Positions 1 to 64,000 of a DNA stretch of 64,000 nt are shown in pieces. Position 1 is the stretch's first letter. Every line of letters starts with the position of its first letter. The stretch is from Jannaschia maritima (GTDB taxonomy: Bacteria; Pseudomonadota; Alphaproteobacteria; Rhodobacterales; Rhodobacteraceae): the NCBI RefSeq assembly GCF_030973515.1, contig NZ_JARGZA010000001.1:124001-188000 (forward strand), written 5' to 3'. Made by a program: the position numbers and the translations under genes. Below the pieces are notes generated by a model. That model saw nothing but the letters and a program-made list of their open reading frames with translations, made no database searches and was not told the DNA's origin.

Positions 1-584
1 CGATCTGGCTGCGGCTGAAGCTGATCGCCGACGTGGGTCTGCTGGGGCTGCCGAACGCCGGCAAGTCCACCTTCCTGGCCGCTACGTCGAACGCCCGCCC
101 GAAGGTCGCGGACTATCCGTTCACCACGCTCGTCCCGAACCTGGGCGTCGTCGCCGTGGACGGGGTCGAGTTCGTCGTGGCCGACATCCCCGGCTTGATC
201 GAGGGGGCGCACGAAGGACGTGGCATCGGCGATCGGTTCCTGGGCCATGTCGAGCGTTGCAGCGTCCTCCTGCACCTGGTCGACGGGACCGCGGGCGACG
301 TGGTCGCGGATTATCGCACCATCGTCCGGGAACTGGATCTCTATGGTGCGGGCCTCGCCCAGAAGCCGCGCCTGACGGTCCTCAACAAGGTCGATGCGGT
401 CCCGCAGGGCGACCTCGAATCCCGCAGGGAGGCATTGGTCGCAGCGTCGGGCGGTCCGGTGCTGTGCATGTCGGGCGCCACCGGACAGGGCGTCACGGAC
501 GTCCTGCGCGCCTTGCGGCGGCACATCGCGGCGGACGCGGCGGCGGAGGACGAAGGAGACGACGGCGCATGGTCGCCCCTCTGA
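1..584 (+). CDS. obgE: GTPase Obg (CgtA), 3' part only
   Basis: This is the G domain and C-terminus of the ribosome-assembly and stress GTPase Obg; the glycine-rich N-terminal Obg fold lies outside the window. The first complete codon is at base 3. The GTPase motifs are clear: P-loop GLPNAGKST, switch region DIPGLIEGA, base-recognition motif NKVD and a closing SGA. The protein ends soon after the G domain in an acidic tail, so it lacks the extra C-terminal OCT domain seen in some Obg proteins. Its last 16 bases overlap proB, which suggests translational coupling. An obg-proB-proA order is common in alphaproteobacteria. Confidence 0.96.
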
Positions 585-1675
585 CGCTGGACGGCGCCGG
601 GCGCATCGTCGTCAAGATCGGGTCCGCCCTCCTCGTCGATCCGGCTGCCGGAACGATCCGCGACGCTTGGCTGCGGGGCCTCGCCGCGGACGTGGCGGCC
701 CTGCACGCGAACGGGTGCGAGGTCGTCCTGGTCTCGTCGGGGGCCATCGCCCTGGGGCGGCGGGTCCTCCGCCTCGATGGCGAATTATCCCTGGAACAAT
801 CGCAGGCGGCCGCGGCCGTGGGCCAGATCCGGTTGGCCGGGGCGTACCGGGACGTGTTGCAGCCGATCGTGGCCAGCCAGGTCCTCCTGACGCTCGACGA
901 CAGCGAGGATCGTCGCCGCTATCTGAACATGCGCGCGTCGTTCGAGATGCAACTGAAGCTGGGCGTGGTGCCCGTCGTGAACGAGAACGACACCATCGCG
1001 ACCGACGAGATCCGGTTCGGCGACAACGACCGCCTGGCTGCACAGGTCGCGGTCATGGCGGGCGCCGACCTCTGCGTCCTGCTGTCCGATGTCGACGGCC
1101 TCTATACGGCGAACCCCAACCTCGATCCGACCGCCGAACATCTGGCGGAGGTGGCCGAGATCACGCCCGGGATCGCCGCGATGGCCGGCGAGGGCGTGTC
1201 CGGGCTGTCGAAGGGCGGGATGATCACCAAGCTGATGGCGGCCCGCACGGCCATGGCGTCGGGCTGCGGTCTTATCATTACCCGCGGCGACGTGGATCAA
1301 CCCCTGACCGCCCTCGCGGACGGGGCGCGGGCGACGCGGTTCCGGGCGCAGGGCGACCCGCGCACGGCCCGCAAGCGATGGATCGCCGCGATGAAGCCGC
1401 GCGGCGCCATCGCCATCGACGCGGGCGCGGCGCAGGCGCTGTCCGACGGCCGGTCGCTGCTGCCCGCGGGCGTCACGTGGGTCGGCGGCAGCTTCGGGCG
1501 GGGCGAGCCGGTGACGATCGAAGGACCGGACGGCACCGCGCTGGGCCAGGGCCTGATTCGCTATACCGCCCAGGAGGCCCGGACCATCAAGGGCCATCGC
1601 AGCGGTGACATCCCGGGCCTGCTGGGATATCCCGGCCGGGCCGCGTTGATCCATCGCGACGATCTGGCGACCTGA
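569..1675 (+). CDS. proB: Glutamate 5-kinase
   Basis: ProB phosphorylates the gamma-carboxylate of glutamate, the first step of proline synthesis in the cytoplasm. The 368-residue protein has the amino-acid kinase fold (start motif [10 protein letters not shown], then [33 protein letters not shown] and [10 protein letters not shown]), followed from about residue 275 by a PUA-like domain. This is the usual two-domain length. The ATG at 569 was chosen because it begins the conserved kinase strand after only about ten residues; the open frame runs further upstream only in antiphase with obgE. The gene overlaps obgE by 16 bases and is followed 16 bases later by proA, so the three form one transcription unit. 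Confidence 0.97.
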
Positions 1676-1691
1676 GACGGGGGGCGGAACG

Positions 1692-2960
1692 GTGAAGGAC
1701 ACCATGGACGACGCGGCCACGCTGATCGACCGCATGGGCCGGGCCGCCCGCGCTGCGGCATCGCAGCTGTCCCATGCCAGCGCCGAACGCAAGCACGCCG
1801 CCCTGATCGGCGCGGCTGACGCGCTGTGGTCGACGCGGGACGTGGTGCTGCTCGCCAACGCGGAGGACATGGTCGCGGCCGAGGCGAAGGGACTGTCGCC
1901 GGCGATGCTGGACCGTCTGGCGCTGGACGACGGACGCATCCGCGGCGTCTGCGATGGGTTGCGCGCAATCGCGGAACAGCCCGACCCGGTGGGCCAGGTG
2001 CTGGCCGAATGGACGCGGCCCAACGGCCTGACGATCCGCCGCGTGCGGACCCCCCTGGGCGTGATCGGCGTTATCTACGAATCCCGCCCCAACGTCACCG
2101 CCGACGCGGGCGCCCTGTGCCTGAAGTCGGGCAATGCCGTCATCCTGCGCGGTGGGTCCGAATCCCTGCATTCGTCGCGTGCGATCCATGCCGCGATGGC
2201 GGAAGGGTTGCGGCAGGCCGGGCTGCCGGAGGCCGCGATCCAGCTCGTTCCCACCCGCGACCGGGCCGCCGTGCAGGCGATGCTGACCGCGGTGGACCAC
2301 ATCGACGTGATCGTGCCGCGGGGCGGCAAGGGACTAGTCGGCCTGGTGCAACGCGAAGCCCGCGTGCCGGTGTTCGCCCACCTCGAGGGGATCTGCCACA
2401 TCTATGTCGGCGCGACCGCCGATCCGGCCATGGCGCTCGAGATCGTGCTGAACGCCAAGACCCGCCGGACGGGCATCTGCGGGTCCATGGAATGCCTGCT
2501 GATCGACTGGCGGTTCCATACGCAGCATGGTCCCGTGCTGGTGGAGGCGCTGCGCGACGCGGGCGTCGAGGTTCGGGCCGACGGCGAGTTGGCGAAGGTC
2601 GACGGCACCGTTCCCGCCAGGGCGGACGACTTCGGGCGGGAGTTCCTGGACATGATCTGCGCGGCCAAGCTGGTCGACGGCGTGGACGAGGCGATCGATC
2701 ATATCCGTGCCCATGGGTCGAATCACACGGACGCCATCGTGTCGGAGGACGCGCAGGCCGTCGCCCACTTCTTCGAGCGCTTGGATTCGGCGATCCTGAT
2801 GCACAACGCATCCACCCAGTTCGCCGATGGGGGGGAGTTCGGGATGGGCGCGGAGATCGGCATCGCGACCGGCAAGATGCACGCCCGCGGCCCCGTGGGC
2901 GCGGAGCAGCTGTGCAGCTTCAAGTACCTGGTCAGCGGGAACGGGGCCGTGCGGACCTGA
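1692..2960 (+). CDS. proA: Gamma-glutamyl phosphate reductase
   Basis: ProA reduces gamma-glutamyl phosphate with NADPH to glutamate 5-semialdehyde, the second step of proline synthesis. The 422-residue protein is an aldehyde-dehydrogenase-fold enzyme of normal length. Recognisable motifs are [19 protein letters not shown], the cofactor-site [12 protein letters not shown], the catalytic-cysteine region with [14 protein letters not shown], and a C-terminal [14 protein letters not shown]. The GTG at 1692 has a purine-rich GGGGGCGGAA upstream; an ATG four codons later (1704) is the alternative start. It directly follows proB. Confidence 0.97.
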
Positions 2961-2990
2961 TCGCACGGGCGCCGCCGCACCCCCGGCGGC

Positions 2991-3329
2991 CTAACGCTCC
3001 ACGACCCCGATCGCGTCCATCATCGCCGCGAACGCGATCCGGTCGGCGTCCGGGGTCGTCGCGCGTCCAACGACGATAGCATCGAACCGTTCGCGCAGTG
3101 CCGTCTTCTCCTCGCCCTTGCAATCGTTCCAGGGCCGGTTCTGCAACGCCATCTCGAGGACGTAGAACCCTATGAAATGGGGGCGGGTGCCCGCGGCGAT
3201 CAGGGAGGCATAGGCGGCGTCCGCGCCGGCCCGGCGGAACGCGTCGACCGTGCCGAGCCCCACGCCGGCCAGCGCCTCGCCAAGGGCGGGGCCGATGTTG
3301 CGCAGGGTCGTAACGGAATCGCCGGACAT
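2991..3329 (-). CDS. TfoX C-terminal-domain protein
   Basis: A 112-residue protein consisting only of a TfoX/Sxy C-terminal domain (helix-hairpin-helix-like). The N-terminus TTLRNIGPALGEALAGVG matches the conserved 'L.NIGP..E..L..vGI.t...l...Ga' pattern, followed by an aromatic-rich FIGFYVLEMALQNRPWND segment. In gammaproteobacteria the full TfoX acts in competence control; single-domain alphaproteobacterial relatives have no settled function. The ATG at 3329 was chosen over an upstream start (3416) because the conserved domain begins at once. It faces proA tail to tail, and the CCUCCUCCC small RNA lies just upstream on the same strand. Confidence 0.8.
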   Translation of the reverse strand: MSGDSVTTLRNIGPALGEALAGVGLGTVDAFRRAGADAAYASLIAAGTRPHFIGFYVLEMALQNRPWNDCKGEEKTALRERFDAIVVGRATTPDADRIAFAAMMDAIGVVER

Positions 3330-3379
3330 GGAACCACCGTCCCATCCGGGCGGCATCGGTTCAACGAAAATCACGAAAG

Positions 3380-3460
3380 CGACCCCGCCCTGGGAGGAGG
3401 TAGGACGGGGCCGCATGTTTCTCGGCGACCGGATCAGGGAGGAGGAAGACCCGGTGCCTC
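3380..3460 (-). ncRNA. Candidate CCUCCUCCC ('cuckoo'/CcsR-like) small RNA
   Basis: On the minus strand two hairpins stand in tandem, each exposing CCTCCTCCC in its loop. The first (about 3458-3424) pairs GGC-ACCGG with CCGGT-C-GCC around the loop copy at 3445-3437. The second (3410-3383) pairs CCCCG plus CC/GG around the loop copy at 3400-3392, and is followed by a T-containing stretch that could end transcription. Two stem-loops each presenting CCUCCUCCC define the cuckoo family of Rhodobacteraceae small RNAs, including CcsR1-4 of Rhodobacter. Those are often linked to a DUF1127 gene, which is absent here. Exact ends and promoter are unknown. Confidence 0.65.
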
Positions 3461-3642
3461 GATGTCCCGACAGTTAAGCTGCACCGCGGCGCCATCAATG
3501 CTGCATCTGCGAAAAACGGGTCCTTCGGCGGGAAGAACACGAATTCGCACGAATGTTTCCCATCGGCGCGACCAGACGAACGAAACGGGATCCGCATTCG
3601 GCCTGTTTGGCGGGCAAGTCGACTACGACGCGGCCCTCCGTG
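3461..3642. other. Non-coding remainder between small RNA and SMR gene
   Basis: Together with the small RNA this forms a gene-free stretch of more than 300 bases (3330-3642). The open frames crossing it show no family motif and no good ribosome binding site. It probably holds the promoter of the small RNA on the minus strand, but I could not place a convincing -35/-10 pair. Confidence 0.4.
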
Positions 3643-3966
3643 TCAGGTGACGTCCGAGAACAGTTGCATCACCACGATCCCCGCCACGATCAGAACGATT
3701 CCGATCACCGCGGGGGTGTCCAACCGCTGCCCGAAGGCCATCCAACCGATCACGGCGATCAGCACGATCCCCAAACCCGACCATATCGCATAGGCGACGC
3801 CGACCGGTATGGACTGCAACACCAGTGCGAGGAGGCCGAGCGCTCCGCCATAGGCCACGATCGCCACCGCGGTCGGCCCCAACCGCGTCAATCCCTCCGA
3901 TGCCTTCAGGGCGGAGGTCCCGATCACCTCGAACGCGATCGCGAACACGAGATAGACCCACGCCAT
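3643..3966 (-). CDS. Small multidrug resistance (SMR) transporter
   Basis: A 107-residue inner-membrane protein with four predicted transmembrane helices, the standard SMR (EmrE/QacE/SugE) size. It begins MAWVYLVFAIAFEVIGTSAL, which contains the family's essential membrane glutamate (E14 equivalent), and has the characteristic AYAIWSGLGIVLIAVIGW in helix 3. Such proteins exchange protons for cationic drugs or guanidinium-type compounds as dual-topology dimers; the substrate cannot be read from sequence. The start at 3966 lies 2 bases after the stop of the YitT-family gene, so the two are co-transcribed. Confidence 0.93.
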   Translation of the reverse strand: MAWVYLVFAIAFEVIGTSALKASEGLTRLGPTAVAIVAYGGALGLLALVLQSIPVGVAYAIWSGLGIVLIAVIGWMAFGQRLDTPAVIGIVLIVAGIVVMQLFSDVT

Positions 3967-3968
3967 CC

Positions 3969-4604
3969 CTAGCGCCCCACGTACCGGTCGCGCCGATGGT
4001 TCACCGCGATCACCAGATTGACGACGACCGCCCCCAGAAGGGACGCGGCGACGAGCAGCGGGTCCAGCACCGCAAACGCTGCGGCGAACAGGATCGCGTC
4101 GAAGCCCAGTTGCACCCATCCCGCCTGGATCCCGAAGCGTTCCTGCATCCATAATGCCAGGATCCCCACGCCGCCCAGCGAGGCGCCATGCCGGAATATG
4201 GCGATCAGACCCATGCCGATCACCGCGCCGGCCAGCGCCGACGCCACCCAGGGCGACAGGAACGAGACGTCCATCACGGCATCGAGGAGGGGGGTCGCCA
4301 CCGAGACGACCGTGACCGCGATGGCGGTCTTCGCGACGAAGCGGGGCCCCATCCGGATCCACCCCAGCACGTAGAACGGCAGGTTCAGGACGAAGAACCA
4401 GAACGCGAACCCATAGGGGGTGGCATAGGACAGCAGGACGCCCAATCCCGCCGTCTGCCCCGTGATCAGCCCGGCGCTCTGAAGCAGGACGACGCCCAAG
4501 GCGCACAGGCTGCACCCCAGGGCGAAGGCCTGCGCATCCTCCCAGGGGGTGTGCCGGGTCGCGCCGCGTACATGCGGTTCCGCGTTCGTGTCGGATGAGG
4601 CCAT
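3969..4604 (-). CDS. YitT family membrane protein
   Basis: A 211-residue integral membrane protein with about five to six hydrophobic helices. It matches the YitT/DUF161 pattern: an early GLITGQTAGLGVLLSY segment and a later FRHGASLGGVGILALWMQ block, both typical of the family. The function of these proteins is not established; some are discussed as transporters. The N-terminal 20 residues are hydrophilic. It is the first gene of a two-gene unit with the downstream SMR transporter (2-base gap), which may hint at a shared export or stress role. Confidence 0.82.
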   Translation of the reverse strand: MASSDTNAEPHVRGATRHTPWEDAQAFALGCSLCALGVVLLQSAGLITGQTAGLGVLLSYATPYGFAFWFFVLNLPFYVLGWIRMGPRFVAKTAIAVTVVSVATPLLDAVMDVSFLSPWVASALAGAVIGMGLIAIFRHGASLGGVGILALWMQERFGIQAGWVQLGFDAILFAAAFAVLDPLLVAASLLGAVVVNLVIAVNHRRDRYVGR

Positions 4605-4664
4605 GGCGACCTGATAGGGGCCCCGCGCCGGACATGCCAGCGCGAGGCGCGCGGGGGCATCCGG

Positions 4665-5873
4665 CTAGAGCGCAGCTTGCAGGTTCTCGTCCACCTTCTC
4701 GAGGAACCCCATCGTCGTCAGCCACTCCTGGTCCGGTCCGACCAACAGGGCCAGGTCCTTCGTCATGTGACCCAATTCCACCGTGTCCACGACCACCTTC
4801 TCCAACGTCTCGACGAAGTTGGACAGCTGCGCGTTGTCGTCCAGCTTGGCCCGGTGCTTCAGGCCGCCGGTCCAGGCGAAAATCGACGCGATGGAGTTGG
4901 TCGACGTCTCCTTGCCCGCCTGGTGCTGGCGATAGTGGCGCGTGACCGTGCCGTGCGCCGCCTCCGATTCGACGATCTTTCCGTCCGGCGTCATCAGCAC
5001 GGACGTCATCAACCCGAGGCTGCCGAAGCCCTGCGCGACGGTGTCCGACTGCACGTCCCCGTCATAGTTCTTGCACGCCCAGACATAGCCGCCCGACCAC
5101 TTCATCGCGGACGCCACCATGTCGTCGATCAGACGATGCTCGTAGGTGATGCCGGCCTCGTCGAACTTCGCCTTGAACTCGGAATCGAAGATACGCTGGA
5201 AGATCAGCATGAACTGACCGTCGTACTGCTTCATAATCGTGTTCTTGGTCGACAGATAGACGGGATAGCCCCGCGACAGGCCATAGTTGAAGGACGCCCG
5301 CGCGAAGTCCTCGATCGACTTGTCCAGGTTGTACATCGCCATCGTCACGCCCGACGACGGGGCGTCGAAGACCTCGTGCTCGATCGTCTCGCCGTCCTCG
5401 CCCACGAACTTGATCGTCAGCTTGCCCGCGCCGGGGAATTTGAAGTCGGTCGCGCGGTATTGGTCGCCGAACGCGTGCCGGCCTACGATGATGGGCTGCG
5501 TCCAGCCCGGCACCAGCCGCGGCACGTTCGAGCAAATGATCGGCTCCCGGAAGATCACGCCGCCCAGGATGTTGCGGATCGTGCCGTTCGGGCTGCGCCA
5601 CATCTTCTTCAGGCCGAACTCCTCCACCCGCGCCTCGTCCGGGGTGATGGTCGCGCACTTCACGCCGACGCCGACCTCCTTGATCTTCTCGGCCGCGTCG
5701 ACCGTGATCTGATCGTCCGTCGCATCCCTGCTCTCGATGCCGAGATCGTAGTAGAGCAGGTCCACGTCGAGATACGGCAGGACCAGCTTGTCCTTGATGA
5801 ACTGCCAGATGATGCGGGTCATCTCGTCGCCGTCGAGCTCGACGACGGGGTTCTCTACCTTGATCTTCGACAT
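4665..5873 (-). CDS. icd: NADP-dependent isocitrate dehydrogenase
   Basis: Oxidatively decarboxylates isocitrate to 2-oxoglutarate in the TCA cycle, giving NADPH. The 402-residue protein is of the homodimeric eukaryotic-like subfamily common in alphaproteobacteria, not the E. coli subfamily. It begins with [19 protein letters not shown] and contains [34 protein letters not shown]-like (here with [15 protein letters not shown]), [16 protein letters not shown]-like and [12 protein letters not shown]. The last is the conserved substrate/cofactor loop. It stands alone, with about 100 bases on each side and no operon partner. Confidence 0.97.
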
Positions 5874-5975
5874 GGGCGTTCCTTCGGGCTGATCGTTCGC
5901 GCACCGTCTAGCGAAAGCGCGTCCCGGGGGAAAGCGTATGCCGCGGCATGCCGCGGGCGGATCGCCGGGTCGCCG

Positions 5976-6632
5976 TCAGTCGCCCGCCGGGGCGCCGGAC
6001 CCATCGGCCGTCGCGGTCTCCACGGCCGGACGCGGGCGCGCGTCGAGCAGGAGGACGAACAGCGTGCGCTGATCCGGCATTCCCGTGACGGTCAGGCCCG
6101 CCTCGGCCTGAACGGCGCGCAGACCCGCCTGCGTGTCGCGCCCGAAATACCCATCGGCCTGCGCGATGGCGTGCCCTTTGTCCCGCAGGGCATCGTTGAT
6201 CTGATCCAGCACGGCGGCATAGATCGCGATCGCGGTGTCGTTCTCGCCCTCCAGCGCCACCACGCGCGATTTCTCCCGCAGGGCGTCGGGCAGCAGCAGC
6301 CGGACCATCCGGTCCAGCGCCTCGGCCGTGCGCGTGTCGGACGGAAGCTGACGGCAGATCGAGGACATGAGCGACAGCAGCGATTCCGTCGTCTGCCACG
6401 GTGTCAGGTCGTAGATCCCGTCGAACTGCTGGTTCAGCGCCGTGACGTAGCCTTCGATCCAGCCGCCATAGGCGGGGACGTCGGGGCTGCGCCATTCCAT
6501 GGCGGACAGATAGTCGACACAGGTCAGCAGCCCGCCGCCCTCGATCGCGAAGCGCCCCTCGCCGTCGGCGGCGAAGGCCGACGAAACGGTCAGCGAAGCG
6601 CATACGGCCAGCGCGGGGATGCGACCCCTCAC
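5976..6632 (-). CDS. Secreted peptidoglycan-binding-domain protein
   Basis: A 218-residue protein with an N-terminal signal peptide (cleavage probably after SSAFA). The mature N-terminal part (about 30-120) has a cysteine pair and the pattern LLTCVDYLSA ... YGGWIEGYVTALNQ ... SSICRQLPSDT, resembling HdeA/Rap1a-type small periplasmic domains. From about residue 155 a PG_binding_1-like repeat follows (ADGYFGRDTQAGLRAVQAE). It therefore probably acts in the periplasm close to the cell wall. Its start codon overlaps the stop of the upstream VPLPA-CTERM-like gene by 4 bases, so the two are translationally coupled. The precise role is unknown. Confidence 0.72.
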   Translation of the reverse strand: MRGRIPALAVCASLTVSSAFAADGEGRFAIEGGGLLTCVDYLSAMEWRSPDVPAYGGWIEGYVTALNQQFDGIYDLTPWQTTESLLSLMSSICRQLPSDTRTAEALDRMVRLLLPDALREKSRVVALEGENDTAIAIYAAVLDQINDALRDKGHAIAQADGYFGRDTQAGLRAVQAEAGLTVTGMPDQRTLFVLLLDARPRPAVETATADGSGAPAGD

Positions 6633-7867
6633 GCCGACACGCTCCGCGCCCGCAGATAGGCCGCGCCCCCTAGTCCGAGCGCCGCGAGATAGAGCGCCAG
6701 AGCGCCGGGCAGGGGTATCGGCAGCGGAACGGTCACGTTGTCGTCATCGTCGAACTCGACAATGCCGCCTCCACCACCGCCGCCACCGCCAGTGGGACCG
6801 CCGCCCGTCGTGCCGCCGCTCCGCCGGTTCGTCGTCCCGCCAGGCGTCGTGCTCGCCGTCCGCACGAACGTGTCGCGGGGCGGAACCTCGAACGCGGCGA
6901 GTTCGCCCGGGATGGGCAGCAGCGCGACCGGTTCGCCCGTCGCCAGGTCCGCCAGCACCACGTCGGACAACACGTCGGGGCAATCCGGCTCGGCGACGAC
7001 GACGTCGGACAGGACCGTCGCCGCCAGCAACACGATCGGGCCCTTCACGTCGACATCGTAGGTCGAGCCCGCCGCCTCGCTGGGATAGATCCAGACGCTG
7101 TCCGAACCGACCCCGCTCGGGGGTGGCACGTCGATCGTCAGGTTCCACCGGGGCTGCGCGACGAAGGATGCCGGTTCGACCGCCTCGTCGAGCGATCCGC
7201 CCATCACGCCCGGCATCGCAAACGCACTTCCGTCGGCGACGTCGTCCAGCGACCCCACCCCGCTCGGCGATGCCATCCGGACGGGCACGAAGTCGGCGAA
7301 CGTGTCCGCACCGGAGCTACCGATGAGGATCTGCATCCCGTCGAACAATCCGGCCACGGCGTCCAGACGGGCGGGATCGACCTCCATCTCGACGGGGGCC
7401 GTGCGCCAGATCGATCGCGACTCGTCGCGAGCGTCTGGAATGCGAACCGCAACGCGGTTGAGGGGGTCGGCAGCACCCGACGCCGCCTCGGCCGCGTACT
7501 CGTACAGCCATCCGAGGCCCGCGCCGTTGTCCGCTCGCGCGAACTCCACCAGCGTGCCGACGGGCAGATCGACGTCCCACCGACGGATATCCGCGGGCAC
7601 GGGTACCACGCCACACGGCTCGATCGCCGCCGGATCGTCCAGCCCGAAGGTCAAGCCGCTCAGCGGGTCGGGTGCCGCCAATCCGCCGTTCCGCGTTCCG
7701 GGGCCGAAGAACGGCGTATCGACGAACGACATCGCCCGCGACGGCGGCAGGATCGAGAATGCGGACGCCAACCCCGGCGTCAGCGCGGCCGCGAACGCGA
7801 TGGTTCCCAAACCGAACCTGGAAACGCCAGCCAAGGCCCGCGCCCTATTTGTCGATATCTCTGACAT
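6629..7867 (-). CDS. VPLPA-CTERM-like exported protein
   Basis: A 412-residue protein of unknown function with a secretion signal (hydrophobic core FAAALTPGLASA). Its C-terminus has the tripartite sorting layout VPLPxPLPGALALYLAALGLGGAAYLR-ARS: a VPLP motif, a hydrophobic helix, then basic residues. Rhodobacterales proteins of this VPLPA-CTERM kind are thought to be processed by an exosortase-type enzyme and placed on the envelope. Before the motif lies a Gly/Thr-rich linker with a run of ten glycines and an acidic EFDDDDN patch. No catalytic motif is visible in the central 300 residues. The gene is coupled by ATGA overlap to the peptidoglycan-binding protein downstream. Confidence 0.7.
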   Translation of the reverse strand: MSEISTNRARALAGVSRFGLGTIAFAAALTPGLASAFSILPPSRAMSFVDTPFFGPGTRNGGLAAPDPLSGLTFGLDDPAAIEPCGVVPVPADIRRWDVDLPVGTLVEFARADNGAGLGWLYEYAAEAASGAADPLNRVAVRIPDARDESRSIWRTAPVEMEVDPARLDAVAGLFDGMQILIGSSGADTFADFVPVRMASPSGVGSLDDVADGSAFAMPGVMGGSLDEAVEPASFVAQPRWNLTIDVPPPSGVGSDSVWIYPSEAAGSTYDVDVKGPIVLLAATVLSDVVVAEPDCPDVLSDVVLADLATGEPVALLPIPGELAAFEVPPRDTFVRTASTTPGGTTNRRSGGTTGGGPTGGGGGGGGGIVEFDDDDNVTVPLPIPLPGALALYLAALGLGGAAYLRARSVSA

Positions 7868-8076
7868 GCGGCCGAATTACCTACGAAAAATCCTAAAGCA
7901 ACCTTACCAAAACGCGACGCCGCGTCCTCATTTCCGAAACGACGAACGGCCGACGCCGAACCCCTTCGATACTCCCACCTAAACGCTTGATCGGCCTAAG
8001 GTTTCCACATGGCGCCCATTCGCGGTCGCCGTTAACCATGGTGGAAGGAAGAGTCCGTGCTGCAACGGAACGGCAT

Positions 8077-8730
8077 TCACCGCGACGTTTCGGTCAATCG
8101 GCGTTCGACGTATTGCTTCACCGATTCTATCATCGGGTCCATATAGGGATCCTCGAAGAAGTGCCCCGCACCCTCCATCTCCTCGTGGGTGATGGTGATG
8201 CCCTTCTGCTCGTGCAGCTTGCCGACCAGGGACGCCGTGTCGTGCGGCGGCGCCACCCGATCGCTCCCGCCGTTTATGATCAGGCCGGAGGACGGGCAGG
8301 GGGCCAGGAACGTGAAGTCGTACCGGTCCGCGGGGGGCGACACGCTGATGAAGCCTGTGATCTCGGGGCGTCGCATTAATAATTGCATCCCGATCCAGGC
8401 ACCGAAGCTGAACCCCGCCACCCAGCAGTGCTTCGTGTTCGGGTTCATAGACTGAAGATAGTCGAGCGCGCTCGCCGCATCCGAAAGCTCGCCCACGCCC
8501 TGATCGTATTCCCCCTGGCTGCGGCCCACCCCGCGGAAGTTGAACCGCAGGACGTTGAAGCCCAGGGCGTGGAAGGCATAATGCAGGTTGTACACGACGC
8601 GATTGTTCATCGTCCCGCCGAATTGCGGGTGCGGGTGCAGCACGATCGCGATCGGCGCGTCCTTGACCTTCTGGGGATGGTATCGCCCCTCCAGCCGCCC
8701 CTCGGGGCCGGGGAAGATCACTTCGGGCAT
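8077..8730 (-). CDS. Alpha/beta hydrolase (dienelactone-hydrolase-like)
   Basis: A 217-residue cytoplasmic alpha/beta hydrolase of a family widespread in alphaproteobacteria. It shows the oxyanion-region HPHPQFGGTMNN, NFRGVGRSQGEYD, the nucleophile elbow GFSFGAW (serine within G-x-S-x-G), an acid-loop NGGSDRVAPP and a C-terminal histidine in GAGHFFED. Natural substrate is unknown. The ATG at 8730 starts immediately before the first conserved strand (MPEVIFPGPEGRLEG); an upstream in-frame start at 8784 would add a tail without similarity to the family. It is transcribed divergently from the suf operon, 71 bases away. Confidence 0.85.
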   Translation of the reverse strand: MPEVIFPGPEGRLEGRYHPQKVKDAPIAIVLHPHPQFGGTMNNRVVYNLHYAFHALGFNVLRFNFRGVGRSQGEYDQGVGELSDAASALDYLQSMNPNTKHCWVAGFSFGAWIGMQLLMRRPEITGFISVSPPADRYDFTFLAPCPSSGLIINGGSDRVAPPHDTASLVGKLHEQKGITITHEEMEGAGHFFEDPYMDPMIESVKQYVERRLTETSR

Positions 8731-8740
8731 ATGGGCCCCC

Positions 8741-8770
8741 TTGTTCCGGTAAGCATCGGGCAGGTATGCG
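8741..8770 (+). promoter_or_regulatory. Possible suf operon promoter
   Basis: TTGTTC at 8741-8746 and TATGCG at 8765-8770, with an 18-base spacer, lie about 30 bases before the iscR start codon. This is the best sigma-70-like pair between the divergent hydrolase gene and iscR. It is a weak match and no IscR or iron-box operator could be assigned with confidence. Confidence 0.3.
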
Positions 8771-8801
8771 AGCCCGGCGCGCACGTCAATCGGAGGGCCG
8801 G

Positions 8802-9266
8802 ATGAAGCTTAGCACCAAGGGCCGCTACGCGATGGTCGCCCTGACGGATCTGGCGTTCCAGGGACCCGACTCCCTGTCCACGCTGGGCGACGTGTCCCGC
8901 CGCCAGGACATCAGCCTGCCCTATCTGGAACAGCTCTTCGTGAAGCTGCGGCGCTCTGGCCTGGTGGTCAGCGTGCGCGGGCCCGGCGGGGGCTATCGCC
9001 TCGCGCGTCCGCCGAGTGAGATCCGGGTCTACGACATCCTGGCTGCCGTGGACGAGAAGGTGGACGCGATGCAGAAGGGACCCGCGGCGTCGGGCGGCGC
9101 GTCCGGCAGCCGGGCGCAGAGCATGACGAACCGGTTGTGGGAATCGCTGTCCGCCCATGTCTATGTCTTCCTGCACCAGACGCGGCTGTCGGACGTGGTC
9201 GGCAACGACCTGACGCCGTGCCCGGCCGTGCCCAACCTGTTCCAGGTCGTGGACGAGCGGGAGTGA
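8802..9266 (+). CDS. iscR: Rrf2/IscR-type regulator without the canonical Cys ligands
   Basis: A 154-residue Rrf2-family winged-helix regulator that heads the suf operon, where IscR-type proteins sense Fe-S status. The start MKLSTKGRYAMVALTDLA, the recognition helix region ISLPYLEQLFVKLRRSGLV and the wing RGPGGGYRLAR are typical. The segment that normally holds three cysteines (C-x5-C-x5-C) reads DAMQKGPAASGGASGSRAQS and has none; the only cysteine is residue 140 in LTPCPAVP. Rhodobacter IscR is also reported to bind its cluster atypically, so loss of the triad appears to be a lineage trait. ATG at 8802 follows GGAGGG. The stop overlaps the next start (GTGA). Confidence 0.9.
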   Translation: MKLSTKGRYAMVALTDLAFQGPDSLSTLGDVSRRQDISLPYLEQLFVKLRRSGLVVSVRGPGGGYRLARPPSEIRVYDILAAVDEKVDAMQKGPAASGGASGSRAQSMTNRLWESLSAHVYVFLHQTRLSDVVGNDLTPCPAVPNLFQVVDERE

Positions 9267-10306
9267 TCGGCGGGCCCCGCGTCTATCTCGACTGGAACGC
9301 GACCGCGCCGCTGCGGCCGGAGGCACGCGATGCGATGGTGGCGGCGATGGACCTGGTCGGCAACCCGTCCTCCGTCCATGCCGAAGGGCGTGCCGCCACT
9401 GCCCTGATCGAACGCGCCCGCGCCCAGATCGCCCGGGCCATGGGCGCGCAGGGCGCCGACGTCGTCTTCACCTCCGGCGCGACGGAGGCCGCGGCCCTCG
9501 CGATGGCGGGCCGCGGGCTGAAGATCGCGCCGGTGGAGCACGAAGCGGTCCTGGCCTGGGGGGATGCCGCGCTCGTCGTGGACGGGGACGGCCGGGTCGC
9601 GGTGGACGACCCCCCGGCCACCGCGCTGCAATCGGCCAACAGCGAGACGGGCGTGATGCAGACGCTCCCCCCCGGCCTCGCCGTCAGCGACTGGACGCAA
9701 TCCTTCGGCAAGCGCCCTTGCGCCTTCGACTGGTCGGGCGTCGACATGGTCGTGGTCAGCGCGCACAAGCTCGGCGGGCCCAAGGGGATCGGCGCGCTCG
9801 TGATGCGCCGCGGACTGGACGTCGCGGCCCGCATCCGGGGCGGTGGCCAGGAGATGGGGCGCCGCTCCGGAACGCAGAACGTGGTCGGCATCGCGGGATT
9901 CGGGGCCGCCGCCTCGGCGGCGGCCCGCGACGTGGACGGGGGCGTCTGGGACGGGGTTGCGCAACTTAGAACTTTTCTAGAAACAAGTCTTGCGGCGCCG
10001 GAGGGCCCGACTATTTCCGTTGGGAAGGGCGCGGACCGGCTGCCCAACACGTCCTGCCTGATCACGCCGGGCTGGCCCGGCGCGACGCAGGTGATGGCGA
10101 TGGACCTGGCCGGGTTCGCGGTATCGGCGGGATCGGCCTGTTCCAGCGGCAAGGTCCGGTCCAGCGCGGTGCTGGGGGCGATGGGATACGGGGCGGGCCA
10201 GGCCGACTGCGCGATCCGCGTCAGCCTGGGCCCCACGACGACGGCCGAGGAGGTGGAGCGTTTCGCGCGGGCCTTCCTGACGGCGAGGGATAGGAGACGG
10301 CGATGA
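9263..10306 (+). CDS. Cysteine desulfurase (class I, NifS/IscS-like)
   Basis: A 347-residue PLP enzyme that removes sulfur from cysteine for cluster assembly. It shows the N-terminal [16 protein letters not shown], the PLP lysine in [26 protein letters not shown], and the catalytic-cysteine loop [14 protein letters not shown] of class I desulfurases. It is shorter than E. coli IscS, as is normal for the paralogue found in Rhodobacterales suf operons. The GTG at 9263 overlaps the iscR stop (GTGA). The last four bases overlap the sufB start (ATGA). The operon therefore contains two desulfurases: this one and SufS. Confidence 0.92.
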
Positions 10307-11817
10307 ACGCTTTGGACACCGATATCCGCGAGGGCGTCGATCGGGACACCGTGGAGGCCGTGAAGTCCCTGTCGGGGACCTACAAGCACGGCTGGAACAC
10401 CGAGATCGAGATGGAGTACGCCCCCAAGGGCTTGTCGGAGGACATCGTACGCCTGATCTCCGCCAAGAACGACGAGCCCGAGTGGATGCTGGAATGGCGC
10501 CTGGACGCCTATCGCCGCTGGACCAAGCTGCGCGAGCCGCGTTGGGCGATGGTCCAGTACCCGGAGATCGACTTCCAGGACCAGTACTACTATGCCCGGC
10601 CGGCCAGCATGGCCGAAAAGCCGAAATCCCTCGATGAGGTCGATCCGAAGCTCCTGGAAACCTACAAGAAGCTCGGGATCCCCCTCAAGGAGCAGGCGAT
10701 CCTGGCCGGCGTCGAGGCCCCGGAGGGGGCGGACGACCGCAAGGTCGCGGTCGACGCCGTGTTCGACTCCGTGTCCGTGGGGACGACCTTCCAGAAGGAG
10801 CTGGCCAAGGCCGGCGTGATCTTCTGCTCCATCTCGGAGGCGGTGCGCGAGCATCCGGACCTCGTGCGCAAGTACCTGGGCTCCGTGATCCCCGCATCCG
10901 ACAACTACTATGCCACGTTGAACGCCGCCGTCTTCTCGGACGGCAGCTTTGTCTACGTCCCCAAGGGCGTGCGATGCCCCATGGAATTGTCCACCTATTT
11001 CCGCATCAACGCCGAAAACACCGGCCAGTTCGAGCGCACGTTGATCATCGCCGACGAAGGGTCCTACGTGTCCTACCTCGAAGGATGCACCGCGCCGCAG
11101 CGCGACACCGCGCAGCTTCACGCCGCCTGCGTGGAGCTCGTGCTGATGGACGACGCCGAGATCAAGTATTCCACGGTCCAGAACTGGTATCCGGGCGACG
11201 AGGACGGCAAGGGCGGGATCTATAACTTCGTGACCAAGCGCGCCGATTGCCGCGGCAAGCGGTCCAAGGTCATGTGGACGCAGGTCGAGACCGGCTCCGC
11301 CGTGACCTGGAAGTACCCGTCCTGCATCCTGCGCGGCGACGACAGCCAGGGCGAGTTCTATTCGATCGCCATCGCCAACAACATGCAGCAGGCGGACACC
11401 GGCACGAAGATGGTCCACCTGGGGAAGAACACGAAGTCGCGGATCGTGTCGAAGGGGATCAGCGCGGGGCGTGCGCAGAACACCTATCGCGGCCTCGTGT
11501 CGATGCATCCGAAGGCGAAGGATTCGCGAAACTACACCCAGTGCGACAGCCTGCTGATCGGCTCCGCCTGCGGGGCGCACACGGTCCCCTACATCGAGGT
11601 CAGGAACAACAGCAGCCGGGTGGAGCACGAGGCCACCACGTCGAAGGTGGACGACGACCAGTTGTTCTATTGCCGGTCGCGCGGGATGGACGAGGAGGAG
11701 GCCGTGGCCCTCGTCGTGAACGGGTTCTGCAAGGAGGTCCTGCAGGCCCTGCCGATGGAGTTCGCGATGGAGGCCCAGCAACTGGTCGCCATCTCGCTCG
11801 AAGGATCGGTCGGTTGA
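10303..11817 (+). CDS. sufB: Fe-S cluster scaffold subunit SufB
   Basis: SufB is the main scaffold of the SufBC2D complex, on which Fe-S clusters are built in the cytoplasm. The 504-residue sequence is full length and includes [75 protein letters not shown] and near the C-terminus [20 protein letters not shown]. The cysteine in 'EGCTAP' is the proposed sulfur acceptor region. It overlaps the preceding desulfurase and the following small gene by four bases each. Confidence 0.97.
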
Positions 11818-12083
11818 GGGCGCCGCGCAGGGACATCCACGACCGGGGCGAGGCGGCGGACTATGCCCGCAGGTTGGAAGCCACGGGCACGGACACGAAG
11901 AAGGCCGCCGCCCACGCGCAGGCCCTGGCGCTGGCGTTGAAGGAGATCCGCGCCTCCGACCGCGAGCTGTTCGATATCGGGTTGAAGAACGCGCCGACGC
12001 GTCTGTTCGACATCCCCTCGGTCGTGATCGGCATCGGCATCGGCGCGATGTTCGGCCTGTTCATAGGCGCGGGCGGCCTCTGA
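11814..12083 (+). CDS. Small tail-anchored protein in suf operon (unknown)
   Basis: About 89 residues if it starts at the TTG at 11814, which overlaps the sufB stop (TTGA). The start is uncertain; no ATG occurs early in the frame. An N-terminal helical part ([20 protein letters not shown], then [13 protein letters not shown]) is followed by a C-terminal hydrophobic segment ([20 protein letters not shown]). The layout 'L..TGT....A.A.A.A' plus a membrane anchor loosely recalls DUF1640/MCUR1-like proteins, but this is only a resemblance. Lying inside a tightly overlapped operon, it is probably a real gene that may tether Suf components to the membrane. Confidence 0.6.
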
Positions 12084-12105
12084 CGAAGGCGGGGGCCGTG
12101 CGACG

Positions 12106-12459
12106 ATGATCATCCCGTCCCCCCTGGACGTGCTCCGGGCGCTGCCGCGGATCGGCCTGCACTTGGCCGCGCCCGCCATGGTCATGGGCGCGGTGTGCGG
12201 CAGCCTCGTGGACCTGCTGCTGGGACATTCGGGCTATCCCTTGGCCATCGCGGGCGTAGTCGCGGGACCGGTGGCCTTCGCGCTGGCCATCAACGCGCTG
12301 CACCGCGCGGAGGACGCGCACCGGGACGACATGGCGGACATGGCGGAACGCTATCGCCAGACGCAGACGAAGGAACGCATGGCCGCCGCACGGCGGCGCG
12401 GCGAGTTGATCGAACTGAACGAACGCCGCCCGGCGCGGCGTGGGAAAGATGGGGAATGA
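12106..12459 (+). CDS. Small membrane protein in suf operon (unknown)
   Basis: A 117-residue protein I do not recognise. Residues about 15-70 form two transmembrane helices (APAMVMGAVCGSLVDLLL and LAIAGVVAGPVAFALAINAL), followed by a highly charged, probably cytoplasmic helix rich in Arg, Glu and Asp. It sits between sufB and sufC, 23 bases after the previous small gene and 4 bases before the sufC start. Its position and G+C pattern match the operon, so it is likely expressed with the Suf machinery. No domain or catalytic motif is visible. Confidence 0.62.
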   Translation: MIIPSPLDVLRALPRIGLHLAAPAMVMGAVCGSLVDLLLGHSGYPLAIAGVVAGPVAFALAINALHRAEDAHRDDMADMAERYRQTQTKERMAAARRRGELIELNERRPARRGKDGE

Positions 12460-12463
12460 CACG

Positions 12464-13218
<755 letters not shown>

Positions 13219-13219
<1 letters not shown>

Positions 13220-14469
13220 TGGCCGCACCCGCCATGAAGGTCGCCGACGACCGGCTGGCGACCCTGCCCGATCCGCAGGGGCAGGGCTGGCTGGTCGATG
13301 CGCGCCGCGACGCGCTGGACCGGCTGCGGGCCGTGGGCCTTCCGGGGCGGCGCGACGAGTATTGGCGCTATACCGATCCGAGGCCGTTCACCGCGCCCGA
13401 ACCCCGGGTCGACGGGCGGCCCGACGACGACGTGGATCTCGACCTCGGCGACGCTTTCCTGATCGAGGTCGGGCCCCATGGCATCGCCTGGGATACCGGC
13501 GCCGTCCCCGAGGGATTGGAGATCGACACCCTGTCCCGCGCGGGCGAGATCGACATCCACTGGGCGCGCGACCTCTATGGGACGCTCGAGGCCGCAGGGT
13601 CCCGGCCCGTCTCGCGCCCCTTGGGCATGCTGACCACCGCCGCGGCCACCGACGGCGTACTCCTGCGCGCATTCGGCGTCGTGGACCGTCGGGTCCACGT
13701 GACGTACGCACCGCAGGCCGATGCCGTGCTGCACCATGTCGTGCGTGTGGAAGCCGACGCGGCGGTCACGATCGTCGAGACCGGCAATCCCGGCGCGCGG
13801 CACGACACCGCCTGGGAATGCGACGTCGCGGATGCGGGGGCGCTGCATCACGTCCGCATCCAGGGGCGGACGCCCGGATGCCACGCCAACACGCATGTGT
13901 TCGCCCGGTTGGGCGCGGGATCCATCCTGCGTTCGTTCACCCTTTCGGCGGGCGGCGACCTGACGCGGAACGAGGCGACGATCGACGTCACCGGCGACGA
14001 CGCCTCCGCCACGATCGGCGGGGCGGCCTTCGGCGAAGGCGCGTTCCATCACGACGACACGGTCTTCGTGACCCACGGCGCCTTGAACGGCGAATCCCGT
14101 CAGGTCTTCAAGAAGGTTCTGCGTTCGGGTGCGACGGGCGTCTTCCAGGGCAAGATCCTGGTAAAGGAAGGGGCGCAGAAGACGGACGGCTATCAGATCA
14201 GCCAGTCGCTCCTGCTGGACGACGACGCGGTGTTCCTGGCGAAGCCGGAACTCGAGATCTACGCCGACGACGTCGCCTGCTCGCACGGATCCACCACCGG
14301 CGCCATCGACGAGACCGCGCTCTTCTACCTTCGCTCCCGCGGGGTCCCGCACGACCAGGCGGTGACCCTGCTGGTCCTGTCCTTCCTGGCGGAGGCCGTG
14401 GACGAGATCGAGGACGAAGCCCTGCGCGCCGCCGTGACCGACCTGATGGCGGAGTGGTTGCGCGGCTGA
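13219..14469 (+). CDS. sufD: Fe-S assembly protein SufD
   Basis: SufD partners SufB and SufC in the cluster-building scaffold and helps iron entry. The 416-residue protein is less conserved than SufB, as is usual. It contains RDEYWRYTDPRPF near the N-terminus, the beta-helix core, and a clear C-terminal signature CSHGSTTGAIDETALFYLRS with RGVPHDQAVTLLVLSFLAE. It overlaps both neighbours by one base (TGATG at each end), so translation is probably coupled through the whole operon. Confidence 0.95.
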
Positions 14470-15021
14470 TGGCCGTCACCACCGACATCCCGCGGGCCTG
14501 GATCCGGCCTGCCCGTGTCATGCGCGAACGCCTGGCCGGTGGCGCGGACGAGAAGGTGGCCTTCGTCTACGTGGCTGCGGCCAGCGTGCTGGGATTCGTG
14601 GCGCAGTTGCCCGCTCTGGTGCGGCGCGCCCGCGAACCCGATCCCACCCTCGATGCCGCGATCGCGGCGGAGGCCGGTTCGGGTCGCATCCTCACCGTCC
14701 CGTCGGAGCTGGCCGATGCCAAGTTCGAAGCGCTCGTCTCCAGCGCGCTGGCCGGTTGGATCTTCTTCGTGCCGCTGCTGCTGTACGTGGTGGCGCAACT
14801 GACCCATTGGATCGCCCGTCTGTTCGGCGGGCGGGGCACGGCGGCCCGCGCGCGGCACGCGCTGTTCTGGTCGTTCCTTTGCACGATGCCATTGATGCTG
14901 CTCGCCGGCCTGACGACCGGCTTCGTCGGTCCCGGCATCCAATCCACGATCGTGGGCGTGGCGACCCTGTCGCTGTTCGCCTGGATCTGGTCTCAATCCC
15001 TCTACGTCGCGGAGACGCCCG

Positions 15022-15029
<8 letters not shown>
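14469..15029 (+). CDS. YIP1-family membrane protein in suf operon
   Basis: A 186-residue protein with about four transmembrane helices after a short polar N-terminus. Hydrophobic stretches include VAFVYVAAASVLGFVAQLPA, WIFFVPLLLYVVAQL, FCTMPLMLLAGLTTGF-like and VGVATLSLFAWIWSQSLYV. The spacing and the charged loop RLFGGRGTAARARHALFWS fit Yip1/YIP1-domain proteins. This position between sufD and sufS recurs in Rhodobacterales, but its job in Fe-S metabolism is unknown. It overlaps sufD by one base and sufS by eight. Confidence 0.75.
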
Positions 15030-16242
<1,213 letters not shown>

Positions 16243-16329
16243 GGATCCCATGACCCGGCAGCGGGCGGGGGCCCTGGGGTGGCCGGACGACCGCCGACCA
16301 GCGGTTGGTGATTGAGGCCGGAAATCGCC

Positions 16330-19020
16330 ATGACCCCCTCTCGCGCACCCATACCGTTCGACCCCGCCGCCGGCCGGCGCGTCGTGGACGCCGTCGCGCC
16401 GCCGCCCGCGTGGCGTGACCTGATCGAAGGTACGGCCGGATGCTCTCCTTTCCTCGCCGCCGCGATGACGAAGGAGCGCGACTGGCTCGACGCGCTTTGG
16501 GGGACCGATCCCGCCACGGCCTTGGACGACGTGATCGACGTCATGCGCCAGTCCACCGACGCCGCGCGTGCGTTGCGGACCGCCAAGCGCCGCGCCGCCC
16601 TTGTGGTGGGGCTGGCCGACCTGGGCGGCATCTGGTCCGGCGCCCGGGCGATGACCCAATGGACCCGCTTCGCCGATGCATGCGTCGCCGCTGCGCTCGA
16701 CGCGGCGGGGTCCAGGCACCTCCGACGGGCAGACACGGAGCAGACGGAACGCAGACGTGTAGCAGACGACGGTCTGACCGTCTTCGCCATGGGCAAGATG
16801 GGCGCGGGGGAGCTGAACTATTCCTCCGACATCGACCTGATATGCCTTTACGATCAGGACCGATACGATCCCTCCGACTATGCCGACGCGCGGACCTCGT
16901 ACGTCAAGACCGTCCGCGCCGCCTGCCGCCTCCTGTCCGACGTCACCGCCGACGGCTACGTCTTCCGCACCGACCTGCGCCTCCGTCCGGACCCGGCCTC
17001 CACCCCGGTCGTCCTGTCGATGGAGGCCGCGTTGCGATACTACGAAGCCGTCGGTCGGACGTGGGAGCGGGCGGCTTGGATCAAGGGCCGGCCCTGTGCG
17101 GGGGACTTGGCGGCAGGGGACCGGTTCCGGTCGGAACTGACCCCGTTCGTGTGGCGTCGGCATCTGGACTTCGCGGCGATCCAGGACGCGCACGACATGC
17201 GGTTGGCGATCAGGGAGGCCAAGCGCCTGCCCGAGGCATGGCGCCTGTCGGGCCATGACCTGAAGCTGGGGCAGGGCGGCATCCGAGAGATCGAGTTCTT
17301 CACCCAGACCCGACAACTGATCGCCGGCGGCCGCGACCCGTCCCTCCGCGTCCGCGGCACGGTCGACGGTCTGCACGCGCTCGAGGATGCGGGCTGGATC
17401 ACCGCGGACGAGGCGGCCGAACTGACGGCGGCGTATGCCAGTCTCCGGGACGTGGAACATCGCCTGCAGATGGTCACCGACACCCAGACGCACCGCATGC
17501 CCACCGATGCGGACGGCCTGCGGCGCATCGCGAACTTCCTCGGCACCGATGACGTCGGCGCATTCGAAGCCGGTCTCACCCGCACGCTCCGCTCAGTCGA
17601 GCGCTTGACCGACCCGTTCTTCCGCCCCCGCGGCGAAAATTCACGATCCCCCAAAACGGACATCGAGCCCTGGCTGAATTCCTGGCGCGCCTATCCGGCG
17701 CTGCGTACCGAACGGGCCCGTGCGTCGCTACGCAGGATCGCGCCGGTGCTGGCGGACGGTTTCGCCACCGCTGCTGCCCCGGCGGAAGCCGTCGGCGCGT
17801 TCGATACCTTCCTCCGCGGCCTGCCTGCCGGGGCTCAGCTCTTCGCCTTGTTCGAAGCGAACCCGACCCTCGTGGATCTGGTGATCGACATCCTCGCCGC
17901 CGCGCCCGCATTGCGCGCGCACTTGGCGGAGAACGCGATCATACTGGATGCGGTGTTGGACGGATCGTTCTTCGCCCCCTTGGAGGATCCGCCACCGCCG
18001 CCCGAGGCGGACGGCTTCGAGGCGGGGCTTGATGCGTTGCGCCGTTGGCATCGGGAGCATCACTTCCGCATCGGGGTCCACCTCCTGCGCGGTCTGGCCT
18101 CGCCCGACGATGCCGCGGCCGCCTATGCCGGCTTGGCCTCCGCGACGGTGGAGGCCGCCCATCGCATCGCCGAGGCCGAGACGACCCGCCGCTACGGCAC
18201 GGTTCCGGATCAGGAGATTGCGGTCCTCGCACTTGGATCGCTCGGTGCGGGTCACCTGTCCGCGACGTCCGATCTCGATCTGATCGTCTTGCATCATGGG
18301 GGCGATGGCGTGTCCGACGGTCCACGCACGTTGGCGCCCGCCCAATGGGCCGCGCGGTTCGCTCAGATCCTCGTGACGACGTTGTCCACCCCGACCGCCG
18401 AGGGTCGCCTGTACGACGTCGACATGCGCTTGCGACCGTCGGGGCGGCAGGGCCCCGTGGCGGTCACCCTCGAGGCGTTCCGAACCTATCATGCGAAGGA
18501 CGCATGGGTCTGGGAACACCTCGCCCTGACCCGGGCCCGCTCGCTCGCTGGTCCCGCGGAACTGCAAATGGCCATCGAGGAGGTTCGCCGCGAGGTCGTG
18601 ACGGCATCGAGATACGACCTGCCGACCGTCGTCTCCCAACTCGCCGAGATGCGGGGGCGTATCGCAGAAGCGGGGGGACGACCCGGCGACCTGCGCGACG
18701 TCGAACTCGCCGCGCAAGCGAACGCACTCGCTTCGAAGGATGTCCGCCGCAGTATACTCTCCCACCTGTCCGGAACCGGTTGGCTGCTGCCGGCCGAGCG
18801 GGGGGAACTTCGAATTGCAGCAGAACTCCACCAGACCCTGAGGACGTGCGTTCGGCTTCTCGGGACTGCCGATCACCGTTCCCTCCCCCAGGCAGGATGG
18901 TCCTTCGTCCTCCGCGTGATGGGATACGACTCCCCGGAAGCCCTCGACGCCGCCCTGGACGACGCGACCGGCCGCGCGGGGGTCGCAATCGATGCGGCGA
19001 TCGCCCGCATCCGAGGCTAG
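16330..19020 (+). CDS. glnE: Bifunctional glutamine synthetase adenylyltransferase/deadenylyltransferase
   Basis: GlnE adds and removes AMP on glutamine synthetase in response to PII and glutamine. The 896-residue protein has two nucleotidyltransferase halves. The N-terminal one carries FAMGKMGAGELNYSSDIDLI (about residues 150-170); the C-terminal one ALGSLGAGHLSATSDLDLIV (about 630-650). Each has the metal-binding D-x-D, and VDMRLRPSGRQGPVAV follows the second. The ATG at 16330 was preferred to an in-frame TTG at 16312. Unusually, four copies of GCAGACN5 spaced exactly 11 bases run through codons near residues 133-147, just before the first catalytic motif. Confidence 0.95.
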   Translation: MTPSRAPIPFDPAAGRRVVDAVAPPPAWRDLIEGTAGCSPFLAAAMTKERDWLDALWGTDPATALDDVIDVMRQSTDAARALRTAKRRAALVVGLADLGGIWSGARAMTQWTRFADACVAAALDAAGSRHLRRADTEQTERRRVADDGLTVFAMGKMGAGELNYSSDIDLICLYDQDRYDPSDYADARTSYVKTVRAACRLLSDVTADGYVFRTDLRLRPDPASTPVVLSMEAALRYYEAVGRTWERAAWIKGRPCAGDLAAGDRFRSELTPFVWRRHLDFAAIQDAHDMRLAIREAKRLPEAWRLSGHDLKLGQGGIREIEFFTQTRQLIAGGRDPSLRVRGTVDGLHALEDAGWITADEAAELTAAYASLRDVEHRLQMVTDTQTHRMPTDADGLRRIANFLGTDDVGAFEAGLTRTLRSVERLTDPFFRPRGENSRSPKTDIEPWLNSWRAYPALRTERARASLRRIAPVLADGFATAAAPAEAVGAFDTFLRGLPAGAQLFALFEANPTLVDLVIDILAAAPALRAHLAENAIILDAVLDGSFFAPLEDPPPPPEADGFEAGLDALRRWHREHHFRIGVHLLRGLASPDDAAAAYAGLASATVEAAHRIAEAETTRRYGTVPDQEIAVLALGSLGAGHLSATSDLDLIVLHHGGDGVSDGPRTLAPAQWAARFAQILVTTLSTPTAEGRLYDVDMRLRPSGRQGPVAVTLEAFRTYHAKDAWVWEHLALTRARSLAGPAELQMAIEEVRREVVTASRYDLPTVVSQLAEMRGRIAEAGGRPGDLRDVELAAQANALASKDVRRSILSHLSGTGWLLPAERGELRIAAELHQTLRTCVRLLGTADHRSLPQAGWSFVLRVMGYDSPEALDAALDDATGRAGVAIDAAIARIRG
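16729..16767. repeat. GCAGAC repeats with exact 11-base period inside glnE
   Basis: GCAGAC occurs at 16729, 16740, 16751 and 16762, each 11 bases apart, preceded by TCCGACGG. Eleven is not a multiple of three, so the repeats encode a non-repeating, polar peptide within GlnE. A second array of the same type lies at 35362-35389 in non-coding DNA. Confidence 0.8.
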
Positions 19021-19032
19021 GGCGCGATCACC

Positions 19033-19299
19033 ATGCGCGATGCGTACGACCCGAAGGGCCTCATCTCGGAGGCCTATGAGATCGACGGCATCGGTCTGCC
19101 CGAATGCCGCTCGATCTTCCTGGATTGGGCCCTGTCGCACGACGGCGATCCGTCCGTCGCGCTGGCTAGGCTGATCGCGCGTCATGCCGACCCTGAGCCT
19201 GGCCATCCCATGTCGCAGGTCCTGCGCGAAGCCCTCGGGACGGCACCGACGGGACGTCGGGGCGGACGACGGGGTAGGGTAGGGGACGATCCCTCCTAG
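19033..19299 (+). CDS. Small conserved hypothetical protein
   Basis: An 88-residue protein 12 bases after glnE and likely co-transcribed with it. It has an N-terminal half with DPKGLISEAYEIDGIGLPEC and SIFLDWALSHDGDP, and a basic Gly/Arg-rich C-terminal tail. I do not recognise a named domain. The stop codon overlaps the stop of the convergent carbonic anhydrase gene within a single CTAG. Confidence 0.7.
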   Translation: MRDAYDPKGLISEAYEIDGIGLPECRSIFLDWALSHDGDPSVALARLIARHADPEPGHPMSQVLREALGTAPTGRRGGRRGRVGDDPS

Positions 19300-19817
19300 G
19301 GGATGGGTCGCAGCCCCGCCGCGAACCGTGCCGCGTTGCGTCGATAGCCGACAGCCGAGTCCAGCAGCTGTTCCCGCACTGCGACATCCATCTCGCGGAC
19401 GCCCTTCGCCGGTGCGCCGAGTATCATCGTCCCCGGCGGAAACGTCTTCCCCTCCGTCACCAACGCCCCGGCGCCGACGAGGCATCCATCCCCAAGGACC
19501 GCGCCGTTCAGGACCGTGGCCCCCATGCCGATCAACACCCCGCGGCCCAACGTGCATCCGTGCAGGATGGCCCCATGGCCGATGGTGCAATCCGGCCCTA
19601 TGGTGAGTGGGAACCCCATATCCGTATGCAGGATGCACCCCTCCTGCACGTTCGATCCCCGGCCCACCGTGATGCGTTCGTTGTCCCCCCGCAGGGTCGC
19701 GGTGAACCAGACCGACGACTGCGCCGCGAGGACGACGTCACCGATCACGTTGGCATCCGAAGCGACCCATGCCCCGTCTTCGACCGTCGGGCGAACACCG
19801 TCCAGTTCCCAGATCAT
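19296..19817 (-). CDS. Gamma carbonic anhydrase family protein
   Basis: A 173-residue left-handed beta-helix protein of the gamma-CA/PaaY/YrdA family. Hexapeptide repeats run through the middle. The three zinc-binding histidines are recognisable in CILHTD and in [10 protein letters not shown]. Active gamma carbonic anhydrases hydrate CO2, but many relatives of this short type have no proven activity. Its ATG overlaps the gmk stop (ATGA), so it is translated with gmk. The 3' end meets the convergent small gene at 19296-19299. Confidence 0.9.
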
Positions 19818-20455
19818 GGCATCCTCTCCCGGAATTCGACATTGAGCGACCGTACATGGTCCGTCAACCAGGGCTGCCGGTCCCGGCGGAGGCGCTCGGC
19901 CGTCAGGATTGTCTGCAACCTGGCCTCGCAGGCGTCTGCATCGTCGTTCACGAGGACATAGTCGTATTCGGCCCAATGGCTGATCTCGGCCTCGGACTTC
20001 GCCATGCGACCCGCGATGACGTCGTCGGCATCCTGTCCCCTTGCGCGGAGTCGTCGCTCCAGCTCCGCGATGGACGGCGGCAGGATGAAGATGCTCACCA
20101 CGTCCCCGCCCAGGCGACTGTTCCGGATCTGCTGCCCGCCCTGCCAATCGATGTCGAAGATCACGTCCCGACCCGCGTCCAATGCCTCCGCCACGGGAGC
20201 GAACGGGCTGCCGTAGTGATTGCCGAACACCTCCGCATGTTCCAGCATCTCGCCATCCAACACCATCTTTCCGAACTGCTCGCGCGTTCGGAAGTAGTAG
20301 TGGCGCCCCTCGACCTCCCCCGGGCGCGGGGGACGCGTCGTGGCCGAGATCGAGAAACGCAGCGTCTGGTCCCAGGCCATCAGACGCCGTGCCATCGTCG
20401 ACTTCCCCGCCCCCGACGGGCTGGACAGGATGACCGCGAGGCCCCGTCGTATCAC
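19814..20455 (-). CDS. gmk: Guanylate kinase
   Basis: Phosphorylates GMP to GDP with ATP. The 213-residue protein has P-loop [10 protein letters not shown], the GMP-binding [19 protein letters not shown], and [13 protein letters not shown]. The start is placed at the GTG at 20455 ([15 protein letters not shown]), since no in-frame ATG exists close by; an ATG at 20462 is out of frame. In relatives gmk usually follows a yicC-like gene; here the upstream region instead faces a PAS protein gene on the other strand. Confidence 0.95.
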
Positions 20456-20635
20456 CGGTACGTATCCATGATTTGCGCCTCGGCGACCTACACGCCGGCC
20501 CCGTCCCCGACAAGGCGTCGGTGCGTTAACCACCTGGTAAGGAAGATGGCGATTTTCGGTCCCACCCGCCTTATTGTCTTCGTGGGTGTAGACGGGATGG
20601 CGGAATTGCGTCGATCCCAGGACGAGGAGCCGACG

Positions 20636-21343
20636 ATGGGGATCGAAGACGGAATGAATTGGAACGATCGACTGCACGACATGACGGGCGAACGGATGGC
20701 GCGGACGTCGCCCGTGCTGGAGGAAGCGTGGCGCTATTGGACCGGCCTTCGCCGCGGCACCGCATTGCCGTTGCGCGAAGCGTTGGAGCCTCGGGCTATG
20801 TCCCTCATCCTGGGGCACTCGATGATCCTGGACCGCGCGCGTCCCGGCACCGTTCGCGTCCGGCTGTCCGGCCGCGTTCCGAATGCCTTGATGGGCATGG
20901 AGACGCGAGGCTTGCCGGTGCGTGCCTTCTTCGACCTGCTGCAGCGCAGCCAGGCCATCGAAGTGGTGGAACAGGTCTTCACCACCCCCGCCACGCTGGA
21001 ACTGGACCTCCTGTCGGAGAACGCGGAGGGGACGCTCGCGGCGCGCCTACTGATCCTGCCCCTGCGCGACCGACGTGACGACGTCAGCAAGGCCTTGGCG
21101 GTTTTGGTCCCCGAACGCATCGTAACGGGCGAGCCACGGCGCTTCTCCATCCTGCGGCAGAACCTGGCCCCCGTGGCGGCACCGTCCCGGCAGGTGCCCG
21201 TTCCTGAACAGACCGCGGCCGGGACCGTCGTAGGCGACGCCTGGCTGGAGGAGGAGCTGCAGCGCATGCGACCGCACCACGTCGCGGCCGCGAAGGCCGC
21301 GACCGCCCCGACGGACGTACCTTGGTTGCGAGTGGTGAAATGA
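20636..21343 (+). CDS. PAS-domain protein (PAS_5/DUF1457 type)
   Basis: A 235-residue protein of a family common in alphaproteobacteria. The N-terminal two thirds match the PAS_5 pattern: [20 protein letters not shown], then [13 protein letters not shown] and [19 protein letters not shown]. No output domain follows, only a low-complexity tail, so the signalling partner is unknown. The ATG at 20636 follows GAGGAG with good spacing; in-frame ATGs at 20597 and 20654 are alternatives. It is transcribed divergently from gmk. Confidence 0.75.
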
Positions 21344-21391
21344 CGGGACCAGTGACCGGCCCTGCATCCGCGGACGTCGCCGGCATATCGC

Positions 21392-21420
21392 GGCGCCCCC
21401 GGGTTCCCCTCGGGGGCGCC
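21392..21420. terminator. Strong stem-loop between convergent genes
   Basis: GGCGCCCCCG at 21392-21401 pairs perfectly with CGGGGGCGCC at 21411-21420 around a nine-base loop. It lies between the 3' ends of the PAS gene and the DAHP synthase gene and can form on either strand. There is no clear T-run, so intrinsic termination is likely but not certain. Confidence 0.65.
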
Positions 21421-21434
21421 TGATCCGCTGCGCG

Positions 21435-22796
21435 TTAGGACGCGGCGCGCCGGACCTCCCGGAGGCCCTGAAGCTCCTCGGCCACCAGGAACGCCAGTTC
21501 GAGCGATTGGGATGCGTTCAAACGGGGATCGCACGCGGTGTGGTAGCGGTCCGACAGATCCTCGTCCGTGACGGCGCGCACGCCGCCCGTGCATTCCGTC
21601 ACGTCCGCGCCCGTCATCTCGAAGTGCACGCCGCCCGGAGTGGTGCCCGCGCCGCGATGGACGCCGAAGAACTCCTGCACCTCCGCGAGGACGGATTGGA
21701 ACGGCCGCGTCTTGTAACCCGAATCTGATTTGATCGTGTTGCCGTGCATCGGGTCGCAGACCCAGACGACGTTCGCGCCTTCGTCCTCGACGGTCCGGAT
21801 GAGCCGGGGCAGGTGTTCCTCGACCTTGCCCGCCCCGAAACGGGCGATCAGCGTCAACCGACCCATCTCGTTCGCCGGGTTCAGGCGCTCGATCAACCGC
21901 TTCAGGTCGTCGGTGTTCATCGAAGGACCGCACTTCAGCCCGATGGGATTCAGGACGCCGCGGGCGAACTCGACATGCGCACCGTCCGGCTGCCGCGTGC
22001 GGTCGCCGATCCAGATCATGTGGCCGGACCCTGCCACCCAGTGCCCCGTCAGGCTGTCGCGGCGGCACAGCGCTTCCTCGTATTCCAGCAGAAGCGCCTC
22101 GTGGCTGGTATAGAAGTCCACCGTCGACAATTCGGCATTCGTTTCCGCCGTGAAGCCCGCGGCCGCCATGAAGTCCAGCGTGTCCTGGATCCGGTTCGCC
22201 ATGTCACGGTACTGCGCCGCCCGCTCGCCCTCCGCGAAGCCCAGCGTCCAGGCATGGACCTGATGGACGTCCGCATAGCCCCCCTTCGAGAACGCGCGGA
22301 GGAGGTTCAGCGTGCCCGCCGCCTGGGTATAGGCTTGCAGCATCTTCGCCGGATCCGGGATCCGCGCGGCGGGGGTGAAGTCCAGATCGTTGATGATGTC
22401 CCCGCGATAGCTCGGAAGCTCGACGCCGTTCACGGTCTCGGTCGCCGCGGATCGGGGCTTGGCGAACTGGCCGGCCATGCGTCCCACCTTCACCACCGGC
22501 ACCTTCGCGCCGAAGGTCAGGACCATCGCCATCTGAAGCATGACCTTGAACGTGTCCCGGATCGCGTCCGAGTTGAACGCCGCGAAGCTTTCCGCGCAAT
22601 CGCCCCCCTGCAGCAGGAACGCCTCGCCCCGCCCGGCGGCGGCCAGATCGGTCTTAAGCTGACGCGCCTCGCCGGCGAAGACCAGCAGCGGGTACGTCGA
22701 CAGCTTGCGTTCCACGTCCGCCAACGCCGCGGCATCGGGATAATCGGGCATCTGAACCCGCGGTTTCGCGCGCCAATCGGACTTCTGCCAGGTCAT
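21435..22796 (-). CDS. 3-deoxy-7-phosphoheptulonate synthase, class II
   Basis: Joins phosphoenolpyruvate and erythrose 4-phosphate in the first step of the shikimate pathway. The 453-residue size and motifs identify the plant-like class II (AroA-II) enzyme: [61 protein letters not shown] and [11 protein letters not shown]. It stands alone between the PAS gene and a divergently transcribed GlxA-type regulator. Confidence 0.96.
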
Positions 22797-22924
22797 TCTG
22801 TTCCCTCCGAAATGTCCCCGGGCGGTTGCCTAGCGCACCGGTGGCGCCTTCGCCAGACGCGAACGCCGTCCCTTGCGGCCAACGGCCATCGCTGGTTCCA
22901 ATGGCCGGCGATCGCGGGAGGGGC

Positions 22925-23908
22925 ATGTTGGACACGGTACGAGACGGCAATCCGCGGCACTTCGTCTTCGTGCTGCTTCCCAATTTCTCCCTGCTCAGCC
23001 TGGCGGGCGCCCTGGATGCGCTGCGGCTGTCGAACCACATCGCCGGCCACCCCTTGTACAGCTGGACCCTGACGGCCGATGGCGGAGGGACCGCCACGGG
23101 CGCGGCGGGGGCGACCTTCGTGCTGGACGGCGACCTGCCGCAAACGCATCGGGACGACACCATCGTCCTCGTATCGGGCGTGGACGTGAAGAATGCGGCC
23201 AGCAAGCGCCTGATCGCATGGCTCCGCCGGGAGGCCCGCAACGCCGTTCCGATCGCGGGGCTGTGCACCGCCGCCCATGTGTTGGGGCAGGCGGGGCTGC
23301 TCGACGGGAAGCGCGCGACGATCCACTGGGAGAACTACAACGGCATCCTCGAAGCCTTCCCGGACATCGAGCTGACCCGGTCCGTCTACACGATCGACGG
23401 CAAGATCATGACCTCCGCCGGCGGGACGGCGGCCATCGACCTGATGCTCCACATCGTGGCGCAGCACCAAGGCGATGCCTTCGCCGGGATCGTCGCGGAT
23501 CAGATGATCTATTCCTCGATCCGCACGGACCGCGACAGCCAGCGCCTTTCGATCCCCGCGCGCATCGGCGTCCGCCACCCCCGGCTGTCGGCCGTGATCG
23601 AGGCGATGGAGGAGACGATCGAGGAACCGGTCAGCCCGTCCCTGCTGGCCGCCGATGTCGGGATGTCGACCAGGCAACTGGAACGCCTGTTCCGCCGCTA
23701 TCTGAACCGCAGCCCCAAGCGGTACTACATGGAGCTGCGATTGACCCGCGCACGCAACCTGCTGATGCAGACCGATATGTCGATCATCGACATAGCGCTG
23801 GCCTGCGGGTTCACGTCGCCATCGCACTTCTCGAAGTGCTATCGGGCGATGTACCAGACGACCCCGTACCGCGAACGCGGGGCCCAAGGGTCGACGAAGG
23901 CGTCCTGA
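22925..23908 (+). CDS. GlxA-family transcriptional regulator (DJ-1/PfpI + AraC HTH)
   Basis: A 327-residue regulator. Residues about 10-185 form an amidase-like DJ-1/PfpI domain (VFVLLPNFSLLSLAGALDAL, AGLCTAAHVLGQAGLL, TSAGGTAAIDLML). Residues about 225-320 are an AraC-type double helix-turn-helix (DVGMSTRQLERLFRRYL and IIDIALACGFTSPSHFSKCY). Relatives include regulators of glycine betaine, carnitine and arginine catabolism, but the target here is not evident from the neighbours. The ATG at 22925 follows GGGAGGGG; an in-frame start at 22826 lacks support. Confidence 0.9.
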   Translation: MLDTVRDGNPRHFVFVLLPNFSLLSLAGALDALRLSNHIAGHPLYSWTLTADGGGTATGAAGATFVLDGDLPQTHRDDTIVLVSGVDVKNAASKRLIAWLRREARNAVPIAGLCTAAHVLGQAGLLDGKRATIHWENYNGILEAFPDIELTRSVYTIDGKIMTSAGGTAAIDLMLHIVAQHQGDAFAGIVADQMIYSSIRTDRDSQRLSIPARIGVRHPRLSAVIEAMEETIEEPVSPSLLAADVGMSTRQLERLFRRYLNRSPKRYYMELRLTRARNLLMQTDMSIIDIALACGFTSPSHFSKCYRAMYQTTPYRERGAQGSTKAS

Positions 23909-23930
23909 CGGCGCCTGCGCCGATGCCGCG

Positions 23931-24725
23931 TCAGCGGATCCGTTCGGCCGCCAACGCGATCGCCTGCTGGTACACGGTGGCCGCGTTCCATTCGTCGAGG
24001 ACGCGGAAGTTGTGCGTCCCTTGCTGGAACGACTCCCCCGGGCGCCAGCCCTTCTGCCGCAGGTAGTTCGCAGTCGACGCCATCGCATCCGCCATGTCGT
24101 AGAAGTCGACGCGACCGTCGCCGTTGCCATCCGCGCCATAGCGCATGGCATTGCCCGGCAGGAACTGCGTATGCCCCAACTCGCCGTGGAAGGCACCCAC
24201 CTGGTTCGCCGACAGCATCCCCCGGTCCACCATCTGCAGGGCGGCGATGGCGTGCGGCGTGAAGAAGCCGGACCGGCGGCAATCGTATGCCACGGTCGTG
24301 ATCGAACTGACCACGGGGGTGGATCCCATGTTGCGTCCGAACCCGGTCTCCATTCCGTGGATCGCCAGAAGGATCCCGGCGGGCACGCCATAGCGGGCCT
24401 CCAGCGACTGAAAGAACCCGCGGTTGCGGTCCAACCGTTGCCGAGCCTGCGCGGCGAACCCGTCCAGCGACCCCAGCCGGATGCGGATGAAGTCGTCCAG
24501 GGCGTAGCGGACGCCCGTCTGGTTGCGGTCCGCGCTGATCGTGCGCGTTGAATAGCGTGCGTTCGCCAGCGCCTGCAATCCGCGCTGCCCCACGCCCGCG
24601 GCCGCGGCCTCGGCGGCGAAGTCGCGCTTCCAGCGTTCAAAGCCGGACGCGTCGTTGCCGCATTGGGCGGCCAGGGCGGGCAGGGCGGCAAGGCTAAGGG
24701 CGGCGCCCAGAATGAATGTTCGCAT
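23931..24725 (-). CDS. Lytic murein transglycosylase, MltB-like
   Basis: Cleaves peptidoglycan glycan strands in the periplasm. The 264-residue protein starts with a signal peptide (LGAALSLAALPALA). It has the SLT_2/MltB core: the catalytic glutamate in IHGMETGFGRNMG, then TTVAYDCRRSGFF and LGHTQFLPGNAMRYG. The EF-hand-like segment DGNGDGRVDFYDMADA corresponds to the calcium loop of Slt35. No lipobox is seen, so it is probably soluble. It is short compared with MltB, lacking extra C-terminal domains. Confidence 0.92.
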   Translation of the reverse strand: MRTFILGAALSLAALPALAAQCGNDASGFERWKRDFAAEAAAAGVGQRGLQALANARYSTRTISADRNQTGVRYALDDFIRIRLGSLDGFAAQARQRLDRNRGFFQSLEARYGVPAGILLAIHGMETGFGRNMGSTPVVSSITTVAYDCRRSGFFTPHAIAALQMVDRGMLSANQVGAFHGELGHTQFLPGNAMRYGADGNGDGRVDFYDMADAMASTANYLRQKGWRPGESFQQGTHNFRVLDEWNAATVYQQAIALAAERIR

Positions 24726-24764
24726 GTCTGTTCCTCCAACGGATCGGTCAGGACATTGCCGCGA

Positions 24765-26216
24765 TCAGACGGGGGCGGTCAAACCGTATAGCAGGTCGAG
24801 GTCCAGGCAATCCGCGAGATGCTCGCCCAGTTCGTCGAGCGTCGTGTCCACGGAGGCGGCATGGGAGAACGCGGTCGGCGCGGCCCCCAATCCGGCGAGG
24901 AAGGCCTGACGAAACGCGTCCGACGCGAACAGACCGTGCAGATAGCACCCCATGATCCGTCCGGTTCCGCTCGCGGCGCCAGCGACGACGTCCTCCTGGA
25001 TCAGCCAGCCGTGGGCGGTATCGGGGCCTTCCGTCCGGCCGAGATGTATCTCGTAGCCCTGAAGGTCGGTGCCGGTGCCGGGGTGTCGCGCGACCATGCG
25101 GCGCACCGACTTGTTCGCGGACATCCGCGTGTGAACGTCCAGCAGGCCCAATCCCGCGACCGTCTGCGGGGGCCCTTCCAACCCCTCGGGGTCCGAGATC
25201 GTCCGTCCCAGCATCTGATATCCCCCGCAAAGCCCCAGCACCGCGCCGCCGCGTCGGACATGCGCCGCCAGATCCACGTCCCAACCGTTGCGCCGGAACG
25301 CGGCCAAGTCGGCGATCGTGGCCTTCGATCCGGGTATCAGGACCAGGTCGCAGACGGGCAGGGGACTGTCGGGGGCGACCACGTCGACCGACACCGCAGG
25401 ATCGGCGGACAGCGGGTCCAGGTCGTCGAAATTGGCGATCCGATCCAGCCGGGGCACCGCGATCCGGAAGGCGCCGACCCGGTGGGTCGATCGTATGTCG
25501 AGGATATCCTCCGCCGGAAGGGTCGCGGCCCGTTGGAACCAGGGTACGGTCCCGAGGGCGTGCCAGCCGGTCCGATCGGCGATGGCATGCTCGCCCTCCG
25601 CGAATAGGCTGACGTCCCCGCGGAACTTGTTGACGAGGAACGCCGCGATGCGTGAACGGTCCCCCTCGGGCAGGACGGCATGGGTCCCGACCAATTGCGC
25701 GATGACCCCGCCACGATCGATGTCGCCTGCGAGGATAACAGGTAAGGCCGCGGCTTCCGCGAATCCCATGTTCGCGATGTCGCCCGCCCGAAGGTTGATC
25801 TCCGCCGGCGAGCCCGCGCCCTCCACCACGATCAGGTCGGCGTCCTCTCGCAGGCGTCGGAAGCTTTCCAGGCACGCCGCCAGAAGCCGCGGCTTCATCG
25901 CGGCATAGTCCCGGGCCCGCACGGTCGCCCAGCGCGTCCCCTGCACCACGACCTGGGACCCGGTCTCCCCCTCCGGCTTCAGGAGGACGGGGTTCATGTC
26001 CGTCCGGGCGTCCACCCGGCAGGCCTGCGCCTGCAAGGCCTGCGCGCGCCCGATCTCGCCGCCATCGGCCGTCACGGCGGCGTTGTTCGACATGTTCTGC
26101 GGCTTGAACGGCCGCACCCGGAGCCCCGCATTCGCGAAATGCCGACAGAGACCCGCGACGAGGACGGACTTGCCGACGTTCGATCCCGTCCCCTGGATCA
26201 TGATCGCGCGAGTCAC
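24765..26216 (-). CDS. cobQ: Cobyric acid synthase
   Basis: CobQ amidates four side chains of adenosylcobyrinic acid a,c-diamide during cobalamin synthesis, using glutamine and ATP. The 483-residue protein has the N-terminal [21 protein letters not shown]-loop, [27 protein letters not shown] and a glutamine amidotransferase domain with [12 protein letters not shown] (nucleophile cysteine) and a histidine in CYLHGLF. No other cobalamin gene is adjacent. It may supply the corrinoid needed by the methyltransferase cassette at 35592-39811. Confidence 0.97.
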
Positions 26217-26262
26217 GGCGTCGTCCTGCTGCCGATACGACGGGGACGGTTTCGCGCCAACC

Positions 26263-26826
26263 TCACGCGCGCTCGGAATACTCCATCGTCTCGGTGTTCA
26301 CGACGATGGCCTCGCCTTCGCCGACGAAGGGCGGCACCATGACGCGGACGCCGTTGTCCAGCATCGCGGGCTTGAAGCTGTTCGCGGCGGTCTGGCCCTT
26401 CACCACCGGTTCCGTCTCGGTGATGATACAGGTCACCTTTTGCGGCAGCGACGCGTTCAGCGCTTCCGCATCGTGGTACTCGATCTGGACCATCATTCCG
26501 TCCTGCAGGAAGGGACGCCGTTCGCCCAGGATCTCCGCGTCGAGCTCGACCTGCTCGAACGTGTCGGTATCCATGAAGACCAGCTTGCCGTCCGTCTCGT
26601 AGAGGAACTGCTGGTCCTTCTGTTCCAGGCGGACCCGCTCCACCTTGTCGGCCGAACGAAACCGTTCGTTCAGCTTGCTTCCGTTGCGCAGGTTCCGCAG
26701 CTCGACCTGTGCGAAGGCACCGCCCTTCCCGGGCTTGACATGATCGACCTTGACCGCGGACCACAGGCCCCCCTGATGCTCCAATACGTTCCCCGGTCGT
26801 ATCTCGTTTCCGTTGATCCTGGGCAT
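26263..26826 (-). CDS. efp: Translation elongation factor P
   Basis: EF-P relieves ribosome stalling at polyproline stretches. The 187-residue protein has three beta domains. It carries the lysine-bearing loop [19 protein letters not shown], whose lysine is the position modified in other species, and the C-terminal [20 protein letters not shown] at 26826 fits the family start [17 protein letters not shown]; the longer frame upstream has no similarity. No epmAB-type modification genes are seen nearby. Confidence 0.97.
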
Positions 26827-26961
26827 CGGGCGCTCCCCATATTTGCGTGCGACGCCCGCGTTATCCCCCCAGGCAGCAACGGACAAGGTGTTCCCGCGGC
26901 CCCTTGAACGACACTCCCGCGCCATTAACTCGCCATGAACCATCCACCCACGCCCGTATTG

Positions 26962-26976
26962 TTGCACCGAATGCAA
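26962..26976. promoter_or_regulatory. TTGCA-N5-TGCAA palindrome
   Basis: A perfect inverted repeat, TTGCACCGAATGCAA, lies in the region between the divergent efp gene and the small gene at 27065. The half-site spacing is like that of a dimeric regulator. It does not match the FNR consensus (TTGAT-N4-ATCAA). Confidence 0.35.
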
Positions 26977-26995
26977 GTGGGGTATTCGAGAAACG

Positions 26996-27019
26996 CATGA
27001 CAGACACTTGGTTGTCATG
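26996..27019. promoter_or_regulatory. CATGACA-N10-TGTCATG inverted repeat
   Basis: Two perfect 7-base arms at 26996-27002 and 27013-27019 are separated by 10 bases. They are centred about 58 bases before the start of the gene at 27065. The form suits a dimeric operator; it could also form a weak hairpin. The regulator is unknown. Confidence 0.45.
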
Positions 27020-27064
27020 TTAGGGACACGCAACGATCCAGGCCATAACATCATGGAGTGCGGC

Positions 27065-27394
27065 ATGAGCGACCTCGTCGACGCTACGGCATACAATTTC
27101 GAACAGGGCCAGCGGGCCAGGAAGCTGTTTGCCGCCGTCGTTCTCGCCGCTCTGGACGATGCGATTGCGGACGACAAGAAGTTCAACAACGGGCCGGAAC
27201 AGATCGCCCGGTGGGCACGCTCCCGCGATGGGCGCGAGGTTTTGTCCTGTGCCGGCATCGACCCGACTGAGCGTGTCGTCAACGGGCTGATGGAGTTCGT
27301 CGGTCGTGGCGTGCGGACCTCCGTCGCGCTGTCGCGCGAGGAGAGCGAACGTCGCCAGGCGGCGGAGCTGGCGGAGGCGATGAAGGCCGCCTGA
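27065..27394 (+). CDS. Small conserved Rhodobacterales protein (DUF6280-like)
   Basis: A 109-residue soluble protein conserved across Rhodobacterales. Key segments are [50 protein letters not shown] and [19 protein letters not shown] recall this family as DUF6280, but am not certain of the number. Function is unknown; the charged helical composition and high conservation suggest a regulatory or structural role. The ATG at 27065 was chosen because conservation starts there. A strong terminator follows. Confidence 0.8.
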
Positions 27395-27420
27395 CGCGGG
27401 TATAGGGAACGACACGCGTT

Positions 27421-27451
27421 ACGGCCGCCTCCGGGGCGGCCGTCTTCGTTT
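27421..27451 (+). terminator. Rho-independent terminator
   Basis: ACGGCCGCC (27421-27429) pairs with GGCGGCCGT (27435-27443) around TCCGG, followed by CTTCGTTT. It ends transcription of the small conserved gene and may also serve the convergent popZ-like operon. Confidence 0.85.
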
Positions 27452-27478
27452 CCAGCGAACGGACGATCCCGACCCCCC

Positions 27479-28006
27479 TCAGTCCAGGCTGTCCTGCGCG
27501 AGATTGGCGCGCACCTCCCGTCGGACGAGCTTTCGGATGTTGTTTAGGACACGGGGTCCGAAGGACCCGGTCAGCTCGGCCCGCACGGCCTCCGCCACCA
27601 TGCGTCGAAGCGCGTCCTCGTCCAGCGCGGCGGGGACGGACGATGGCACCACATCCTGTTGCGAAGGCGCGACGTCCGTTTCTCCGGGAATGTCGGTCCC
27701 CTCCGGTCCGTCTTGGGTTTCAGGCTCCGACAGGGGTTTGTCGAGGACGAGTGGGCTTTCGGCGGGTTCCCCCTCGGGGGCGTTCCGATACGACGTGAAG
27801 GCGGGCGTCGGTGCCTCGCCCTCGTCGCTGCCTTCCTCGTCGTCGACCGCATCGATCGTCTGGAACGGATCCTCCGGTTCCACGACCCGACGGTCGGCAT
27901 CGAGGATCAGCCGCTCCGGGGCATCCGGACCGTTCCGGCTGCCATGGTCGGCGACCAGACGACGGATCGACTTCAGGACATCGTCGGGATCGCGGGTACG
28001 AGCCAT
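27479..28006 (-). CDS. Probable divergent PopZ-like polar organising protein
   Basis: A 175-residue acidic protein with the three-part plan of PopZ: an N-terminal helix ([17 protein letters not shown]), a long Pro/Glu/Asp-rich disordered linker (about 40-120), and a C-terminal helical region ([18 protein letters not shown], then [14 protein letters not shown]). Sequence identity to Caulobacter PopZ is not obvious by eye, but the length is nearly the same. The order pcm-tolC-popZ also matches the usual alphaproteobacterial locus. PopZ forms a polymer at the cell pole that anchors the chromosome origin. The assignment is inference from layout and synteny. Confidence 0.55.
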
Positions 28007-28030
28007 GGCACCTCCGCCGCCGGTGGTTGG

Positions 28031-29416
28031 TCAGTCGCGACCGAACCGTTGCAGGACGCGGTCGAGCCGAGACCCCTGGACCGATTGCGTCGGCCGCGTC
28101 GTCGGGGCGGTGCGCACGGCGTTGTAGTACCGCGACGGGTCGTAGCGTTCGACGCGCAGGCCCAGGTGGTCGGTCGTCAGCAGCCCGATGGCGGCCATCA
28201 CCCGGTACACGGCCAGTTCGGCCTCCGTCTGCGCTTCCAGTCTTGCCGTGCGGGCATCCAGCAACTCCTGCTCCGCATCCAGGACGTCGAGGGTCGTGCG
28301 CGCGCCGAGCAGCGCCTCCTCGCGGAACCCTTCGAACGCGAGCTGCGCCGACCTCACCTGCTCGTTCGAGGCGATGACCTGCGCGCGCGCGATCTGCAGG
28401 AAGGCCCAGGCCTGCCCGACGTTGTCGGTCACGGCGCGGGCCTGCTGCAGCAAGCCCGCCTGCCGGGCCTGGAGGCCTGCGATCGCATTGCGCGTCCGGG
28501 CGGAGATCGCGCCCCCGTCGTAGATCGGACCGCGCACGTCCAGGCCGATGCCCGCGTTCTCCACCCCGCGGGAGGCCACGCCGGCATTGCCCTGGAACGA
28601 CAGGGTCGGCCGCCGCGCGGCGTCCGCGATCTGCACGAGGAGCCGCGAGGCGGTGATGTCGTGCTGCGACGACTTGATCGTCGGGTTGATCTGCACCGCC
28701 AACGCTTGGGCCCGTTCGACCGTCGGCGGCAGCTCGGGCGTGGGGATCATGCCCTGAAGGTTCGCCCCCGGTAGGTGACCCGTCGCCAGGCGATAACGCT
28801 CGCGTTGGATATCCACCTGTCCCCGTGCCGCCGCCAGGGCCGACCGCGCGGCCGCCCGGCGCGCCTCCGCGATAGACACGTCGGTGCGCGTCACCTCGCC
28901 CACCTCGAACCGGTCACGGGCCGCGGCCAGCTGCGTGTCGAGCAGGCGGAGGTTGCTTTCGCGGACATCCACGATCCGGGCGGCCAGGACCAGGTTCAGA
29001 TAGGCGTCGACCGCGAGCAGCAGGACCTCCTGCTCGAACTGCACCAGGTTCCACCGCGCGGCCAAGACCGCTTCCTTCGCCGCGCCGATCCGGAACGCCC
29101 GCTGCCCGCCGTCGAGGATCGTATAGTCGAGGACCACCCCCAACGTCGCATTCGACGAGTTGCCCCGGACGTCGTCGTAGTCGATCCCCGCCGTGCCCCG
29201 ATAGCTCAGCGTGGGGCGCAGGGCCGCGACCGCGACGGCGACATCGTCGTCGAGCCCGCGCAAGAGGGCGCGCTGCTGCTCGAGGATGTTGCTGGAATCA
29301 TAGGCCAGGATCAGGGCGTCCGTGAGGCTCTGGGCCCAGGCGGGCATCGGCTGCGCCATCGCCATCGCGGTTCCCACCACGGCTGCCGCCAATCTATGCC
29401 CGATCCATCCCGCCAT
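28031..29416 (-). CDS. tolC: TolC-family outer membrane channel protein
   Basis: A 461-residue outer-membrane efflux protein with a signal peptide (cut after MPAWA). It shows two homologous halves typical of TolC: LTDALILAYDSSNILEQQRA at the N-terminus, LRPTLSYRGTAG with GVVLDYTILDGGQRAFRIGA, and the second half LSFQGNAGVASRG ... DVRGPIYDGGAISARTRNA. It forms the trimeric exit duct for type I secretion and efflux pumps. No membrane-fusion protein or pump gene lies next to it. It is the middle gene of the pcm-tolC-popZ-like operon. Confidence 0.94.
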   Translation of the reverse strand: MAGWIGHRLAAAVVGTAMAMAQPMPAWAQSLTDALILAYDSSNILEQQRALLRGLDDDVAVAVAALRPTLSYRGTAGIDYDDVRGNSSNATLGVVLDYTILDGGQRAFRIGAAKEAVLAARWNLVQFEQEVLLLAVDAYLNLVLAARIVDVRESNLRLLDTQLAAARDRFEVGEVTRTDVSIAEARRAAARSALAAARGQVDIQRERYRLATGHLPGANLQGMIPTPELPPTVERAQALAVQINPTIKSSQHDITASRLLVQIADAARRPTLSFQGNAGVASRGVENAGIGLDVRGPIYDGGAISARTRNAIAGLQARQAGLLQQARAVTDNVGQAWAFLQIARAQVIASNEQVRSAQLAFEGFREEALLGARTTLDVLDAEQELLDARTARLEAQTEAELAVYRVMAAIGLLTTDHLGLRVERYDPSRYYNAVRTAPTTRPTQSVQGSRLDRVLQRFGRD

Positions 29417-29443
29417 GCGCGCGTCCCCCCGGATGCTGTCGTC

Positions 29444-30097
29444 TCAGAGTGCGAATTGCCGTTCCACCGCGAAGCCGGGCAGCACCGGGCCATCCGCGTT
29501 GAAGGCATAGCGCCAGCCGATCCGCCCCTCCGACTTGATGCCGATCCGCGCTTCCCCCACGGCGTCGCCCTGGACGATCGCGACGATGCGGCCGCCTTCC
29601 GCCAGCTGGTCCAAGAGGACGTCGGGAAAGCGCATGACCGCGCCCTCGATCAGAATGACGTCGAACGGCGCCGCATCGGGCTTGCCGTCCGTCAGGGGCG
29701 CGCACAGCACGACGGCGTTGTCGACGCCCAGGCCCGTCAGCGCGGCCTCGGCCTCCCCGACCATCGCGTCGTCGCATTCGATCGACACGACCGATCGCGC
29801 CATGTGCGCCAGAAGGGCAGTCGAATAGCCCAGGTTGCCCCCGATCACGAGGACGTCGTCCTCCCGCTCGACGTCCAGCAGGTCGAGCAGCTTGGCCAGC
29901 GTCCGCGGCTCCAGCATCTCGCGCCCGTCGCCCAGGGGCAGCGGCGTCTCGCTATAGGCGACGTCCCTTTGCGCGGACGGGACGAAGGCCTCGCGGGGGA
30001 CGTCCAGCATCGCGGCGATGATCGGGAACTTGGTCACGTCCGACGGACGGACCTGCGTGTCGACCATCACCTGCCGAAGTCGTGCCATGTCCGCCAT
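29444..30097 (-). CDS. pcm: Protein-L-isoaspartate O-methyltransferase-like protein
   Basis: A 217-residue SAM-dependent methyltransferase of the PIMT family, which repairs isoaspartyl residues in aged proteins. It begins RLRQVMVDTQVRPSDVTKFP and has the SAM-site region VLVIGGNLGYSTALLAHMA, with GGNLGYS where canonical PIMT has a G-x-G-x-GY motif. The family's N-terminal catalytic-loop serine region is weakly conserved, as in other alphaproteobacterial relatives next to tolC, so repair activity is not proven. Start at 30097, with an alternative ATG at 30088. Confidence 0.85.
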   Translation of the reverse strand: MADMARLRQVMVDTQVRPSDVTKFPIIAAMLDVPREAFVPSAQRDVAYSETPLPLGDGREMLEPRTLAKLLDLLDVEREDDVLVIGGNLGYSTALLAHMARSVVSIECDDAMVGEAEAALTGLGVDNAVVLCAPLTDGKPDAAPFDVILIEGAVMRFPDVLLDQLAEGGRIVAIVQGDAVGEARIGIKSEGRIGWRYAFNADGPVLPGFAVERQFAL

Positions 30098-30180
30098 GCC
30101 GGTTCCGAACCCATCGGTTTAGTTGCGTCGCATCCGCAGATTGCACGATGCCCGGAGGTGCGCAACGTCGATCGCCCCGC

Positions 30181-30209
30181 TTGCGAAGGTCCGCCGATCC
30201 GCGTAGAGC
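30181..30209 (+). promoter_or_regulatory. Probable tRNA-Cys promoter
   Basis: TTGCGA (30181-30186) and TAGAGC (30204-30209) are separated by 17 bases and end 19 bases before the mature tRNA. Spacing and position fit a sigma-70 promoter. Confidence 0.5.
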
Positions 30210-30228
30210 CGATGCCACACCCAAGGCC

Positions 30229-30302
30229 GGCGAGTTGGCGGAGTGGTGACGCAGCGGATTGCAAATCCGTGTACACCGGTTCGATTCCGGTACTCGCCTC
30301 CA
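30229..30302 (+). tRNA. tRNA-Cys (anticodon GCA)
   Basis: A 74-base cloverleaf including an encoded CCA end. The acceptor stem is GGCGAGT/ACTCGCC, the anticodon loop TTGCAAA has GCA at 30261-30263, and the T-arm contains GGTTCGATTCC. Its 3' end faces the amylosucrase gene 33 bases away. Confidence 0.97.
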
Positions 30303-30335
30303 AGTCTCCGCCGGTGCGGACGATCTGGATGGGCC

Positions 30336-32219
30336 ATGGCGACCTTCGTGACCGACGACGACCTGTTCGCGATGCGCATGGACCGCAGCGCGGACGACCT
30401 TTGGCCATGGCTGGAACGGCTGTACGGCGATCATCCCGGCTTCGATGCATTCGTCGCGGAATTGCGAAGCGCGCTAGCGGATGCGTGGGGCGCGCGCAGC
30501 GGGCGGCTGAAGCGACGGGACCTCGAACGCGACCTCCAGCCCGACTGGTTCCAACGCCCGGGAATGTGCGGCTACGTCTTCTACGTCGACCTGTTCGCGG
30601 GCGACCTGCGCGGGGTCGTCGACCGTCTCGACTATCTCGTCGATCTCGGGATCACCTACGTTCACCTGATGCCCTGCCTGATGCCGCGGGACGGGGATGC
30701 GGATGGCGGGTACTCGGTCCGCGACTATCGCCGCGTCGATCCCCGCCTCGGTACGATGGACGACCTCGAGGCGGTGATCGAAGCCTGCCACGACCGGGGG
30801 ATCGTCGTGTGCCTCGACATGGTGCTGAACCACACCGCACGCGAACACGACTGGGCCGTCCGCGCGCGCGAAGGGCAGGACGCCTATGCCGACTTCTACC
30901 ACACCTTTCCCGACCGCACGGATCCGGACCGCTGGGAGGCGACGCTGGACGAGGTCTTTCCCGACACCGCGCCGGGGAACTTCACTTGGTGTCCGGTGAT
31001 GGAACGATGGGTCTGGACGACCTTCAACGCGCACCAATGGGATCTGAACTGGTCCAATCCGCAGGTCTTCCTGGAAATGGCGCGCGTCATGCTGTTCCTG
31101 GCGAACCGCGGGGTGGACGTCCTGCGCTTCGACGCGGTCGCGTTCCTGTGGAAGCGGCTCGGCACCCGCTGCCAGTCGGAGCCGGAGGTCCACATGATCC
31201 TGCATGCCCTGCGCGCCGTCGGCCGGATCGCCACGCCCGCCACCATCCACCTGGAGGAGGCCATCGTCGGACCTGCCGAGATGCTGACCTATCTCGGGCA
31301 GGGCGCGCATGCCGGGCGCGAAGGCAACCTGGCCTACCACAACAGCCTGATGGTGCAGATCTGGTCCGCGATGGCGACCCGCGACGCGGGCCTGATGACC
31401 CACGTGCTGGACACGCACTTCCCCGTCGCGTTGCCCAACGCCACCTATGCCACCTATCTGCGGTGCCACGACGACATCGGCTGGGCCGTCACGGACGAGG
31501 ATGCTTCCGCCGTGGGCCTGGGCGGGGCCGCGCATCGGGCGTTCCTGTCCGACTTCTACGACGGCACCTTCCCGGGCAGCTTCGCGCGCGGCGCCCTGTT
31601 TCAGGAGAACCCGGCGACCGGCGATAAGCGGATCAGCGGCACGACCGCCTCGCTCGCGGGGTTGGAGCGGGCCTTGGCCGAAGGCGACGCGGACGCCATC
31701 GACCAGGCGGTCCACCGCATTGTGATGGGGCATGCGATCATCGCCAGCTTCGGGGGGATCCCGCTGATCTACATGGGCGACGAACTGGCGTTGACGAACG
31801 ACTATGACTACCGCGACGATCCGACGAAGGCGCACGACAGCCGGTGGCTCCACCGGCCCGCGATGGTCTGGGACGCCGCAGTCGCGGTCGGTTCGGGCGG
31901 AAACGGTCCCGCGGCACGGGTGTTCGCGGGGATCCGCCACCTGATCGCCCGGCGCGCCGCGACGCGCGAACTGGACGGCAGCGTGCCGTGCGTCATCCTG
32001 CACCCCCCCGACGCGGCGCTGTTCGCCTTCAAGCGGGACGCGCCGACGGGCCCCTTGATCTGCCTGTTCAACGTCGCCGACGGCTGGCGCGGCGTATCGA
32101 CCGAATGGCTGTCGGCGAACGGGGTCACCGCGTTCCATGACGCCCTGTCGGACGGGGCGGTGGCCCATGCGGACGGTCACGTCCATCTGCCGCCGCAGGC
32201 CCGGATCTGGCTTCGCTGA
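30336..32219 (+). CDS. Amylosucrase-like alpha-glucosidase (GH13 subfamily 4 type)
   Basis: A 627-residue GH13 enzyme. An N-terminal helical domain (about 1-80) precedes the (beta/alpha)8 barrel, as in amylosucrase. Barrel motifs: GITYVHLMPCL, DMVLNHTAREHDW, nucleophile region GVDVLRFDAVAF, acid/base HLEEAIVG and transition-state pair RCHDDIGW. Amylosucrases turn sucrose into fructose plus alpha-1,4-glucan; relatives hydrolyse or isomerise sucrose, so specificity is not certain. No sugar transporter or glycogen gene is nearby. The gene sits between two tRNA genes whose 3' ends both point at it. ATG at 30336 fits the domain start. Confidence 0.88.
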   Translation: MATFVTDDDLFAMRMDRSADDLWPWLERLYGDHPGFDAFVAELRSALADAWGARSGRLKRRDLERDLQPDWFQRPGMCGYVFYVDLFAGDLRGVVDRLDYLVDLGITYVHLMPCLMPRDGDADGGYSVRDYRRVDPRLGTMDDLEAVIEACHDRGIVVCLDMVLNHTAREHDWAVRAREGQDAYADFYHTFPDRTDPDRWEATLDEVFPDTAPGNFTWCPVMERWVWTTFNAHQWDLNWSNPQVFLEMARVMLFLANRGVDVLRFDAVAFLWKRLGTRCQSEPEVHMILHALRAVGRIATPATIHLEEAIVGPAEMLTYLGQGAHAGREGNLAYHNSLMVQIWSAMATRDAGLMTHVLDTHFPVALPNATYATYLRCHDDIGWAVTDEDASAVGLGGAAHRAFLSDFYDGTFPGSFARGALFQENPATGDKRISGTTASLAGLERALAEGDADAIDQAVHRIVMGHAIIASFGGIPLIYMGDELALTNDYDYRDDPTKAHDSRWLHRPAMVWDAAVAVGSGGNGPAARVFAGIRHLIARRAATRELDGSVPCVILHPPDAALFAFKRDAPTGPLICLFNVADGWRGVSTEWLSANGVTAFHDALSDGAVAHADGHVHLPPQARIWLR

Positions 32220-32237
32220 CGGACGGCCGGTCGGGAA

Positions 32238-32327
32238 TGGCGGGGGCGGTGGGATTCGAACCCACGAGACGGTTTCCCGCCTGCCGGTTTTCAAGACCGG
32301 TGCCTTCGACCGCTCGGCCACACCCCC
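32238..32327 (-). tRNA. tRNA-Ser (anticodon TGA)
   Basis: A 90-base class II tRNA with a long variable arm and encoded CCA. The acceptor stem GGGGGTG/CGCCCCC, D-arm TGGCCGAGCGGTCGAAGGC, anticodon loop CTTGAAA with TGA (plus-strand TCA at 32291-32293) and T-arm GTGGGTTCGAATCCCAC all fit. The 3' end is 18 bases after the amylosucrase stop. Confidence 0.97.
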
Positions 32328-32389
32328 GGATGGGGGATCGGTACAGAAGCCGGACGGGGGAGGGAAGTGTCATGCTACCGTCATGCCCG

Positions 32390-32401
32390 GCGCCTAGGCG
32401 C
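32390..32401. promoter_or_regulatory. Short palindrome upstream of gap-arsJ
   Basis: GCGCCTAGGCGC is a perfect 12-base palindrome 26 bases before the arsenate-type gap start. Just upstream, GTCATG is repeated at an 11-base offset (about 32369 and 32380). Either could be an operator; no ArsR gene is present to link them to. Confidence 0.3.
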
Positions 32402-32427
32402 GCGGACGGAAGCGACGGGGTGACGAC

Positions 32428-33420
32428 ATGCGGGTGTTCCTGAACGGACTTGGTCGGATCGGCAAGCTGTTGCTGCGCGAGCTTCTGGACCGGCCCGGGG
32501 GGATCGACCTCGTGGGGGTCAACGACGCCGTGGGCGACGCCGCGACCCATGCCCACATGCTCGAACGCGACAGCGTTCACGGCCGATGGCACCGCACGGT
32601 GGAGGCGGACGGCGACGCCCTCGTGATCGACGGGCGACGGATGCCGTGGTCGTGCGAGACCGCCATCGCGGACCTGCCCCTGGACGGCGTGGATCTGGTG
32701 CTGGACTGCACGGGGGTGTTCAAGACCTCCGAACGGATCGAACCCTACTGGCGGGCGGGCGTCGGGACCGTCCTCGTCTCCGCCCCCGTCGGCGGCGGGG
32801 ACGCGCTGAACCTGGTATATGGGGTGAACCACCACCTCTACGACGGGTCGCAGCGGCTGGTGACGGCAGCCAGCTGCACGACGAACTGCCTCGCCCCGGT
32901 CGTGGCCGTCCTTCGGGAGCGGTTCGGCCTGCGGCACGGCAGCTTCACGACCATCCACGACGTCACGAACACCCAGACCATCGTGGACCGGCCCCACGGG
33001 GACCCGCGCCGCGCGCGCTCCGCCCTCCTGAACCTGATCCCCACCACCACCGGCTCCGCCACGGCGATCATGCGGATCTTCCCGGACCTGGAAGGCCGAC
33101 TGACCGGCCACGCCGTGCGCGTGCCTGTCCTGAACGGGTCCCTGACCGACTGCGCGTTCGAGTTGGACCGCCCGACCGACGTGGAGGCCGTCCACGACGC
33201 CTTCCGGGAAGCCGCGCGCGGTCCGATGGATGGGATCGTCGGCCTGGAGGACATGCCGCTGGTGTCGTCGGACTACAGGGGCGATCGCCGATCCGCGATC
33301 GTGGACGCCGCGATGACGCGGGTGGTCGCCGGCACGCATCTAAAGCTGTACGTCTGGTACGACAACGAGATGGGGTACACCGTCCGGATGGCCGACATCG
33401 CGCGGATGATCGCCGGATGA
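32428..33420 (+). CDS. gap: ArsJ-associated glyceraldehyde-3-phosphate dehydrogenase
   Basis: A 330-residue GAPDH-family enzyme. N-terminal MRVFLNGLGRIGKLLLREL is the NAD-binding fold; the active-site cysteine is in TAASCTTNCLAPV; WYDNEMGYTVRMADIA closes the catalytic domain. It overlaps arsJ by four bases (ATGA). In characterised gap-arsJ pairs the enzyme uses arsenate instead of phosphate to make unstable 1-arseno-3-phosphoglycerate, which ArsJ exports, giving arsenate resistance. Coupling to arsJ, rather than to pgk or tkt, supports that role here. No arsR or arsC is seen next to it. Confidence 0.92.
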   Translation: MRVFLNGLGRIGKLLLRELLDRPGGIDLVGVNDAVGDAATHAHMLERDSVHGRWHRTVEADGDALVIDGRRMPWSCETAIADLPLDGVDLVLDCTGVFKTSERIEPYWRAGVGTVLVSAPVGGGDALNLVYGVNHHLYDGSQRLVTAASCTTNCLAPVVAVLRERFGLRHGSFTTIHDVTNTQTIVDRPHGDPRRARSALLNLIPTTTGSATAIMRIFPDLEGRLTGHAVRVPVLNGSLTDCAFELDRPTDVEAVHDAFREAARGPMDGIVGLEDMPLVSSDYRGDRRSAIVDAAMTRVVAGTHLKLYVWYDNEMGYTVRMADIARMIAG

Positions 33421-34622
33421 CGTCGTCGTTGCGGGCCTATGGCGCCGTGACGGGGGCCTATTGGGCCTTCATGCTGACCGACGGCGCCCTGCGGATGCTC
33501 GTCCTTCTGCACTTCCACCGGTTGGGCTTCACGCCTTTGCAGCTGGCATGGCTGTTCGTGCTCTACGAGGTCGCGGGCATCGTCACCAACCTGACGGCCG
33601 GTTGGCTGGCCGCCCGGTTCGGGTTGAACGCGACGCTGAAGGCGGGGTTGGCCTTGCAGGTCGTCGCGTTGATGGCCCTGACCGCCCTCGATCCCGCCTG
33701 GGCGGTGGGCGTGTCCGTGGCCTACGTCATGCTCGTGCAGGGCGCGTCGGGGGTGGCGAAGGACCTGTCGAAGACCTCCGCCAAGTCGGCGGTCAAGCTG
33801 CTGGCGCCGCGGGGGGGGCTGTTCCGGTGGGTCGCCGTGCTGACGGGGTCGAAGAACGCGGTCAAGGGTTTGGGCTTCTTCCTCGGCGCGGCCCTCCTGG
33901 CGACGGTGGGGTTCGCGGCGTCGCTTTGGATCATGGCCGCCGTGCTCCTGGCGATCCTCGTCGCGGTGACGGCGTTCCTGCCCGGCGATCTTATCGCCAG
34001 GCGCAAGGACGCCGCTTTGCGCGACGTCTTCAGCGGCGACCCCCGGATCAACCGGCTGAGCGTTGCGCGTCTGTTCCTGTTCGCCGCCCGGGACGTCTGG
34101 TTCGTCGTCGCCCTGCCCATCTGGCTCGCGGATGCCCTGGCGCCGCGGATCGGGACGGCGGATGCCTTCTTCGTGACGGGCGGGTTCATGGCCCTGTGGA
34201 TCATCGGCTACGGCGCCGTGCAGGCGGGGGCACCGCGGATCGCGCGACGCGCGGATGCCGGCGGCGGGGCCCTCTGGGCCGTGGCGCTGGGCATCCTGAC
34301 CGCGATGCTGACCTTCGCGGCCGCGTCCGGCGCGGTCCTCCCGGTCCTCATGGGGCTGCTGGTCTTCGGGGCGGTCTTCGCCGTCAACTCGTCGCTGCAC
34401 AGCTTCCTGATCCTCGCTTATGCCGGCGCGGACCGCGTCACGATGGATGTCGGCTTCTACTACATGGCGAACGCAGCGGGACGGCTGCTGGGGACCGTCC
34501 TGTCGGGATTGGCCTATGGGGCGGGTGGGCTGGCTCTGGCCCTCGTCGTCGCAGTGGGATTGGCGCTGCTGTCCGGGGCGGCGATGCGCACGATCCCGTC
34601 AGGGACGGCGCGGGCGTCTTGA
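33417..34622 (+). CDS. arsJ: Organoarsenical efflux MFS transporter ArsJ
   Basis: A 401-residue inner-membrane protein with about 11-12 helices of the major facilitator superfamily. Characteristic ArsJ segments are LTDGALRMLVLLHFHRLGF, FVLYEVAGIVTNLTAGWLAA and the loop GVAKDLSKTSAKSAVKLLAP, then DVGFYYMANAAGRLLGT. ArsJ exports 1-arseno-3-phosphoglycerate, which decays outside the cell back to arsenate. Translation is coupled to the upstream gap gene. Confidence 0.93.
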   Translation: MTSSLRAYGAVTGAYWAFMLTDGALRMLVLLHFHRLGFTPLQLAWLFVLYEVAGIVTNLTAGWLAARFGLNATLKAGLALQVVALMALTALDPAWAVGVSVAYVMLVQGASGVAKDLSKTSAKSAVKLLAPRGGLFRWVAVLTGSKNAVKGLGFFLGAALLATVGFAASLWIMAAVLLAILVAVTAFLPGDLIARRKDAALRDVFSGDPRINRLSVARLFLFAARDVWFVVALPIWLADALAPRIGTADAFFVTGGFMALWIIGYGAVQAGAPRIARRADAGGGALWAVALGILTAMLTFAAASGAVLPVLMGLLVFGAVFAVNSSLHSFLILAYAGADRVTMDVGFYYMANAAGRLLGTVLSGLAYGAGGLALALVVAVGLALLSGAAMRTIPSGTARAS

Positions 34623-34655
34623 CGCGGCAGGCCGGGGAGGGGCAGGGCGCGGCCC

Positions 34656-35270
34656 ATGTTCGATGCCCGCCTGCGCCCCTTGATCGACCCGCCCCTGAAC
34701 GCCTTGGGCCGGTGCTTGGCGCGACGCGGCATGACGGCGGACGGCGTCACCCTGGGCGGCCTGATCGCAGGGCTGGTGGCCGCGGGGCTGATCGCGGCGG
34801 GCCATCCCGAATGGGCGCTGCTGCCGCTCCTGGGGTCGCGCCTGCTGGACGGGTTGGACGGCGCCGTGGCGCGGGCGTCGCGGCGCACGGATTTCGGGGG
34901 CTACCTCGATATCGTGTGCGACTTCGCGTTCTACGGTGTCGTTCCCCTGGCCTTTGCGGTGCTCGACCCTTCCGCGAACGCGGTCCCCGCGGCGTTCCTG
35001 CTGTTCGCCTTCTACGTCAACGGCGCGACCTTCCTGGGCTTCGCTATCCTGGCGGAGAAGCGGGGCCTGGAGACGTCGGCCCAAGGGATCAAGTCGCTCT
35101 ACTACTCCGCCGGCCTGCTCGAAGGGGCGGAGACGATCCTGTTCCTTTCGGTCGTCTGCCTGGTCCCGGCCTGGTTCGCCGCGCTCGCCTGGTTGTTCGG
35201 TGGCCTGTGCCTGGTGACGGCCACGGCCCGCGTCCTGAACGCGCGCGCGATGGCGGGCGGACGCCCCTGA
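34656..35270 (+). CDS. CDP-alcohol phosphatidyltransferase family protein
   Basis: A 204-residue integral membrane protein with about six helices. The family motif D-x2-DG-x2-AR-x7-G-x3-D-x3-D is present as DGLDGAVAR ... GYLDIVCD (about residues 69-93). Such enzymes transfer a phosphoalcohol from a CDP-linked donor to an acceptor alcohol in lipid synthesis; which one cannot be told. It follows arsJ by 33 bases and may be co-transcribed, although no functional link to arsenic is known. Confidence 0.88.
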   Translation: MFDARLRPLIDPPLNALGRCLARRGMTADGVTLGGLIAGLVAAGLIAAGHPEWALLPLLGSRLLDGLDGAVARASRRTDFGGYLDIVCDFAFYGVVPLAFAVLDPSANAVPAAFLLFAFYVNGATFLGFAILAEKRGLETSAQGIKSLYYSAGLLEGAETILFLSVVCLVPAWFAALAWLFGGLCLVTATARVLNARAMAGGRP

Positions 35271-35591
35271 CCCGGCGACTTGGCCGACGCCCGCTCCGGT
35301 CGGGCCGCGACCCCGTGCCCCGCCCTCGCGCCGGCGAATCGGGCATCCCGTCCGACGCAGGGCAGACGCGAGGCAGACGCATCGCAGACACGGGCCGGAC
35401 CACGTCCGCAGCGCCGTACCACCGTCCGACGATGACGCCGGGGACGTCCGGGAACCCAATCCCCATTGGTATGCACGACCCCTTGCTCCGCACGGCCGCT
35501 CCCGGTCACACTTGGCGCGACTTCCCCCGTTCGGGGCCGATCGATTGAAGGAATCTTTGCCGCACCGCAGCGAGCCGACGCGGCGAGGGGG
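35271..35591. other. Gene-free region with repeats between convergent genes
   Basis: This 321-base stretch lies between two 3' ends. It holds the GCAGAC repeats (35362-35389), an inverted repeat CCAAT-CCCC-ATTGG (35456-35469), and a CCCCG-TT-CGGGG hairpin (35525-35536) that could help end transcription of the RACo-like gene. I see no credible coding frame. Confidence 0.6.
35362..35389. repeat. GCAGAC repeats with exact 11-base period, intergenic
   Basis: GCAGAC occurs at 35362, 35373 and 35384, preceded at the same phase by TCCGAC at 35351. This is the same pattern as inside glnE (16729-16767), including the upstream TCCGAC. Confidence 0.8.
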
Positions 35592-37631
35592 TCAGGTGCG
35601 TCGCCCGCGGCGGCGCCCGCCCTGTGCCGCGGCCCCGAACGAGACCGCGGGCAGCGGCGTTACGGCGAGGAGGTTCGGGAAGGGGTCCGTCGCATGGGGG
35701 ATCGCGTTCGCGGCCACGAAATGCTCTTGGAAGCGCGGCGCGACGGCCGTCTCGACCTTCGTGATGCGCCGGACGAGGGCCTCGACGTAACGGCGAGCGC
35801 CGCGGTCGCACAAGGCGACCCGCGCGCCGTGCCCCGCCGCGTTCCCCGCCGAGGTGACGTTCGCGACCGGCGCGTCCGGTATCATGCCGAGGACGAGCGC
35901 GTGGTGGGCGGAGATGTGCGCGCCGAACGCGCCCGCCAGCGTGACCCGGTCGACGCGGTCCAGCCCGGCCTCGTCCATCAGCAGCCGCGCCCCGGCATAC
36001 AGGGCGGACTTCGCCAGTTGGATTGCACGCACATCCCCTTGCGTCACGGCGATACGGCGATCGCCGCTCTCCCACAGGACGAAGGAATGCGTGCGCCCGT
36101 CCGGCACGCATCGGGGCGAACCGGTGGCTTCCGCCGAACCGATCAGGCCGGACGGATCCAGGATGCCCGCCATCCGCATCTCGGCCACGGCCTCGATGAT
36201 GCCGGACCCGCAGATGCCTGTCACGGTCGCATCGAAGCCGGGATCGTCGGACCACGGATCGGTGCCGATGACCTGGAAGCGCGGGAGGCCGGTTGCGGGG
36301 TCGATCCGGACCCGCTCGATCGCGCCGGGCGCCGCGCGCTGGCCGGCCGAGATCTGCGCCCCCTCGAAGGCGGGACCGGTGGGCGAGGAGCAGGCAAGCA
36401 ACCGATCGCGGTTGCCCAGGATCAACTCGGCGTTGGTGCCGACATCCACGATCAGGACCGTCTCCTCCGACCGATCGGGCGCTTCGGCCAGAGCGACCGC
36501 CGCCGCGTCCGCGCCGACATGCCCGGCGATGCAGGGCAGCAGATAGACCCGTCCGCCGGGCGCCCCGCCGTCCAGCCCCACGTCGGACAACGCCAGGCGC
36601 ATCGCGTCGGATGCGGCCAGGGCGAACGGGGCCTGTCCCAATTCCACCGGGTCGATGCCCAGAAGGAGATGGTGCATGACGGGGTTGCAGACGATCACCG
36701 CCTCGGTGACGTCGCCCGGGTCCAGCTCGACCTCCGCCGCCAGGTCGCGCAACAGGTCGGCCATCGCGGCGCGGACGACGGAATGCATCTCCGCCGCGCC
36801 ACCGGGGTTCATCATCGCATAGCTGACCCGGCTCATCAGATCCTCGCCGAAGCGGATCTGCGGGTTCATCACCCCGCCGGAGGCGAGGACCCGACCGTCG
36901 CCGAGGTCGCACAGATGGGCCGCGATGGTCGTCGATCCCAGATCAATGGCCAGACCCAGGGGCGCGTCGGTCCGCAGACCGGGCCAGATCCTCGCGACGC
37001 ACCGCTCGTCGTGGTTCACGGCGACGGTCACCGTCCAGCCGCCCTTGCGCAGCGTGCGCTGAAGCCCGCGCAGGACCGACAGGGGAACGGTCAGGTCGTG
37101 CAGGTCCCATTGCTCCGCCAGGGCCGTGCGGAGGCGTTCCAGATCGCCGGTGGGCGCGTCCATGTCCGGTTCCGCCACGCGCACCATGTGAAGGCGCGTG
37201 GCGGGGTCCATGTTGATCGTCGCGGCACTGGCATCCTTTCGGATGACCTGCCGGTGCAACTGGCTTTCGGGCGGGACGTCGACGACGACGTCTCCGCGGA
37301 TCTCGGCTTGGCAGCCCAAGCGTCGTCCGGGCGGCAGCCCGCGCTTCGCCTCGTACCGCGCCTCGACGGCATTGGGTTCGGACAGGGCGTCGGTGCGCGA
37401 GGTCACCCCGTGCTTCGCGAACGTGCCGATACCGGGGCTGCATTGGCACTTGGAGCAGATGCCCCGGCCGCCGCACACGGAGTCGAGGTCTACGCCGAAC
37501 CGGCGCGCCGCCTGCAGCACGGTCGTCCCGGATGGGACGCGACCCCGCTTTCCCGACGGTGTGAAGACGATCAGGCAATCCGCCACGTCCGTGGCGGGTG
37601 CCTGCGCGTTATGCGCGGCGCCGTCCGCCAC
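35592..37631 (-). CDS. RACo-like corrinoid-protein reductive activator (2Fe-2S + ASKHA)
   Basis: A 679-residue protein. Residues about 20-115 are a plant-type 2Fe-2S ferredoxin domain with C53-x5-C59-x2-C62 and C107 (SVCGGRGICSKC, RRLGCQAE). After a linker, an ASKHA ATPase-like domain (DUF4445 type) begins at LGLAIDLGSTTIAAHLCD and continues with LIVDVGTNAELILGN and ITGICGSGIIEAVAEM-like motifs. RACo proteins reduce inactive Co(II) corrinoid to Co(I) using ATP. Last gene of a four-gene cassette; it overlaps the methyltransferase gene by 23 bases. The electron donor is unknown. Confidence 0.9.
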   Translation of the reverse strand: MADGAAHNAQAPATDVADCLIVFTPSGKRGRVPSGTTVLQAARRFGVDLDSVCGGRGICSKCQCSPGIGTFAKHGVTSRTDALSEPNAVEARYEAKRGLPPGRRLGCQAEIRGDVVVDVPPESQLHRQVIRKDASAATINMDPATRLHMVRVAEPDMDAPTGDLERLRTALAEQWDLHDLTVPLSVLRGLQRTLRKGGWTVTVAVNHDERCVARIWPGLRTDAPLGLAIDLGSTTIAAHLCDLGDGRVLASGGVMNPQIRFGEDLMSRVSYAMMNPGGAAEMHSVVRAAMADLLRDLAAEVELDPGDVTEAVIVCNPVMHHLLLGIDPVELGQAPFALAASDAMRLALSDVGLDGGAPGGRVYLLPCIAGHVGADAAAVALAEAPDRSEETVLIVDVGTNAELILGNRDRLLACSSPTGPAFEGAQISAGQRAAPGAIERVRIDPATGLPRFQVIGTDPWSDDPGFDATVTGICGSGIIEAVAEMRMAGILDPSGLIGSAEATGSPRCVPDGRTHSFVLWESGDRRIAVTQGDVRAIQLAKSALYAGARLLMDEAGLDRVDRVTLAGAFGAHISAHHALVLGMIPDAPVANVTSAGNAAGHGARVALCDRGARRYVEALVRRITKVETAVAPRFQEHFVAANAIPHATDPFPNLLAVTPLPAVSFGAAAQGGRRRGRRT

Positions 37632-38598
37632 GGCGTCCTCCCCGTCCCGCGCCGCTCGCCGCGGCGGCTGCCTTGGCGGCGTCGGGGAACGTCGCCCCGT
37701 CCCGCACGGCGTCGAGGATCCGGGTGAACCCGATCCACGTCCCGCCGTTCGGGTCGTGGTTCATCAACAGGTTGGCGGCGTGAATCGCCTCCATCTCCTG
37801 AGAACGGACGGGGTTCATGATCGCGGACGTCATGCCTGCCCCGATGGCCATCGGTAGGAACGCGGCGTTTACCCCGTGACGGTTCGGGAGTCCAAAGCTG
37901 ATGTTGGATGCGCCGCAGGTGGTGTTGACGCCCAGCTCCTCGCGCAGGCGGCGCACCAGCGCGAAGACCTGATGGCCCGCGGTGGCCATCGCGCCGATCG
38001 GCATCACGAGCGGGTCGACCACGATGTCGTGCGCCGGGATGCCGAAGTCGGCCGCCCGCTCGACGATCTTCTTCGCCACGGCGAACCGGACATCCGGGTC
38101 CTCCGAGATGCCGGTGTCGTCGTTGCTGATCGCCACGACCGGGACGTCGTACTTCTTGACCAGGGGCAGAACGAGTTCGAGCCGCTCCTCCTCGCCCGTC
38201 ACGCTGTTCAGCAGGGGGCGCCCTTCGGCGGCCGCGAGCCCGTTCTCCAACGCGCCGGGGACGGAGCTGTCGATGCACAACGGCACGTCGACCAGCGCCT
38301 GGACCCGTTCCACCAGCTGCTTCATCAGCGCAGGCTCGACAAAGTTGTTGTCCGCATAGCGCGGATCCTCCGCCATCTTGTTGGTGAACACGGCGCCGGA
38401 ATTGACGTCGAGGACCATCGCCCCGCAGGCGACCTGCTCAAGGGCGTCCCGCTCGACGGTCGAGAAGTCGTCCATCTCCAACTCGGCGGCCAGCTTCTTG
38501 CGCCCCGTCGGATTGATGCGCTCCCCGATCACGCAGAACGGCTCATCGAAGCCGATCACGACGGTCTTCGACTTCGATTCCAGGACGGTGCGGGTCAT
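37609..38598 (-). CDS. Methyltetrahydrofolate:corrinoid methyltransferase
   Basis: A 329-residue TIM-barrel (pterin-binding, DHPS-like) protein of the MeTr/AcsE type. It transfers a methyl group between methyl-tetrahydrofolate and a corrinoid cofactor. Motifs: FCVIGERINPTGRKKLA, AMVLDVNSGAV, PLCIDSSVPGALENGL, LLNSVTGEEERLE, ISNDDTGIS and NISFGLPNRHGVNAAFLPMA, all typical. The Gly/Arg-rich C-terminal tail is unusual. It overlaps the MTHFR gene by four bases. No corrinoid-binding (MtbC-like) protein is encoded in this cassette, so the carrier must lie elsewhere. Confidence 0.92.
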   Translation of the reverse strand: MTRTVLESKSKTVVIGFDEPFCVIGERINPTGRKKLAAELEMDDFSTVERDALEQVACGAMVLDVNSGAVFTNKMAEDPRYADNNFVEPALMKQLVERVQALVDVPLCIDSSVPGALENGLAAAEGRPLLNSVTGEEERLELVLPLVKKYDVPVVAISNDDTGISEDPDVRFAVAKKIVERAADFGIPAHDIVVDPLVMPIGAMATAGHQVFALVRRLREELGVNTTCGASNISFGLPNRHGVNAAFLPMAIGAGMTSAIMNPVRSQEMEAIHAANLLMNHDPNGGTWIGFTRILDAVRDGATFPDAAKAAAAASGAGRGGRRGGRRRA

Positions 38599-39494
38599 GC
38601 ATGTTCCTCGGTATGGCGGGACAACCAGTCCGCGGACGCAGCGATCCCGCCCAACGGGAAGACGTGGACGGCCTCGATCGCGAAGGACGGATCGGCGGCC
38701 TTGTGCTCGGCCAGGGCCGACACGAACTCCGTGGGCTCGAAGGGGCGGATCAGCTTCGTGACGTCGGCCGCGCGGCGTTGCAGGACCCGCAGCGACGGTC
38801 CGACCCCGCAGGCGACGGCGAACTTGATGAGGGTCTGGAGCTTGGCGGGTCCGGCGACGCCGATATGCACGGGAAGATCGATGCCCGCGGCCTTAATCGA
38901 CTGCGCCCACTCGATCACGGGGGCGGCCTCGAAGCAGAACTGGGTGGCGAGGGCCATCCGCGCATCCGTGCGTTCGCTGAAGGCCTGCTTCCATGCCAGT
39001 GCCTTCGACACGGTCAGCGTGCCGCCGTCGGGGTCGATGTCGCGGTTCCCTTCGGGATGGCCGGCCACGTGCAGACGCTCGAACCCGTCGAACGCACCGC
39101 TGCCCAACAGCTGCATCGAATCCGCATACTCGCCCGCCGGGCGGTCCACGCCGCCGGCCAGGATCAGGGCCTGACGGATGTCGGCCTCGCCACGGTAGCG
39201 GGCGATCCAGTCGCGGAGGGTCGCACGGTCCGGAACGATGCGCGCGGGGAAGTGCGGCATCGGCTCCATCCCCTCGGCTCGCAACCGCGCGGCGGTGGCG
39301 ACCATGTCGTCGACCGGCGTGCCGTCGATATGGGCGATGTAGACCCGGGTGCCATGGGGGAGGATCGCCCCGAAATCGTCGACCTTCTCCGCCGTGCGCG
39401 GCATCACCTCGATCGAGAAGCCCTGCAGGAACGCGGCCAACGCCGCCGGGGTGGAGTCGGCGGCGTCGTCGCGCTTGAAGTTCAGCAAGGCCAT
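38595..39494 (-). CDS. Methylenetetrahydrofolate reductase family protein
   Basis: A 299-residue TIM-barrel enzyme of the MetF family, interconverting 5-methyl- and 5,10-methylene-tetrahydrofolate. It contains FSIEVMPRTAEKVDDF, PHFPARIV, ILAGGVDRPAGEY, HVAGHPEGNRDID, ATQFCFEAAPVIEWA and HIGVAGPAKLQTLIKFA. Compared with E. coli MetF the motifs are divergent (for example GGVDRP rather than GD.P), as in paralogues of this cassette, which may work in the oxidative direction. Start overlaps the upstream stop (TGATG) and the end overlaps the methyltransferase start. Confidence 0.88.
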   Translation of the reverse strand: MALLNFKRDDAADSTPAALAAFLQGFSIEVMPRTAEKVDDFGAILPHGTRVYIAHIDGTPVDDMVATAARLRAEGMEPMPHFPARIVPDRATLRDWIARYRGEADIRQALILAGGVDRPAGEYADSMQLLGSGAFDGFERLHVAGHPEGNRDIDPDGGTLTVSKALAWKQAFSERTDARMALATQFCFEAAPVIEWAQSIKAAGIDLPVHIGVAGPAKLQTLIKFAVACGVGPSLRVLQRRAADVTKLIRPFEPTEFVSALAEHKAADPSFAIEAVHVFPLGGIAASADWLSRHTEEHA

Positions 39495-39811
39495 CAGGCG
39501 TCCCCCTCCCGTCCGCCCGCGAGGGCGACGGCCCGCAGCCGGTGGTCGGGCCAGTCGGCCTCAATCTCCGCCGCGCGCGCCTTCGCGGCGCTGGTCCCGT
39601 CGCCGTCCGCGGTGCCGTCCGGGACCTTCCGCCATTCGGCGAGATACGCGTCCGTTTCCGCCGCGCCGGTCCGCATCGCGGCGCGGTCGATGGCCTGCTC
39701 GAACCGTTCCCCGAGCTGCACCTTGGCGGCGCGACGGCCCTGGCCGACGATCACCTGGGCGGGGATGTCGCGCCAATACACGACCGTGACGTTCGCTGTT
39801 TCGGCAGGCAT
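39494..39811 (-). CDS. Virulence-factor domain (PF13769-type) small protein
   Basis: A 105-residue protein and first gene of the C1/corrinoid cassette. It begins ANVTVVYWRDIPAQVIVGQG and has KVQLGERFEQAIDRAAMRTG and YLAEWRK, matching the small domain named 'virulence factor' that accompanies this cassette in Rhodobacterales. Despite the name, no virulence role is known; the position suggests a small accessory protein for methyl transfer. ATG at 39811 was chosen by similarity; an upstream start at 39874 adds an unconserved segment. Confidence 0.78.
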   Translation of the reverse strand: MPAETANVTVVYWRDIPAQVIVGQGRRAAKVQLGERFEQAIDRAAMRTGAAETDAYLAEWRKVPDGTADGDGTSAAKARAAEIEADWPDHRLRAVALAGGREGDA

Positions 39812-39954
39812 CGCGCGCCCCCCCCTTTGTCCGATGGCCCCCTCTAGTCCCGGGGGGATCGGGGCTGCCTGCAAATTGCGGCACGGCGCCGCACGATGAC
39901 GACACCGATACCGCGATGCCCCCGCCGCCAGAAGGGCCCCGAACGACGAGATCC

Positions 39955-39971
39955 CTCAAGTCGGACTTGAG
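39955..39971. promoter_or_regulatory. 17-bp palindrome between divergent operons
   Basis: CTCAAGTC-G-GACTTGAG is a perfect palindrome with 8-base arms. It lies 144 bases upstream of the C1 cassette and 64 bases upstream of ppx. Position and symmetry suit an operator for a dimeric regulator of one or both operons. Confidence 0.55.
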
Positions 39972-40034
39972 CCGTCTTGCCGGACCCCCGTCGCTGCCAT
40001 AGGGTCCCGTCATCATCCAGGGAAGGTCGATCCC

Positions 40035-41174
40035 ATGTCGTCCGAACGGCCGGAGCGTCCGAAATCAGCGATCCTGCCCCGTCCGGTGGGCCCGGTCCGG
40101 GAGGCGCCGGTGATCCGCAAGCCCGACCCGGCGGAGCTGTACGCCGCGTTGGACCTGGGGACGAATTCCTGCCGAATGCTGATCGCGCAACCGAAGGGCA
40201 ACCAGCTTCACGTCGTCGACAGCTTCCACAAGTCGGTCCAGCTGGGCAATGGCCTGGAACATTCCGGCCGCCTGTCGCGGGGGTCGATGGCGCGCACCGT
40301 GGGTGCCCTGAAGATCTGCCGCCGCAAGATCGAGACTCATGAAGTCACGCGTATGCGTTTGGTCGCGACGGAGGCCTGCCGTCGGGCGACGAATGCGGGC
40401 GAACTGATCGATCTGGTCGAGCGTGACGCCGGCCTGTCCCTGGAGATCATCCAACCGGAGGAGGAGGCCCGCCTCGCGGTGGTCAGCTGCGCGCCCCTCG
40501 TGTCTCAGAAGGCGGACCAGCTTCTGGTGGTCGACATCGGCGGCGGCTCGACCGAATTGATTTGGATAGACCTGACGCGCGTTCCGCCGCTCGAGAAGGC
40601 GCGCGCCATCATGCGATTGCATGCCGGCTTCACGCCGGGCGACGGCGACCCCTTCCCGCGGGCGAACGTGGTGGACTGGATCTCGATCCCGCTGGGGGTC
40701 GCCACTCTGAAGGACCAGTTTCGGGACGTCGCGGACGATGCCGCCCGGTTCGCCCTGATGTCCTGGCACTTCGAGGAATGCCTGGCGGAGTTCAGCCCCT
40801 ATGCCGATGCGGCCGGCGAGGTCGATCCGGGGTTCCAGATCATCGGCACCAGCGGAACCGTCACGACGGTGGCCGCGACGCATCTGAACCTGCGGCGCTA
40901 CGATCGGAACAAGGTGGACGGGCTGCGCATGACGTCGGCGCAGATCGACAAGGTGATCCGTGGCTATCTGGCGGCGGGCCCCGAAGGCCGACGCAACGAT
41001 CCCCGCATCGGCCGCGACCGGCACACGTTGATCATGTCGGGCGCGGCGATCCTGCAGGCCCTGCTCCGGGTGTGGCCAACCGACCGGCTGTCGGTCGCGG
41101 ACCGTGGGCTGCGCGAGGGTCTGCTCTATGCGCAGATGTCCGCAGACGGGGTGCTGGAGGACGGGCCGTTCTGA
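40035..41174 (+). CDS. Ppx/GppA family phosphatase
   Basis: A 379-residue member of the exopolyphosphatase/guanosine-pentaphosphatase family, which hydrolyses polyphosphate or pppGpp. ASKHA-type motifs are clear: LYAALDLGTNSCRMLIA, RLVATEACRRATNAGE, LLVVDIGGGSTELIWID and IIGTSGTVTTVAATHLNL. The first 35 residues are a Pro/Arg-rich extension. It lacks the C-terminal HD domain found in longer Ppx proteins. Which substrate is preferred cannot be told. It precedes rlmE by 41 bases, probably in one operon. Confidence 0.92.
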   Translation: MSSERPERPKSAILPRPVGPVREAPVIRKPDPAELYAALDLGTNSCRMLIAQPKGNQLHVVDSFHKSVQLGNGLEHSGRLSRGSMARTVGALKICRRKIETHEVTRMRLVATEACRRATNAGELIDLVERDAGLSLEIIQPEEEARLAVVSCAPLVSQKADQLLVVDIGGGSTELIWIDLTRVPPLEKARAIMRLHAGFTPGDGDPFPRANVVDWISIPLGVATLKDQFRDVADDAARFALMSWHFEECLAEFSPYADAAGEVDPGFQIIGTSGTVTTVAATHLNLRRYDRNKVDGLRMTSAQIDKVIRGYLAAGPEGRRNDPRIGRDRHTLIMSGAAILQALLRVWPTDRLSVADRGLREGLLYAQMSADGVLEDGPF

Positions 41175-41215
41175 CCGCCCTGGCGCGGGCGCGTCCGACG
41201 GCCTAGCTGCATGCC

Positions 41216-41932
41216 ATGGCGAAGAAACCGGGAAACACGTCGGGACGCGGACGTCGCGATCTCAAGGTGAAGGTCAAGACCGCGCGCGGTCGGCGTCTGT
41301 CGTCCACCCGGTGGTTGGAACGGCAGCTGAACGATCCCTATGTCGCGCGGGCGCGTGCGGAAGGGTTCCGCGGGCGGGCCGCGTTCAAGATCATGGAGCT
41401 CGACGATCGGTACGGGTTCCTGACGCCGGGCGCGCGCGTCGTCGACCTGGGTTGCGCCCCCGGCGGGTGGCTGCAGGTCGCCGTGCCCCGCATCAACGCC
41501 CTGGGGGATCGCGCTGGCCCCCGGGGTCGCATCCTGGGCATCGACCTGCAGGAGGTCGACCCCGTTCCCGGGGCGGAGATCCACGTCCTGGACTTCCTGT
41601 CGGACGGGGCGGACGATCGGATCAAGGCATGGATGGACGGACCGGCGGACGTCGTCATGTCCGACATGGCCGCGTCGTCGTCGGGCCACAAGCAGACCGA
41701 TCATCTGCGCATCGTGGCGCTGTGCGAGGCCGCGGCGGACCTGGCCTTCGGGATCCTGGCACCCGGCGGCACCTTCGTCGCGAAGGTCCTAGCAGGCGGC
41801 GCGGAGCAGGGATTGCAGTCGGTCCTGAAACAGAAGTTCGACAGCGTCGCGAACGTCAAGCCGGGGGCGAGCCGTGCGGATAGTTCCGAGAAGTTCGTCG
41901 TCGCCCGGGGGTTCCGCGGCCAGTCGACTTAA
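41216..41932 (+). CDS. rlmE: 23S rRNA (uridine-2'-O-)-methyltransferase
   Basis: RlmE (FtsJ/RrmJ) methylates U2552 in the A-loop of 23S rRNA. The 238-residue protein has a basic N-terminal tail (about 30 residues), then [15 protein letters not shown], the SAM motif [39 protein letters not shown] and [11 protein letters not shown]. The K-D-K-E catalytic set is intact. Its stop codon lies within the CtrA-type box of the next gene. Confidence 0.96.
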
Positions 41933-41943
41933 CCCCGCCTTAA
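41929..41943 (+). promoter_or_regulatory. CtrA-type binding site (TTAA-N7-TTAA)
   Basis: TTAA-CCCCGCC-TTAA exactly matches the CtrA consensus TTAA-N7-TTAA. It starts inside the rlmE stop codon and ends 81 bases before the chemoreceptor start. TTAA is rare in this G+C-rich window, so an exact pair at the right spacing is unlikely by chance. CtrA controls motility and chemotaxis genes in Rhodobacterales. Confidence 0.6.
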
Positions 41944-42024
41944 AGTCCGTCCTGCATCGATCGCACCGACCATCGTGCGAGGGTGCCGCATCCCACGGCC
42001 CCACGCAGGCGAGGGACGGGTGAC

Positions 42025-44004
42025 ATGCGACTGACCATTCCGATCCGCGTGATGATCCTCGCGCTCCTGGCGCTGGCCGGCTGCTCGGCCGTCGCGGTAG
42101 TCGGATGGGTCGCGCTCGACCGGGCCGGTGCGGTGACGCGTCACCACATCGCCGAGACGCTGCCGGCCCTGTCGAATCTTCGGCAGAGGCGCGACGACAT
42201 CGTCCGTCTGCACGATCTCACGAACGAGTACATGCTGTGGCAGGTCATGGACGGGCCGGAGGAAACGCGCGCTGCCCTCCGCTGGGAGCTTTCCCAGCTG
42301 CGTCAAGCGTTGAACAATCACGTGATGGCGGGCGCGATCGAGGCGGGGCTGGCCTATGGCTACGACGACGCCCGGGGCAACGCGATCAGCCTCGCGACGC
42401 GCGACGCGGCGGCAGGGTTCGCGGCCCTGCAGGCCACCGGCGAACCGTATGCCGCCCTGATCGCCTCGATCGACGCGCAGGTCGCGGAAGCGATGGAGGA
42501 GGGCGAGGCCGGGGGCGTGGACGCCATCGCGATGACCCGGGATGCCCGCGACCGCCTGCCCTTGCTCGCGGGTGGCATCGGCTTGGTGCTCCTCGTCCTG
42601 TCCGGAACCCTCGGCCACAGGTTGTCCCGCGATGCGCGCCGCATGACGGGGGCGATGACCGACCTCGCCCGTGGCTGTCTGGACGTCACGATCCCCGCTG
42701 AGGGTCGGACGGACGAGTTCGGCCGCATGGCCTTCGCCATGCGGACGTTCCGCGAGAACGCGCGGGAGGCCCACGAAGCGAACGCGCCGCGCGAGAAGGT
42801 GCAGGCCGCCGAGAGGGCCCGACGCCGCGAGGACGCCGATCGCCGCGATCGGGCCGCCGCGACGGCGGCCGCGGATGCCGAACGGACCGCACGCGAGGCC
42901 CGCACCGCCCGGGAGCGGGCGGACCGGGATGCCGTCCTGCAACGGGAGATCGCGTCGATCGTCCAAGCCGCCGCGGAGGGTGACTTCACCCGCACGGTCG
43001 ACGTGGGCGGGGCCGACGGCATCCTGCGGGACCTGTGCGTCGGATTGAACGCCGTGACGGAGCAGGTCCGGGTGTCGACCGAGGCGCTGTCGGACATGCT
43101 GCGCGCCATGGCGCAGGGCGATCTGCGCCGCCGTGCCTGCGATGCCCCCGGCGTGTTCGGGCGGCTGTTGGCGGATGCGAACGCCACGGCGACGCAGCTC
43201 GGCGGGGTGATCGGTTCGATCTCGGAATCGTCGCGCACCGTGACCGCCGAGACGGAGGAGCTGATGCAATCCTCCGCCGATCTGTCGGCGCGAACGGAAC
43301 GCGCCGCGGTCAACCTGGAGGAAACCGCGGCGTCACTGGACGGTCTGGTCCGAATCGTGCGGCAATGCGCCGACGACACGAAGGCCGGAGACGATCGCGT
43401 GCGCGACGTCCGTCGCAACGCCGCGGATTGCAAGCGGGTGGTCGGCGACGCCGTGGACGCGATGGCGAAGATCGCGTCCAGCGCCGACCGGATCTCCTCC
43501 ATCACGGAACTGCTGGACGAGGTCGCGTTCCAGACCAATCTCCTTGCGCTCAACGCGGGGGTGGAGGCCGCGCGCGCAGGCGACGCGGGCCGCGGCTTCG
43601 CGATCGTCGCGTCGGAGGTGCGGGCGCTCGCGTCGCGCACCGCGAAGGCGGCCGCCGACATCGACGGGCTGATACGGGAAAGCGCATCCCACGTGGCGGA
43701 TGGGGTCGAACTCGTCGGCGATACGAACGACGGGTTGAGCGCGATCGAGGATTCCGTCGGGCACGTCTCCACCCTGATGGCCACGCTCAAGGATGCCATG
43801 GTCGATCAGGCCGGCAGCTTGGACGACGTCAACGCGGCCTTGGCCGAACTGGACGGCGTCACCCAGTCGAACGCCGCGATGCAGGAGGAGATGACCTCCG
43901 CCACGCACGCGCTGTCGGTCGAAGCCAGGACGATGGGGGATTTGGTTGACCGGTTCAGCCACTCCGATCGGGGCGTCGCCGGGACGGAAGCGGACGCCGC
44001 CTGA
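42025..44004 (+). CDS. Methyl-accepting chemotaxis protein
   Basis: A 659-residue transmembrane chemoreceptor. TM1 is at about 9-31 and TM2 at about 178-198, enclosing a roughly 145-residue periplasmic sensor of unknown ligand. A HAMP domain (to about 245) is followed by a highly charged coiled coil rich in Arg, Glu and Ala (about 250-310) and a second HAMP-like segment ([12 protein letters not shown]). The signalling domain follows, with its hairpin tip at about 498-530 ([33 protein letters not shown]). No C-terminal CheR/CheB tether is seen. A CtrA-type box lies upstream. It meets ilvH tail to tail, 3 bases apart. Confidence 0.94.
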
Positions 44005-44007
44005 CCG

Positions 44008-44571
44008 TCAGACGGACCCCCGCGACAGCGCCGCGACGCCGGTCCTCGCGACCTCGACCAGACCGATCGGGCGCATCAGGTCGGCGAAGGCGTCGATCTT
44101 TCCGACGTCGCCCGTGATCTCGAACACGAAGCTGTCCAGCGTGCTGTCGACCACGTTCGCGCGGAATATCTCCGCGAGTCGCAGCGCCTCGATCCGCTTG
44201 TCGCCTTCGCCCGCCACCTTCAGCAGCGCGAGCTCGCGTTCCACGGACGCGCCCTCGACCGTCAGGTCGTGCACTTCGTGGACGGGGACGATCCGGCCCA
44301 GTTGCGCCTTGATCTGCTCGATCACCTGGGGCGTTCCAGTGGTCACCACCGTGATGCGGCTTCGGTGGCCTTCGTGATCGACCTCCGCCACGGTCAAGCT
44401 TTCGATGTTGTAGCCCCGGCCGGAGAACAGGCCGATGACCCGGGCCAGGACCCCCGCCTCGTTGTCGACGATCACGGCGAGGGTGTGCCGCTCCTGCACG
44501 TCCGAGAAGTTCGGACGCAGGTTGTAGGCGGAGTGGCTGGTGGCGCCACGTTTGATCTTGAGCGCGGACAT
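44008..44571 (-). CDS. ilvH: Acetolactate synthase small (regulatory) subunit
   Basis: The regulatory subunit activates the catalytic subunit IlvB/IlvI and gives valine feedback inhibition. The 187-residue protein has an N-terminal ACT domain (LAVIVDNEAGVLARVIGLFS, GYNIESLTVAEVDHEG) and the conserved C-terminal ALS_ss region (SVERELALLKVAGEG, DSFVFEITGDVGKIDAF). It lies on the same strand as ilvB but is separated from it by two opposite-strand EF-hand genes, so it may depend on its own promoter or on long read-through. Confidence 0.96.
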   Translation of the reverse strand: MSALKIKRGATSHSAYNLRPNFSDVQERHTLAVIVDNEAGVLARVIGLFSGRGYNIESLTVAEVDHEGHRSRITVVTTGTPQVIEQIKAQLGRIVPVHEVHDLTVEGASVERELALLKVAGEGDKRIEALRLAEIFRANVVDSTLDSFVFEITGDVGKIDAFADLMRPIGLVEVARTGVAALSRGSV

Positions 44572-44830
44572 CGTCCCCTCCCGGTTCCTCGACCGGGGCG
44601 ACCTTACCGTTCGCGACCTGCCGCCGAAAGGGCCAGTTCGCGCGGGCCGGTTTCCGCCCTGGGCGGCGGCCGGCGGACGGACGGGCAGGACGTCGCCGAT
44701 CCCGAGCCGGTTTTTCGCCCGGGTGGGGCCCGTCGCCGAAGGGGGATGGGCTCCCCCACCATACGCTTCCACCGTCGTGCCAGCCTCGACATCGGTCCGG
44801 GCGTCCAACTGCGACAGAAGGAGACATCAC

Positions 44831-45220
44831 ATGCCCTATGTCCGCCACCTCGCTTCCGCCGCCACGGCGATGCTGACGATGGCCGCGCCCGCCCTGTCGC
44901 AGGACACGACCACCTGGGACGGCGACGGAGACGGCATCGTCAGTCCCCAGGAGTTCGTGACCGCCTTCGGCGCGTCCGCTCCCCTGGACGGGCTCGACGC
45001 CAACGGCGACGCCCAACTGGATGCCGCGGAGTACGCCCCGCTCGAAGCGGTCCGCCCGTTCGCGGAAGCCGATAGCGACGCGGACGGGCTGGTGGGGACC
45101 GCCGAGCTGAACGGGGTGTTCTTCGTTCGCTACGACAGGAACGGGTCCGGCACGATCGACGCCGACGAACTGCCGGCGGCACAGGCGGACCTGGCGCCCG
45201 GCAGCGTCCTGGCGCGGTAG
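44831..45220 (+). CDS. Exported EF-hand calcium-binding protein
   Basis: A 129-residue protein with a signal peptide (AATAMLTMAAPALSQ) and four EF-hand loops: DGDGDGIVSPQEF, DANGDAQLDAAEY, DSDADGLVGTAEL and DRNGSGTIDADEL. It is therefore a small periplasmic or secreted calcium-binding protein of unknown partner. A good ribosome binding site (AGAAGGAGA) precedes the ATG at 44831. It is paralogous to the next gene and sits between ilvH and ilvB on the opposite strand. Confidence 0.85.
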   Translation: MPYVRHLASAATAMLTMAAPALSQDTTTWDGDGDGIVSPQEFVTAFGASAPLDGLDANGDAQLDAAEYAPLEAVRPFAEADSDADGLVGTAELNGVFFVRYDRNGSGTIDADELPAAQADLAPGSVLAR

Positions 45221-45295
45221 GATCAGGGGGCGTGCGGACTGGCCGCGATCCCCGACCGGGTTACATCCTCCCCACTGGAACGGGAGAGCTACGCC

Positions 45296-45619
45296 ATGAT
45301 CCGACCCCTGACCCTCGCCGCCGCGCTGCTGATCGGCACGGCGGCCGCAGCCCAGGATACGCCCCTGTCCTGGGCGATGCTGCCCGCGCTCGACGGCCTC
45401 GACGCCGATGCGGACGGGTATCTCACCCCGGGGGAGATCGGGGCGACCCGGGTGCCCGAAACGTTCGACCTCGACGGTGACGGTGCGTTCACCGTGGTCG
45501 AGTTGAGCCAGGGATACTTCGCGCAATACGACGCGAACGACGACGGCTACCTCGACGACGCGGAGCTGGAGGCTATGCGCGGACTGGCGGCCGCGGGGGT
45601 GTACCGGGAGGAATACTGA
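45296..45619 (+). CDS. Exported EF-hand protein, paralogue
   Basis: A 107-residue protein with signal peptide (LTLAAALLIGTAAAAQ) and three EF-hand loops: DADADGYLTPGEI, DLDGDGAFTVVEL and DANDDGYLDDAEL. The similar size, order and signal peptide suggest tandem duplication with the gene at 44831. The ATG at 45296 follows GGGAGAG. Function is unknown. It is convergent with ilvB, whose stop is 64 bases away. Confidence 0.85.
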   Translation: MIRPLTLAAALLIGTAAAAQDTPLSWAMLPALDGLDADADGYLTPGEIGATRVPETFDLDGDGAFTVVELSQGYFAQYDANDDGYLDDAELEAMRGLAAAGVYREEY

Positions 45620-45682
45620 CGCACGAACGTCGATCGGCCGGGGCCACGGGGTGCCGTCGGCCGGATTGCACGATCCACGAGG

Positions 45683-47461
45683 TCACACCAGGACACTGCC
45701 CTTCTGGTCGATCACGCCCTGCGTTTCACCGTCGGGCAGCAGCATGTCGTTGTGGGCCTTGCCGGACGGGATCATCGGCAGGCAGTTCTCGTGCTTCTCG
45801 ACCAGGCAGTCGAAGATGACGGGTCCAGGATGGTCCAGCATCTCGGAGATGGCGTCGTCCAGGTCGGCGGGGTCGGAGCACAGGATCCCCTTCGCGCCGA
45901 ACGCTTCCGCCAACTTGACGAAGTCGGGCAGGGCTTCGGACCAGGATTCCGAGTACCGTTCGCCGTGCAGCAACTCCTGCCACTGGCGGACCATCCCGAG
46001 GCGTTCGTTGTTCAGGATGAACTGCTTCACGGGCAGGCGGTACTGCACCATGGTCCCCATCTCCTGCAGGTTCATCAGCCACGACGCTTCGCCCGCGACG
46101 TTGATGACCAGCGCATCGGGATGGGCGACCTGCACGCCCATCGCCGCCGGCTGGCCATAGCCCATCGTGCCCAGGCCGCCCGACGTCATCCAGCGGTTCG
46201 GTCCCTCGAACCCCATGTACTGCGCGGCCCACATCTGGTGCTGCCCGACCTCGGTGCAGACGTAGCGGTCGCGGTCCTTGGTCAGCGCTTCCAGCCGGGT
46301 CAGGGCGTGCTGCGGCTTGATCGTCTTCGTGGAGGGCTCGAAGCGCAGGCAGTCGACCGCCTTCCACTGCTCGATCTGGGCCCACCACCTCTGGATCGCG
46401 GCGCGGTTCACCTTGCCTCCGCGGGCCTTCCAAAGGCGCAGCACGTCCTCCAGCACGTTCCCGACGTCGCCCAGCACGGGAATGTCGGCCTTCACGACCT
46501 TGTTGATGCTGCTGGGATCGATGTCGACATGGACCTTCGTCGACTTCGGGCTGAAGGCGCCGAGCAGGCCGGTGATGCGATCGTCGAAGCGCGCGCCGAT
46601 GTTCAGCATCAGGTCGCAGCCATGCATCGTCATGTTGGCCTCGTAGGTGCCGTGCATGCCCAGCATGCCCAGCCACGACTGACCCGACGCCGGATAGGCG
46701 CCGAGCCCCATCAACGTGGACGTGATCGGGAACCCCGTGGCATCCACCAGCTCGCGCAGCAGCCGACTGGCCGCGGGGCCGGAATTGATGACCCCGCCGC
46801 CGGTATAGAAGACGGGACGTTCCGCGCGCTCGATCGCGTCCACCATGTCCTCGATCATCTCGGGATCGCCCTTCAGGCGCGGCCGGTAATGGCCGGTCGG
46901 GGCCTGGCGCGGCTCGACGTAGTGGCCGGTGGCGAACTGCACGTCCTTCGGGATGTCAACGAGGACGGGGCCGGGGCGGCCGGTGGTGGCGACGTGGAAC
47001 GCTTCGTGCAGGACGGGGGCCAGGAGGTCCGTCTCCTTCACCAGCCAGTTGTGCTTGGTGCAGGGACGGGTGATGCCCACGGTGTCGGCTTCCTGGAACG
47101 CGTCGGAGCCGATCATGAAGGTGGGAACCTGTCCCGTCAGGACGATGATCGGGATGCTGTCCATCAGCGCGTCGGTCAGGCCGGTCACGGCGTTCGTCGC
47201 GCCCGGACCGGAGGTCACCAGGGCCACGCCGATCTTGCCGGTGGACCGGGCGTAGCCTTCGGCGGCGTGGACGGCGCCCTGCTCGTGGCGCACGAGATAG
47301 TGCCGGATGCCGTTCTGCTGGAAGATCTCGTCGTAGATCGGAAGGACGGCGCCGCCCGGATAGCCGAACACGGTGTCGACGCCCTGGTCCTTCAACGCCT
47401 GCACCACCATCTGGGCGCCCGTCATCTGGCGCCCCGCCTTCGCGTTCTGTCGCGTGCTCAT
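45683..47461 (-). CDS. ilvB: Acetolactate synthase large (catalytic) subunit
   Basis: A thiamine-diphosphate enzyme that makes 2-acetolactate or 2-aceto-2-hydroxybutyrate, the first common step of valine, leucine and isoleucine synthesis. The 592-residue protein has all three domains: [18 protein letters not shown] with the catalytic glutamate in [28 protein letters not shown], and a C-terminal ThDP domain ([18 protein letters not shown]) where the metal motif is [15 protein letters not shown]-like (GEAS rather than GDGS). ATG at 47461 follows the attenuator by 33 bases. Expression is probably controlled by transcription attenuation. Confidence 0.97.
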
Positions 47462-47494
47462 CGTCCGTCGTCCCATCCTTGCCGTGCAGCCACG

Positions 47495-47525
47495 AAAAAC
47501 CCCCGGACCTTTCGGGTTCCGGGGG
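47495..47525 (-). terminator. ilvB attenuator terminator
   Basis: On the minus strand CCCCCGGA pairs with TCCGGGGG and is followed directly by TTTTT, 33 bases before the ilvB ATG. A competing helix can form between GGGTGCATGG inside the leader gene (plus-strand 47565-47574) and CCATGTGCCC (47523-47532), which includes the first three Cs of the terminator arm. The two structures exclude each other. Confidence 0.88.
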
Positions 47526-47556
47526 CACATGGTCACCTGTTATGGCTGCCGCTTCC

Positions 47557-47604
47557 TCAGCGACCCATGCACCCTTGCGATACGATTACGAGTAGTCCGG
47601 TCAT
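47557..47604 (-). CDS. ilvB leader peptide (MTGLLVIVSQGCMGR)
   Basis: A 15-codon reading frame preceded by AAAGGTGGG at proper spacing. It encodes Leu-Leu-Val-Ile-Val in a row (codons 4-8), using CTA and GTA, which are rare in this genome. It ends 31 bases before the attenuator hairpin. Ribosome stalling at these codons when branched-chain aminoacyl-tRNAs are scarce would free the GGGTGCATGG segment to form the anti-terminator and let ilvB be transcribed. This is the classic leader-peptide arrangement. Confidence 0.88.
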   Translation of the reverse strand: MTGLLVIVSQGCMGR

Positions 47605-47629
47605 AGACCCACCTTTGCGTGTTCGCGCA

Positions 47630-47657
47630 CCATTAACGATGCCGTAACCCCCGTCAA
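47630..47657 (-). promoter_or_regulatory. Likely ilvB promoter
   Basis: On the minus strand TTGACG (47657-47652) and TAATGG (47635-47630) are separated by 16 bases. A start about seven bases downstream would give a short leader of some 20 bases before the leader peptide. Confidence 0.55.
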
Positions 47658-47758
47658 CCGGCGCGGAGGATATTTCTGAAATCGCCCGTGGGGGGACATA
47701 TCGTTTCGCGACCGTGCCCCGGCTTGCTTGGCCGAACGACGCGTGGCACCCCGGCGGC

Positions 47759-48490
47759 ATGAATGTATTGGCGGAACGGCTGGCGCGTGGCGACGTCCTT
47801 CGGGGGTTGTGGCAGGTCCTGCCGGGGGCGGTCGCCGCGGAGGTCGCGGCGGAGGCGGGGTTCGACTGGCTGGTCCTGGACGGCGAGCACGGGCCTTGGG
47901 ACCCGTCGGGTATTCGCGAGCGTTTGATCGCGTCAAGGGCCGGCGGTTGTCCCGCGATCGTGCGCGTTCCTTGCGGCGAGGACTGGGTCCTGAAGCAGGC
48001 GCTGGACCTGGGGGCGGATGGCGTCCTGGTGCCGATGGTCCACGATGCCGCGACTGCGCGCGGAATCGTGTCGGCCTGCCGGTATCCCCCTGCCGGGACA
48101 CGGGGAAACGGGGCGGCGGTGACGCGGGCATCGGGGTTCGGGCGGGACAGGGATCATGCCGAGCGGGCGAACCGGAACCTGTCCATCTGGGTGCAGGCCG
48201 AGAGCCGGAAGGCGTTGGAGACCCTGGAGGACATCTGCGCGGTGGACGGGGTCGATTGCGTGTTCCTGGGACCGGCGGACCTGGCCGGCGACATGGGGGC
48301 CGCGCCATCCGATCCGGCGGTGATCGCCGCCTGCCGGGATGCCATCGGACGCATCCGGGCAGCGGGCGTCGCCGCGGGCATCTTCGCCGCGGAACCGGAG
48401 GTCTGGGTCGAGGCCGGCGCGAACGTCGTGGCGATGGGGGCGGATGCGGTGCTGTTGCGGCAAGCCTTGGCCGGGGCGCCGAGGCGGTGA
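47759..48490 (+). CDS. HpcH/HpaI-type 2-oxo-acid aldolase
   Basis: A 243-residue class II (metal-dependent) aldolase of the HpaI/GarL family, which splits 4-hydroxy-2-oxo acids to pyruvate and an aldehyde. It shows AAEAGFDWLVLDGEHGPWD (catalytic histidine), the pyruvate-binding arginine in AIVRVP, ADGVLVPMVHD, and DCVFLGPADLAGDMG. Natural substrate is unknown. The ATG at 47759 (MNVLAERLARG) fits the family; a GTG at 47714 is less likely. The stop overlaps the next start (GTGA). Confidence 0.88.
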   Translation: MNVLAERLARGDVLRGLWQVLPGAVAAEVAAEAGFDWLVLDGEHGPWDPSGIRERLIASRAGGCPAIVRVPCGEDWVLKQALDLGADGVLVPMVHDAATARGIVSACRYPPAGTRGNGAAVTRASGFGRDRDHAERANRNLSIWVQAESRKALETLEDICAVDGVDCVFLGPADLAGDMGAAPSDPAVIAACRDAIGRIRAAGVAAGIFAAEPEVWVEAGANVVAMGADAVLLRQALAGAPRR

Positions 48491-48942
48491 TCCTGGTGGA
48501 CGCCGATGCCTGCCCGGTGAAGCGGGAGGTCTGCGAGGTCGCCATCCGCCGAAACGTGCAGGTGATCCTCGTGGCGGGTCAGTACCTTCGGGTTCCCGAT
48601 CATCCCTTGATCCGGTTCTTCGCAGCCGGCGACGGGTTCGATGCCGCGGACGACGCCATCGCCGCCGTGGCAAGGCCTGGCGCGCTGGTCCTGACCGCGG
48701 ACGTCCCATTGATGGATCGCGCGCTGAAGGCGGGCGCGGCGTGCCTGGACTTCCGGGGCCGCGAGATGACGCAGGCCAACATCGGGAACGTGTCGGCCAC
48801 GCGCGACCTGATGGCCGAGTTGCGCCCGGGCATCGAAGGCATGACCGGCGGGCAGGGCGGCGGGCCGCCCCCGTTCGGGCCGAAGGACCGCGCGGCGTTC
48901 AAGAATGGGCTGGATCGCGTGCTGACGCGGATGGGGTTCTGA
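48487..48942 (+). CDS. YaiI/YqxD family (DUF188) protein
   Basis: A 151-residue protein of the DUF188 family, a PIN-like fold of unproven function. Conserved motifs are ILVDADACPVKREVCEVA, GFDAADDAIAA, VLTADVPLMDRAL, and DFRGREMTQANIGN. The start is the GTG at 48487, overlapping the aldolase stop, so the pair is translationally coupled although no functional link is known. Confidence 0.92.
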   Translation: MILVDADACPVKREVCEVAIRRNVQVILVAGQYLRVPDHPLIRFFAAGDGFDAADDAIAAVARPGALVLTADVPLMDRALKAGAACLDFRGREMTQANIGNVSATRDLMAELRPGIEGMTGGQGGGPPPFGPKDRAAFKNGLDRVLTRMGF

Positions 48943-49096
48943 AACAGGGCGTTCGGGGAGGGGGTGTACCGTCGAGCGTGCGGTATCCGGCGGACGAATT
49001 GGGTCGAATTGTAAGGGGCGTGATTCCGCTCGCAATATCAACGGTGTTGCGGGGGTCGGTCGATCTCGATCCATTCGTGCCGCGGCAGGACGTCGC

Positions 49097-49135
49097 ATGC
49101 ACCCCCCGTACACCCCCTGTACACCCCCCGTGCAT
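49097..49135. repeat. Three 11-bp CACCCCCNGTA repeats within ATGCAC/GTGCAT arms
   Basis: CACCCCCCGTA (49100-49110), CACCCCCTGTA (49111-49121) and CACCCCCCGTG (49122-49132) are adjoining 11-base units. They are enclosed by the inverted arms ATGCAC (49097-49102) and GTGCAT (49130-49135). The junctions create GTACA/TGTACA palindromes. They lie in the 265-base gap between the convergent DUF188 and trpE genes. Confidence 0.75.
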
Positions 49136-49207
49136 ACGGCGCGACGGTGGCGGCCGTGCGCGCCGCGCAGCGGTTGACCGCACGGTGCGTTCGATGCGTG
49201 GGTCGTC

Positions 49208-50716
49208 CTAACCGTTTCCCCGGCGCACGAATCGGCCCGCCTCCCGTGCCGCCTTCACGAGGGCGCCGGCCTTGTGGACGGTCTCCTGAAATTCGGCCTC
49301 GGGATCGCTGTCGTGGACGACGCCGCCTCCGGCCTGGACGTAGAGCTTGCCGTCCTTCAGCACGCCGGTGCGCAGCGCGATGCACATGTCCATGTCGCCG
49401 CCCGCGCTGAAGTAGCCCACGCCGCCTCCGTAGACGCCGCGCTTCTCCGGCTCCAGCTCGTCGATGATCTCCATCGCGCGGACCTTGGGCGCGCCCGACA
49501 CCGTGCCCGCGGGCAGGCCCGCCAGAAGCGCGGACAGGGCGTCGTGATCCTCCGACAGCTCGCCCACCACGTTGCTGACGATGTGCATGACGTGGCTGTA
49601 GCGTTCGATCGCGAACCGTTCCGTCGGGCGGACCGTGCCCGTGCGGGCCACGCGGCCGACGTCGTTGCGGCCCAGGTCGAGCAGCATGAGGTGTTCGGCC
49701 AGCTCCTTGGCGTCCGCCAGCAGGTCGGCCTCGTTCGCGCGATCCTCGTCCGCGGTGGCGCCGCGGGGGCGGGTGCCGGCGATGGGGCGGATCGTGACCT
49801 CCCGCCCGAACACGCGGACCAGGATCTCCGGGCTGGCACCGACGACGTGGAAGCCACCCAGGTCGAAGTAGAACATGAAGGGCGACGGGTTCGTGCGGCG
49901 CAGCGCGCGGTAGAGCGCGAAGGGCGGCAGGGGGAAGTCGTGGGTCCAGCGCTGCGAGGGAACGACCTGGAAGATGTCGCCCGCCGCGATGTAGTCCTTC
50001 GCCTTCGCGACCGCGTCCAGATAGCCCTGCCGCGTGAAGTTCGATGCGGGTTCGGCCAGATCGATCGGCTCGGCCAGGTCGCGCGCTTCCGCCAGGGGGC
50101 GGGACAGGTGTCCAAGCGCGTCCTGCAGCCGTTCCGCCGCCTGGGCATAGGCCGCGCGCGCGCTGGTCCCGCCCCCCGCCCAGACCGGCGCGACGAGCGT
50201 AACCTCGCCCTTCACGCCGTCCAGAACGGCCACCACCGAGGGGCGCATCAGGACGGCGTCCGGCAGGTCGAGCGGATCGGGGTTCACGTCGGGCAGGCGT
50301 TCCACCAGGCGGATCATGTCGTAGCCCAGATATCCGAACAGGCCCGCGCTGGCGGCGGGCAGGTCGGGCGGCAGGTCGATGCGCGATTCGTCCAGGAGGC
50401 TGCGGATCGCGGCCAGGGGTTCGCCCGTGTCCTCCCAAGCGTCGGGGTCCCAGCGCGCGGCCCGGTTCACCCGGCTGGACGTGCCGCGGCATTCCCAGAT
50501 CAGGTCAGGCTTCATGCCGACGATGGAGTACCGGCCCCGCACCTCGCCCCCCGTGACCGATTCGAGCACGAAGCTGTGCGGCTGGGCATGGGCCAGCTTG
50601 AGAGACAGGCTGACGGGCGTGTCCAGATCGGCGGGCAGGCGGGTCCAGAGCACGACGTTCCGTCCGGCGTCGTGGTCGGCGGCGAAGGCGTCGAAGGCCG
50701 GCTGGATCACCGCCAC
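49208..50716 (-). CDS. trpE: Anthranilate synthase component I
   Basis: Makes anthranilate from chorismate with ammonia supplied by TrpG, the first step of tryptophan synthesis. The 502-residue chorismate-binding enzyme carries LLESVTGGEVRGRYSIVGM-type N-terminal regulatory sequence, PSPFMFYFDLGG, RPIAGTRPRGAT, DLGRNDVGRVA and GTVSGAPKVRAMEIIDELE, plus GGGVVHDSDPEAEFQET. The start is a GTG at 50716, one base after the ppiD stop. trpG, trpD and trpC are not in the window. Confidence 0.96.
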   Translation of the reverse strand: MAVIQPAFDAFAADHDAGRNVVLWTRLPADLDTPVSLSLKLAHAQPHSFVLESVTGGEVRGRYSIVGMKPDLIWECRGTSSRVNRAARWDPDAWEDTGEPLAAIRSLLDESRIDLPPDLPAASAGLFGYLGYDMIRLVERLPDVNPDPLDLPDAVLMRPSVVAVLDGVKGEVTLVAPVWAGGGTSARAAYAQAAERLQDALGHLSRPLAEARDLAEPIDLAEPASNFTRQGYLDAVAKAKDYIAAGDIFQVVPSQRWTHDFPLPPFALYRALRRTNPSPFMFYFDLGGFHVVGASPEILVRVFGREVTIRPIAGTRPRGATADEDRANEADLLADAKELAEHLMLLDLGRNDVGRVARTGTVRPTERFAIERYSHVMHIVSNVVGELSEDHDALSALLAGLPAGTVSGAPKVRAMEIIDELEPEKRGVYGGGVGYFSAGGDMDMCIALRTGVLKDGKLYVQAGGGVVHDSDPEAEFQETVHKAGALVKAAREAGRFVRRGNG

Positions 50717-50717
50717 A

Positions 50718-52583
50718 TCAGAGCCCGCCGCCCAGCAACTGCGCCTGCACGGCCTGCACCGCCGCCTGGTCGACGGTGAAGCCCGTATCCTCGCGCACCG
50801 ACTGGCCGAAGGCGGCGAAGACGTCGGCGGCCACCTCGCGCCGGGTCTGATCCTCCACCGCGCGCGCGACGTCGGCGAAGGCGGGATCGCTCGGGTCGGC
50901 CTCCGTCACGGCATCGACGCGGTATACGAAGGCCTGGAACTGATCGCCCTGCAGCGTGGCGACCTCGCCCTCCGGCAAGTCGAAGGCCGCGCCGATCAGG
51001 GCGTCGGGCACGCCTTCCACGTCGGCGTCGCGGGCAACGGCATCCAAAGTCTGTGGGGTCAGCCCCAGATCGGCGAAGGTTTCACCCGCGCGCAGCCGTT
51101 CGGCCATCCGCCCGGCGAGGGCGTAGAGCCGTTCGGCGAGGGCCTGGTCCTGCCACGCCGCTTCGACCGTGACGCGGATGTCGTCCAGGGGCGGCACGGC
51201 GGCGGGTTCGATCCCGTCCAGGCGCATCGCCAGGAGCCCGCCATCGGGCAGGTCGATCAGTTCGGGGAAGTCGCCGTCCCGAAGCGCCGCCGCCGCTTCG
51301 CGGAACGCGGCGTAGCCCGCGACGCCGGACGCCTGATCGGCGTCCCATTCGGTCGTCTCGAGCGTCATGATCGTTTCGGCGTCCAGCTCCTCCAGCGTCG
51401 CGCCGCCGGCCAGGAGGTCGTCGATCTCCTCCCGCGCGGCGTCGATGCGGCGGCGCGCGGCGTCGGCGGCGGCCAGTTGCTCCAGCTCCGCCCGCACGTC
51501 GTCCAACGGGGTGATGCGTTCGTCCAGGATCGCGTTGACGCGATAGAGCGCGGGGCCCAGATCGGTCTGGATCGGTCCGACCAGCCCGGGGCCGTCCGCG
51601 CCGAACAGCGCATCGGCCAGATCGGGGTCGAGCGCGTCGCGCGTCAGCGTGCCCTGATCGACGTCCTGCAGGGTCAGGCCACGGTCGGCGACGAAGTCGG
51701 CGAAGGTCCGTTCGCCGGCCTCGATCGCCTCGCGCGCCGCCTGTGCGGCGGCCTCGTCCGCGAAGGCCAGCCGTTCGGCCAGGATGCGCGGCGGCAGGCG
51801 ATAGCGCGTGGCGTCCCGGTCGTAGAGGGCCTGGACTTCGCCTTCCGTGACCTCGACGGTCGCGGCGACGTCCTCCGGCGTGGCGATGGCATAGGTGATG
51901 CGGCGGCGTTCGGGGCGGGTGAAGGCGTCGGCGTTCTCGTCGTAGAAGGCCTGCAGCGCTTCCGGCGTGGGGGCCGTGGCGCCGCCGTCCAGCATGTCGT
52001 TGGTGACCGTGCCGATCGTCAGGTCGCGCGTTTCCGACAGCCATGCGGCGATGGTCTCGGCATAGCCGGGCGGCGGGGCGGTGCCACCGATGATCGCGGC
52101 CTCCAGGATGGCGCGGGCGGCTTCGGTCCGGACCTCCCCCTCGAACTGGCGTTCGTTCAGGCCGGCGTCGCGCAGGGCGAAGGCGTACCCTTCGCGGTCG
52201 AACTGCCCCGACACCCCCTGGAAGGCGGGGTTCGCGCGGATGCGGGTCGCGACCTCCGCGTCGCCCACGGACAGGCCCATCGCGGCGGCTTCCTCGTCCA
52301 GGGCGGCGACCGCGAGCAGGCGTTCCATCACCTGTCGGTCCAGGCCGAAGGACTGCATCTGCTGGATGGTGAGATCCTGGCCGGTGGCCTGCGCCAGCCT
52401 GCGCTGTTCGTTCTGGATGGCGCGGGCGTATTCCTCCACCGTCACCTCGCGATCGCCGACGGTCGCGACCGTGCTGAGCGAGCCGCCGAAGTTGGTCGCG
52501 CCGAACCCGCCCAGCGCGAGGATCAGGAGGCCCAGCACGATCCAGACCAGGACGTTCGTTTTCTTCTTGGGCTTGTCCGCCAT
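50718..52583 (-). CDS. ppiD: SurA/PpiD-type periplasmic folding factor
   Basis: A 621-residue protein anchored by one N-terminal transmembrane helix (VLVWIVLGLLILALGGFGA) with a large periplasmic part. The SurA_N-like chaperone segment follows (about 40-180, with MQSFGLDRQVMERLLAVAAL), then a degenerate parvulin-type PPIase domain near 260-370 and long helical C-terminal regions. It probably assists outer-membrane protein folding. The gene is directly upstream of trpE, a pairing seen in other Rhodobacterales without an obvious functional reason. Confidence 0.88.
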   Translation of the reverse strand: MADKPKKKTNVLVWIVLGLLILALGGFGATNFGGSLSTVATVGDREVTVEEYARAIQNEQRRLAQATGQDLTIQQMQSFGLDRQVMERLLAVAALDEEAAAMGLSVGDAEVATRIRANPAFQGVSGQFDREGYAFALRDAGLNERQFEGEVRTEAARAILEAAIIGGTAPPPGYAETIAAWLSETRDLTIGTVTNDMLDGGATAPTPEALQAFYDENADAFTRPERRRITYAIATPEDVAATVEVTEGEVQALYDRDATRYRLPPRILAERLAFADEAAAQAAREAIEAGERTFADFVADRGLTLQDVDQGTLTRDALDPDLADALFGADGPGLVGPIQTDLGPALYRVNAILDERITPLDDVRAELEQLAAADAARRRIDAAREEIDDLLAGGATLEELDAETIMTLETTEWDADQASGVAGYAAFREAAAALRDGDFPELIDLPDGGLLAMRLDGIEPAAVPPLDDIRVTVEAAWQDQALAERLYALAGRMAERLRAGETFADLGLTPQTLDAVARDADVEGVPDALIGAAFDLPEGEVATLQGDQFQAFVYRVDAVTEADPSDPAFADVARAVEDQTRREVAADVFAAFGQSVREDTGFTVDQAAVQAVQAQLLGGGL

Positions 52584-52646
52584 CCCGGCCCCCCGCGCTT
52601 GGATCGGCGCTTGATAGGCGCGGCCCCCGCCGGGAGCAAGCGGCGG

Positions 52647-53837
52647 TCAGAGGGGCGTTCGCAACCTGTCGAACAGGGTCGCGATGCCATCGAGATCCGC
52701 GTTCGCGAAGGCGATCCGCACCGTCGCCTCGGCGAAGCCGTCGCCCCCATGGGCCCGGGTGGGGCCGAACATCGTTCCCGGCAGGAGGAGGACGCCCGCG
52801 TCGCGCACCAGGCGGCGACACAGGTCGTCCGACGCTTCGCGGTCGAAGGGATGGCGGGCATAGGCGAAGTAGGCCCCGGACCCTTCGAGGCGCCACCCGG
52901 GCATCGCGGCGAAGCCGGTGCGGACCGCCGCCAGCCGGTCCAGGGTCGCGCGGCGTTCCCCGGCCAGCCATTCGCCCAGGTTCTCCATCCCCCACAGGGC
53001 GGCGTGCTGGCCCAGTTGCGCGGGGCAGATGGTGACCGTGTCGAGCCATTTCTCGACCTCCGCCAGCCGGGCGGGGGCGGCGACGATCGCGCCGGTGCGG
53101 TGCCCGGTCAGGCGGAACGCCTTCGAGAAGCTGTAGAGCTGGATCAGGACCCCGTCCCAGTCGGGATCGGCGAACAGGTCGTGCGGCGCGCCCGCGGCGG
53201 AGTGGAAGTCGCGATACGTCTCGTCCACGATCAGGGCGATGTTCCGCCATCGGCACAGGTCGCGGAACGCGGCCAGGAGCGTCGGGGGGTATTCGACGCC
53301 GGCCGGATTGTTGGGCGACACGAGGACGATGGCCCGGGTGCGGTCGTCGATGGCCTTCGCGGCGACGTCCGGGTCGGGCAGCAGGTCCGCGCCCGGCGGC
53401 AGCAGGCGCGATTCCACCCCCGCCATGTCGCACCACATCTTGTGGTTGAAGTAGTAGGGCAGGGGCAGCACGACGTTGTCGCCGGGTCCCGCCAGCGTCG
53501 CCATGATCGCCGTGAAGGCCTGGTTGCAGCCGGCGGTGATGGCCACCTGATCCGCGTGGATCACGCCGCCGTAGTCGCGCGACCAGTCCGCTGCCACGCG
53601 TTCGCGCAAGGCGGGCAGCCCCAGCACGGGGCCGTAGAGGTGCGCGTCGGGCCTGTCGCGGACAATGCGGGCCATCGCGTCGCGCAGGGATTTGGGCGGC
53701 GGGTCGGCGGGCGCCGCCTGCGACAGGTTCAGGAGCGGGCGGTCGTCCGGGAACGTCACGTCCGCCAGCCAGCGCCGCGCCTCCATCACGGGGGGCGGGG
53801 CGGTGGCGGCGACGCGCGGATCGACGTGGAGGGGCAT
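52647..53837 (-). CDS. PLP-dependent aminotransferase (class I/II)
   Basis: A 396-residue fold-type I aminotransferase. It shows the substrate-site start [72 protein letters not shown] and the PLP lysine in [18 protein letters not shown], then VRIAFAN. Specificity cannot be told from sequence. It precedes ppiD by 63 bases on the same strand. Confidence 0.92.
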
Positions 53838-53854
53838 GGTCGCGGGGTCCGCGG

Positions 53855-54349
53855 TCAGAACGGGATCTCGTCGTCCATGTCGGAGCCGCCGCCATAGCCG
53901 TCGTTGCCCCCGCCCGACGAGCCGCCACCATAGCCGCCGCGGCGGTCGTCCGAGTAGCCGTCGTTGCCGCCCCCCATGCCGCCGCCGCCGCCGCCGTCGC
54001 GTCCGTCGAGCATGGTGAGCGTGCCGCCGTAGCCCTGGAGCACGACCTCCGTGCTGTAGCGGTCCTGCCCGGACTGGTCCTGCCACTTGCGGGTCTGCAG
54101 CGCCCCTTCGATGTACACCTTCGAGCCCTTCTTCAGGTACTGTTCCGCGACCCGGACCAGCCCTTCCTGGAAGATCGCGACCGAATGCCATTCGGTCTTC
54201 TCCTTGCGCTCGCCCGAGTTCTTGTCGCGCCACGTTTCGGAGGTCGCGATGCGCAGGTTGCAGACCTTGCCCCCGTTCTGGAACGACCGAACCTCCGGGT
54301 CGCGGCCCAGATTCCCGATCAGGATCACCTTGTTCACGCTGCCAGCCAT
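53855..54349 (-). CDS. ssb: Single-stranded DNA-binding protein
   Basis: A 164-residue SSB. The OB fold ([58 protein letters not shown]) is followed by a Gly/Asp/Tyr-rich flexible linker with several glycine runs. It ends in the acidic tip DMDDEIPF that recruits replication and repair partners. It is transcribed divergently from the SLT gene. The standard start is the ATG at 54349. Confidence 0.97.
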
Positions 54350-54520
54350 CGCACGATTCCCCGCTTCCGAATTGCTGGCGCGATCATACAGCATGCCCGC
54401 CGGAGGGGTAAGGGCGCCGGCATGCGTCCGGGTTGGTTTTCGGGGCGGGGTGCGGTACCCCCTGGAGGCGCGCGGGGCGTCGGACCCGCGCGGCGGGGGC
54501 GCGTAGGGAGGACGGTGCCG

Positions 54521-55114
54521 ATGAGGGGAACGATGGTCTTGGCGGCCGTGTCGTGTCTGATGGCGACCACGGCGGCGGGGCAGGCGCAGGTCTTCTCGTC
54601 CAAGTCGCGGACCGACCTGTTCGGGCAGCAGACCGCGTTGATGGATCGGCGGCTGTCGTCGCAGTACCGGCATTCCGATCGCCTGAAGCCGCGCGTGCCG
54701 GGGGCGGGGACCCCCACGCGGGAATCGATCCCCGCGTATCGCGGGCAGCGCAGCCGGTTCCTGGAGCCGGCACGCGCAGCCGCGCGTCGCCATGGCGTGC
54801 CGGAGGATCTGTTCTTGCGCCTGGTGCGGCAGGAATCGGGGTGGAACCCGTCCGCCGTCAGCCGCAAGGGGGCGCTGGGGCTGGCGCAGCTGATGCCCGG
54901 CACGGCGCGCGTCCTGCGGGTCGATCCGCGCGATCCGATCCAGAACCTCGACGGGGGCGCGCGGTACCTGGCGCAGCAGTACCAGACGTTCGGATCGTGG
55001 CGCCTGGCGCTCGCCGCGTACAACGCGGGGCCGGGCGCTGTGGTGAAGCACGGCGGCGTGCCGCCCTTCCGGGAAACGCGCCATTACGTGCGCGCCATCC
55101 TGGGCAAGGCCTGA
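54521..55114 (+). CDS. Lytic transglycosylase, SLT domain
   Basis: A 197-residue secreted protein (signal peptide with [17 protein letters not shown]). The C-terminal half is a Slt-type goose-lysozyme-like domain: [20 protein letters not shown] with the catalytic glutamate, [27 protein letters not shown] and [13 protein letters not shown]. The region between signal and catalytic domain is basic and probably unstructured. It cleaves peptidoglycan in the periplasm; small stand-alone SLT proteins often serve envelope machines, but none is nearby. Confidence 0.92.
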
Positions 55115-55135
55115 GGGCGCGGCCCGCATGGAGGT

Positions 55136-55163
55136 TTGACACGGCGGCCCCGGAATGTAGGGT
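55136..55163 (+). promoter_or_regulatory. TRAP operon promoter
   Basis: A perfect -35 TTGACA (55136-55141) and a -10-like TAGGGT (55158-55163) with a 16-base spacer lie about 80 bases before dctP. Downstream, AAAAAGGGAGGGG forms a strong ribosome binding site. Confidence 0.65.
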
Positions 55164-55245
55164 CCCCGCCACGCCCCGGCCAAGGGGTGACGATGCGGGA
55201 TCCGCGCCGCGCGCGGCCCGTGCGACAATAAAAAGGGAGGGGTCC

Positions 55246-56328
55246 ATGGACCGCCGTTCATTTCTTCGCAATTCCGCCCTCGGGGGCACGGCCGCGGCCG
55301 CGACGACGCTTGCTGCGCCGGCCTATGCGCAGGGCAACCGCACGCTGGTGATGGTCACGTCCGTGCCGGACGGGTTCGCCGTGTTCGACGACGCCGCCGT
55401 GTACCTGGCGGATCTGATCACCACGATGACGGACGGCCAGATCACGGTCGACAAGCGGCCCGCGGGCGCGCTGGTCGGCGCGTTCGAGGTGTTCGACGCG
55501 GTGTCGTCGGGCCAGGCCGACATGTACCACTCGGCCGACTACTACTTCGGCGGTCAGCATCCCGGCTACTACTTCTTCACCGCGGTGCCGTTCGGCGGCA
55601 CGGGGCAGGAGCTGGCGAACTGGTACTACCATGGCGGCGGGCAGGCGCTGCACGACGAGTTGGGGCAGATCTTCGGCCTCAAGTCGTTCCTGGCGGGCAA
55701 CACGGGCCTGCAGCCGGGCGGGTGGTTCAACCGCGAGATCAACTCGGCCGAGGACCTGCAGGGCCTGCGCTTCCGCATGCCGGGCCTTGGCGGCCGCGCG
55801 CTGGGCCTGACCGGCGCGTCGGTGCAGAACGTGCCGGGTGGCGAGATCTATCAGGCGCTGTCCTCGGGCTCGATCGAGGGCGCCGAATGGATCGGACCCT
55901 TCGCCGACGAGCGGCTGGGCCTGCAGGAGGTGTGCGACTTCTACTACACCTCCGGCTTCCACGAGCCGGGCTCCGCGCTGTCCACGGCCATGAACCGCGA
56001 CGTGTTCGACAGCCTGACGCCCGCGCAGCAGAAGATCTTCGAGGCGGCCGCCGCGGCGACGCATCAATGGTCGCTGTCGCAGTCCTATGCCAACAACGCC
56101 GCCGCCCTGGAGCGGCTGGTGTCGGGCGGCACGCAGGTCAAGCAGTTCCCCGACGACGTGTGGGACGCCTTCGGCGCCGCGTCGCAGGAGGCGCTGGACG
56201 CCGACATGGGCGACGAGCTGTACGCGCGCATCCGCAACAGCTTCGACGCGTCGGTCGCCTCCACCTCCGCGTGGACGTCGATCTCGGACGACGTGTACCG
56301 CCAGCAGCGCGACCGCATCATCGGCTGA
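55246..56328 (+). CDS. dctP: TRAP transporter substrate-binding protein (TakP-like)
   Basis: A 360-residue periplasmic binding protein of a TRAP transporter. The N-terminus carries a twin-arginine signal (RRSFLRN, then [13 protein letters not shown]). Family motifs include [20 protein letters not shown], the substrate-arginine region [10 protein letters not shown], and [17 protein letters not shown]. The last is typical of the TakP branch that binds 2-oxo monocarboxylates with sodium; other ligands cannot be excluded. First gene of dctP-dctQ-dctM; a very stable hairpin follows it. Confidence 0.92.
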
Positions 56329-56335
56329 CGCTTCA

Positions 56336-56369
56336 GGTCCGCGCGCGCCTTTCGCGGCGCGCGCGGACC
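56336..56369 (+). promoter_or_regulatory. Very stable hairpin between dctP and dctQ
   Basis: GGTCCGCGCGCGCC (56336-56349) pairs perfectly over 14 bases with GGCGCGCGCGGACC (56356-56369) around TTTCGC. A second smaller hairpin GCCCGG/CCGGGC follows immediately. There is no T-run, so rather than ending transcription it probably protects the dctP message and lowers dctQM expression, as is common after binding-protein genes. Confidence 0.75.
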
Positions 56370-56412
56370 ACCCGCCCGGCACGGGCCGGGCGCCATCGGC
56401 CGGGGGACCTTG

Positions 56413-57363
56413 ATGGACACGATCGTCGCCTTCTTCGCCACCTGGGCCTCCTCGGTCGGCGGGGTGTTCGTCGCCCTGTTCAACCCCGACCTGTGGCTGG
56501 CGTGGGTCGGTGGGCTGGAAACGCCGGAAGACAAGCAATCCCTGGCGCGCGTCATCTATTACGGCGCGAGCGGCGAGCTGTTCTTCGTCGCGCTGACGCT
56601 GTTCCTTGTGGTGACGGCCATCGGGTACGCGAACCGCGGGTTCCTGTGGGGCGTCGTGCGCGGGTCCGAGTTCGGGCTGAACTGGCTGGGGCGCATCGCG
56701 GCCTGGGCCGGGTTGCTGATGGTCCTGCAGCAGACGATGATCGTGTTCCTGCAGCGGATCTTCCGGGCCTCCGAGATCTCGATCAGCCCGTTCGGGACGG
56801 CGTTCACGCGCGACCTGTCGTGGTATTCCGAGGAGCTGAAGCTCTACAACGCGATGATCGTATGCCTATGCGTGTCGTGGACGTTCATCCAGGGCGGGCA
56901 CGTGCGGGTCGATCTGTTCTACGCCACCATGTCGCACCGCGCGAAGCGGGTCGTCGACATGATCGGCTGCATCGTCTTCATGATCCCGGCGCTGCTGCTG
57001 ATCTGGCTGTACGGCTGGTTCTTCTTCTGGCGCTCGATGGTGACGGGCGCGATCTCGGCCAGCCAGGATCTGGAAACGCTGCTGACGCGGTCGCGCGGAT
57101 TGCGCTGGAACGTCGAGACCATCGCCTTCAGTCCCAACGGGTTCGACGCGTACTTCCTGTTCAAGGTCCTGATCCTCCTGTTCGCCGCCACCGCGCTTCT
57201 GCAGGCCGTGACGTTCTTCTGGCGGTCCTGGCTGGAGTATCGGGAGGGCGAGATCTCGGCCGGGCGGTACCTGGACCGCGACGTGACCGGGTACGAGGTC
57301 GCCGACACCACCACCACCGGAACGGACGTCGCCGTCCAGCCGGCGGCCAAGACGACGCATTGA
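56413..57363 (+). CDS. dctQ: TRAP transporter small permease subunit
   Basis: A 316-residue inner-membrane protein, longer than the 160-220 residues usual for DctQ but normal for this TakP-type branch. Helices occur at the N-terminus, around ELFFVALTLFLVVTAIGYA, GLLMVLQQTMIVFLQRIF, LYNAMIVCLCVSWTFIQ, VDLFY (typical HVRVDLFY DctQ motif) and IVFMIPALLLIWLYGWFFF. The ATG at 56413 is preferred over a TTG one codon earlier. Its stop codon lies within the first unit of a tandem hairpin repeat. Confidence 0.88.
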   Translation: MDTIVAFFATWASSVGGVFVALFNPDLWLAWVGGLETPEDKQSLARVIYYGASGELFFVALTLFLVVTAIGYANRGFLWGVVRGSEFGLNWLGRIAAWAGLLMVLQQTMIVFLQRIFRASEISISPFGTAFTRDLSWYSEELKLYNAMIVCLCVSWTFIQGGHVRVDLFYATMSHRAKRVVDMIGCIVFMIPALLLIWLYGWFFFWRSMVTGAISASQDLETLLTRSRGLRWNVETIAFSPNGFDAYFLFKVLILLFAATALLQAVTFFWRSWLEYREGEISAGRYLDRDVTGYEVADTTTTGTDVAVQPAAKTTH

Positions 57364-57458
57364 GGCCCGCGGGACGCGGGACGCATTGAGGCCCGCGCGA
57401 CGCGGGATGCATTGACGCCCCACCGGGGGCGGGACGATCGAAGCCCGCACCAAGCGGG
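57355..57458 (+). repeat. Tandem hairpin repeat between dctQ and dctM
   Basis: Four units of about 26 bases: 57355-57380, 57381-57406, 57407-57433 and 57434-57458. Units 1 and 2 differ at one position. Each carries a small hairpin such as CCCGCG-CGA-CGCGGG. The dctQ stop codon is part of unit 1; unit 4 is the most diverged. The array probably affects mRNA folding between the two permease genes. Confidence 0.85.
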
Positions 57459-57502
57459 TCGCACAGGACGACCCGCGCGGTCGGGGACGGGAGAAGACGG
57501 AA

Positions 57503-59861
57503 ATGCTATTCGGCTTGGACGGCGTCGAGATCGGCCTGATCATCGTGTTCCTGTGCCTGTTCGGCGGGATCATGTCGGGCTTTCCGGTGGCCTTCGCCAT
57601 TGCCGGAGCGGGCGTCATCAGCTTCGCGATCATCGCGGCGCTGGATAGCGCGGGCATCCTGATCCACCAGGCGATCGACAGCGGGTCGGCCGAGTATGCC
57701 GCCCTCGTGGCGGACGGGGTGGCGCGCGAGGCGATCTCGATCTTTCGGTATCCCGACCTGCCGCGCATCGAGGAGGCCGTGTTCCCGCAAGGGTGGGAGG
57801 TCGCGCTGGACCGCAACATGGGCTTCGTCGTCAACCGGATGAACGAGCGCGTGATCGCGGGCCAGTCGATCGAGACGCTGCTCGCGGTCGCGATGTTCGT
57901 GCTGATGGGCATCACGCTGGAACGGTCGCGCATCGCGGATGACCTGCTGAACACGATGGCCCGCGTCTTCGGACCGCTGCCGGGCGGCTTGGCAGTAAGC
58001 ATCGTGATCGTCGGCGCGTTCCTGGCGGCATCGACCGGCATCGTGGGCGCCACGGTCGTGACGATGGGCCTGCTGGCCCTGCCGACGATGCTGCGCAACG
58101 GGTACAGCCCCGAACTGGCGACGGGCGTGATCGCCGCGTCGGGGACGCTGGGGCAGATCATCCCGCCGTCGATCGTCATCGTCCTGCTGGGATCGCTGGC
58201 GGGCGACATCTATTCCAACGCGCAGGAGGAGCGGGCGGTCCTGGCCGGCTGCCGCGATGCGCTGACCCTGCTGGGGGAACCCGCGGTGGTGTCGGTCGGC
58301 ACGCTGTTCCAGGCGGCGCTGCTGCCGGGCATCTTCCTGGCCGGCCTCTATGCGGCCTATGCGTTCGGGTTCGCGCTGGTGAACCCGTCGAAGGCCCCGC
58401 CCGTCACCATCGAGGGCGGACGAGGGACCGCCATCACCCGGAACGACGCGCTGGTCTGGTTCCTCGGCATTCCCGTGGCGATCGTCGTGGGCGGGATCGT
58501 GCTGGGGCAGGCGGGCGTGATCGGCAACCAGGACGCGGCGTTCAGCACGTCGACCGCCGGGACCCAGGGCGCGAGCCTGCGGACCAACGTGTCCCCCGAA
58601 TGCCAGGCCTCGATGATCGAGCTGCATGGTCAGGTGGCCTGGGATCTGGCCGTGGCCGAGCAGCAGGCCATACGGGACGCGGGCGGCGTGCAGGTCGCGC
58701 GCGACCTGACGGAGGAGGAGTTGGTGGAGGCCCGCGCCGCGGCCATCGCGGGCACCGCGCCGATCGGCACGGGCATCGCGGTGCTGTTCCTGGGGCTGGC
58801 GCTGGTGCTGGCTACCGCACGGGGCGTGGCGCCGCTGGCGTCGGGTCGGCCCCTGGCGATCGGCGCGGCGGGCATCCTGCTGGCCTTCCTGATCGACATC
58901 GTCCTGATCGGTCCGAACACGTCGTCCGGCGCGACCTTCGTGCTGATGGCGATCCCGCTGGCGATCACGCTGGTCGGCATCGCCCCCGCCTTCGGGCGAC
59001 TGGCGGAGAACGAGCTGCTGCGCGTGGTCTTCCCGCCCCTGGTCCTGATCGTCGCGGTGCTGGGGTCGATCCTGGCGGGCATCACCAACCCGACCCCCGC
59101 CGCCGCGCTGGGGGCGTCCGGCGCGATCATGCTGGCCGCGTTCCGCAAGCTGAAGGACGAGGACGGGCCGGGCGGCATCATCCTGCTGGCATCGCTGGCC
59201 CTCGTCGTGATGCTTCTGATCGGCATCAACTTCGACATGCGCAGTGGCATCGGGGGCACGACGGCGGCGGACACGGTCGCGCGGATCGTCGCGGGCATCG
59301 CGTACCACGCCGCGTTCCTGGGGCTGCTCTATGCGTGCTGGGTGCTGTTCCGCACCGGCGTCCTGGGCCCGGTCGTGCGCGAAACGGCGAAGGTCACGTC
59401 CATGGTGTTCACCATCCTGATCGGGTCGCAGGTCCTGAACCTGGTGCTGATCTCGTTCGGGGGGGGAGCATTACATCCAGCAGTTCCTGCGCAGCTTCGA
59501 CAGCGAGGTGCAGGTCTTCCTCATCGTGATGCTGGTACTGTTCGTCTTGGGCTTCGTCCTGGACTTCCTGGAGATCATCTACATCGTGATCCCGATCGTG
59601 GGGCCCGTCATCTATGGTGGGACGCTGGACCCGAAATGGGTGACGATCATGGTCGCGGTGAACCTGCAGACGAGCTTCCTGACGCCGCCCTTCGGCTTCG
59701 CGCTGTTCTATCTGCGGGGCGTGGCGCCGCCTTCGGTCACGACGGGGCACATCTATCGCGGGGTGCTGCCCTTCGTGCTGATCCAGGTGATCGGCCTGGG
59801 CATCCTGTGGCTGTTCCCGGGCATCGTCACCATCGTTCCAGATTTGTTGCCGAACAACTGA
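57503..59861 (+). pseudogene. dctM: TRAP transporter large permease, frameshifted in a G8 tract
   Basis: The large permease reads normally from ATG 57503 for about 650 codons (MSGFPVAFAIAG, FLAASTGIVGATVVTMGLL, GTLGQIIPPSIVIVLLG), with the long central insert typical of this branch. At 59459-59466 eight Gs occur where seven would keep frame: FGGEHYIQQFLRSF continues in the +1 frame to 59861 (IIYIVIPIVGPVIYGG, TPPFGFALFYLRGVAPP). Corrected, the protein is about 785 residues. As written, the frame ends in unrelated sequence at 59890. It could be a sequencing error, a real mutation or slippage-based switching. Confidence 0.9.
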
Positions 59862-59931
59862 GGGGAACCCGCCGGGGGGCGTGGGTGTAGGTCAGGGACC
59901 ACCCCGCACCGGTCCATATGGGAGATCCGAG

Positions 59932-60690
59932 ATGTCACTGAAGCGCATGGCGATTGGAATGGCGATCGCGTTCGCCGCCTCCAAGGGAGTGGATGCGATG
60001 CGTCGCAACGGCGGCCTGCAGGGCTTGCAGCGGCAGTTGGGCGGCGCCGGCGGCGCGTCCGGCGGTCTGGGCGGCCTGCTGCGCAACCTGGGCGGGTCGT
60101 CCGGCGGGATGGGAAGCCGGACGGGCGCCGCGGGCGGCGGACTGGGCGGCCTGCTGGGCGCGCTGGGCGGTTCCACCGGCGGTGGCGGCCTGGGCGGCGT
60201 CGGGCGCGCGGGCGCGGCAGGCGGCGGCCTCGGCGGACTGCTGGGTGGGCTGGCCTCGATGGCAGGCGGCCACGGGGCGGTGCAGCAGGGTCGCGTCCGG
60301 GACGAGGGCCATGCGATGGAGATGGCCGAGAGCGGACCGCAGGACGAGGCGACCGCGGCCTGCATGATCCGGGCGATGGCCCAGGCGGTGCGCGCCGATG
60401 GCCATATCGATGCCGACGAGGAGAAGGCCCTGATGGAGGTCGTCGACCAAGCCGCCGATCCGGGTGACCGCGCGGCTGTGGAGGCCGCGCTGGCGGAGCC
60501 CATCGATCCGGAGGGCCTGGCCGCCGACGTCCCTGTCGGGCACGAGTCGGAGGTCTATGCCGCGGCACTGACCGCCATCGACCCCGACAGCGCGACCGAG
60601 AAGCAGTTCCTGGCCCGGTTCGCCAAGGCCCTGCGCCTGCCGGACCAGACGGTGCAGGACATGCACGACGCCCAGGGCAAGCCGCGCTGA
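59932..60690 (+). CDS. DUF533 (YebE-like) protein with Gly-rich linker
   Basis: A 252-residue protein. The N-terminal hydrophobic helix (MAIGMAIAFAASKGVDAM) is followed by a very Gly/Leu-rich region (about 35-115, repeats like GGGLGGLLG). The C-terminal DUF533/TerB-like helical domain (ACMIRAMAQAVRADGHIDAD, then EEKALMEVV and LPDQTVQDMH) follows. Related domains occur in tellurite-resistance and membrane-associated proteins, with no settled function. The Gly-rich part resembles DUF937-type sequences. It is a separate gene after the TRAP operon. Confidence 0.8.
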   Translation: MSLKRMAIGMAIAFAASKGVDAMRRNGGLQGLQRQLGGAGGASGGLGGLLRNLGGSSGGMGSRTGAAGGGLGGLLGALGGSTGGGGLGGVGRAGAAGGGLGGLLGGLASMAGGHGAVQQGRVRDEGHAMEMAESGPQDEATAACMIRAMAQAVRADGHIDADEEKALMEVVDQAADPGDRAAVEAALAEPIDPEGLAADVPVGHESEVYAAALTAIDPDSATEKQFLARFAKALRLPDQTVQDMHDAQGKPR

Positions 60691-60793
60691 CGGCCGCCCT
60701 TCGCCGTGCCGCGCCTCCGCGCGCGGCGCGGGTTTCCCTTCGCCCGGCCATGCCCTAGCTGTGCGGCGAATCCACGAACATCCGGAGGGCCGC

Positions 60794-61294
60794 ATGGCCG
60801 ATACCCCCGACCCCGAGAACACCATCCTGCTGGAGCTGAAGGACGGCACCGTCACGATCGAGCTGCTGCCCGACATCGCCCCCGGCCATGTCGAGCGCAT
60901 CAAGGAGCTGGCGCGCGAAGGTGCGTATGACGGCGTAATCTTCCACCGCGTGATCGACGGCTTTATGGCGCAGACCGGCGACGTGGAGCATGGCAAGGAC
61001 GGGGGCGACAGCCGCCGCGCGGGCACGGGCGGCAGCGACAAGCCGGATCTGAAGGCCGAGTTCTCGGGCGTCCCGCACGACCGGGGCACGCTGGGCGCCG
61101 CGCGCAGTCAGAGCCCGGATTCCGCGAACAGCCAGTTCTTCATCAACTTCGCGGACAACCATTTCCTGAATCGCCAGTACACGGTCTATGGCCGCGTGGT
61201 GGACGGCATGGACCATGTCGACAAGATCACGCGGGGCGAGCCGCCCACCGATCCCGACAGGATCGTCAGCATGAAGGTGGCCGCCGATGCGTAA
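60794..61294 (+). CDS. Cyclophilin-type peptidyl-prolyl isomerase (cytoplasmic)
   Basis: A 166-residue cyclophilin that speeds cis-trans isomerisation of proline bonds. Motifs: GTVTIELLPDIAPGHVERIK, YDGVIFHRVIDGFMAQTGDV, and NSQFFINFADNHFLNRQYTV. It lacks a signal peptide, so it should act in the cytoplasm. ATG at 60794 follows GGAGGG. It overlaps the next gene, an exported paralogue, by eight bases. Confidence 0.95.
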   Translation: MADTPDPENTILLELKDGTVTIELLPDIAPGHVERIKELAREGAYDGVIFHRVIDGFMAQTGDVEHGKDGGDSRRAGTGGSDKPDLKAEFSGVPHDRGTLGAARSQSPDSANSQFFINFADNHFLNRQYTVYGRVVDGMDHVDKITRGEPPTDPDRIVSMKVAADA

Positions 61295-61838
61295 GCTATC
61301 CTTCGCCGCCGCCCTGCTTCTGGCCGGGCCCGCCTTCGCCACCGGCCTGGAGATCGACGTCGAAGGGGAGGCCAACGGCATCGTCACGATCGACCTGTTC
61401 GAGGATGTGGCCCCCCAGCACGTCGAGCGCATCACCGCGCTGGCCGAACAGGGGGCCTATGACGGGGTGGTGTTCCATCGCGTGATCGATGGGTTCATGG
61501 CGCAGACGGGCGACGTGCAGTACGGCCGGGAGGGCGCGAACCTCGCCCGGGCCGGGACCGGCGGGTCCGACATGGGCAACGTGCCTGCCGAATTCTCGGA
61601 CCGGTCGTTCGGCCGTGGCGTGGTCGGCATGGCCCGGTCACGCGATCCCGACAGCGCCAATTCGCAGTTCTTCATCATGTTCGAGCCGGCGCCCCACCTG
61701 GACGGCCAGTACACGGTCGTGGGCGAGGTCACGGACGGGATGGACGTGGTCGACGCGATCAAGCGCGGCAGCTCCGCGGCGAACGGGTCGGTCGCGGAAG
61801 CGCCCGATGTCATGCGCCGGGTCCGCGTCGTCGAATAG
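61287..61838 (+). CDS. Cyclophilin-type peptidyl-prolyl isomerase (periplasmic)
   Basis: A 183-residue cyclophilin with a signal peptide (LSFAAALLLAGPAFA). The core closely matches the preceding gene (YDGVVFHRVIDGFMAQTGDV, NSQFFIMFEPAPHLDGQYTV), so the pair arose by duplication and now serves cytoplasm and periplasm. The start overlaps the upstream gene by eight bases; a strong terminator follows. Confidence 0.95.
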   Translation: MRKLSFAAALLLAGPAFATGLEIDVEGEANGIVTIDLFEDVAPQHVERITALAEQGAYDGVVFHRVIDGFMAQTGDVQYGREGANLARAGTGGSDMGNVPAEFSDRSFGRGVVGMARSRDPDSANSQFFIMFEPAPHLDGQYTVVGEVTDGMDVVDAIKRGSSAANGSVAEAPDVMRRVRVVE

Positions 61839-61860
61839 GTCGGACGTCGCCCGAACGACG

Positions 61861-61887
61861 AAGGCCGCCCCGGGAGGGCGGCCTTTT
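61861..61887 (+). terminator. Rho-independent terminator
   Basis: AAGGCCGCCC (61861-61870) pairs with GGGCGGCCTT (61876-61885) around CGGGA and runs into TTTTGCTT. It ends the cyclophilin operon and could also serve the convergent small gene at 61912. Confidence 0.88.
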
Positions 61888-61911
61888 GCTTGGATACGTC
61901 GGTCTTCGAGG

Positions 61912-62091
61912 TCAGTCGGTCGCGGTCACGGCGGCACCGGCGTCGACGGCGCCGTCCTCCGCCGGGGCGGCGATGAAGCCGAAATACGCGGTGATGATGA
62001 TCGCTGCGAAGACGATGCAGGCAGTGATGCCGATCAGCGGGCCGGCATGCCGCTTCTCCTGCTTTTCCAGGTTCGTGTTGGGGGCGCTCAT
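61912..62091 (-). CDS. Small single-span membrane protein
   Basis: A 59-residue protein with a polar N-terminus (SAPNTNLEKQEKRHAG), one transmembrane helix (PLIGITACIVFAAIIITAYF) and an Ala/Asp-rich C-terminus. I do not recognise a named family, but small proteins of this layout occur in related genomes. The ATG at 62091 begins a compact, well-composed frame; longer upstream frames on this strand are shadows of anmK. Confidence 0.6.
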   Translation of the reverse strand: MSAPNTNLEKQEKRHAGPLIGITACIVFAAIIITAYFGFIAAPAEDGAVDAGAAVTATD

Positions 62092-62214
62092 AGATCGATG
62101 CTCCGGGGATGATTGCTTGACGGACGAACCCGCGGGGCGGGGTTCGGGTTCCACCCTTGCCAAGCCGGGCCGCACGTCGGACGCTGCGCTCGCAACGCGA
62201 GGAAGGGACGGGGC

Positions 62215-63345
62215 ATGGCGACGATGCGCGCGATCGGGACGATGTCGGGAACCTCGCTGGACGGGGTGGATGCCGCCACCCTCGAGACGGACGGCGAACG
62301 GATCGAGGCGTTCGGCCCGGGGGCCTTCCGCCCCTATACCGAGGCGGAGGCCGTAATCCTGCGCGCGGCGCTGGGACGCTGGCCGGGCGGAGCCGGCGTC
62401 GCCGCGGCGGGGCGGGTGGTGGAGGATGCCCATGCCGCGATCCTGGGCGAGATGATCGCGGCCGACCCGGCCGCCGCGCTGATCGGGTTCCACGGACAGA
62501 CGCTGTCGCACGACCCGGAGGGGCGGCGCACACACCAATGCGGCGACGGTGCGGCGTTGGCATCGCGGTTGGACCGTCCGGTGGCCTGGGACTTCCGAAC
62601 CGCCGACGTGGCGGCGGGCGGGCAGGGCGCGCCGCTGGCGCCCCTGTTTCACCGCGCCTGCGCCCGGTGGATCGGGGCGGATGCCCCGGTGGCGTTCCTG
62701 AACCTCGGCGGCGTGGGCAACCTGACCTGGATCGACTCTGCGAACGACGGCGACGACGGGATCCTCGCCTTCGACACGGGTCCGGCGAACGCCCCGCTGG
62801 ACGACCTGGCGCTGACCGCGACGGGACGCCCCTTCGACATGGACGGGGCCCTGGCGGCGGCGGGCGTGCCGGACGACGGGGCGGTCGAGGCGGTCCTGGC
62901 CCATCCGTACTTCGGGGCCCCTGCGCCCAAGTCGCTGGACCGCGACGCCTTCGCGGGCGTGGGGGCCGCCATCGGGTCGCTGCCGCCCGCCGACGCCGCG
63001 GCCACGTGGGTCGCCGTCCTCGCTCGCAGCGTGACCCTGGGACTGGCCCTGTGCCCGGCCCCCCCGCGCCGCGTCCTCGTATGCGGAGGCGGACGGCGGA
63101 ACCCGGCGATCATGGCCGCCCTGGAGCGGACGCTGACCGTTCCCGTGCGGCCCGTCGAGGCGGTTGGGCTGGACGGTGACCTGCTCGAAGCGCAGGCCTT
63201 CGCGTTCCTGGCTGTCCGGGTCCTGCGCGGGTTGCCGTTGTCGCTGCCCGGCACCACGGGCGTGCTGCGACCGACCCCCGGGGGCGTCGTGTCGCAGCCG
63301 TCGCTTGCGTCCGGGGGGGCGGACGCTAAACGGCTCGCGAGCTGA
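62215..63345 (+). CDS. anmK: Anhydro-N-acetylmuramic acid kinase
   Basis: Phosphorylates and opens 1,6-anhydro-MurNAc released during peptidoglycan turnover, feeding it to MurNAc-6-phosphate. The 376-residue protein starts with the ATP-site motif AIGTMSGTSLDGVDAATLE. It contains ALIGFHGQTLSHDPE, WDFRTADVAAGGQGAPLAP, FLNLGGVGNLTWI, AFDTGPANAPLDD and VCGGGRRNPAIMAALE, all typical. ATG at 62215 fits the family start. It may act on products of the two transglycosylases in the window. Confidence 0.95.
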   Translation: MATMRAIGTMSGTSLDGVDAATLETDGERIEAFGPGAFRPYTEAEAVILRAALGRWPGGAGVAAAGRVVEDAHAAILGEMIAADPAAALIGFHGQTLSHDPEGRRTHQCGDGAALASRLDRPVAWDFRTADVAAGGQGAPLAPLFHRACARWIGADAPVAFLNLGGVGNLTWIDSANDGDDGILAFDTGPANAPLDDLALTATGRPFDMDGALAAAGVPDDGAVEAVLAHPYFGAPAPKSLDRDAFAGVGAAIGSLPPADAAATWVAVLARSVTLGLALCPAPPRRVLVCGGGRRNPAIMAALERTLTVPVRPVEAVGLDGDLLEAQAFAFLAVRVLRGLPLSLPGTTGVLRPTPGGVVSQPSLASGGADAKRLAS

Positions 63346-63362
63346 CGCGAAAGGAGCTTGCG

Positions 63363-64000
63363 ATGGTCTCCCGCACGATACCGGTCGACGCCTTCGACCT
63401 CGTCCTCTTCGGTGCGACGGGGGATCTGGCCGCCCGCAAGATCATCCCTTCCCTGTACCGGCGGTACCTGGCGGGACAGATGCCAGGCGATGCGCGCTTG
63501 ATCGGGGCCGCCCGGTCCGAGCTGGACGAGAAGGGCTTCCGTAATTTGGTGCGCGAGGCCCTGGACACGTTCGTCCACCCGGATTTGCGCCGGGACGAGA
63601 CGATCGATTCCTTTTGCGAGATGTGCAGCTATGTCGCCGTCGACGCCAAGGCCGATGGCGGTTGGGACGAACTGAAGGGCAAGCTGCGCGATGGCCTGAT
63701 CCGCGCGTTCTACTTCAGCGTGGGCCCGTCGATCTTCGGACCCCTTGCGGACGGTCTGCGGTCGCACGGATTGGTGGACGAGCGGTCGCGTCTGGTGGTG
63801 GAGAAGCCGTTCGGGCACGATCTGGAAACGGCGGAAAAGCTGAACGCCGACCTGGCCGCGAACTTCGACGAGTCGCAGATCTATCGCATCGACCACTTCC
63901 TGGGAAAGGAGACGGTGCAGAACCTGATGGCGCTGCGCTTCGGGAACGTCCTGTTCGAACCGCTGTGGAACGAACGCTACGTCGATCATGTCCAGATCAC
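63363..64000 (+). CDS. zwf: Glucose-6-phosphate 1-dehydrogenase, 5' part
   Basis: The first 212 codons of Zwf, which oxidises glucose 6-phosphate with NADP and feeds the pentose-phosphate and Entner-Doudoroff routes. The nucleotide-binding start DLVLFGATGDLAARKIIPSL, VVEKPFGHDLETAE and the catalytic RIDHFLGKETVQNLMALRFGN are present. The gene runs off the window end. It starts 17 bases after anmK behind AAAGGAG. In relatives pgl and edd often follow. Confidence 0.97.
   Translation, partial: MVSRTIPVDAFDLVLFGATGDLAARKIIPSLYRRYLAGQMPGDARLIGAARSELDEKGFRNLVREALDTFVHPDLRRDETIDSFCEMCSYVAVDAKADGGWDELKGKLRDGLIRAFYFSVGPSIFGPLADGLRSHGLVDERSRLVVEKPFGHDLETAEKLNADLAANFDESQIYRIDHFLGKETVQNLMALRFGNVLFEPLWNERYVDHVQI

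What the first reader, a model, noticed from the sequence alone, without database searches (positions are those of the whole stretch)
3380..3460. CCUCCUCCC-loop small RNA upstream of a TfoX-domain gene, without DUF1127
Two neighbouring minus-strand hairpins each display CCTCCTCCC in the loop. This is the hallmark of the cuckoo/CcsR small RNA family of Rhodobacteraceae, which acts by presenting anti-Shine-Dalgarno-like loops. Members are usually found near DUF1127 genes; here the neighbours are a TfoX-domain gene and an SMR transporter, so this could be a relocated member with different control.
Basis: partly seen in the sequence, partly recalled or inferred. Interest (0 to 1): 0.7.

Follow-up and report, generated by a model that had tools for sequence, protein, structure and literature searches.

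The report
Small RNA likely tied to PHB
This is a small regulatory RNA conserved in the marine genus Jannaschia that shows two loops able to cover ribosome-binding sites on other messages, and its promoter suggests that it is switched by carbon storage (PHB) rather than by stress.

Summary
Two minus-strand hairpins (3379-3414, 3424-3458) each show CCUCCUCCC in the loop. They lie upstream of a TfoX_C gene in 16 of the 16 genus (Jannaschia) genomes that have that gene, and stem 2 is kept by paired changes. It is an extra anti-Shine-Dalgarno RNA, not a moved one: the DUF1127-linked array is still in the same genome. It resembles Rfam ar14 (45.1 bits, cut-off 58.8) and CcsR1 (20.3, cut-off 65.3) and passes neither. 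New here is the promoter, TTTCTGCRNNTGCA-N3-TTGACC-N3-CYGCRNYGCAGCTTA, with a PhaR-type box (YGCRNYGCR, 15 of 16) between -35 and -10, as in the phasin promoters of all 20 genus genomes. DUF1127-array promoters carry another conserved element, absent here. Proposed mechanism: PHB granules titrate PhaR, the RNA is made, and its loops block mRNAs with a GGGAGGA Shine-Dalgarno. There are 115 such sites (8 for the reversed pattern). Of 83 ORFs examined, 27 are transporter solute-binding proteins and one is acetoacetyl-CoA reductase, a PHB-synthesis enzyme. No transcript, PhaR binding or target has been tested, and by a matrix from phasin promoters the window's own box scores poorly. New variant of a known kind.

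The parts
3502..3511 (-). Box 1, CGCAGATGCA (YGCRNNYGCR, spacing one longer than the PhaR consensus)
   Evidence: Conserved in 15 of 16 genus promoters
3493..3498 (-). -35 element, TTGATG here, TTGACC in most relatives
   Evidence: Alignment of 16 promoters; the sigma-70 scan itself found no site
3480..3488 (-). Box 2, CGCGGTGCA, PhaR-type YGCRNYGCR
   Evidence: 15 of 16 promoters; with the -35 it is the only such site in the window, 0 in 100 shuffles; 6.7 bits and about seventh rank in 64 kb with a phasin-promoter matrix
3471..3476 (-). Proposed -10, TAACTG, 16-bp spacer
   Evidence: Inferred from the alignment
3376..3464 (-). Small RNA, limits as in the ar14 match; ends not mapped
   Evidence: Rfam ar14 match 3376-3464
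3424..3458 (-). Hairpin 1, loop motif at 3437-3445
   Evidence: Fold; inner pairs vary together (partly circular)
3379..3414 (-). Hairpin 2, loop motif at 3392-3400; may also act as terminator (weak T run after it)
   Evidence: Fold; 7 of 12 pairs changed on both sides; terminator-like scan hit ending at 3376
2991..3329 (-). TfoX_C gene, start at ATG 3329 (a longer frame opens at 3416)
   Evidence: PF04994; relatives align from residues 1-6 of this start

Best explanation
A trans-acting small RNA of about 90 nt, made from its own promoter, that presents two CCUCCUCCC (anti-Shine-Dalgarno) loops. Shown by sequence: two hairpins kept across the genus, a fixed place upstream of TfoX_C, and a conserved promoter unlike that of the DUF1127-linked arrays.
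For: 16 of 16 TfoX_C-bearing genus genomes keep the hairpins; 17 of 20 genus genomes have the RNA; stem 2 covaries. Promoter box YGCRNYGCR in 15 of 16; phasin promoters have two such boxes around a TTG -35 in 20 of 20 genomes, and phaR is in 20 of 20. TTGA-N5-CYGCRNYGCAGC occurs in 41 of 357 held loci, all of them loci of this RNA, many overlapping. Published PhaR consensus and two boxes flanking the -35 of phaP1/phaP2, and PhaR binding at the sRNA gene mmgR in S. meliloti (PMC12542648, passages). None of 16 promoters has the array-type elements, against 19 of 19 array promoters in the genus. GGGAGGA-N4-10-ATG: 115 against 8 reversed; 27 of 83 ORFs are solute-binding proteins against 1 of 45 window genes, Fisher p 3e-5.
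Against: No transcript, binding or target data. The window's own box scores 6.7 bits against 24.7-32.3 for the phasin training sites, about seventh in 64 kb; orthologues 6.7-22.7, G208 0.4. Box 1 has the wrong spacing for the published consensus. The sigma-70 scan finds no promoter and the T run after hairpin 2 is weak. The strong Shine-Dalgarno set would be open to the DUF1127-linked RNAs too, and may only mark highly expressed genes; the control is small and from one region. The Shine-Dalgarno of the reductase was not checked in other species.
Confidence: 0.55

Rival explanations
1. A second cuckoo-type RNA whose promoter is read by another factor (a LysR-type regulator such as LsrB, an unknown TGC/GCA-binding protein, or a stress sigma factor); PHB plays no part. 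Action by the loops is as above.
For: Weak matrix score of the window's box; box 1 spacing differs from the PhaR consensus; relatives of this kind answer to RpoHI/RpoHII (CcsR, PMC10253847 passage) or LsrB and NtrC (NfeR1, PMC10746234 passages).
Against: The LsrB-type TGCR-N6-GCAT plus TGTGCRNNYGCRG arrangement is in 19 of 19 genus array promoters and in 0 of 16 promoters of this RNA; box 2 keeps the R and Y degeneracy of the PhaR consensus.
Confidence: 0.28
2. A cis-acting leader of the TfoX_C transcript (attenuator or RNase site) rather than a free RNA; the loops act on the downstream genes or on RNA decay.
For: Always on the same strand upstream of TfoX_C where that gene is present; hairpin 2 is followed by a weak T run.
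Against: G208 keeps the RNA without a TfoX_C match; the distance to TfoX_C differs much, about 50 nt here and 200-400 nt in relatives, with a small ORF in between; exact anti-Shine-Dalgarno loops are typical of trans-acting kin.
Confidence: 0.14
3. Chance hairpins in a G+C-rich spacer.
For: High G+C; two copies of the motif are within chance for the window.
Against: Only close pair in the genome; kept in 17 of 20 genus genomes with paired changes.
Confidence: 0.03

Closest known systems
CcsR1-4 / cuckoo RNAs of the DUF1127-linked CIN1 locus (Rhodobacter sphaeroides; Rfam RF02791)
   Same: Adjacent hairpins with CCUCCUCCC loops; the same genome has such a locus too
   Different: No DUF1127, own promoter with another element, two hairpins only, RF02791 score 20.3 against 65.3
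ar14 / NfeR1 of Rhizobiales (Rfam RF02344)
   Same: Best Rfam match (45.1 bits, E 3.3e-7); same loops; predicted targets largely transporters (PMC10746234 passages)
   Different: Below the cut-off of 58.8; two hairpins, not three; no LsrB-type box in the 16 promoters
MmgR (ar8) of Sinorhizobium meliloti
   Same: sRNA with an anti-Shine-Dalgarno loop whose promoter holds a PhaR (AniA) site, tied to PHB (passages)
   Different: Another RNA family; no ar8 among the ten matches

Membership tests
Cuckoo RNAs | 2 to 4 adjacent hairpins, each with CCUCCUCCC in the loop (family description recalled; similar wording in PMC3927594 and PMC10746234 passages) | tested here: met
   Two hairpins, exact motif in both loops in the window; in 11 of 16 genus members both are exact
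Cuckoo RNAs | Acceptance by the published thermodynamic matcher | not testable with these tools
   The matcher is not on hand and the paper is not held
CcsR1 (RF02791) | Rfam gathering score 65.3 | tested here: not met
   20.3 bits
CcsR / CIN1 locus | Co-transcribed downstream of a small DUF1127 gene | tested here: not met
   No DUF1127 frame in the 3.3-kb locus L129; it is elsewhere in the genome
CcsR / CIN1 locus | RpoHI/RpoHII promoter | not testable with these tools
   Reported for R. sphaeroides (PMC10253847 legend); the array-type promoter elements are absent in 0 of 16 found
ar14 (RF02344) | Rfam gathering score 58.8 | tested here: not met
   45.1 bits, E 3.3e-7; 6 of 11 relatives of this RNA scanned match at E 0.01 or better, 34.8-49 bits
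ar14 / NfeR1 | Three hairpins | tested here: not met
   Two hairpins in all 16 folds
PhaR-controlled sRNA (MmgR-like control) | YGCRNYGCR box at the promoter | tested here: met
   15 of 16 including the window, but a weak matrix score in the window
PhaR-controlled sRNA (MmgR-like control) | PhaR binding and response to PHB | not testable with these tools
   Needs EMSA and mutants

The most novel reading that the evidence does not exclude
A PHB-sensing RNA arm: PhaR, titrated by storage granules, controls an anti-Shine-Dalgarno RNA that represses solute-binding proteins and acetoacetyl-CoA reductase, closing a feedback loop on carbon storage. In Jannaschia it stands beside the DUF1127-linked array, with the same kind of targets but another trigger; similar operator-plus-hairpin loci occur in at least two other genera (L233, L234).
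Probability: 0.42. Interest if true: 0.7.

Novelty: new variant of a known kind. Interest (0 to 1): 0.52.

Why it matters
If true, one loop code (CCUCCUCCC) is driven by two separate signals in one cell: the DUF1127-linked array (stress-induced in its studied relatives) and carbon storage through PhaR. That gives a direct test of how anti-Shine-Dalgarno RNAs with the same loops divide their work, and it parallels the PhaR-MmgR link of S. meliloti with an RNA of another family. The link between GGGAGGA Shine-Dalgarno sequences and solute-binding proteins would bear on all such RNAs in the family.

Tried and rejected
A relocated CIN1 element: rejected, the array is still present. Chance: rejected. 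Composite hit L230 is chance: it starts in the 3' end of a DUF1127 gene. L211 and L228 first looked like relatives with PhaR-type control; one search shows that both carry the TGCTGCATRGCRGCA element of the DUF1127-linked promoters, and they lie next to an mrp-like gene (L211 also next to a uvrD-like gene), so I read them as array loci without DUF1127. L228 (= L234) still has a TGCACTGCA box 19 nt upstream. No related RNA at E 0.001 in 74 of 75 non-Jannaschia TfoX_C loci; L059 has 24.3 bits (one search kept 80 of 113 relatives). Five genes with 9-nt matches (GGGAGGAGG before ATG) gave no coherent set. NCBIfam names neither the TfoX_C protein nor the two small proteins tried. In the held library the searches (listings) showed no paper that I could recognise as reporting this RNA; the 2015 cuckoo paper is not held, so mention there cannot be excluded.

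Mended after it: solute-binding count 27 of 83 (before, 26 by summing families); the control recounted in three parts (one of 26 families in the last part not shown); loop counts; array-promoter counts; the phasin identity; absence of DUF1127 in L233 and L234.

Full report
Check of the observation. The two CCTCCTCCC copies are at 3392-3400 and 3437-3445 on the minus strand. As a count this is within chance for the window (29 of 100 shuffles), and the motif is not enriched in the genome (78 copies, reversed pattern 109). But among the 78 it is the only same-strand pair within 60 nt, where 0.05 is expected. The strand folds into two hairpins with the motif unpaired (z -3.07). Downstream is a gene with the TfoX C-terminal domain only, upstream an SMR transporter gene.

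Where it comes from. The best named relatives of the TfoX_C gene are Jannaschia species, and loci of the window's own genus show the same sequences (for example L130 and L019, L142 and L066).

Conservation. Of 20 genus genomes 16 have the TfoX_C gene, and all 16 have the two hairpins upstream on the same strand. The exact 9-mer is in both loops in 11 of 16 (loop 1 in 14, loop 2 in 13). Model R1, built from these 16, also finds the RNA in G208, which has no TfoX_C match (57 bits), making 17 of 20. G212 has no match, and G213 and G214 only weaker ones (28.1 and 39.8 bits) next to their DUF1127 genes. Hits to the 16 are by construction. J. formosa (L022, 85.2 bits) is not among the training rows; L019, L020, L040 and L066 repeat training species. 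Of 75 non-Jannaschia TfoX_C loci only L059 gives a match below E 0.001 (24.3 bits).

Structure. RNAalifold keeps stem 2 with 12 pairs, 7 of them changed on both sides in at least one sequence. Stem 1 was not recovered from the plain alignment. Taking each sequence's own fold, the inner five pairs are formed in 96% of cells against 79% when 3' arms are shuffled between species, 0 of 2000 shuffles as good (partly circular, since the pairs come from the folds). Mean unpaired probability of the motif is 0.99 or more in loop 1 and 0.84 or more in loop 2.

Known families. Rfam ar14 is the best match (45.1 bits, E 3.3e-7), below its cut-off of 58.8; CcsR1 has 20.3 against 65.3. Of 11 relatives of this RNA scanned, 6 match ar14 at E 0.01 or better (34.8-49 bits) and 5 do not; none of the 15 sources of that call passes a cut-off. 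The same genome has the usual locus, a DUF1127 gene followed by a run of hairpins (C45:44131-44669). With R1 over 394 family genomes 240 have a match at 1e-7. Of the 28 loci from other genera that this call returned, 26 have DUF1127 upstream; the exceptions are L211 and L228. So the rule that such RNAs go with DUF1127 holds, and this locus departs from it.

Promoter. The 16 upstream regions share TTTCTGCRNNTGCA-N3-TTGACC-N3-CYGCRNYGCAGCTTA. Box 2 fits YGCRNYGCR in 15 of 16 and box 1 fits YGCRNNYGCR in 15 of 16. The published S. meliloti PhaR motif is WNWD2NYGCRNYGCRNH2WNW; two copies flank the -35 of phaP1 and phaP2, and PhaR binds the promoter of the sRNA gene mmgR (PMC12542648, passages). 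PMC10888616 passages give NGCN3GC[GA]N3 for Bradyrhizobium and TGC repeats for Paracoccus denitrificans and Rhodobacter sphaeroides. In Jannaschia two such boxes flank a TTG -35 upstream of phaR in 20 of 20 genomes (17, 3 more), with box 2 in the -35/-10 spacer as here. The gene behind them in the window's genome is phasin-like (PF09361, 21.5 bits, E 2.7e-4, below the cut-off of 24.9). TTGA-N5-CYGCRNYGCAGC is found once in the window, at this promoter (0 in 100 shuffles), and in 41 of 357 held loci, all loci of this RNA, many overlapping. Against this: with a matrix from the phasin boxes the window's site has 6.7 bits (training sites 24.7-32.3) and about seventh rank in 64 kb; the orthologues have 6.7-22.7, G208 0.4, and L140 was mis-anchored by the script.

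The DUF1127-linked promoters are different. TGCR-N6-GCAT followed within 10-45 nt by TGTGCRNNYGCRG is in 19 of 19 genus loci and 52 of 58 family loci (some of the 58 are the same place twice), and in 0 of 16 promoters of this RNA (sequences). The first part is the LsrB box reported for nfeR1, TGCA-N6-GCAT (PMC10746234, passages), exact in 14 of 19 and 42 of 58. The two RNA systems of one cell thus have separate promoters.

Outside the genus. Operator plus two motifs was found in 5 of 394 family genomes, and in none of them for the reversed pattern among the rows listed: two Jannaschia; L230, which starts inside a DUF1127 gene and is chance; and L233 and L234, which have PhaR-like boxes just upstream and no DUF1127 frame in the held 3.1 kb. 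L234 is the L228 locus and also has the array-type element, so it may be an altered array locus.

Targets. A complement of UCCUCCC placed as a Shine-Dalgarno (GGGAGGA-N4-10-ATG) occurs 115 times in the genome, the reversed pattern 8 times. Of the 100 places listed, 96 went into one set; 83 ORFs have 80 aa or more. By Pfam 27 of 83 are solute-binding proteins: DctP 8, SBP_bac_1 8, Peripla_BP_4 5, TctC 3, NMT1_3 2, NMT1 1; L326 and L327 are one gene, of which only L326 counts. In 45 genes called in the window by a rough G+C rule there is one, a DctP (one family of the last call is not shown); Fisher p 3e-5. The control is small and from one region, and strong Shine-Dalgarno sequences may simply mark highly expressed genes. 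One such gene is acetoacetyl-CoA reductase (L279, GGGAGGAGACCGGGACATG; TIGR01829, 356.5 bits, cut-off 302.1). For NfeR1 most candidate targets are ABC transport systems (PMC10746234, passage). The same mRNAs would be open to the DUF1127-linked RNAs.

Mechanism. Most likely PhaR represses the RNA and PHB relieves it; the loops then cover strong Shine-Dalgarno sequences of uptake proteins and of the reductase. The RNA, its place and its promoter pattern are shown by sequence. PhaR binding, the direction of control and the targets are inferred. A leader function for the TfoX_C gene is not excluded.

Noticed in passing
L130, L131, L133, L135, L137, L139, L140, L142, L143 and L188, between the RNA and TfoX_C (L188 without TfoX_C); absent from the 50-nt gap in the window: A small proline-rich ORF of about 30-40 codons ending in (R/K)F(T/S/I)DWA(S/A)I. 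Similar endings lie shortly before TfoX_C in 17 of 75 non-Jannaschia loci (regex). NCBIfam gave no name to the two tried.
   Followed up: partly
Upstream of DUF1127 in L235-L253 and of 52 of 58 family loci (L099-L128, L202-L229): A strongly conserved promoter element, TGCR-N6-GCAT then TGTGCRNNYGCRG, of which the first part matches the LsrB box reported for nfeR1 in S. meliloti: a hint that DUF1127-linked anti-Shine-Dalgarno RNAs share a LysR-type regulator across orders.
   Followed up: partly
L211 and L228: Two loci of other genera with the array-type promoter element and two anti-Shine-Dalgarno hairpins near mrp-like genes but without a DUF1127 frame.
   Followed up: partly
Genome of the window, 83 ORFs with GGGAGGA-N4-10-ATG: 27 of 83 are ABC, TRAP or tricarboxylate-transporter solute-binding proteins, so this Shine-Dalgarno form seems to mark uptake genes.
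   Followed up: partly
G000 C45:44131-44669 (L235): The DUF1127-linked array of this genome has at least six hairpins whose loops are mostly shortened to UCCUCCC; its best ar14 score, 38.1 bits, is lower than that of the window RNA.
   Followed up: no
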